DNA from: an uncultured Eisenbergiella sp.
Lineage (GTDB): Bacteria; Bacillota; Clostridia; Lachnospirales; Lachnospiraceae
Reading direction: 5' to 3'
NCBI GenBank assembly: GCA_947626725.1
Contig: CANQTI010000003.1
Location: 1 to 33,721, forward strand
Length of the DNA: 33,721 bases
Shown here: in pieces, positions 1 through 33,721 of the stretch
How the letters are laid out: every line of letters starts with the position of its first letter
Numbering within the stretch: the stretch's first letter is position 1
The notes under the pieces: model-generated
Told to the model about the DNA's origin: nothing
What the model saw: the letters and a program-made list of their open reading frames with translations, nothing else
Databases searched by the model: none
Program-made: the position numbers and the translations under genes

Positions 1-28
1 TCCATTCCAGTTTTGCAATATCAAACAT
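1..28 (-). CDS. 5' end of a minus-strand CDS running off the left edge (MFDIAKLEW...)
   Basis: CAT at 26-28 gives ATG on the minus strand, preceded by AAGGAGG with 6-nt spacing; open to the window edge; a good promoter lies upstream (58-86). Confidence 0.6.
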
Positions 29-57
29 GATCTGCCTCCTTTTTCACGAATATCTCC

Positions 58-86
58 ATTATCCGACTTTTCCGGGCAAATTGCAA
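58..86 (-). promoter_or_regulatory. Sigma-A-like promoter TTGCAA-N17-GATAAT for the left-edge minus-strand gene
   Basis: Reverse complement reads TTGCAA tttgcccggaaaagtcg GATAAT, about 30 nt upstream of the ATG at 28. Confidence 0.55.
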
Positions 87-95
87 TCCGTATGC

Positions 96-261
96 GGCAT
101 TTTCAGGAAACGGGCCGCGGCATTTTCAGGAAACGGGGCCTCTCCTGCGGGCAGTTTGGAGATTTCGCCCGAAGGACTTCCGGACGGCTTTGCAGCAAAA
201 GAGCCGACAGCCCAGGCACATTTTTCGGGAAACGGCCCGGCATATTTTTCGGGGAAACGCC
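96..261. repeat. Four imperfect direct repeats, approximately GGCAyaTTTTyrGGrAAACGgsCC
   Basis: ggcattttcaggaaacgggcc (96-116), ggcattttcaggaaacggggcc (119-140), ggcacatttttcgggaaacggcc (215-237), ggcatatttttcggggaaacgcc (239-261). Confidence 0.75.
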
Positions 262-275
262 TCCGGCACATCTGC

Positions 276-303
276 TTGTGTTTTCCGAAAAAGCAGGTAT
301 AAT
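276..303 (+). promoter_or_regulatory. Candidate sigma-A promoter TTGTGT-N16-TATAAT for the glycosyltransferase gene
   Basis: Perfect TATAAT at 298-303; partial -35 TTGTGT at 276-281. Confidence 0.5.
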
Positions 304-380
304 AGAATTATTGGGGCAAAATGTCTTTCCTCTCGAAAAAAGAAAACCTAGAAGAACATCGGAAAAGGAGCTCATGGGAG

Positions 381-1739
381 ATGCCATTGGTAAGCATTAT
401 CGTTCCTGTCTATAATGCGGAAAAGACGCTCGAAAGGTGCATAAACAGCATTTTGAATCAGGAATACAGGGATTTTGAACTGATCCTGCTGGACGACGGC
501 AGCACCGACACATCCGGGATGATCTGCGACGCCTGCGCCGAAAGGGATGACCGCATCCGGGTGCTGCACAAGGAGAACACCGGCGTTTCCGACACCCGGA
601 ACCGCGGGATCGCCATGGCGAAGGGAGCATATCTGCAGTTCGCGGACGCGGACGACTGGATCACACCGGAAGCGACGAGGTTTTTTGTCCAGGCCGCCGC
701 GGACAACGGCTGCGATCTGGTCATCGCCGATTTTTACCGGGTGATCGGGGAACGGGTCTCCCAGAAGGGCAGCATTGAGGAAGAAGGGATCCTGCAGCGT
801 GCGGACTTCGCCGTGAAAATGATGCAGAAACCGGCGGATTTTTATTACGGCGTCCTGTGGAACAAGCTCTATAAGCGTTCCATCATCAAAAAACACCGGC
901 TCCGCATGGACAACGCTGTCAGCTGGTGCGAGGATTTCATGTTCAATCTGGAATATGTCCGGCACGCCCGGACGATCTATGCCATGAAGGTTCCCGTCTA
1001 CTATTATGTAAAGACCAAGGGTTCTCTGGTGTCCCAGGGGCTGAACATGAAAAAGACAATCCAGATGAAACGCACCGTTTTCGCCTGCTACAACGACTTT
1101 TACAAGGACGTTTTTGACGATACGGACTACGAAAAGCGAAAGGGACAGGTCTATCGGTTCCTGTTCGACGCCGCCAGCGACGGGAGCGTTTCTCCCCTGA
1201 ACATCCCGGGGACCTACCGTCTGGGGAATGAACGGACCCGGGTGAGCGAAGGCGTCCAGGAGGGAGAAGGCGTTTTCTTTGACAGCTACCGGGAACGGAA
1301 GCTGCTGGAACGGATGCTCGACATCGTAGCCCTGCGCAACGACTTGAAGACCATCGACGTGAAACTTCTGTATTTCCTGAGCCAGCCCCACGAGAACTGC
1401 ACCTATAAGGAAGTGGCGGAGATCCTGAACACCTCCAAAAGGGGCCTCTCCTCCTCGATCCAGCGACTGCTCGCAAAGGAAATGATCTCCGTATCGGAAA
1501 AAGAACATCCCAAGGCCAAGAACGGCACAAAGGAAAAGCCGAAGGAAGACAAAGCGAAAACGAATGAAAAGGAATACGCGGTGACGCAGGAAGCGGAAAA
1601 CGTGATGTCCGAGCTGCTCTTCGTGCTGTGCGACCTGGAGCAGATCCAATATGAAAACTTTACGCCGGAGGAAAGAACCCTGTATGAAAAATTGAATGAG
1701 AAAAGAAGGCACAATATACAGAAAGCGCTCAAAGACTAA
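381..1739 (+). CDS. Family 2 glycosyltransferase with C-terminal MarR-like winged-helix extension (ORF opens at 321; preferred start 381)
   Basis: MPLVSIIVPVYNAEKTLERCINSILNQEYRDFELILLDDGSTDTS is a GT2 N-terminus; AAGGAG about 10 nt before ATG 381. C-terminus DVKLLYFLSQPHENCTYKEVAEILNTSKRGLSSSIQRLLAKEMISVSE...TPEERTLYEKLNEK resembles a MarR HTH plus C-terminal helix. Confidence 0.85.
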   Translation: MPLVSIIVPVYNAEKTLERCINSILNQEYRDFELILLDDGSTDTSGMICDACAERDDRIRVLHKENTGVSDTRNRGIAMAKGAYLQFADADDWITPEATRFFVQAAADNGCDLVIADFYRVIGERVSQKGSIEEEGILQRADFAVKMMQKPADFYYGVLWNKLYKRSIIKKHRLRMDNAVSWCEDFMFNLEYVRHARTIYAMKVPVYYYVKTKGSLVSQGLNMKKTIQMKRTVFACYNDFYKDVFDDTDYEKRKGQVYRFLFDAASDGSVSPLNIPGTYRLGNERTRVSEGVQEGEGVFFDSYRERKLLERMLDIVALRNDLKTIDVKLLYFLSQPHENCTYKEVAEILNTSKRGLSSSIQRLLAKEMISVSEKEHPKAKNGTKEKPKEDKAKTNEKEYAVTQEAENVMSELLFVLCDLEQIQYENFTPEERTLYEKLNEKRRHNIQKALKD

Positions 1740-1762
1740 TGACCGCACAGACCGACCGGACC

Positions 1763-1790
1763 GAAGCGAAAAAGCAGCGCTTCTTTATCT
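1763..1790 (+). terminator. Weak terminator-like hairpin after the glycosyltransferase gene
   Basis: GAAGCG (1763-1768) / CGCTTC (1778-1783) followed by TTTATCTT. Confidence 0.3.
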
Positions 1791-1857
1791 TCCGTCTATA
1801 CCGCGAATATTCGATCGTCCCTTCGTATCTCATGCCGCCGGCAAATCCACAATTTTG

Positions 1858-1886
1858 TTGAACCCTATCCCAACTCATGATATAAT
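1858..1886 (+). promoter_or_regulatory. Sigma-A promoter TTGAAC-N17-TATAAT
   Basis: TTGAAC at 1858-1863, TATAAT at 1881-1886, 17-nt spacer, immediately before the triplicate array. Confidence 0.7.
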
Positions 1887-1889
1887 GAA

Positions 1890-2096
1890 GGTACGGACGA
1901 AGTTATACTTCGTCCGTACCGCTACTTTCCAATACGCATCGCGGATTGGAAAGGTTCCTTGTTTGGACGAAGTATAACTTCGTCCGTACCGCTACTTTCC
2001 AATACGCATCGCGGATTGGAAAGGTTCCTTGTTTGGACGAAGTATACTTCGTCCGTACCGCTACTTTCCAATGCGCATCGCGGATTGGAAAGGTTC
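1890..2096. repeat. Tandem array: three copies of a ~70-nt unit, each with two hairpin-forming palindromes
   Basis: GGACGAAGT(ata)ACTTCGTCC at 1895, 1965 and 2035 (period 70); CTTTCCAATACGCATCGCGGATTGGAAAG at 1925, 1995 and 2064. Copies nearly identical. Confidence 0.95.
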
Positions 2097-2124
2097 TGTG
2101 ATCGCCAAAAGGAGGGAATGGACT

Positions 2125-2502
2125 ATGAATATCAATGAATCCGCTGAAAATTACCTGGAAACCATTCTGATCCTGAGTAAAAGTCATCCGGTCGTCCGTT
2201 CAGTGGACATTGCAGAAGAACTCGGCTTCAAGAAATCCAGCGTCAGCGTTGCCATGAAAAATCTTCGGGAAAAGAACCACATCCGGGTTACCCGGGAAGG
2301 CTTTATCTATTTGACAGAATCCGGAAAACAAATTGCGGATACGATCTATGAGCGGCATGAATTCCTGACGAACTGGCTCATCCGCCTGGGTGTCGATCCC
2401 GGCATTGCGGAGCGGGATGCCTGCAGGATCGAACACGTCATCAGCCCTGAAAGCTTCGATGCCGTCAAAAAACACGTAAAAGAGGGCGAAGGGAATTCCT
2501 GA
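2125..2502 (+). CDS. DtxR/MntR-type metal-dependent transcriptional regulator (short form, 125 aa)
   Basis: MNINESAENYLETILILSKSHPVVRSVDIAEELGFKKSSVSVAMKNLREKNHIRVTREGFIYLTESGKQIA is a DtxR/MntR N-terminal domain; AGGAGG upstream of ATG 2125. The longer ORF start at 2029 lies inside the repeat array. Confidence 0.85.
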   Translation: MNINESAENYLETILILSKSHPVVRSVDIAEELGFKKSSVSVAMKNLREKNHIRVTREGFIYLTESGKQIADTIYERHEFLTNWLIRLGVDPGIAERDACRIEHVISPESFDAVKKHVKEGEGNS

Positions 2503-2520
2503 TGGTTCCCTTCGCCCCTT
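2484..2520. terminator. Bidirectional terminator-like hairpin between convergent genes
   Basis: GGGCGAAGGGAA (2484-2495) / TTCCCTTCGCCC (2506-2517), perfect 12-bp arms, between the regulator (+) and carD-like gene (-). Confidence 0.7.
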
Positions 2521-2552
2521 CTATACCTGAACAATGTTCCTTCTGTTCCCGC

Positions 2553-3083
2553 TCAGACTGTCCTGATCGTTTCATCCAGTCTGGCGATCTGATCCTCTAC
2601 CTGCGCCGCGGCCTCGTTCATCGGGATCTGGAAGGCCAGCGCAATCTCCGTATAGAGATTATCCTCCGCCATCCGCAGATACTTGGAATCCATAGCGGTC
2701 AGCTTCCGCCCCTGCGCCATCCTTTCCTTCCTGCGAAAATGCAGCAAACGGATCATGGCGAGCATTTTCTCCGCATCGCTGTGATTGATCGCTTCCCGAT
2801 AATGCGCTTCTCTGGCACGGTCATCCGGGATCCATTCCTCTTTCAGAAATTCCAATCGCCCCAAAAGTACTTCCGCTTCTCCGGCGGAAAGGACGGGACG
2901 CATCACGCTTTTACTGGCCTCATGATCCACCGGCGTAAAAATCTTGCTGCCGGCATCATGCAGAAGCTGCATTTCATAGTACAATCTGTCCTTCGGAATT
3001 CCTGCCATTTTCAGCGTAGTTACATCCTTGATCACACAGACACCTTTACAGCCGTAAGTTACTAAGTCTCCTTTCTGAAACAT
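2553..3083 (-). CDS. CarD/CdnL-like transcriptional regulator
   Basis: N-terminal MFQKGDLVTYGCKGVCVIKDV...YYEMQLLHDAGSKIFTPVDH plus helical C-terminus, as in CarD_TRCF_RID family proteins. Confidence 0.8.
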   Translation of the reverse strand: MFQKGDLVTYGCKGVCVIKDVTTLKMAGIPKDRLYYEMQLLHDAGSKIFTPVDHEASKSVMRPVLSAGEAEVLLGRLEFLKEEWIPDDRAREAHYREAINHSDAEKMLAMIRLLHFRRKERMAQGRKLTAMDSKYLRMAEDNLYTEIALAFQIPMNEAAAQVEDQIARLDETIRTV

Positions 3084-3281
3084 AACTACCTCGTCTTTCT
3101 TCGGATAAACATGGCAGCCATACGGATGACTGCCAGCTACATTTTTATTATAACCGAAAAGCGAGGTTTTTTCTAATGAAAATTTCCGATTCAGAACAAC
3201 TTTGTTACTTTTTGCTCATAATATAGTGATAACATATTGTGTGAATTTGCACTTTTGTCAGACAACTGTGCCTTTTATTTC

Positions 3282-3677
3282 TCAATCATGCACGATTTCG
3301 TCCCTCTTCCTGCTCCTGTAATCGTCCAGTGCCGCCTTTATCGCTTCTTCCGCCAACACGGAACAGTGAATTTTCACCGGCGGCAGACCGTCCAGCGCTT
3401 CCACCACAGCCTGGTTGGTCAGTTGTTCCGCTTCCTCAATGGGCTTTCCCTTGATCATCTCCGTGGCCATGGAGCTGGTCGCGATAGCGGCCCCGCAGCC
3501 AAACGTATTAAATTTTGCATCCGTAATGATCCCGTCATCGATCTTCAGGTACATTTTCATAATGTCGCCGCAGACTGCATTGCCCACTTCTCCAACCCCG
3601 TCAGCATCCTCCAGAGTGCCCACATTGCGGGGATTCGCGAAATGATCTCTCACTTTTTCACTGTATGTCATCGCCAT
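3282..3677 (-). CDS. iscU: Fe-S cluster assembly scaffold IscU/NifU-like
   Basis: YSEKVRDHFANPRNVGTLEDADGVGEVGNAVCGDIMKMYLKI...FGCGAAIATSSMATEMIKG...IHCSVLAEEAIKAA; conserved Cys residues; GGAGG before ATG. Confidence 0.92.
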   Translation of the reverse strand: MAMTYSEKVRDHFANPRNVGTLEDADGVGEVGNAVCGDIMKMYLKIDDGIITDAKFNTFGCGAAIATSSMATEMIKGKPIEEAEQLTNQAVVEALDGLPPVKIHCSVLAEEAIKAALDDYRSRKRDEIVHD

Positions 3678-3711
3678 AGTTTTCTCCTCCTTCTATTTTT
3701 CCTGCATTCTC

Positions 3712-4920
3712 CTAAAACGGCTTTTCCCGCTCCCGTTCTTCACGGTCTTCCTTTTCTTTCCAGACGGGGGACATGGATCGAAGCCGGGCAACCACTTCCG
3801 GCAGCTTTTCCAGTACGAGGTCCGCATCCGCCTCGCTGTTGGTTTCATCAAAACTGAGCCGCAGCGAACCGTGAGCTATCTCTGCGGGAAGCCCCAACGC
3901 CAGCAGCACATGGCTGGGCTCCAGAGATCCAGAGGTACAGGCGGATCCGGAGGACGCGCAGATCCCGTCCAGATCCAGATATAAGAGCAGCGATTCCCCT
4001 TCAATTCCTTCGAAACAGAAATTCAGGTTTCCCGCCACCCGCCTTTCCTCATCGCCGTTCAGCCGCGTGCACGGGATCTTCCGAACGGCTTCCAGAAGCT
4101 TTCGCTGCATGGCCCGTGTCCGGGCATTTTTCTCCTCTCGGTTCTCCAGACTCTCCTCCAGCGCGGTTGCCATTCCCGCGATAGCGGGAACATTTTCCGT
4201 CCCGGCACGTTTGCCTCTCTCTTGTCCGCCGCCGAAGATCAAATTTCCAAGCGCGACGCCTTTTCGAACATACAAGGCGCCCACGCCCTTGGGGCCGTGA
4301 AATTTATGGGCAGAAATCGATAACATATCGATGTTCTGCTCTTTCACGTCGATGAGCAGATGGCCGGCAGCCTGCACCGCATCCGTATGAAACAGCACCC
4401 CGCTTTCCCGGCAGATCCGTCCCAGTTCTTCCACAGGCTGAATCGTGCCGACCTCATTATTCACATACATGACGGTCACCAGCGCGGTGTCCTCCCGGAT
4501 GGCCGCTTTCAGCTCTTCCGGCCGCACCAGCCCGTTCTCATGAACCGGAAGCAGGGTTACCTCGAAACCTTCCTTCTTCAGCGCCTCCAGCGTATGCAGC
4601 ACTGCATGGTGTTCAAAAGCGGATGAAATCAAATGTTTCTTTCCTTTTTTTGCACCGAGGGCTGCGCCCTGACGGATGGCCCAGTTATCCGCCTCGCTGC
4701 CGCCAGAGGTAAAATAAATCTCTGATGGCTCCGCATGAAAGCAGGCCGCGATCCGTGCCCGCGCCTGCTCCACAACCGCCTCCGCGTCCCGTCCCGCTTC
4801 ATGCAGGCTGGAAGGATTTCCAAAGGCTTCCGTAAAGCAGGGCATCATCGCCCCCAGCGCCCGCTCGCTGATCTTTGTCGTCGCAGCCTGATCCATATAT
4901 ACATATTTTCCCATGCCCAT
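3712..4920 (-). CDS. iscS: Cysteine desulfurase (IscS/NifS family)
   Basis: [18 protein letters not shown]...[11 protein letters not shown]...[11 protein letters not shown]...[10 protein letters not shown]...[21 protein letters not shown]...[17 protein letters not shown]. Confidence 0.93.
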
Positions 4921-4958
4921 TTTCCATTCTCCATTTTCTCTTTTCTTACTTCGCGATG

Positions 4959-4987
4959 ATTATATCACAATTAACATACTAAGTAAA
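4959..4987 (-). promoter_or_regulatory. Sigma-A promoter TTTACT-N17-TATAAT for iscS-iscU
   Basis: Reverse complement of attata 4959-4964 and agtaaa 4982-4987; AT-rich intergenic region upstream of iscS. Confidence 0.55.
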
Positions 4988-5051
4988 TAGGTTTATTTGA
5001 ATTTCATTCCACGACATTCACCGCGACAGAAAAGGGTGCTATGGGCGCTGT

Positions 5052-6359
5052 TCATTGGGCGAGCATGTTTTCGATAAAGATTCCGTATCCTCTGGTGGGA
5101 TCATTGACCAGCACATGCGTCACGGCGCCGATGATTTTCCCCTCCTGCAAAATAGGGGAGCCGCTCATTCCCTGCACAATTCCCCCCGTTTTCTCCAGCA
5201 AATCAGGATCTGTCACCGTAAGTTCCAGTCCCCGATTGACATTGTCATGGTCCAGATGCACCGCACGGATCACCACATCATAAAGCTGCGGCCTCTGATC
5301 CTGGCCGACACAGCAGAGAATCTGGGCCGGTCCTGTCCGCACATCCTGTTTCAATCCGATGGGCAGCGCCTGACCGATCAGATGCCGGAGTGAATCGTCG
5401 TTCAGTATGCCAAAAATGCCGCCCACAGAATTCACCTCGATCGTTCCGATCTTATTCTCCGGATTGTAATCGATAATTCCTGTCAATTCCCCGGGACTGC
5501 CATCCTCTCCCTTCTTCACCGCAATGATCTCCGTCCGGTACAGGCTTCCCCCTTTCACATTCATCAGCATTGTGGTGTCGGTATCATTGATGCCGTGGCC
5601 CAGCGCGCCGAAGGTATTGTTCTCTTCCAGGTACGTCATGGTTCCTACTCCCTGGGCATTATCCCTGATCCAGATTCCCAGTTTATATTCTCCTTCCGCG
5701 TTCTGCTCCGGTTTTATCCGGACATCAAAAATCTCTTCCCCCCTGCGGATCGTGAGCACCATTTCATTCCCATAAGTATTCGCCACCCGTTTCATAAACT
5801 GCGCCTTCGTTCCGACCTCTTCCCCATCCGCCTTCAGGATATAATCTCCCGCCTCCAGAAGATGTTTTGCCGGTTCCTTTCTCGTATGATCGGCGCCTTC
5901 AAACTCCCCCTGCGCTATGACGAGAAGGCCGTCTGTTTTCACATAGATTCCGACCGGAATTCCCGCCGGAATCAGCTTTTCATCCGGGATGACCTGCACC
6001 TCAACCGTCTTAAAGGGCAAAACGCCAAACAGCCTGGCATCCATGGTATAGGAACGGGTCTGATTCGCCAAAATAGTCACTGGGCGGCTGAGATCGATGG
6101 AAAGGAGGCCGGCATTTTCACTGGTCAGATCCATACCGATGGCCGGTATCACCCCCTGCGCATTTTCTGTTCCCGGCCGAACATCTCCGCGTACCGGCAC
6201 ATTCAAAGAAAGCCTCTGTTCCACGCCGACCTTGAGCCGAATGGAAGCAGGGACCTTTTTCCATGTATGAACCAGCCAACACGCAGGCAGTCCCGCGAAC
6301 AGAAGGATCATCCATAGAGCAAACAGCGCTTTTTTGATTATTCCTATTCTTTTTCCCAT
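5052..6359 (-). CDS. spoIVB: SpoIVB serine peptidase (S55), PDZ-containing (ORF opens at 6425; preferred start 6359)
   Basis: GIPVGIYVKTDGLLVIAQGEF...GDYILKADGEEVGTKAQF...GALGHGINDTDT...GIVQGMSGSPILQEGKIIGAVTHVLVNDPTRGYGIFIENML; AAAGGAG 7 nt before ATG 6359. Confidence 0.93.
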   Translation of the reverse strand: MGKRIGIIKKALFALWMILLFAGLPACWLVHTWKKVPASIRLKVGVEQRLSLNVPVRGDVRPGTENAQGVIPAIGMDLTSENAGLLSIDLSRPVTILANQTRSYTMDARLFGVLPFKTVEVQVIPDEKLIPAGIPVGIYVKTDGLLVIAQGEFEGADHTRKEPAKHLLEAGDYILKADGEEVGTKAQFMKRVANTYGNEMVLTIRRGEEIFDVRIKPEQNAEGEYKLGIWIRDNAQGVGTMTYLEENNTFGALGHGINDTDTTMLMNVKGGSLYRTEIIAVKKGEDGSPGELTGIIDYNPENKIGTIEVNSVGGIFGILNDDSLRHLIGQALPIGLKQDVRTGPAQILCCVGQDQRPQLYDVVIRAVHLDHDNVNRGLELTVTDPDLLEKTGGIVQGMSGSPILQEGKIIGAVTHVLVNDPTRGYGIFIENMLAQ

Positions 6360-6429
6360 TTTTCCGCTCCTTTCTTCTGCAATTTTCACTTCTTTCATAC
6401 GGCGGAAAAAGGGATTTTCTGTCATATGA

Positions 6430-6462
6430 AAAGAGGACGTCTGCCCTGGCAGCGTCCTCTTT
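6430..6462 (-). terminator. Hairpin between recN and spoIVB
   Basis: aaagaggacg (6430-6439) / cgtcctcttt (6453-6462), 10-bp arms ending in T-run on the minus strand. Confidence 0.6.
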
Positions 6463-6475
6463 AGTATGTTCCCTT

Positions 6476-8149
6476 CTATTTATTTTTCTCTGCCAATTCC
6501 TTCATCTCTTTGGCGTTCTGGAGCACGCTTTCCGTTATCTGCGCGGCTCCGGACAGCCTTGCCAGTTCCTGTAAGCTCTCACCCTCCGACAATTTCCTGA
6601 TCGAAGTCGCCGTTCTTTCCTCCACCGCATTTTTTTCGATATAAAAATGCGTGTCCGCGGCAGCAGCGATCTGCGGAAGATGGGTAATGCAGATGATCTG
6701 ATGGCTTCCGGCCAAAAGCCCCAGCTTCTCCGAAACCTTCCATGCGGTCTTTCCGCTGATCCCGGCATCGATCTCATCAAAAATGAACGTTTTCCCGCTC
6801 TCCTGTTTCGCCGTAACGGTTTTCAGCGCCAGCATGATGCGGGACAGTTCTCCTCCGCTGGCTATGGAAGAAAGCGGTTTTACGGGTTCTCCGGGATTGG
6901 TCGAGATCAGAAACACCGCATCATCCATTCCGTCCGCCGTACAGATTTCTTTCGGCGTCAGGGCCGCTTCAAAATCCACATGCAAAAAATTCAAATCCGA
7001 AAGCGCAGCGCACAATTCCTCGGACAGGCGCTTTGCGGCGGCCCTGCGCAGCTGGCTCAGTCTGGCCGCAGCCGACCGCATTTCGGTTTCCGCCTTCTTT
7101 AAACTGGCGCGCTTTTTCTCAAGCCATGCATCCTGATTTTCCAGACGTTCCGCCTCTTCCTCCCGTTCTTTCCCATAAGAAAGAATTTCCGCAATCGTCT
7201 TCCCGTATTTATCCTTCAATCGGTTAATACAGTTTAACCGTTCCTCCGTCATTTCAAACGCGGCGCCGTCAAATTCTATTTCTGCCAAATACTCGGAAAC
7301 GCTTCGGTTGAAGTCGTTGAGCAGCGCATCCGCATCGCTCAGCAGGCTGTAAAGATCTTCCAATTTTTCATCGAAAGAAAGAACTCCTGCCAGTTCCCGC
7401 AGCGCCCTTCCGGTGGCCTCTCCTGCCCCCGCCCCGCTGTCATAACCGGTCAGGGCATGAACCGCGTTCACACATTCCGCGATTCGCCTGCCGTTTGCCA
7501 TTCTGCGATAGTCTTTTTCCAGCCTTTCGTCTTCGTGCTCCGTCAGCCCCGCACTGGCGATTTCTTCCGCCTCAAAGCGGGCGAGGGAGAGTTCTCTGCG
7601 GCGCGCTGTCTCGTCCAGCGCATTCTCCTCGATTTCACGGGCCAGCGTGCTGTAAACCCCATGGGCGCTCCTGACCTTTCTCTTCGCTTCCGCCAGTTCC
7701 GGGCCGCCATAGTCGTCCAAAATCTCCAGATGCCGTCTGGTCTGCAGAAGGATCTGGCTGTCATGCTGACCGTGAATATCAATCAATAGACCGGCCAGTT
7801 CCCTGAGAACCCGGGCGTTCACCGTTTCCCCGTTGACCCGCGACTGGCTCCGCGCCGGCATAATCCGCCGCTGCAGCACAACCGTATTGTTCTCCATGGG
7901 AATCTCCAGCGCCTCAATGGCCGCCCTTTCTTCTTCCGTAACCGAAAAGGTCAGTTCCACCAGCGCATGGTCCGCGCCGGTTCGGATCATATCCCGATCC
8001 GCCTTTGACCCCAGCGCCAGGGCCACTGAACCCAGAACGACGGATTTTCCGGCGCCGGTTTCCCCCGTCAGAACATTGAGTCCCGGCCCGAAGAAAACCT
8101 CTATTTCCCGGATCAGCGCCAGGTTTTTTACATACAAACTTTCTAACAC
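6476..8149 (-). CDS. recN: DNA repair protein RecN (GTG start)
   Basis: MLESLYVKNLALIREIEVFFGPGLNVLTGETGAGKSVVLGSVALALG...ASGGELSRIMLALKTV...IFDEIDAGISGKTAWKVSEKL. Confidence 0.95.
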   Translation of the reverse strand: MLESLYVKNLALIREIEVFFGPGLNVLTGETGAGKSVVLGSVALALGSKADRDMIRTGADHALVELTFSVTEEERAAIEALEIPMENNTVVLQRRIMPARSQSRVNGETVNARVLRELAGLLIDIHGQHDSQILLQTRRHLEILDDYGGPELAEAKRKVRSAHGVYSTLAREIEENALDETARRRELSLARFEAEEIASAGLTEHEDERLEKDYRRMANGRRIAECVNAVHALTGYDSGAGAGEATGRALRELAGVLSFDEKLEDLYSLLSDADALLNDFNRSVSEYLAEIEFDGAAFEMTEERLNCINRLKDKYGKTIAEILSYGKEREEEAERLENQDAWLEKKRASLKKAETEMRSAAARLSQLRRAAAKRLSEELCAALSDLNFLHVDFEAALTPKEICTADGMDDAVFLISTNPGEPVKPLSSIASGGELSRIMLALKTVTAKQESGKTFIFDEIDAGISGKTAWKVSEKLGLLAGSHQIICITHLPQIAAAADTHFYIEKNAVEERTATSIRKLSEGESLQELARLSGAAQITESVLQNAKEMKELAEKNK

Positions 8150-8224
8150 TTATTTCTCCTCTTTCTCCCGACGTCCAGACGGCATTGTCCATCGAAAAAC
8201 CATTCCGTATGGGACAGCCCTCTC

Positions 8225-8247
8225 AAAAAAGAGGCCCTCAAAGCCTC
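8225..8247 (-). terminator. Rho-independent terminator after argR
   Basis: Minus strand GAGGCtttgaggGCCTCTTTTTT (gaggc 8231-8235 / gcctc 8243-8247). Confidence 0.65.
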
Positions 8248-8266
8248 CTTTGCGGGAGAACGTTTC

Positions 8267-8716
8267 TCATTCCCGCAGCAGTTCCCGAAACTTATCCATC
8301 AACCTTTCCGTTTCCTCAGCGGAACGCACAGCGATCATGATCGTATCATCTCCGGCAATACAGCCGACCACTTCCTTCATCTGCAGCGCATCTATGGCCG
8401 TCGCGACAGCCATCGCCATGCCGGAAACCGTCCGCAGCACCAGAATATTCTGCGCTTTGTCCATGGAGACAAAGCCCTCCTTGAGAACCCGTATGTATTT
8501 GTCGGAAGGCGTTTCCTCCTGTTTCAGAAGCGCATACTTCTGTTTTCCCCCCGCCGCGGGGACTTTGGAAAGATGCATCTGCCGGATATCCCTGGATACC
8601 GTAGCCTGAGTGACCGCAAAGCCGGCCTCTTTTAAAAGGGCCGCCAGTTCCTCCTGCGTCTCGATTTCCATGTCGGATACCAGTTCCGCAATTTTCTGAT
8701 GTCTGCCCTGTTTCAT
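8267..8716 (-). CDS. argR: Arginine repressor ArgR
   Basis: RHQKIAELVSDMEIETQEELAALLKEAGFAVTQATVSRDIRQMHLSKVP...GCIAGDDTIMIAVRS. Confidence 0.94.
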   Translation of the reverse strand: MKQGRHQKIAELVSDMEIETQEELAALLKEAGFAVTQATVSRDIRQMHLSKVPAAGGKQKYALLKQEETPSDKYIRVLKEGFVSMDKAQNILVLRTVSGMAMAVATAIDALQMKEVVGCIAGDDTIMIAVRSAEETERLMDKFRELLRE

Positions 8717-8788
8717 TTTAAAATCTCATCCTCCTGCCGCCCAGCGCATACAAACGCCATCCATCTTTTCCTGCCAAACACGTGCCCT

Positions 8789-9640
8789 TCAATCGCTGAG
8801 CTTTTGGTGCAGCACATCCAGAAAGCTGGCCTCACTCAGACGGATCAGAGATGCGCTCTTTTCGCTCTTCGTGATCCGGACTTCGTCTCCTGGCAAAAGT
8901 GCCAGGTTCTGCCCGCCGTCGAAGCAAACCTCCACAGGCTGATTCTCCCTGCCTTCCCGTTCCCGGATCCGGATCACGATTTCATCTTCCGGCCGCAGGA
9001 TCACGCTTCTCGTCTGCAGGGTATGGGCGCAGATCGGCGTCAGCAGGATCAGCCTGGCCCCAGGTTCCACAATGGGGCCCCCCGCCGACATATTGTATCC
9101 GGTAGACCCGGTCGGCGTCGCTAGAATGATTCCGTCCGCGTAATATTCGCGAAGAAGAATCCCATTGACATGGATCATAAAATAGAGCATCTGCAAACGG
9201 CCGTTGCGCGTGATGGCGATATCGTTGAGAGCGCGGGCGTCCGCCAGCAGATTTCCGGCCCGAATCACCTGCCCCGACAGCATCATCCGCTCTTCTACGG
9301 CATACGCCCCCTCCAGGAGCCGGTTCAGTGCGGGCTCCAGATTGCCGCATTCCACCTCGGTCAGATACCCCAGCGTTCCCAGACGGATGCCCAGCACCGG
9401 GATCCGGCCGTCCGCCGTATCCCTGGCAGTGTTGATCATCGTTCCATCGCCGCCCAGCACCAGAATGGCATCTGCCCTCTCCTTCCGTTCCCGCAGTATG
9501 GTCCGCCACGTCTCTTTGGAGATTTCGCCCGCATATACGCTGCAGGTGCATCCAAAGCGCTCCAGATATCCGCGTATCCTCTCCGTCCAGACGAACTGAG
9601 GATCCTTCAATTTATTGGTAACGATCAGGAAATGCTTCAT
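8789..9640 (-). CDS. nadK: NAD kinase
   Basis: AILVLGGDGTMINTARDTADGRIPVLGIRLGTLGYLTEVE...YYADGIILATPTGSTGYNMSAGGPIVEPG. Confidence 0.94.
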   Translation of the reverse strand: MKHFLIVTNKLKDPQFVWTERIRGYLERFGCTCSVYAGEISKETWRTILRERKERADAILVLGGDGTMINTARDTADGRIPVLGIRLGTLGYLTEVECGNLEPALNRLLEGAYAVEERMMLSGQVIRAGNLLADARALNDIAITRNGRLQMLYFMIHVNGILLREYYADGIILATPTGSTGYNMSAGGPIVEPGARLILLTPICAHTLQTRSVILRPEDEIVIRIREREGRENQPVEVCFDGGQNLALLPGDEVRITKSEKSASLIRLSEASFLDVLHQKLSD

Positions 9641-10548
9641 ATCGGTTCTCCTACGTTCGCCCTTCGCAGCGTTCTGCCTGCTGCCTCCACGGTCTGCCCG
9701 ATCAATGCCAGCATCTTCGGCCGGCAGGAGGGACCTTCTTTCGACGCCAGAAGATCCGCCAGCCGTTTTTCGACCTCCTGTTCCGAGGCGGGCAAAGCAT
9801 GTTCCGCTGCCGATTCCGCCTTTTCCAGACAGATCAGATACTCCGTATTTCCCTCCGCGCCTCTGATGGGAGAAAAAGTCAGGCCGATCACCAAAAAGCC
9901 CGTCAGAGCCGCAAGATCGACGATCTTTTTCAGAACATTCCGATGGACAGAGGGCTCCTTTACCACGCCCTTTTTCCCCACATGTTCCCGTCCGGCCTCA
10001 AACTGAGGCTTGACCAGACAAACCATTTTCCCTCCCGGTTTTAAAAACCGCCGGGCCGGAACCAGGATCTTTGCCAGGGAAATAAAGGAGACGTCCACAG
10101 AGATAAAATCGACTTCTTCCGGGATCTCGGTCCCGGTCAAATACCGAAAGTTGATCCCTTCCATACAGATGACCCTCGGATCCTCCCGAAGCTTTTCGGC
10201 CAGCTGTCCGTGTCCCACATCCACCGCGTAGACCTTCGCCGCGCCGCGCTGCAGCATACAGTCCGTAAAACCGCCGGTGGACGCTCCGATATCCATGCAT
10301 ACGTTTCCCCGCAGCATCAGTGAAAAAGCCCCCAACGCCTTTTCCAGCTTCAGCCCTCCCCGACTCACGTACGGCAGAGAGACATCCCCCATCTCGATCC
10401 GCACCGTATCCGCTTCATACAGTGCGCCGGGCCTGTCCGCCCTTTTTCCGTCCGCGAAAACCGCACCGGATCTGACGGCATCCTTTGCTTTTTCTCTGGA
10501 AGGAGCGAGCCCGCGCCTTACCAGCAGCACGTCCAAACGCTCCTTCAT
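9637..10548 (-). CDS. tlyA: TlyA family rRNA (cytidine-2'-O)-methyltransferase / S4-domain protein
   Basis: KERLDVLLVRRGLAPSREKAKDAVRSGAVFADGKRADRPG...YVSRGGLKLEKAL...CMDIGASTGGFTDCMLQRGAAKVYAVDVGHGQL. Confidence 0.93.
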   Translation of the reverse strand: MKERLDVLLVRRGLAPSREKAKDAVRSGAVFADGKRADRPGALYEADTVRIEMGDVSLPYVSRGGLKLEKALGAFSLMLRGNVCMDIGASTGGFTDCMLQRGAAKVYAVDVGHGQLAEKLREDPRVICMEGINFRYLTGTEIPEEVDFISVDVSFISLAKILVPARRFLKPGGKMVCLVKPQFEAGREHVGKKGVVKEPSVHRNVLKKIVDLAALTGFLVIGLTFSPIRGAEGNTEYLICLEKAESAAEHALPASEQEVEKRLADLLASKEGPSCRPKMLALIGQTVEAAGRTLRRANVGEPI

Positions 10549-12401
10549 GCCAATTCCCTGTTGATTTTTTTCAAAATAGACTGTTTGTCTATGCCGATTT
10601 CCTGCTTGAGGATCTCCACATTGCCGTGTTCCACATATTCATCCGGAATGTGAATGGACAGGATTCGAACCGGCAGCCGTTCTTCGTCCGCCAGAGCCCG
10701 CACCTTTTCCCCGAGACCGCCGCTGGCCACATTCTCTTCCATGGTCACGATCAGAGCATGGTTTTGGGACAGGCGCCGAATCATCTCTTCATCCAAAGGC
10801 TTCGCGAACCGGGCATTCACCAGCGTACAGGCGCGTCCCTGCTCCTTCAGAGCCTCCCGCACCCCCAGCGCGGTTTCCACCATACTGCCCAGCGCGAAAA
10901 TAGCGATGCCGTTTTCCTCATAGAGCATTTCGCTCTTTCCCATTTCAATGGGCGCGCGCATCTGCGCCAGTCCGTCGAAGGCTTCTCCCCTGGGATACCG
11001 AATCGCGATCGGTCCCTTGAAATCGTAAGCGAACTTCATCATATCGGAAAGCTCCCATTTGTTCTTAGGAGCCAGGATATGCATATTGGGAATGGAAGAA
11101 AGATAGGACAGATCGAAAATGCCCTGGTGCGTCTCCCCGTCGCTTCCCACCAGCCCGGCCCTGTCTATGGCCAAAATCACAGGCAGATTCTGCAGGCAGA
11201 CATCGTGAAGAATCTGATCGTAGGCCCTCTGCAGGAAAGAAGAGTAGATCGCCACCACAGGATGCAGACCCCCAACCGCCAGCCCGGCCGCAAAGGTCAC
11301 GGCATGCTCTTCCGCGATCCCTACGTCAAAAAAGCGCTCCGGATATACACTTCGAAACCGCTTCAGTCCCGTACCGTCCGCCATGGCCGCCGTGATCGCC
11401 ACCACATCCTCGTGCCTGGCACCCAGTTTCACCATGACCGTGGAAAATACATCCGTATAATTTGCCTTCGTCTTTTTCTTCAAAGGCACGCCCGTCGCGA
11501 CATCGAAAGGCTCCGCGCCATGAAAACGGGCGGGATGCTTTTCGGCCGGTCCGTATCCTTTTCCCTTCTGCGTCATCACATGGATCAACACACAGTTCTT
11601 GCGCCGTTTCGCTTCTTTTATGACGCGTACCAGTCCCTTCACATCGTGCCCATCCACCGGCCCCAGATAGGTGATGCCGATATCTTCAAACCACATGCCC
11701 GGAATCACCAGCTGTTTCAGACTGTTCTTGGCACGGCGGACGCCGGTGACCACCCCGTCCCCGTATTTCGTCTTCCGGATGGCGTTGTAAATGCTGTCCT
11801 TCACATCCAGGTATGCGCTGGACGTACGGATATTGTTCAGATACTTGGACACGCCTCCCACGTTCTCAGAGATAGACATATTGTTGTCATTGAGAATAAT
11901 GATGAAATTCGTCTCCATCCGGGCCGCGTTGTTCAGCGCCTCATATGCCATGCCGCCGGTGAGCGCGCCGTCCCCGATGACGGACACGATCGTATTGGTG
12001 CCCTTCACGATATCCCTGGCCCGGACCAACCCCAGCCCGGCGGAAAGAGAAGTGGAACTGTGCCCCGTATCAAAACAGTCACAGTCGCTCTCCTTGCGTT
12101 TCGGGAAGCCGCTCATACCGCCATATTTGCGAAGATTCTCAAACCCTTCCCGTCGTCCGGTCAAAAGCTTATGGGTATAAGACTGGTGCCCCACATCCCA
12201 CACGATCTTGTCCTCGGGAAGATTCAGAGCCAAATGCAGAGCCATTGTCAGCTCTACCGCTCCCAGATTGGAGCCCAGATGCCCCCCGGTATGGCTGATC
12301 TTCTCGATCAAAAACTGCCGGATTTCTTCGGCCAGCTGCGGATAGTCCTTCGGCGCTATTTTCTTGATATCGTTTGTCTGTTGTATCTGATCCAGCAGCA
12401 T
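10545..12401 (-). CDS. dxs: 1-deoxy-D-xylulose-5-phosphate synthase
   Basis: HTGGHLGSNLGAVELTMALHLALNLPEDKIVWDVGHQSYTHKLLTGRR...VIGDGALTGGMAYEALNNAA...VDGHDVKGLV...DVGIAEEHAVTFAAGLA. Confidence 0.96.
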   Translation of the reverse strand: MLLDQIQQTNDIKKIAPKDYPQLAEEIRQFLIEKISHTGGHLGSNLGAVELTMALHLALNLPEDKIVWDVGHQSYTHKLLTGRREGFENLRKYGGMSGFPKRKESDCDCFDTGHSSTSLSAGLGLVRARDIVKGTNTIVSVIGDGALTGGMAYEALNNAARMETNFIIILNDNNMSISENVGGVSKYLNNIRTSSAYLDVKDSIYNAIRKTKYGDGVVTGVRRAKNSLKQLVIPGMWFEDIGITYLGPVDGHDVKGLVRVIKEAKRRKNCVLIHVMTQKGKGYGPAEKHPARFHGAEPFDVATGVPLKKKTKANYTDVFSTVMVKLGARHEDVVAITAAMADGTGLKRFRSVYPERFFDVGIAEEHAVTFAAGLAVGGLHPVVAIYSSFLQRAYDQILHDVCLQNLPVILAIDRAGLVGSDGETHQGIFDLSYLSSIPNMHILAPKNKWELSDMMKFAYDFKGPIAIRYPRGEAFDGLAQMRAPIEMGKSEMLYEENGIAIFALGSMVETALGVREALKEQGRACTLVNARFAKPLDEEMIRRLSQNHALIVTMEENVASGGLGEKVRALADEERLPVRILSIHIPDEYVEHGNVEILKQEIGIDKQSILKKINRELA

Positions 12402-12413
12402 GGCTGCCTCCTT

Positions 12414-13355
12414 TTACTTTTCACGGGTGATCAGGCGCTCCACCAGTGTTTCCAGGAAAAGATCGCGCGCCCCAAAGGAACGCAGGATATCCAGCGCCTC
12501 TCTGGACAGCCTGTCCACTTCCATTCTGGACTTTTCCAGTCCATTCAGACGCACATACGTGACCTTATTGTTCTTCTCATCGCTGCCCACAGGCTTTCCC
12601 AGCGTCTCCGTGGTGCTGACTACATCCAGGATGTCATCCTGAATCTGAAAAGCGATGCCGATGCTCCGTGCAGCCTGTTCCATGCACGCCACCGTTTCCG
12701 CATCCGCTCCTGCCAGGATCGCGCCGATCATCATGGCCGCTTCGATCAGCGCAGCTGTTTTATTCTGATGGATATAGAGAAGCAGCTCTTCCGTCACCGC
12801 CCCAGACGGCAGCTTCTCCGCTTCCACATCCGCACACTGGCCGCCGATCATTCCGAAAACGCCGGCTTTTTTCGCCAGCACCTGCATCGCCCGCGCCGCA
12901 GCACGAAAACGTTTCCCGCTCTCTTCCGGGGGAAGCGCTTCTCCCTTTTCTCCCGTCCCTGCGAAATCAAAGGCCCTGGCTGCCGTTTCGAACGCACAGT
13001 TGAGCAGACCGTCCCCTGCCAGCACGGCCATGCCGTCCCCGTACACGCACCAGGTGGTTTTCCTGCCTCTCCTGTATTCGTCGTTATCCATCGCCGGGAG
13101 ATCGTCATGTACCAGGGAATAGTTGTGTATCATCTCCAGGGCGGCCATAAAAGGCTCCACAAAGGTGCCTTTCCCGCCGAAAAGCGTATAACATTCATAC
13201 ATCAGCACCGGACGCAGCCGTTTGCCGCCTGACATGGCGCTGTAGCGCATGGCTTCCAGAACGGTACCTGCAGGCCCCTCCGCCTTTGGCAGATAGGCCG
13301 CCAGAACGCGCTCCGCCTCCGCGCTCCGTTTGGCCAGGGTTTCCTCAAAACTCAT
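12414..13355 (-). CDS. ispA: Polyprenyl (farnesyl/geranyl) diphosphate synthase
   Basis: SGGKRLRPVLMYECYTLFGG...MIHNYSLVHDDLPAMDNDEYRRGRKTTW...IAFQIQDDILDVVSTTETLGKPVGSDEKNNKVTYV; both Asp-rich motifs. Confidence 0.94.
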   Translation of the reverse strand: MSFEETLAKRSAEAERVLAAYLPKAEGPAGTVLEAMRYSAMSGGKRLRPVLMYECYTLFGGKGTFVEPFMAALEMIHNYSLVHDDLPAMDNDEYRRGRKTTWCVYGDGMAVLAGDGLLNCAFETAARAFDFAGTGEKGEALPPEESGKRFRAAARAMQVLAKKAGVFGMIGGQCADVEAEKLPSGAVTEELLLYIHQNKTAALIEAAMMIGAILAGADAETVACMEQAARSIGIAFQIQDDILDVVSTTETLGKPVGSDEKNNKVTYVRLNGLEKSRMEVDRLSREALDILRSFGARDLFLETLVERLITREK

Positions 13356-13560
13356 CCAGCTTTCCCTCCCCGTTGATCACCAGCACCTTCTTCTCCACTG
13401 CGTCGATGCCGTCATTACAGTATTTTAAAAGCTGCATGCCCTGCTGATAAAGCTGAAAGGACTCCTCCAGAGAGATGTTTTCGTCCTCCAGCGACTTCAT
13501 CACCTCATTCAGCTTCGCGAACGCTTCGTCCATTGTCATCCATTCTTCATCCATTGCCAT
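13345..13560 (-). CDS. xseB: Exodeoxyribonuclease VII small subunit
   Basis: FAKLNEVMKSLEDENISLEESFQLYQQGMQLLKYCNDGIDAVEKKV; between xseA and ispA. Confidence 0.92.
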   Translation of the reverse strand: MAMDEEWMTMDEAFAKLNEVMKSLEDENISLEESFQLYQQGMQLLKYCNDGIDAVEKKVLVINGEGKLDEF

Positions 13561-14753
13561 TCTTCCTTTTTCTTCACTTCCGCCAGGATCCGGCCATTTT
13601 TCACATGGATCGTCAGAAGATCCCCCGTTTCCACCCGATGCACGTCTGTCACCGTACGCCCTGCCGCATCTGCCACATGGGAAAATCCCTGGCTCAGCTT
13701 CTCCGCGGGAGACAGCCCCTTTATGCGTTCCGCCGCCACCGCCAGCCGATGGCGTTCCGCCATAAGCCGGTCTTTCATCCGTTCTTTCAGCCGTTCTTCC
13801 AGCTTGCCAAGCTCACTGCGTTTTTCCCGGATCTTTCCGGCCGGACTCAGATACTGCAGTTTCACACCCAGCCGTTTCAGACGCATCCGGTCCCAGTCCA
13901 CTTTTCGGCGCATTCTGACCCGCAGCCCTTCTGACAGATCCGCCAACCGTTCCCGGAACTGTTCATAATCAAAAACAGCCAGCTCCGTCCCTGCTGACGG
14001 CGTAGGCGCCCGCAGATCTGCCACGAAATCGGCAATCGTGAAATCCGTTTCATGCCCCACCGCGGAAATGATCGGAACACTGCAGTCGAAAATGGCCTGC
14101 GCCACAATCTCTTCATTGAAAGCCCAAAGATCCTCAATGACACCGCCGCCCCGGCCAACGATCATAACGTCCACATTCAGCCGTTCCAGCGCGCGGATCC
14201 CGTTTACGATGCTCTCCGCGGCCTGCGGCCCCTGCACGATGGCCGGATAGAGGATGATCTGGACATATGGATTCCTGCGCGCGGTGATATTGATGATATC
14301 CCGCACAGCCGCTCCGGTCGGCGCCGTGACGACTCCCAGCGTCCGGATATATTTGGGAATCGGCTTCTTATATTCCGGTGCGAACATTCCCCGTTCAGAC
14401 AGATCGCGTTTGAGCTGTTCGAACCGTTCATAGAGGAACCCCGCCCCGGCCAGCACAATCTCCTGGGCGTAAAGCTGGTATCTCCCGTCCCTCTCAAAGA
14501 CATCGATACGGCCTGTGATGATGACCTGCTGCCCTTCCTGAAGGCGGAAATTCAGTCCCTTCCTATCGCGGACGAACATGACACAGGGCATCATCCCCTT
14601 CTCGTCCTTCAGGGTAAAATAAATGTGTCCGGAGGTGTGATACTTACAGTTGCTCACCTCCCCCTTTACCATCAGAGAACGCAGCAGGAAATCCTGGGTA
14701 AACATATTTTTGATATAGGCATTTACCTGGCCTACTGTATATACGTTTTTCAT
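13536..14753 (-). CDS. xseA: Exodeoxyribonuclease VII large subunit
   Basis: YTVGQVNAYIKNMFTQDFLLRSLMVKGEVSNCKYHTSGHIYFTLKDEKGMMPCVMF...GVVTAPTGAAVRDIINITARRNP...GRGGGVIEDLWAFNEE. Confidence 0.96.
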   Translation of the reverse strand: MKNVYTVGQVNAYIKNMFTQDFLLRSLMVKGEVSNCKYHTSGHIYFTLKDEKGMMPCVMFVRDRKGLNFRLQEGQQVIITGRIDVFERDGRYQLYAQEIVLAGAGFLYERFEQLKRDLSERGMFAPEYKKPIPKYIRTLGVVTAPTGAAVRDIINITARRNPYVQIILYPAIVQGPQAAESIVNGIRALERLNVDVMIVGRGGGVIEDLWAFNEEIVAQAIFDCSVPIISAVGHETDFTIADFVADLRAPTPSAGTELAVFDYEQFRERLADLSEGLRVRMRRKVDWDRMRLKRLGVKLQYLSPAGKIREKRSELGKLEERLKERMKDRLMAERHRLAVAAERIKGLSPAEKLSQGFSHVADAAGRTVTDVHRVETGDLLTIHVKNGRILAEVKKKEEWQWMKNG

Positions 14754-14770
14754 AGATCCCCTGTTTTCCG

Positions 14771-15169
14771 TCAGGCGAACTTCGCGAGGACACCGTTCAC
14801 AAAACCGGATGATCCGTCCTGCCCGAATTTCTTGGCCAACTCCACCGCTTCATTGATGGCCACGCCCGTCGGCACATCCTCATCAAAACGGATCTCATAA
14901 ACAGCCAGCCGAAGGATCGTCAGATCCACTTTCCCCATCCGTCCCGTGCTCCAGCCCACGGCCGTCTCGTTGATCATGCCGTCAATCTGATCCAGCAGCG
15001 CGGAAATCTTCTCATATTTCCCCTGAATATACGCTCTGTCCTTTTCGGAAATCGCAATTTCTCCGTCGTCAAAAAACAGTTCACACTGTCCAGGCATGTC
15101 ATCCTTTGCATTGAATTCCACACGAAACAGGAGCTTGAAAACCTGTTCCCTCAGCTCTCTTCTGTTCAT
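14771..15169 (-). CDS. nusB: Transcription antitermination protein NusB (ORF opens at 15214; preferred start MNRREL at 15169)
   Basis: [19 protein letters not shown]...[58 protein letters not shown]. Confidence 0.94.
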
Positions 15170-15288
15170 CAGCCCTCCCTCACGGCCAAACGGCGCACAG
15201 ACATCCCACAGCACCGGCTATCCTTATGGACACAGGAAATTCCCGCAGCACGCTCCATGCGCAGCAGCAGGAAGTCCCCAACGTCCTG

Positions 15289-15675
15289 TCATTTTCCGGA
15301 ATTCATATTGATGCCCGTAATTCGAATATTCACATCCGTCACATTTAATCCGGTCATATTTTCAATGGCATTTTTCACGCGTTCCTGCACTTTCTGGCTG
15401 GTTCCCGGGATATTGTAGCCATATTCCATCAAAACTGCCAGTTCCACTTTCACATTCGAGCCCTGCACGTCCACACGGACGCCCCTGGTAAGATTTTTCA
15501 TGCCCACCTTACTCATCAGCTCGTTGGTAATATTGCCGACCATGGAAGATACCCCATCCACTTCCGTCGCTGCCAGCGATGCGATCATGGCCACCACTTC
15601 GTCCGCGATCCGCACGGAACCGATATTCTCATCCTCCTGAAGCACATAGGTGTTGGTACTGGTTTCTTTTTCCAT
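15289..15675 (-). CDS. Asp23/Gls24 family envelope stress protein
   Basis: GSVRIADEVVAMIASLAATEVDGVSSM...VRVDVQGSNVKVELAVLMEYGYNIPGTSQKVQERVKNAIENMTGLNVTDVNIRITGI. Confidence 0.92.
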   Translation of the reverse strand: MEKETSTNTYVLQEDENIGSVRIADEVVAMIASLAATEVDGVSSMVGNITNELMSKVGMKNLTRGVRVDVQGSNVKVELAVLMEYGYNIPGTSQKVQERVKNAIENMTGLNVTDVNIRITGINMNSGK

Positions 15676-15760
15676 TTTAATCCTCCTTTGCTTTCCGCTC
15701 TATTATAACAAAATACACTACATTTGCACAGCCTTTTTTAAACGATAATCTGCGCCGCGT

Positions 15761-17215
15761 TTACGAATTCTTCTCCCCGCTCTCCAGCCAGAAACAAAAG
15801 GTCCTCTGTTCCTTAAAATGCACATAGGCTACTGTCTGACTGCGAACGGGAAGAAACGCGAACACTTTCTGTCCGGTTATGAGAAGCTGATAGACCTCCT
15901 CGTATACCTGATCGCTGGCGCACTGAAACATCACCGTCTGCTTTCCCTGTACCGCAGCCTGCGAGAAGAGTGCCGCAAGCACAGCTTCATCGGCGCTCTC
16001 CAGGTACAGCCCCTCCCGGCGGTAATACTGATCCGCCACCGCGCTGCATACCGGGAGCGTCTGACCCGCGGCCAGCTCGTGCGTCCGTTCCAGCTGCTCC
16101 GTCGTCACGCAGAAATAATCATAATTCACAGCCGGAAAGACCCCTGCGCTGAGCGCACTCCCCTCCGTTCGCCGATAGGAAGCATCCCCCCAGGTCGGGT
16201 CCACATAATACCATTCTCCGTCCAGCATCAACAGATCCCAGGCATGTCCCTGTCCTTTGATCCTGCCGGTTACCAGCAGCGCCGGAATCCCCAGCCTCTG
16301 ACACAGATACTGCAGCGTTTTGGCATACCCCTGGCAAACGGACTTTCCGCCGAGCAGGACAGAGCATATATTTTGGCTGTCCGGACTTTCCAGCTCATAT
16401 TCCGTGCGCACGATCAGAGACTCATACAGATATTTTACCCTTCCGTAATCGTCAACCGCCGTCCCGGCCCCGGACAGCCAGTCGTCTGCCGCGCTTTCCA
16501 GCATCATGCGCCTATTTTCAATCTGCGCAGGGTCCATGGTATAGGAGCCCCTGAACGCTATCCGGATGAGTTCCCCGGCCAGCGTATAAGTGGTACATTC
16601 ATATCCGTCCACATAAAAAATCTCCGGATGATCCGCCATCACCCGGTCAAACATCCGCTCCACCTGCGCAGTATCCACAGCAGACAGCCTCGTGCCCTCA
16701 TCCAGCCTCAGAAGGGAACACAGGATCTCCAGATACAGCCGTTTGTCCTCCTGCTGCGTGAGCAGCGAATAGTTATAATAAAAACGGCCCTCCAGGAGCA
16801 TCTGTTCCAATTCGTCCAGGTTCTCCGTCGGCATCTTTTGCTCTATCGCTGCCTCAGCATGCTGCTCCCGCTCCGTCCCCCCGGAAGACTCCTGCTTCTG
16901 GCCCGTCCCTTCCAAAACCGGACTTTCTCCGGCCCCGGAAGCCGTTTCCGCCTCGCCTGCGGTCTCCGGCTGATTCGCTCCTTCCGCGTCCGCCTCCGAA
17001 AAATCCGCTTCCGCATTTCCCGCTTCGAAAAAGCCTTCTTCCGGCAGGAAACCGCCCGGAGCCTTATTCGGCTCCGTTTCCGTCCACAGGCTGTCCGCCG
17101 TCCTGCCGTCCCCCTCGTCCGCATCCCGCACATTCCCTGTCAGCCGGCCGCAGCCGGCTGACGCCAGGAAAACACACAGGCCAAATATGCCCCAACAACG
17201 TACCCCTTTCCCCAT
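15761..17215 (-). CDS. Transglutaminase-like domain lipoprotein with acidic linker
   Basis: N-terminal signal with lipobox-like FLASAGC; Glu/Ala-rich linker; C-terminal VCQGYAKTLQYLCQRLGIPALLVTGRIKGQGHAWDLLMLDGEWYYVDPTWGD (Cys-His-Asp transglutaminase core). Confidence 0.85.
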   Translation of the reverse strand: MGKGVRCWGIFGLCVFLASAGCGRLTGNVRDADEGDGRTADSLWTETEPNKAPGGFLPEEGFFEAGNAEADFSEADAEGANQPETAGEAETASGAGESPVLEGTGQKQESSGGTEREQHAEAAIEQKMPTENLDELEQMLLEGRFYYNYSLLTQQEDKRLYLEILCSLLRLDEGTRLSAVDTAQVERMFDRVMADHPEIFYVDGYECTTYTLAGELIRIAFRGSYTMDPAQIENRRMMLESAADDWLSGAGTAVDDYGRVKYLYESLIVRTEYELESPDSQNICSVLLGGKSVCQGYAKTLQYLCQRLGIPALLVTGRIKGQGHAWDLLMLDGEWYYVDPTWGDASYRRTEGSALSAGVFPAVNYDYFCVTTEQLERTHELAAGQTLPVCSAVADQYYRREGLYLESADEAVLAALFSQAAVQGKQTVMFQCASDQVYEEVYQLLITGQKVFAFLPVRSQTVAYVHFKEQRTFCFWLESGEKNS

Positions 17216-17289
17216 ATTCCCCTATTCCTTCCAGCGCCCTTCGCCCCGGAATACAGGCGCTAAGCGGCACCGATCTGACCGGTCTGCCT

Positions 17290-18887
17290 TCAGCCGCGCC
17301 CGAACTCGGAAAGCACCAGTCCCTTATTGCGCTCCAGCACCATGCCCACGCTCCAGGGATTGACAAACAAAAGCAGCGGATCGCCCTTCAAATCCCGAAC
17401 CTTTTTCATATCTGAGGTTCCCACCAGCTTGGTCAGGTCCACCTCTTCCTTGTTCTCGATCCACCGAATGTGTTCATAGGGCAGCGGTTCCAGCCGAATG
17501 TCCACATTGTACTCATTCTCCAGCCGGAATTTCAGCACGTCGAACTGCAGCACACCCACCACGCCGACAATGATCTCCTCCATGCCCGTATTGAACTCCT
17601 GGAAGATCTGAATGGCGCCCTCCTGCGCGATCTGGCTGATCCCCTTGACGAACTGCTTCCGTTTCATCGTATCCATCTGCCGCACCCTGGCAAAATGCTC
17701 CGGCGCAAAGGTCGGGATCCCCTCATAGGCGAAATTGTCCTTCGGCATGCAAAGCGTATCTCCGATCGAAAAGATTCCCGGATCGAATACGCCGATGATA
17801 TCTCCCGCATACGCTTCTGACAAAATCCTGCGGTCGTTGGCCATGAGCTGCTGCGGCTGAGACAGGCGCATGACACGGTTCCCCTGTACGTGCCGCACCT
17901 CCATATCAGCATCAAACCTGCCGGAACAGATCCGCATAAAAGCGACCCTGTCCCTGTGCGCTTTATTCATGTTGGCCTGTATTTTAAACACAAAAGCGGA
18001 AAAGGGCGCTTCCACCGGATCCACCATCCCGGCATCCGACTTTCTGGCCAATGGCGTCGTCGTCATCTGCAGAAAATGCTTCAGGAAATCCTCCACGCCG
18101 AAGTTGGTCAGGGCAGAGCCGAAAAACACGGGGGTAAGAACGCCGCGGCGCACCTGCTCCAGGTCAAATTCGGCGCTGGCCCCGTCCAGAAGTTCGATTT
18201 CTTCAACCAGCTTCTCCTTCAGGTTCTCGCCGACAAAACCGGTGAGCCTGTCCAGCTCCGAAAGCGGGATTTCCTGCGTTTCCCCTTCCTTTGTCCCCTT
18301 TTCCGTATCGGTATAAGTGATCACACACTGCTTCTGTCTGTCATATACCCCTTTAAAGCTCTTTCCGGAACCGATGGGCCAGTTCATCGGACAGGTCGCG
18401 ATGCCGAGCTCCTTCTCGATCTCATCCAGCAGCTCAAAGGTATCGTTCGCATCCCGGTCCATCTTGTTGATGAAGGTAAAGATCGGTATCCGGCGCATCA
18501 CGCATACTTTGAACAGCTTGCGGGTCTGCGCCTCCACGCCTTTGCCGCCGTCAATGACCATGACGGCCGAATCCGCGGCCATCAGTGTCCTGTAGGTATT
18601 CCCCTTCCCGCGTCCTGATGCCCCGGCGTGTCCAGAATATTGATACAGTATCCGTTATATTCAAACTGCAGCACAGAGGAGGTGACGGAAATCCCCCTCT
18701 GCTTCTCAATCTCCATCCAGTCAGACACCGCATGTCTGGCGGTCGCTTTTCCCTTTACTGACCCGGCCAAATTGATCGCCCCTCCGTAGAGCAGAAGCTT
18801 CTCCGTCAGAGTGGTCTTGCCCGCATCCGGGTGCGAAATAATGGCGAACGTTCTTCTCCTGTTTATTTCCTCTTTTAAGCTGCCCAA
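17290..18887 (-). pseudogene. prfC: Peptide chain release factor 3, interrupted by a frameshift (N-terminal ORF 18582-18887, C-terminal ORF 17290-18582)
   Basis: [38 protein letters not shown]...[12 protein letters not shown] then AGRGIPTGH* in one frame; MAADSAVMVIDGGKGVEAQTRKLFKVCVMRRIPIFTFINKMDRDA... in the other. The two ORFs overlap as TGATG. Confidence 0.88.
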
Positions 18888-19019
18888 TGTCTCATCCTCC
18901 AGATTTTCGCCGCGCCGCCGGCATTTCCCGCTTTCCGTTCCATGTCCGGCCCAAACCGCGCGGCCTTTCCCATTTTGCCAGTCTTTTCGCGTTCTGTCAA
19001 CAACTTCAGAAAAGACCGG

Positions 19020-20183
19020 TCACGTCGGAGGAAGCAGCATGGACGTGCCCGCAAAGCACGGCCGGATTCCGAACAGATCCAACACCGTGGCAGCGATATC
19101 CGCAAAGCTGTCCCGGGTCCCCAGATTCGCCGGCTCCACCCCAGGCCCCGCCATCAGAAACGGCGTGTATTCCCTCGTATGGTCCGTCGTCTGCCGGTAA
19201 GAAGGATCACAGCCATGGTCCGCCGTGATCATCAGGACATCTTCTTCCCGCAGCAGGGCGAGAAGCTCCGGCAGCTTCTCATCAAAGGCGGTGAGTGCCT
19301 TCGCATATCCGTCCACATCCCGCCTGTGTCCGTAGAGCATATCGTAATCCACCAGGTTCACAAAGCAAAGGCCGTCGAAATCCTTCCGCAAATATTCCAG
19401 CGTCCTTTCGATCCCGTCCGCATTGCCCGCGGTGGTCACATATTCCGTGATCCCCTTCCCGGCGAAGATATCCCGTATCTTCCCAATGCCGATCACATCC
19501 TTTCCCGCCTCCGAAAGCTGATCCAGCATCGTGGTGCCCGGCGGCAGAAGAGAATAATCATGACGCCCGGACGTTCTGAAATAATGACCGCTCTCTCCGG
19601 CAAAGGGGCGCGCGATGACACGCCCGACGCCGTGCTCTCCCGTCAGAATCTTTCGCGCGATTTCACAGCTTCGATACAGCTCTTCCAGGGGCACCACATT
19701 CTCATGGGCCGCGATCTGAAAAACGCTGTCCGCCGAAGTATAGACGATATATTTGCCTGTCCGAACGTGTTCGTCACCGTAGTCCCGAATGACCTCCGTA
19801 CCGGAATAAGGCAGGTTGCACAGCACGCCCCGCCCGGTCTGTTCCGAAAAACGCCTCAGCACCTCTTCCGGGAAACCGTCCGGATAGGTGGGCAGCGGCC
19901 TGGGCGAATACAGGCCCGCGATCTCCCAGTGCCCTATGGTCGTATCTTTTCCCCGGGACGCCTCTTTCATGCGTGCGATCCGTCCCGTAAAACCAGTCTG
20001 CCGCGCGTGCCAGTCAACGCCGTCTATATGAAACAGTCCCATCCGTTCCAGATTGGGCAGATGAAAATACGGACTTGCGGATGCCGCCCTCAGCGTGTTG
20101 GTTCCCACATCCCCATATTCCGCCGAATCCGGCATCGCGCCGATTCCCACGCTGTCCAGCACGATCAAAAACACTCTTCTCAA
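19020..20183 (-). CDS. deoB: Phosphopentomutase (preferred TTG start 20183; ORF opens at 20315)
   Basis: RRVFLIVLDSVGIGAMPDSAEYGDVGTNTL...GKDTTIGHWEIAG...TADHGCDPSYRQTTDHTREYTPFL; AAAGGAG 9 nt before TTG on the minus strand. Confidence 0.93.
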   Translation of the reverse strand: MRRVFLIVLDSVGIGAMPDSAEYGDVGTNTLRAASASPYFHLPNLERMGLFHIDGVDWHARQTGFTGRIARMKEASRGKDTTIGHWEIAGLYSPRPLPTYPDGFPEEVLRRFSEQTGRGVLCNLPYSGTEVIRDYGDEHVRTGKYIVYTSADSVFQIAAHENVVPLEELYRSCEIARKILTGEHGVGRVIARPFAGESGHYFRTSGRHDYSLLPPGTTMLDQLSEAGKDVIGIGKIRDIFAGKGITEYVTTAGNADGIERTLEYLRKDFDGLCFVNLVDYDMLYGHRRDVDGYAKALTAFDEKLPELLALLREEDVLMITADHGCDPSYRQTTDHTREYTPFLMAGPGVEPANLGTRDSFADIAATVLDLFGIRPCFAGTSMLLPPT

Positions 20184-20375
20184 ACCGCATATCTCCTTTC
20201 CCATACGGGAATTTCTTACGTGCAAAAGATCTTTTTCGCCAAAACGCTTCCCCGTCTGCCGGCTGTGCCCGCGCCGGCCGCCGAAGCTTTCCCGCTGCTT
20301 TAAACAGTGTAACACATTCCTTTCGTTTTGGCACGCCTTTTCTCAAACTGTTTGGACAGGGGCTGCCCCGTTTCT

Positions 20376-21134
20376 CTAATCCTCCAAAAACGGATTGATC
20401 ACAATATTCTCCGCGCTGATTCCGGTCTTCCTGGATACGATATCCTCAATCTGCGCACACTGCATATCCGTCAGCGTCGTATTCCCTACCACAACATCCG
20501 CCCAGTCATCGGTGATCGTTACCACCGCAGAGTCGAATCCTCTGGCCTCCAGCAGGATTTCAGCGGAAGACTCCCGTTCCGCCACGTCCGTCATGGCGAT
20601 CATATTGTCCACCGCCTCCTGCTTCTGGCCCTCACTGATGTTGGCGTTGTTGATGATTTCCAAAAGCGTCTCCTTATTGCGCGCCCTGGTCTGTTCCTTC
20701 AGCAGTCTGGCCCCTGAAAGGGAAGACATGGCACCCGAGCTCGTAAAGACAGCTTCCCCGGGCGTCTCCCCGTCCTGTACCTCAGCTTCCGGATTCATCA
20801 CCGTATCCCCCTCGGCCGCTTCCGCCTCCTCTTCATCCATATAATCCGAGACGACGGAAAGATTGGCCTGGTCCGCCACCTGCATATCCATATCCAGGAA
20901 ATTCTCCGCCGCTATGGCCTCCCCATCGTCCTCCAGCCCCGGGATCTCTTCCGCGATATCCTCATCCGACAGATCCAGCAGCGCCGTCATGTCCTCTTCT
21001 GCCAGCTGCGCGTCCGCGCTCACCATTTCCTCTTCGGAAATTTTCGTCCCCGCAAAATTCAGGTAGCCCGCCACAGCTATCATGATGGCGAGGGCTGTGA
21101 TCATGATCTGATTGCGTTTGAACACATTTTTCAA
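20376..21134 (-). CDS. spoIIIAH: Stage III sporulation protein AH
   Basis: MKNVFKRNQIMITALAIMIAVAGYLNF...RARNKETLLEIINNANISEGQKQEAVDNMIAMTDVAERESSAEILLEARGFDSAVVTITDDWADVVV. Confidence 0.93.
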   Translation of the reverse strand: MKNVFKRNQIMITALAIMIAVAGYLNFAGTKISEEEMVSADAQLAEEDMTALLDLSDEDIAEEIPGLEDDGEAIAAENFLDMDMQVADQANLSVVSDYMDEEEAEAAEGDTVMNPEAEVQDGETPGEAVFTSSGAMSSLSGARLLKEQTRARNKETLLEIINNANISEGQKQEAVDNMIAMTDVAERESSAEILLEARGFDSAVVTITDDWADVVVGNTTLTDMQCAQIEDIVSRKTGISAENIVINPFLED

Positions 21135-21179
21135 TTTCTGCTCCCTCTGCTTTCCTCAGATTTCCGCTCTGAAAACCGT

Positions 21180-21800
21180 TCACTGCGATACGGTCCCCAT
21201 CTTTGCTACTTTTATCTTATGTGCCTCAACACCGAATAATGACTCGATCACATCGGTTATGTTCTTCTGTACCTCCCAGGAATCTCCGCCCTGGGCCAGC
21301 ACGGTCACGCCTTCCACCTGGGCCGCCAGAACTTTCTTCACATACGGATTCTTCACGCCGGAACCGTCTGACGCATAGACCGTATCCTCCTCCGCCGTTT
21401 CGGACAGGACGCTCCGGCTCCCGCCCGCCGCATCCGTTTCTTCTGTCTGTGAACGGACCGCCGGGACATCCTTCTCCACCACACACTCTTTGGAAGCGGC
21501 AAAGGTCAGCATCACCCGTACCTGCCCCACACCATCCATACGGGACAGAAAATCTTCCAGCCGCCTGGCCAGCGTCTCTTCCTGCATCTGCCATTGTGCA
21601 TCTTCTGACATCATTCTGTCCGTTTCACTGTCCGTTTGTTCGGACTTTTCCATTCGAGCAAAGGAAACGTCCGTCTGGTCTTCTGCATCTTTCTGTTTTT
21701 CGGGAAAAGCGATGACCATCAGAAGAATGCCCACCAGCGCAAGAATCATCATATTATCTTTCGTCATCCTCTGTCTGCACCAGTCCCGCAGTCTATTCAA
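21180..21800 (-). CDS. spoIIIAG: Stage III sporulation protein AG (ORF opens at 21842; TTG start near 21800 favoured)
   Basis: Position downstream of spoIIIAF; TKDNMMILALVGILLMVIAFP transmembrane segment; LARRLEDFLSRMDGVGQVRVMLTFAASKECVVEKD. Confidence 0.88.
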   Translation of the reverse strand: MNRLRDWCRQRMTKDNMMILALVGILLMVIAFPEKQKDAEDQTDVSFARMEKSEQTDSETDRMMSEDAQWQMQEETLARRLEDFLSRMDGVGQVRVMLTFAASKECVVEKDVPAVRSQTEETDAAGGSRSVLSETAEEDTVYASDGSGVKNPYVKKVLAAQVEGVTVLAQGGDSWEVQKNITDVIESLFGVEAHKIKVAKMGTVSQ

Positions 21801-22467
21801 GCTCCACCACCTCCAAATCGCCTTCCCGCAGTCCCAGCGCATCCGAGAAGGCAGAAATCAAATCCTTCCTTAACGCGCCGCGCAGCCCGGCGGTATCCGT
21901 CTGCGTCACAGAAAAGGGGGCTTTTATTTCTCCCGGTTTTTCTCCGGTTTCCACCTTCACCGCTGCCACTTTCACGGGCAAAATTCCCGAGTCAGAGCCT
22001 TCTTTGGACAAATCCCCTTGTTTTCCGACGCCGATCACCAGCCTGCCACCGGATAAGCGTACATCGAGCACCGAAACGCCTGCCTGCGCGGCGGGTCGGG
22101 AAAGCAGCTGTTCTATCGACTGAAGCAGACCGCGTTCGGCCATGCTCTCCTCTTCCCGCTCCATTTTCGCCGTCCGTTCCTGAAAATCCCCATTTTGATC
22201 CATCCGTCCGTTCTCCCTCTCCAATGCCGTGTCGGCCGTCTTCTCCCATTCCGGCATCTGAAGGGGAAAAAGAGCCCCGTTTTCTTCGCCGGACCAAGAC
22301 AGCTCCTGCACATCCAGGAAAAGGGACCCCACCTTCGCCAACACCACAATTCCGGCGATCAGTTTCCCGTATTTTTCATACTTTTTCCCTGGCAGAAAAT
22401 ATACAATGATCTGCGCCGCCAGCATGAACAGCGCCAGCTCCCGCAGACAGGAAAGCGCCCGTTCCAT
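21793..22467 (-). CDS. spoIIIAF: Stage III sporulation protein AF
   Basis: Two N-terminal TM segments (LRELALFMLAAQIIVYFLPGKKYEKYGKLIAGIVVLAKVGSLFL) and position in operon. Confidence 0.88.
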   Translation of the reverse strand: MERALSCLRELALFMLAAQIIVYFLPGKKYEKYGKLIAGIVVLAKVGSLFLDVQELSWSGEENGALFPLQMPEWEKTADTALERENGRMDQNGDFQERTAKMEREEESMAERGLLQSIEQLLSRPAAQAGVSVLDVRLSGGRLVIGVGKQGDLSKEGSDSGILPVKVAAVKVETGEKPGEIKAPFSVTQTDTAGLRGALRKDLISAFSDALGLREGDLEVVELE

Positions 22468-22474
22468 CCCGTTC

Positions 22475-23530
22475 TCACCTCCCCGCCATGCAGGTCATGA
22501 CGGCCGCCAGGATGACAAAACAGGCCACGCCTGTCCCAGCCAGCCGCAGCGCCAGGAATACCACGTCCGCCGCCCGGTTCACACAGCCAAAAATCCGCTT
22601 ATCCGCCACGATCCCGATGAGCGCGCCGCCGCATTTCAGCACCATTCCGTAGAGAAACAGCTTCAGGAGCGGAACGGCGGCGAGCAGAAAAATTCCCAAA
22701 AGCACAAAAACGCCCAGACTGTTTTTCAGCAGCACCGCAGAGCCGAGCACCAGCTCTGCCGTCCCTTCCGCCAGACTTCCCAGCGCCGGAATGGCAGCCA
22801 CGGCCTTTTGAAGCGCGCCGCGCTTCAGTCCATCCAGCGCCGGCGCCACCATAGACTGCAGAATCCCCAGCCCGGCTACGACCGTCATGACCAGTCCAAA
22901 GGCCCACTTCAGCCCTTTTTCCAGCAGCTCCGTCAGGGGCGTCAGTTTCCCGTCCTCCCAGATTCCGTTCATCAAAAGCAGCAGCATCACCGCAGACAGA
23001 GCGGGCAGACAGACCCGGGAAAGAAACGCTTCGGCCAGATAGATGGTCAGAACCGCCAGCTCATAATATCCCGACGCAGTGACGCTTCCCGCCGCCGGGA
23101 CCACGGACAGGCAAAAGGCCGGAAAAACAAGTCCGGAGAACTGCGTGAGAAAGGACAGCAGTTCCTTCGCAATTTGACAGCACTGTGAAAACACCTTCAG
23201 CAGAACCGTCATGAGCATGAGGAAGAACACATAGTGCGCGATTCCGGCAATCTGATGATTTTCGAAGCTTTCCACAAAGACGGAAACCAGCACGGAAAGC
23301 AGCCCCACCAGAAGAACAAAGGCGAACAGCCCTCTCAGCCCTTCCGCCTGCGCCTGGATCCCGCGCAGAATGGCCCTTAAGACCGCATCCAGGGCGCCCT
23401 TCACATCTCCTCCCAGAATCTGCTCAAAAATGTTCCCCGGATTCCAGGACAGATCCGGGAAAAGCCTTTCCAGCTCCGAAAGCACCTCTTCCATTTCCAG
23501 CTGCTCCAGATAATGTTCCATCCCTTTCAC
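22475..23530 (-). CDS. spoIIIAE: Stage III sporulation protein AE
   Basis: Polytopic membrane protein, 351 aa, correct operon position. Confidence 0.92.
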   Translation of the reverse strand: MKGMEHYLEQLEMEEVLSELERLFPDLSWNPGNIFEQILGGDVKGALDAVLRAILRGIQAQAEGLRGLFAFVLLVGLLSVLVSVFVESFENHQIAGIAHYVFFLMLMTVLLKVFSQCCQIAKELLSFLTQFSGLVFPAFCLSVVPAAGSVTASGYYELAVLTIYLAEAFLSRVCLPALSAVMLLLLMNGIWEDGKLTPLTELLEKGLKWAFGLVMTVVAGLGILQSMVAPALDGLKRGALQKAVAAIPALGSLAEGTAELVLGSAVLLKNSLGVFVLLGIFLLAAVPLLKLFLYGMVLKCGGALIGIVADKRIFGCVNRAADVVFLALRLAGTGVACFVILAAVMTCMAGR

Positions 23531-23931
23531 CCCGCAAAACCGGCCACGGTCTTAGCCAGCGCGAGAATCACAGGCATTCCCGCGAAGAGGACCGCCATCT
23601 TGCCGAACAGTTCCATCTGTGCGGCCACCGCTGAAAAACCGCTGTCCCGGCAGACACCCGCCACGAACTCGCACACCCATGTGATGCCCGCTACCTTGAA
23701 CAGCAGGACAAAATACTGTCTGCCGGAAGCGACAAACGCAAAAATTTCTCCCATCTGTTCTTTTACCTGTCCCATGTACGCCAGCGTACAGGAAAAAATC
23801 AGCAGGCAGACTGCCAGTCCCACATACAGGCTGTACTCCTGCTTCTGATTTCTGAACTGAATCCCCAGAGCGATGCCGGCCACCGCCAGCATCCCGATCC
23901 TGACAAATTCCATATATCCGCCTCTTTTCAC
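23527..23931 (-). CDS. spoIIIAD: Stage III sporulation protein AD
   Basis: 134 aa, four TM segments, overlaps spoIIIAE by 4 nt. Confidence 0.92.
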   Translation of the reverse strand: MKRGGYMEFVRIGMLAVAGIALGIQFRNQKQEYSLYVGLAVCLLIFSCTLAYMGQVKEQMGEIFAFVASGRQYFVLLFKVAGITWVCEFVAGVCRDSGFSAVAAQMELFGKMAVLFAGMPVILALAKTVAGFAG

Positions 23932-24122
23932 AGGGAAAACAGCGTCTGAATCGATACGAACAGATCATATATGTAGGGAACTACCCAGCTCAGGACCAGG
24001 ATCAGGGCCGCCAGCGAGAGCAAAAACGCATGCTCCTCTCTTCCGCTGTGCTTCAGCACCTGACTTAAGATCGTCACCAGGATCCCAACCGCCGCTATTT
24101 TAAAGATCAGACCGACTTCCAT
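23928..24122 (-). CDS. spoIIIAC: Stage III sporulation protein AC
   Basis: 64 aa: LIFKIAAVGILVTILSQVLKHSGREEHAFLLSLAALILVLSWVVPYI. Confidence 0.94.
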   Translation of the reverse strand: MEVGLIFKIAAVGILVTILSQVLKHSGREEHAFLLSLAALILVLSWVVPYIYDLFVSIQTLFSL

Positions 24123-24206
24123 CGCTTACCTGTGCCTTTCCTGATTCCGAGAAGTTTCTGCGCCGCTTTTTTCCCGCCGCAGGGATCTTTTGCTCCATCC
24201 ATCCGC

Positions 24207-24731
24207 TTACAGAAGCAGCAGTCCCGCCAGTATGCCCCCTGCCAGACAGACCGCCATCGTCATCCGGTTTTCCTCCGCTTCCTTTTTCCGGGCGGCCTCC
24301 TTTTCCCGATCCATCGCGCCGGCAAAGGCCTCCACCGCTGTTCTTTGCCGCTGCGCATCCGGGAAATCGACCGTCTCCGGGAAGGACAGCACAAGCTCCT
24401 TCTCCTCCCGCCGCAGCAGGCTTCTCTCCATATATGCGCTCATTTTCTCCCGCCATAATTCCGTCAGCCCGCCGCCGTTTCTAAGTTCCCGTCCAATCGC
24501 TTCCAGGGTCCCTCCCAGCGAAAAATCCCCGCTCCTTTTCATTTTTTCGCCGAGCTCTTCCAGGATTTCCGATATACCGGTCCGACTGTAGGAAACTTCT
24601 CCGGCAATCCGGCCGAACATCTGTCCCAACCGGGCGAGCTGAGCAATCCGCGCCTTTCGGTCCAGGCAGATGCGCATCCCCGTCCCCGCCGTTCCGGCTG
24701 CCACAAAACACAGACCTATCCATTTCAGCAT
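24207..24731 (-). CDS. spoIIIAB: Stage III sporulation protein AB
   Basis: LKWIGLCFVAAGTAGTGMRICLDRKARIAQLARLGQMFGRIAGEVSYSRTGISEILEEL; operon position. Confidence 0.92.
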   Translation of the reverse strand: MLKWIGLCFVAAGTAGTGMRICLDRKARIAQLARLGQMFGRIAGEVSYSRTGISEILEELGEKMKRSGDFSLGGTLEAIGRELRNGGGLTELWREKMSAYMERSLLRREEKELVLSFPETVDFPDAQRQRTAVEAFAGAMDREKEAARKKEAEENRMTMAVCLAGGILAGLLLL

Positions 24732-25846
24732 GGGATGCCTCCCTCCAGCAGCCTTCCATCCCCGTTTCGGATCTGGACGGCAAAAAAATGTCCGTCTTTC
24801 TTCCCCAGCAGGATCACTCGCTCAAATACTTTCTCCTGCTGTAGAGCAGCGTACGCCTCCTTCCGGAAAAACGCTTCACAGGAATCCGCATGCAGCGTGG
24901 CAAGCACACTGCATCCGCAGTGAACCGCATACAAAACCGCCCGAATATCCTCTGCGCCCCCCAGCTCATCTACCGCGATCGCTCCGGGCGACATGGACCG
25001 CAAAAGCATCATCATCCCATATGCCTTCGGACACGCGTCCAATACGTCCGTTCTGCTCCCCAGATCGAATTCCGGAATTCCCTGAAAGCACCCCGACAGC
25101 TCTGAGCGCTCATCCACCACTCCGACCGTCTGCCCCGGCAGACGCGCATTTCCATCGGAGACCAGCCGGATGATATCCCGCAGCAGCGTTGTTTTCCCAC
25201 AGCCTGGCGGAGAAATGAGCAGTGTATTGCAGAGTCGGCTGCCTTCATACAGCCAGGGCAGAAGTTGTCCCGCTGCCCCTTTCGCCTCATGGGGCACCCG
25301 GATATTCAGACTTCCCACATGCCGAATATTCCTGACCGTCCCCTCCGGTCCCAGGATCACCTCGCCCGCGATCCCCACCCTGACGCCTCCCGCCGCACTG
25401 ATATATCCCCTCCGCATTTCTTCTTCACAGGCGTATAGGGAATAGCCGCATATGTGCTTTACGATCGCATCCAGTTCTTTTTTCTGCAGGCGCGGCGCAT
25501 TTCCCGCATCCCGGTTCAGGCGGCCCTTCTCATCCGGATACCACTCTCCGTCACGCATGAGCAGGATGACCGGCTGCCGCGCCCGCAGCCGGATCTCCCG
25601 CAGGTCCTGCCAGGATATCGCCGCCGCTTTCCATCGCTCCCGAAACGATTCCGGGAACAGCAGCCGGATCCTGTCCATCCCATCCGTCCTGTCCCTCCTG
25701 TCCGCCCTGTCCGTCCCGTCCTTCCTGTCCGTTCTGTCTGGTCTGTCCGTCCCGTCCTTCCTGTCCGTTCTGTCCGTCCCATCCTTCCCATCCGTCCTGT
25801 CCATCCCTGTCCTCCCCTTTCTGACGGGTTCCCGTTTTCTCTCCAC
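24725..25846 (-). CDS. spoIIIAA: Stage III sporulation protein AA ATPase with N-terminal Asp/Arg/Thr repeat extension
   Basis: LLISPPGCGKTTLLRDIIRLVS Walker A; VDERSELSGCFQGIPEFDLGSRTDVLDACPKAYGMMMLLRSMSPGAIAVDELGG. GTG start at 25846 or ATG at 25804, both with SD-like sequences. Confidence 0.93.
   Translation of the reverse strand: MERKREPVRKGRTGMDRTDGKDGTDRTDRKDGTDRPDRTDRKDGTDRADRRDRTDGMDRIRLLFPESFRERWKAAAISWQDLREIRLRARQPVILLMRDGEWYPDEKGRLNRDAGNAPRLQKKELDAIVKHICGYSLYACEEEMRRGYISAAGGVRVGIAGEVILGPEGTVRNIRHVGSLNIRVPHEAKGAAGQLLPWLYEGSRLCNTLLISPPGCGKTTLLRDIIRLVSDGNARLPGQTVGVVDERSELSGCFQGIPEFDLGSRTDVLDACPKAYGMMMLLRSMSPGAIAVDELGGAEDIRAVLYAVHCGCSVLATLHADSCEAFFRKEAYAALQQEKVFERVILLGKKDGHFFAVQIRNGDGRLLEGGIPC
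25672..25812. repeat. Low-complexity minisatellite including two near-identical 36-nt units
   Basis: ctgtccgtcccgtccttcctgtccgttctgtcyggt-type unit at 25707-25742 and 25743-25778, flanked by degenerate ctgtccgtcc repeats. Confidence 0.85.
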
Positions 25847-25873
25847 GCCGCCTTCTTTGACAGCTTCCGGCCT

Positions 25874-28570
25874 TCACACTCTAATATATTGCCTGTCCCC
25901 TTCGGATATGCCCGCCTTCCTCATACCGCCCAGCCAAACCAGGAGCTCGTGGGCAAGCAAGGGAAACAGAGACAGTCCTGACAGGAACATCCATTCCGAA
26001 ATCGAAAGCCGTACAGTGGAAAACGCATCTACCAGAAAAGGAATCTCCGTCACCAAAAACTGAAGAGAAAAACCGAGCAGAAGCGCAGCGATCATAAGCC
26101 GATTTTCCAACGGATTGAGCCGGAAAACGGATTTACTGACATTGCGCATCCCTACGGCGTGGATCAGCTGAGACATGCCCAGCACCGTAAAAGCGTAGGT
26201 CTGCGCCCGATACAGCACTTCACTCTTTTCCAGGAGTGCGGCAGCGCCTGACAGGGAAAAACCCACTCCCTGCTGCCGCAGCAGTGTCCAGGGAACGAAA
26301 AACCAGGCCGCCAGGCTGATCCCCGCGATCAGAATACCGTAAAAGAGGGTCCCGGCAAGTCCGCCTCGGGCGAACAGGCTTTCCCTCACGTCCCTGGGCG
26401 GCTGCTCCATGAGCGCGGCCGTATCGTTCCGGTCCGTTCCCAGCGCCAGCGCAGGCAGAGAATCGGTGATCAGGTTGATCCACAGGATATGGACGGACCT
26501 TAGGGGTGCAGCCAATCCCAGAAGCACCGCCGTGAACATGGTCAGAAGCTCTCCCAGGTTGGAGGAAAGGAGAAAAATGACCGATTTGCGGATGTTTTCA
26601 TAGACACCCCTTCCTTCCCGCATGGCCTTTTCTATCGTGGCAAAATTATCGTCCGTCAGCACCAGATCGGCGGCCCCTCTCGCGACATCCGTTCCGTTCT
26701 TCCCCATGGCTACGCCCACATCCGCCGCTTTCAGAGCGGGCGCATCGTTAACGCCGTCCCCGGTCATCGCAACCACACACCCTTTTGCCCGAAAACCTCT
26801 GACAATCCTCACCTTATCGGCCGGAGATACCCGGGCAAACACCCGCACCTCTTCCAGACGTTTCTCCAGCTGCGCTTCGGACAGCGCGTCCAATTCTTCT
26901 CCCGCCAGGCACTGCTCCCGCCGCCGGACAATGCCGAGCTGCTTTCCGATGGCGAAAGCGGTCTCCGCATGATCTCCCGTGATCATCACGGTAGCTACGC
27001 CCGCCCGCGCGAAAGATTCCACCGCTCCGGCCGCCTCCGGGCGAATTGGATCCTGCATGCCCGCCAATCCCAGAAAAATGAGTCCTTCTTCCACCGGCCC
27101 ATCCGCATCTTCCCGTTTGGCATAGGCCAGCGTGCGCAGCGCCTGTGCATTCAGCCGCCGTTCTTCCGCTTCAATCCGCTCTCTGTCCTGCAGGGTCATC
27201 GGACAGCTTTTCCCCTTCTTCAGAATATGCGTACACCGCGGCAGCACCCTATCGGGAGCTCCTTTTGTATAGCTGACCCTCTGGGCTCCGTGCCAGGTAG
27301 TCATCATTTTCCGCTCCGCACTAAAGGGCAGCTCCTTCGTTCGCGGCATGCTTTTTTCCAGGCGGTTTCGCGAAAATCCGTATGCCGCTGCCAGCGACGC
27401 CAGCGCCAGCTCCGTCGGTTCCCCTATGGGCTGTTGCGCATCCTCCAGGACGGCATCGCTGCAGAGGGCCATTCCGGTCAGAAAATCCTGCAGTTCCTCC
27501 CCGTTCAGCGCATCCGCTCCCTGTTCCCGTCCGTCCGCGTAGCACACCGTTACCGTCATCCGGTTCTGTGTCAGCGTTCCCGTTTTATCAGAACACACCA
27601 CGTTCACTGCGCCCAGGGTCTCCACACAGGGCAGCCGCCGAATGATGGTATTGACCTTCGCCATCCGGGTCACACTCATGGCGAGGCAGAGCGTAACCAC
27701 TGCCGGAAGCCCCTCCGGCACAGCCGCCACAGCGAGGGAAATGGCTGTGAGCAGCATTTCGAACGGCTCCCGCTTCTGCAGCAGGCCGATGGCAAACAGG
27801 ACCGCGCAAATGCCGACGGAGAGAAAACTCAGCATTTTCCCCAATTCCCCAAGGCGCTTCTGCAAAGGGGTAGCCTCTTCCCGGTTCTCCGTTATCATAG
27901 CCGCGATTTGTCCAATCTGCGTTTCCATCCCCGTGGCCGTCACAATGCCAAGCCCGCGGCCCTCTGTTATGACAGTGGACATATAGGCCATATTCTGTCG
28001 ATCGCCCAATGGAAGCGGTCCCTTCTTTTCATCCGCCAGAAAAGCCGCATTTTTCATTATCGGAACCGCCTCGCCCGTCAGCGCCGATTCCTCCGCCCAC
28101 AGGTTGTCCGTCTTCACAAGGCGCAGGTCCGCCGGGACCTGACAGCCTGCTGTAAGGACCGTCAGATCCCCAGGCACCAGGCTGCTTGTCCTGATCTGCT
28201 TTTCCTTCCCATCCCGAATCACAAGCGCCATGGGCCAGGAGAGATTCTTTAGCGCATCCAGCGCCTTTTTCGCCCTTCCCTCCTGTACCGTTCCCACAAA
28301 TGCGTTCAGCGCCACAACAGAAAAAATAATAGCGGCATCGCTCCTTTCCCGCAGCATGAGTGAAACCGCTCCGGCAGCCAGCAGCACATAGATCAGCGGA
28401 TCGCAAAGCTGCTCCAGGAAAATTTCCGCCGGCGATTTTTTCCTTTCCTCCCGCAGCACGTTGGGACCGTGGACCGAAAGCCTTCTTACGGCTTCCTCCC
28501 CGGCAAGGCCCTCTCTTTCGCTGCACTCCAGGACGGCGCAGGTCTCTTTGACGGTTTTTGCTGCAAACAT
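25874..28570 (-). CDS. P-type (P2A, Ca2+-transporting-like) ATPase (ORF opens at 28651; preferred start 28570)
   Basis: CSDKTGTLTQNRMTVT phosphorylation motif, AVAAVPEGLPAVVT, MTGDGVNDAPALKAADVGVAMG; GGAGG before ATG 28570. Confidence 0.92.
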   Translation of the reverse strand: MFAAKTVKETCAVLECSEREGLAGEEAVRRLSVHGPNVLREERKKSPAEIFLEQLCDPLIYVLLAAGAVSLMLRERSDAAIIFSVVALNAFVGTVQEGRAKKALDALKNLSWPMALVIRDGKEKQIRTSSLVPGDLTVLTAGCQVPADLRLVKTDNLWAEESALTGEAVPIMKNAAFLADEKKGPLPLGDRQNMAYMSTVITEGRGLGIVTATGMETQIGQIAAMITENREEATPLQKRLGELGKMLSFLSVGICAVLFAIGLLQKREPFEMLLTAISLAVAAVPEGLPAVVTLCLAMSVTRMAKVNTIIRRLPCVETLGAVNVVCSDKTGTLTQNRMTVTVCYADGREQGADALNGEELQDFLTGMALCSDAVLEDAQQPIGEPTELALASLAAAYGFSRNRLEKSMPRTKELPFSAERKMMTTWHGAQRVSYTKGAPDRVLPRCTHILKKGKSCPMTLQDRERIEAEERRLNAQALRTLAYAKREDADGPVEEGLIFLGLAGMQDPIRPEAAGAVESFARAGVATVMITGDHAETAFAIGKQLGIVRRREQCLAGEELDALSEAQLEKRLEEVRVFARVSPADKVRIVRGFRAKGCVVAMTGDGVNDAPALKAADVGVAMGKNGTDVARGAADLVLTDDNFATIEKAMREGRGVYENIRKSVIFLLSSNLGELLTMFTAVLLGLAAPLRSVHILWINLITDSLPALALGTDRNDTAALMEQPPRDVRESLFARGGLAGTLFYGILIAGISLAAWFFVPWTLLRQQGVGFSLSGAAALLEKSEVLYRAQTYAFTVLGMSQLIHAVGMRNVSKSVFRLNPLENRLMIAALLLGFSLQFLVTEIPFLVDAFSTVRLSISEWMFLSGLSLFPLLAHELLVWLGGMRKAGISEGDRQYIRV

Positions 28571-28616
28571 GGCTGTCCTCCTTTCGCAGGCACATTGGGG
28601 AAGCGATCCATACGCC

Positions 28617-28669
28617 AAAAAGGCGCATGGGCTGTACCAAAGCCTGTACACTGGTACAACCTATGCGCC
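28617..28669 (-). terminator. Terminator/attenuator-like hairpin upstream of the P-type ATPase
   Basis: 18-nt arms ggcgcatgggctgtacca (28622-28639) / tggtacaacctatgcgcc (28652-28669), two non-Watson-Crick positions; TTTTT follows on the minus strand. Confidence 0.6.
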
Positions 28670-28805
28670 CATCGCGCGTATTATGCCTGAAGGGCTATCC
28701 CCTCGCCGGAAGGAACTTTTCCGCCCGTCCCTGGCGGAATACCTCATGAGCAGCGCCCGCTTCCGATATTCTGCGGGCCATCGGCCGCTGCAGTCCCATC
28801 TCACC

Positions 28806-30470
28806 TCATTCCTGAATGGAAGTGTCCTTCGTATATAAGCTGATGTCGCCGCTGACGGTGCTGATGGTGATCTCCCGGTCGCCGCCGTTCAAATAGATCT
28901 TCTCCGTTCCCTTCTCATCCGCGGAGCGCAGGGGAAGGTTCGATTCGAAATCTCCGCTGACCGTCCTGGTGAACAGCCGGAAACCGATATTCTGCGGAAT
29001 CCTGAGCCGACAATCCCCGGAGGTGGAGGAAAGCCTGACCTTCTGCGGCAGAAGCTCCGTCCGCAGGTCGATATCCCCGCTGACGCTGTATGCGGCCAGA
29101 CTTCCCGCCTCCGCCACGCTTCCACGGAAGCTGACATCGCCGCTGACGGTCCGCATCAGGCAGGAAAACAGATTTCCCCCCACCGCGATATCGCCGCTCC
29201 TAGTCTCCGCCCGGAAATCGCCGGTGGCAGCGGCGACGGCGATGTCCCCTCTGGAAAGCTGGATCCTGGTTCGCCCGCACACCGCGGTATCCATATGAAA
29301 ATCTCCGTTTTTGGACTGGACGGTCAGATCCGCGCACTGCAGCTTCCCGTCGATCTCCACGTCTCCGTTTGCGGTGATGACTGTCAGCTTTTCCCAGCGC
29401 TTAGCCGGGATCGTCAGCTCCACATCAGAGGCCCGCATGCCCCAGCTGAACAGCAGCGACGCGCTGACCGTCCTCCCCTGTCGGATCCGCAGGGTCCCAT
29501 CCCGCAGGACAGTCTCCAGCTCCCCGGTGTCTCCGACCAGCGTGATCTCATCCGATTCCTCCGGTGCGAGATGGATGCAGATGTCCCCATTACCCAGACG
29601 GCATTCCAGCGAATGGATCTCCCGCGCCTGAAAAGACAGCGTTCTTTGGGTGCCCGGCTTCTTTTCTCTCCCGAACGCATCTTCGGCCGCTCTGGCCTGT
29701 GCGCCCTCTTCCAGCCCTTCGGCTGTCCCGGTCTGCGCATTCTCTTCCGGCCCTTCGGCCGTTTCAGCATTCCCATCGCCCTGCGCTTCGCAGGCTGCTT
29801 TGGGCTGCATTGCCTCTTCCGGCCCGCCGGCCGTTCCGGTCTGCGCACCTTCTTCCAGCCCTTCGGCCGGCCCGGCCTGCGCACTCTCTTCCGGCTCTTC
29901 GGCCGGCCCGGCCTGTGCACTCTCTTCCGGCTCTTCGGCCGGCCCGGTCTGCGCACCCTCTCCCGACTGTCCGTTCTGCTCCGTTTCTCCGGCGGCCGCT
30001 CCCCGACCTTCGGCATAGCGCTCTTTCACCTGTCTGGACACATCCCGCACAAAATCCCAGGTACTGTCTACAGCATCCATCGTCATATCCATCGCCGCGT
30101 TGACCGCGGAGCCGATCTTTTCCCCGAGTCCTTCCAGTTCGCTTCCCCAGTCCCTGTGAAAGGAAAAATTGCACCCGCGTTCTGTCCGGCCCGTCTTCTC
30201 TTCCTCCTTCTTTTCAAAGGACGGGCCCGCTTCCTCCTGCTGCTCCTGCACCTCCCGCAGATAAGCCAGCAGTTCATCCACATCCCCCAGGCTGTCCATC
30301 GTCTGCGCAAGCGCATCGTCTTCGCCAAGTCCCTCTGCCGCAAGATCCAGATAACGCTGATAGAGATTCTCACTCAGCTCCTCGATCAGATCCATTTTCT
30401 CGTCGCTGTCCGGCACTTTAGCCAGACGTCCCGAAACCATGATCACAATTTTTGTCTCAATCCGATTCAT
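28806..30470 (-). CDS. HAAS/DUF1700-like plus DUF4097-type beta-repeat protein with internal 12-aa repeats (ORF opens at 30497; preferred start 30470)
   Basis: SDEKMDLIEELSENLYQRYLDLAAEGLGEDDALAQTMDSLGDVDELL; C-terminal repeated TVSGDISL/RSGDIAVGG/TVSGDVSF pattern; GGAGG before ATG 30470; overlaps padR stop. Confidence 0.82.
   Translation of the reverse strand: MNRIETKIVIMVSGRLAKVPDSDEKMDLIEELSENLYQRYLDLAAEGLGEDDALAQTMDSLGDVDELLAYLREVQEQQEEAGPSFEKKEEEKTGRTERGCNFSFHRDWGSELEGLGEKIGSAVNAAMDMTMDAVDSTWDFVRDVSRQVKERYAEGRGAAAGETEQNGQSGEGAQTGPAEEPEESAQAGPAEEPEESAQAGPAEGLEEGAQTGTAGGPEEAMQPKAACEAQGDGNAETAEGPEENAQTGTAEGLEEGAQARAAEDAFGREKKPGTQRTLSFQAREIHSLECRLGNGDICIHLAPEESDEITLVGDTGELETVLRDGTLRIRQGRTVSASLLFSWGMRASDVELTIPAKRWEKLTVITANGDVEIDGKLQCADLTVQSKNGDFHMDTAVCGRTRIQLSRGDIAVAAATGDFRAETRSGDIAVGGNLFSCLMRTVSGDVSFRGSVAEAGSLAAYSVSGDIDLRTELLPQKVRLSSTSGDCRLRIPQNIGFRLFTRTVSGDFESNLPLRSADEKGTEKIYLNGGDREITISTVSGDISLYTKDTSIQE
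29690..29985. repeat. Imperfect 36-nt (12-aa) coding tandem repeats, EESAQAGPAEEP-type
   Basis: cccggcctgcgcactctcttccggctcttcggccgg-type units repeated around 29872-29945, with diverged copies on both sides. Confidence 0.85.
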
Positions 30471-30804
30471 GTTCCACCTCCAAAGCGAGCAGCGCATTCA
30501 ACAGGGTACGGGTCTCCTCCCACTCCCGGCTGCGCTCTTCCCAAAACTGTTTTCCGGCCGCCGTAATCGTATAATAGCGCCGTCTGGCTCCCGGTCCATC
30601 CTCTCCCCAATAGGAAGTGATCAGACCGCTTTGTTCCAGCCGCCGAAACGCTGTATACAACGTAGCTTCCTTGAAACCGTATGCCCCGCCGGTGCGGCGC
30701 TGTACCTGTCGGTTGATCTCATAACCGTAACTGTCCCCCCGCATGAGCTGGGTCAAAATGATCGTATCCGTATACCCCCGTAGGGTGTCCGCTGTAATAG
30801 ACAA
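30457..30804 (-). CDS. PadR family transcriptional regulator
   Basis: IILTQLMRGDSYGYEINRQVQRRTGGAYGFKEATLYTAFRRLEQSGLITSYWGEDGPGARRRYYTITAAGKQFW. Confidence 0.93.
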   Translation of the reverse strand: MSITADTLRGYTDTIILTQLMRGDSYGYEINRQVQRRTGGAYGFKEATLYTAFRRLEQSGLITSYWGEDGPGARRRYYTITAAGKQFWEERSREWEETRTLLNALLALEVEHESD

Positions 30805-30835
30805 GTTGCTTCCTCCTTTCTTTTCTCTTTTTTAC

Positions 30836-30872
30836 TTTATATCACGATATACCTCATCTGTCAATGTATATC
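30836..30872 (-). promoter_or_regulatory. Consensus sigma-A promoter TTGACA-N17-TATAAA overlapped by palindromes (candidate PadR operator)
   Basis: tgtcaa 30859-30864 and tttata 30836-30841 (reverse strand); perfect dyad TATATCACGATATA 30838-30851; GATATAC 30846-30852 / GTATATC 30866-30872. Confidence 0.65.
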
Positions 30873-30912
30873 ATCTAATAAAATAAATAAAATTTCCATA
30901 AAAAATGGAAAA

Positions 30913-30956
30913 GGAAGCCATATGCAGCAGGGCGCGCGGCTGTCATATGTGCTTCC
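30913..30956 (-). terminator. Terminator hairpin at the 3' end of dinB
   Basis: ggaagccatatg (30913-30924) / catatgtgcttcc (30944-30956) with one bulge; T-run follows on the minus strand. Confidence 0.6.
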
Positions 30957-32157
30957 TCATGTACTCCACTGTCCTGTGAAGTGTATCCATTTGATAAATC
31001 TGATCCAGATGCCCGGCGAAATCAAGATGATAACGGTCCTGCAGAGCATCCAGCAGTCTCTTCAGTTCCTCGTCCCTGCGCTGCCGGACATCCGTAAAAC
31101 AATCCTCCAAGGTGAGCTGCCGCCCTTCCTCGCCGGACAAATTGTATATGGCCACGCCGATCAGGCGGACCGGGCGTTTTTCCACACTGTCCAGCAGCCT
31201 GACAGCCTCCTGCCAGATCATAGCGGCACAGTCGCAGGCAGATGTGAGTCGGGAGCGGGTGATCCCTTTCATGTCAAAATAAGTGATCTTTAGGGTCACA
31301 CCGTTTCCGTACAGGCCGTATCGTTTTGCTCTGCGTTCCACGCACAGCGCCAGCAAAACCAGAACGTCCTGCAAAAGCGCATAATCGTCCACATCCTCCT
31401 GAAACGTGACCTCCCGGCCAATGGATTTCGCGTCCTGCGGACGATAGGGCGTGACTTTGCGCTCATCGATCCCAAAGGCGAGTCTTGCAAGCCACTGTCC
31501 CTGTTTTCCGAGAAGCCGGACGACCGTATCCCGTTTTTCCTGCACATCGCGGACCGTGCGGATTCCTGAAGCGTACAGCTTTTCCGCCGTCATCTCTCCG
31601 ACCGTGTAAAGCGAACGCACATCGCGATCGATCATCAACGCGATAAAATCCTGAGGCGTGGGAATCTCAAAATAACCGTCTGGCTTCTTCTCCTCGCTGG
31701 CCGTCTTTGCTGCCGTTTTGGAATAGGCCACCCCTACGGAACAGGTCAGCCCGATTTCCTCCCGAATGCGCCGCTTGATGGTCATGGCGATCCGGCGCGC
31801 TCCTTCCAGGTTTCCCGCCTGTTCCGTCACATCGAGATACGCTTCATCCAGCGCAATCGCTTCCGCAGCGGAGGCATAGGTGTCCCAGATCTCATGAAGC
31901 TGTCCGGATACGGCCTTGTACTTGTCGATATTCGGGCGCATGTAGATACCCTGGGGGCAGCGCCGATAGGCCTCTTTGATATTCATGGCGGAACGGATAC
32001 CGTACCTTCGCGCCTCGTAGCTGCATGTGGCAACCACACCCCGTTCTCCCGGCAGGGAACCGATGATCAGCGGTTTCCCGCGCAGAGCAGGATTGTCCCG
32101 GGTTTCCACGGAGGCGAAGAAAGCGTCCATATCCACATGAATGATGATCTGTTCCAT
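30943..32157 (-). CDS. dinB: DNA polymerase IV (Y-family; ORF opens at 32184; preferred start MEQIIIHVDMDAFF at 32157)
   Basis: IIIHVDMDAFFASVETRDNPALRGKPLIIG...VATCSYEARRYGIRSAMNIKEAYRRCP...EAIALDEAYLDVT...GLTCSVGVAYSKTAAKTASEEKKPDG. Confidence 0.94.
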   Translation of the reverse strand: MEQIIIHVDMDAFFASVETRDNPALRGKPLIIGSLPGERGVVATCSYEARRYGIRSAMNIKEAYRRCPQGIYMRPNIDKYKAVSGQLHEIWDTYASAAEAIALDEAYLDVTEQAGNLEGARRIAMTIKRRIREEIGLTCSVGVAYSKTAAKTASEEKKPDGYFEIPTPQDFIALMIDRDVRSLYTVGEMTAEKLYASGIRTVRDVQEKRDTVVRLLGKQGQWLARLAFGIDERKVTPYRPQDAKSIGREVTFQEDVDDYALLQDVLVLLALCVERRAKRYGLYGNGVTLKITYFDMKGITRSRLTSACDCAAMIWQEAVRLLDSVEKRPVRLIGVAIYNLSGEEGRQLTLEDCFTDVRQRRDEELKRLLDALQDRYHLDFAGHLDQIYQMDTLHRTVEYMRKHI

Positions 32158-32181
32158 TTCCTGATCCCCTCCCCCATTTAT

Positions 32182-32418
32182 CATGTCCTTTCGGACATGA
32201 TGCCTCCGGCGGATCTGATGCGCCTGGCGGCGCGATAAAATAGCGCTGCAGCTATTTTACCATGTCCCTCCGGACATGATGCCTCCGGCGGATCTGATGC
32301 GCCTGGCGGCGCGGTAAAATAGCCGCAAGGCTATTTTACCATGTCCCTCCGGACATGATGCCTCCGGCGGATCTGATGCGCCTGGCGGCGCGATAAAATA
32401 GCGCTGCGGCTATTTTAT
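32182..32418. repeat. Tandem array: three copies of an exactly 79-nt unit with three palindromes each
   Basis: Units start at 32182, 32261 and 32340 (catgtcc); each has CATGTCCnnnnGGACATG, GCGCCtggcGGCGC and TAAAATAGC...GCTATTTTA. Confidence 0.96.
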
Positions 32419-32495
32419 CATACACAGTACAGACCGGACAATAGGCAGGTGCCGGGAAGGCCGGAAAATCTCTGGCGGAAAACGGCAAAGCCTGT

Positions 32496-32501
32496 TATAA
32501 T
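32496..32501 (+). promoter_or_regulatory. Candidate -10 element (TATAAT) for the alpha-galactosidase gene
   Basis: Perfect TATAAT; no convincing -35, so possibly activator dependent. Confidence 0.4.
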
Positions 32502-32675
32502 AGCAGTATGCCGCGGGAGGCCGCCGCGCTCAACAGTTCATCCGGCATGGTATTCCCGATGCCGACAGGGGCTTTGTCCCCGGAACACCATGAACAGACT
32601 GCAGCTCCCCTCTGTGCAGGGAGAGATCCGGAACGCACAGACTGGGACCATTTCACCGAAAGGAGACTGACTGCA

Positions 32676-33721
32676 ATGTTAAAACTCACGCCGCCCATGG
32701 GCTGGAACTCCTGGAACACCTTTGGGGAACACATCAGTGAATCGCTGATTTTTGAAACGGCGGACCGCATGGCGGAAAGCGGACTGCCCGCCTGCGGTTA
32801 CGAATATTTAGTGATCGACGACTGCTGGTCACTGCGGGAACGGGGCGCCGACGGGCGCCTGGTGCCGGACCCGGTCAAATTCCCCCACGGCATGAAGGCG
32901 GTGGCCGATTATGTCCACTCCAAAGGTCTGAAATTCGGCATGTATTCCTGCGCCGGGAATATGACCTGCGCCGGTTATCCGGGCAGCTTCGAGCACGAGT
33001 TCCTCGACGCCGCCACCTTCGCTGAATGGGGCGTGGACTTTCTGAAATACGATTACTGCTACCACAGCCCCCTCATCCCCGGCGAATATCTGTACCGCCG
33101 CATGGGGCTGGCCCTGGAGAACTGCGGCAGGGATATCCTCTTCTCCGCCTGCTCCTGGGGCTCCGACGAGACGCACGAATGGGTCAAGACCACATCCGCT
33201 TCCATGTGGCGTTCCACCGGCGATATCTTCGACGCCTGGGAATCCATCAAAAACCTGGCCAGGCAGCAGGAAAGGCTGTTCCCGTACCAGGGGCTGGGCT
33301 GCTTCAACGATATGGACATGCTGGTGGTGGGCATGTATGGCAAAGGAAACGTGGGGCTGGCGGGCTGCAGCGACATCCAGTACCGGACGCATTTCTCCCT
33401 CTGGGCCTTCCTGGCCTCCCCGCTGATGATCGGCTGCGATATCCGCGATATGACCCCTGCCGCTCTCTCCACTCTCACGAACCGGGACATCATCGCGATC
33501 AACCAGGATCCCGCCTGCCGTCAGCCATTCCGTCTGCACGGCATATGGAACCACGAGGATCTGCTGCTCTACGCCAGACATCTGTCAGGCGGAGACATCG
33601 CCATTGGCCTCTTCAATCTGTGCGATCACAAGAATACGGCCCGCTTCAATCTGGACGAGCTGGGGCTGCCCTGCTCCACCGGCAAGACCCTTGTCATGAC
33701 CGACATCTGGACCGGGAAGCC
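32676..33721 (+). CDS. GH27-type alpha-galactosidase, truncated by the window edge
   Basis: MLKLTPPMGWNSWNTFGEHISESLIFETADRMAESGLPACGYEYLVIDDCWSLRERGADGRLVPDPVKFPHGMKAVADYVHSKGLKFGMYSCAGNMTC...VDFLKYDYCY...FNDMDMLVVGM. Translated by hand, no stop to 33721; absent from ORF track because it runs off the end. AAGGAG before ATG 32676. Confidence 0.92.
   Translation, partial: MLKLTPPMGWNSWNTFGEHISESLIFETADRMAESGLPACGYEYLVIDDCWSLRERGADGRLVPDPVKFPHGMKAVADYVHSKGLKFGMYSCAGNMTCAGYPGSFEHEFLDAATFAEWGVDFLKYDYCYHSPLIPGEYLYRRMGLALENCGRDILFSACSWGSDETHEWVKTTSASMWRSTGDIFDAWESIKNLARQQERLFPYQGLGCFNDMDMLVVGMYGKGNVGLAGCSDIQYRTHFSLWAFLASPLMIGCDIRDMTPAALSTLTNRDIIAINQDPACRQPFRLHGIWNHEDLLLYARHLSGGDIAIGLFNLCDHKNTARFNLDELGLPCSTGKTLVMTDIWTGK

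Follow-up and report, generated by a model that had tools for sequence, protein, structure and literature searches.

The hairpin array in the leader of a DtxR/MntR-type regulator gene of an uncultured Eisenbergiella sp. belongs to a family of short, folded repeats in gut Lachnospiraceae that had not been catalogued before. Members of this family covary in their stems, start at a fixed distance from -10 boxes or stop codons, are gained and decay between species, and show no tie to any one gene function. On balance, we regard the array as a recent gain of this dispersed repeat by the leader, where it is probably co-transcribed with the gene and acts in cis as RNA.

The hairpin array and its leader

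The window analysed here is a stretch of 33,721 nucleotides from contig 3 of a 69%-complete, short-read MAG of 234 contigs. Three units of ~70 nt with two hairpins apiece occupy positions 1890-2103, flanked by a promoter upstream and by the ribosome-binding site of a DtxR/MntR-type gene downstream. The preliminary description had claimed a triplicate double-hairpin array at this site, and its units, spacing and palindromes were all recovered by Tandem Repeats Finder (period 70, 2.9 copies, 97% matches over 1895-2096) and by a repeat search, which placed the starts of the 70-nt copies at 1895, 1965 and 2034/2035, with spacings of 70 and 69. The folding energy of the array lies 10.6 s.d. below that of dinucleotide shuffles. 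The promoter claimed with it, TTGAAC-17-TATAAT (1858-1886, with the -10 box at 1881-1886), is likewise present and ends 3 nt upstream of 1890. These three nucleotides (GAA, 1887-1889) form the left boundary of the element, and the same gap between the -10 box and the first hairpin recurs at nearly all promoter-type sites described below.

All features of the leader lie on the + strand. Unit 1 opens with a perfect 14-bp hairpin, H1 or the leading 'cap' (GGTACGGACGAAGT-TAT-ACTTCGTCCGTACC; 1890-1920), followed by the conserved linker GCTA (1921-1924), a second hairpin, H2 (CTTTCCAATACGC-ATC-GCGGATTGGAAAG; 1925-1953), and the conserved tail GTTCCTT (1954-1960). H2 forms 12 of 13 pairs and is common to all three copies as CTTTCCAAT(A/G)CGC-atc-GCGGATTGGAAAG. 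Unit 2 comprises a truncated H1 with the loop ATA instead of TAT (1965-1990), and a linker, H2 and tail (1991-2030, with H2 at 1995-2023). Unit 3 carries a truncated H1 (2035-2059), made up of the perfect 20-bp palindrome GGACGAAGTATACTTCGTCC (2035-2054) and an unpaired GTACC, and then a linker, H2 (2064-2092) and the diverged tail GTTCTGT (2060-2099). The truncation, which had been overlooked, consists in the loss of the outer GGTAC of the left arm of H1 from copies 2 and 3, so that only copy 1 forms the full hairpin against the linker. Several positions distinguish the three copies from one another.

The ribosome-binding site GGAGGG (2111-2116) is followed by the metalloregulator gene (2125-2502), whose 125-aa product matches the Pfam domains Fe_dep_repress and Fe_dep_repr_C, while the nearest NCBIfam model, MntR, is matched below its cut-off. 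The predicted accessibility of the ribosome-binding site in the window is equal with or without the array; simple translational masking is therefore not expected, and sequestration of this site by the array was rejected.

Further repeats occur elsewhere in the window. Upstream of a DNA polymerase IV gene, a second three-copy array of 79-bp hairpin units (32177-32421, minus strand) shows a compensatory change within the array, from GATAAAATAGC/GCTATTTTATC to GGTAAAATAGCC/GGCTATTTTACC in the middle unit; it has no match to the models of the 1890-2103 family. Tandem repeats with 36/72-bp periods lie inside long open reading frames at 25669-25816 and 29681-29965.

The regulator gene in other members of the genus

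A DtxR/MntR-type regulator is encoded in all 13 genomes of the genus, 12 of them from other species. The array was absent from every dtxR upstream region read in these other members, a reading that covered all but one genome (G008), where the gene lies at a contig end. A TTGAA...TATACT-like promoter is recognisable upstream of many of the array-less orthologues, which supports the earlier placement of the array within the 5' leader. Since the array stands between a shared promoter and the ribosome-binding site and is absent in relatives, it was most simply gained in the source lineage.

Discovery and distribution of the repeat family

The first lead to a wider family was a weak blastn match in another species (G011), a single-copy homologue in the nrdDG leader. 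This homologue reads TATAATGAAGG, another H1, CCGCTA, CTTTaCAATtCaC-gaa-GtGaATTGtAAAG and GTTCCTT: its unpaired letters are those of the window, and its stems are compensated. A covariance model of H2 identified some 110 units, spread over about 60 loci, in 9 of the 13 genus genomes, which supports the option of an amplified mobile repeat given in the preliminary description, at least as far as dispersal goes. With a refined model, matches at E<=0.001 were obtained in 9 of 397 Lachnospiraceae genomes, from 8 genera, and none in the other 388, which serve as a negative control. The carriers in a strict pattern scan were all Lachnospiraceae/Eubacteriales MAGs, namely S26M_St_34, RGIG5494 (sheep colon), RGIG4638 (roe deer rectum) and UBA3821. 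The collected set comprises 140 units in 84 arrays, from Eisenbergiella and seven other Lachnospiraceae genera.

Other searches returned little. Strict DNA patterns of the window H2 had no match in viral and genome collections, phage and plasmid blastn gave no match or chance matches alone, and a relaxed pattern found 11 matches in viral contigs, by estimate no more than chance. A pattern search across the family produced only chance-like matches outside the window, because the stems vary. The R2 search of 246 genomes drawn from the order found no match beyond the element's own genome, an absence that is weak evidence, the filter scoring few candidates per genome. Rfam gave no match to the window at gathering score and, in a lax search of 20 loci, nothing above threshold; weak, sub-threshold matches such as nqrA-II on the nrdD leader were rejected as hairpin-driven. 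No description of the repeat family was found in open-access papers, and an earlier unlabelled listing may exist in the supplements of structured-RNA screens (PMC8040213).

Two rpoA-rplQ intergenic regions (L192 and L214) contain tandem units that are divergent, their linkers reading GTGCTAC or GCGCTGC and their loops being of the CTAAT type; these units are probably distant members of the family; the L192 unit scores only 21 bits. In many other Lachnospiraceae genera (L193-L221), the same intergenic region holds a recurrent motif before rplQ resembling CAGTAAGACCGAAGAAGCGTG...GTTCCACAAATGGAGG, apparently a different conserved element.

Anatomy and covariation of the units

Across the 140 units and 84 arrays, the consensus plan is AA - H1 - CGCTA - H2 - GGTTCC. 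The arrays are single (45), double (24), triple (13) or quadruple (2), with a period of 42-73, and all multi-unit arrays run head-to-tail. One to four copies of the module of linker, H2 and tail follow a single H1 at the head of the array; the H2 module has evidently been amplified in tandem in these arrays, whose variable number of internal modules is that expected for BOX-like modular repeats. A proper H1 is found at 90% of array starts (n=81) versus 13% of later units (n=53), and random positions reach a similar H1 score (16 or more) in 2%.

H1 is a near-perfect palindrome with arms of 9-20 bp. Over 45 distinct sequences its pairs are 98% Watson-Crick, and each locus has a sequence of its own, grouped by lineage into no more than loose subfamilies. 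H2 is a 13-bp hairpin in which the outer CTT/AAG pairs are nearly invariant and the inner pairs covary: changes on both sides occur at 11 of 13 pairs, 94.6% of cells are paired, and the covariation (0.380) exceeds both that of shuffles (0.143 +/- 0.008) and that of slid controls (0.119 at most). The structural part of the suggestion that the array is a structured regulatory RNA is upheld by this covariation. The most conserved parts are the unpaired CGCTA and GGTTCC and the outer pairs of H2. Two resemblances were considered and dropped: the loxP-like look of ATAACTTCGT in H1, as H1 is not conserved, and the nut boxA-like look of CGCTACTT, whose CTT is paired in H2.

Placement at promoters and stop codons

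The position of the element is precise. At promoter-type sites, the gap between the -10 box and H1 measures exactly 3 nt for 32 of 34 exact boxes, and a -35-like hexamer usually stands 17 nt upstream of the -10 box. At stop-type sites, a stop codon closing a long sense-strand ORF was found in 36 cases, and in 29 of these H1 starts 0-2 nt past it. These two types account for 63 of 80 arrays; the remaining 17 are unclassified, several of them at contig ends. The element is in sense orientation in both types. According to the preliminary description, a dispersed repeat without association with gene starts would refute a leader role. Half of this condition applies: the copies are scattered over the genomes, yet they keep closely to transcript starts or to stop codons.

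Stop-type sites include ssb-rpsR in 10 of 12 genus genomes (absent in G001 and G005), rpoA-rplQ in four genera, where only a minority of sites carry the element, and pgk-tpiA in two genera, as well as ilvC, glmS, a purF-like gene, rpsA and rubrerythrin. The promoter type is represented at nrdD (two species), pheA, phosphofructokinase, phosphoglucomutase, a Mur ligase, and IclR and ABC genes. No common pathway was found among the neighbour genes of either type, and hence not the association with one pathway by which a riboswitch or class-specific cis-regulatory RNA is recognised. The array is not specific to the DtxR/MntR-type gene, and, since the same element stands beside many unrelated genes, neither a dtxR-specific riboswitch or regulatory RNA nor a metal operator is supported.

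Gain, decay and compensation between species

Orthologous sites allow the element to be followed between species. At ssb-rpsR, H1 is Watson-Crick in 97 of 100 cells and has undergone compensated pair changes, pair 3 for example being A-T, G-C or C-G. In the pheA leader, an intact two-unit array is present in one genome (G006), decayed remnants in two others (G000, L236; G002, L235), and no array behind the same promoter region in seven more. Such intact, decayed and empty leaders imply that arrays are acquired, multiplied and degraded, the behaviour to be expected when selection on a repeat family is weak or local.

Action as RNA or as DNA

The pairs of H2 speak to the level at which the element is selected. 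G.U exceeds A.C by 37 to 9 (p=4e-5), the direction predicted by selection on the sense-strand RNA, although the excess lies mostly at pair 7 (12 versus 5 without it) and a covariance search itself favours G.U. H1 shows no such preference (5 versus 4). Furthermore, at several stop-type sites H1 resembles an intrinsic terminator, and several of these sites face a convergent gene; at such sites, H2 would mostly be left untranscribed from the upstream gene. Given the concentration of the excess at pair 7, the search bias, the unbiased H1 and the terminator-like H1, an RNA reading is favoured, not proven.

The arrays are probably co-transcribed with their flanking genes, a view to which their position after conserved promoters lends indirect support. 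Behind a promoter, an array would lend the transcript a 5' end that folds very stably; behind a stop codon, it would place a folded segment between the genes of an operon or at the 3' terminus. The effect would most likely fall on mRNA stability, processing or termination, as has been proposed for REP/BIME and BOX elements, and not on metal sensing. Our best reading is of a REP/BOX-like, transcribed, cis-acting repeat family that may alter mRNA ends.

Selfish miniature mobile DNA of the REP/RAYT or IS200/IS605 kind, in which a Y1 transposase recognises hairpins in single-stranded DNA and effects on RNA are incidental, seems to us unlikely, though by no means negligible. A dispersed hairpin element that is gained and lost between species, with an H1 free of strand bias, would suit such an origin. 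On the reverse strand, the linker GCTAC, kept in most of 109 distinct H2 units and with its last base within H2, also gives GTAGC at the base of H1, a motif that may correspond to the tag of GTAG-tagged REPs, and the apical triloop of H2 is mostly GNA (70 of 116), as in GCGAAGC, which is an unusually stable DNA mini-hairpin. However, the Y1 transposase domain (PF01797) is absent from G000, G002, G004 and G010, all of them genomes with several or many units of the element; a Y1 transposase was rejected as the mover, its presence being uncorrelated with the element, and no transposase accounting for the spread was found. Moreover, H1 varies in sequence within the family, the arrays are head-to-tail only, unlike GTAG REPs (PMC3733652), and the element sits at -10 boxes and stop codons with a precision far beyond what tolerated intergenic insertion would produce.

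The repeats may also constitute a regulatory RNA. As a speculative proposal, put forward with little confidence, they could represent an undescribed class of cis-acting RNA module, with a hypervariable, fully paired cap hairpin set 3 nt past the -10 box or immediately behind a stop codon and a repeated CGCTA-H2-GGTTCC that would recruit a dedicated factor to transcript starts and intercistronic regions, spreading and amplifying in Lachnospiraceae genomes. A regulatory RNA class bound by a dedicated protein or acting on RNA polymerase, for example as a put- or nut-like antiterminator, with H1 as a cap and CGCTA-H2-GGTTCC as the repeated recognition module, we judge decidedly doubtful. The conservation of the unpaired motifs and outer H2 pairs, the strictly defined start at transcript 5' ends or right past stop codons, and the recurrence of operon sites across genera (rpoA-rplQ, pgk-tpiA, ilvC) all argue for it; yet the gene set shares no function, the distribution is patchy, extending to a minority of rpoA-rplQ sites, copies have decayed in close relatives, and a candidate protein was not found.

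The possibility raised earlier of a repeated operator, whose palindromes the DtxR/MntR-type regulator would bind for autoregulation, is very improbable: the palindromes do sit between the metalloregulator gene and its promoter, but they are missing from the dtxR upstream regions read in other genus members, the same element lies beside many unrelated genes (nrdD, rubredoxin, pheA, ssb-rpsR, pgk-tpiA and others), and H1 differs at every locus, leaving no shared operator sequence. A local assembly artefact or the chance expansion of one palindrome, conceivable for a 70-nt repeat in a short-read MAG contig, is scarcely credible, as the array units differ mutually and homologous arrays occur in independent assemblies of other species and genera, which refutes it as an explanation of the family.

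Comparison with known elements and significance

The nearest analogues of the family are BOX repeats and REP/BIME elements. The BOX elements of Streptococcus pneumoniae, described together with RUP and SPRITE, are intergenic, structured and modular, their internal modules varying in tandem copy number; they are predicted to fold on transcription, form 5' or 3' extensions of operons, and are thought to influence the expression of co-transcribed genes (PMC3049150). The Lachnospiraceae element shares a Firmicutes host and the character of an intergenic, modular, structured repeat, a likeness claimed at the level of kind only. It differs in architecture, in being fixed to the nucleotide from a -10 box or stop codon, in an orientation that follows the gene, and in stems that are hypervariable but compensated.

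With GTAG REP/BIME elements, the family has in common short extragenic hairpins, often clustered, at gene 3' ends and between operon genes, and perhaps a reverse-strand GTAG-like tetranucleotide at the stem foot. GTAG-tagged REPs are reported outside Firmicutes, and head-tail dimers are rare among them (PMC3733652). In contrast to GTAG REP/RAYT systems, the present family belongs to Firmicutes, lacks a common stem sequence, has many copies directly after promoters, and forms head-to-tail arrays throughout, with no predominance of head-head or tail-tail dimers; membership in REP fails on stem conservation, dimer orientation and transposase.

Put/nut RNA antiterminators offer a possible parallel, with a pair of hairpins and a short conserved linker close to where the transcript begins. 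The Lachnospiraceae element differs in having no phage context, unrelated host genes, tandem copies and sites after stop codons. With Rfam families, including ribosomal leaders and the L17 downstream element, the repeat shares its setting in so far as some of its sites lie in rpoA-rplQ and ssb-rpsR intergenic regions; it differs in that it also occurs at non-ribosomal genes and had no above-threshold Rfam match in the window or the 20 loci searched.

Lachnospiraceae are abundant gut bacteria, for which no comparable family of structured interspersed repeats was found in the sources searched. The family poses the question of how a repeat comes to start exactly 3 nt past a -10 box or immediately behind a stop codon. 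If confirmed, it would provide natural experiments, in which the same promoter precedes an intact, a decayed or no array, on how folded 5' and post-stop segments affect the fate of mRNA.
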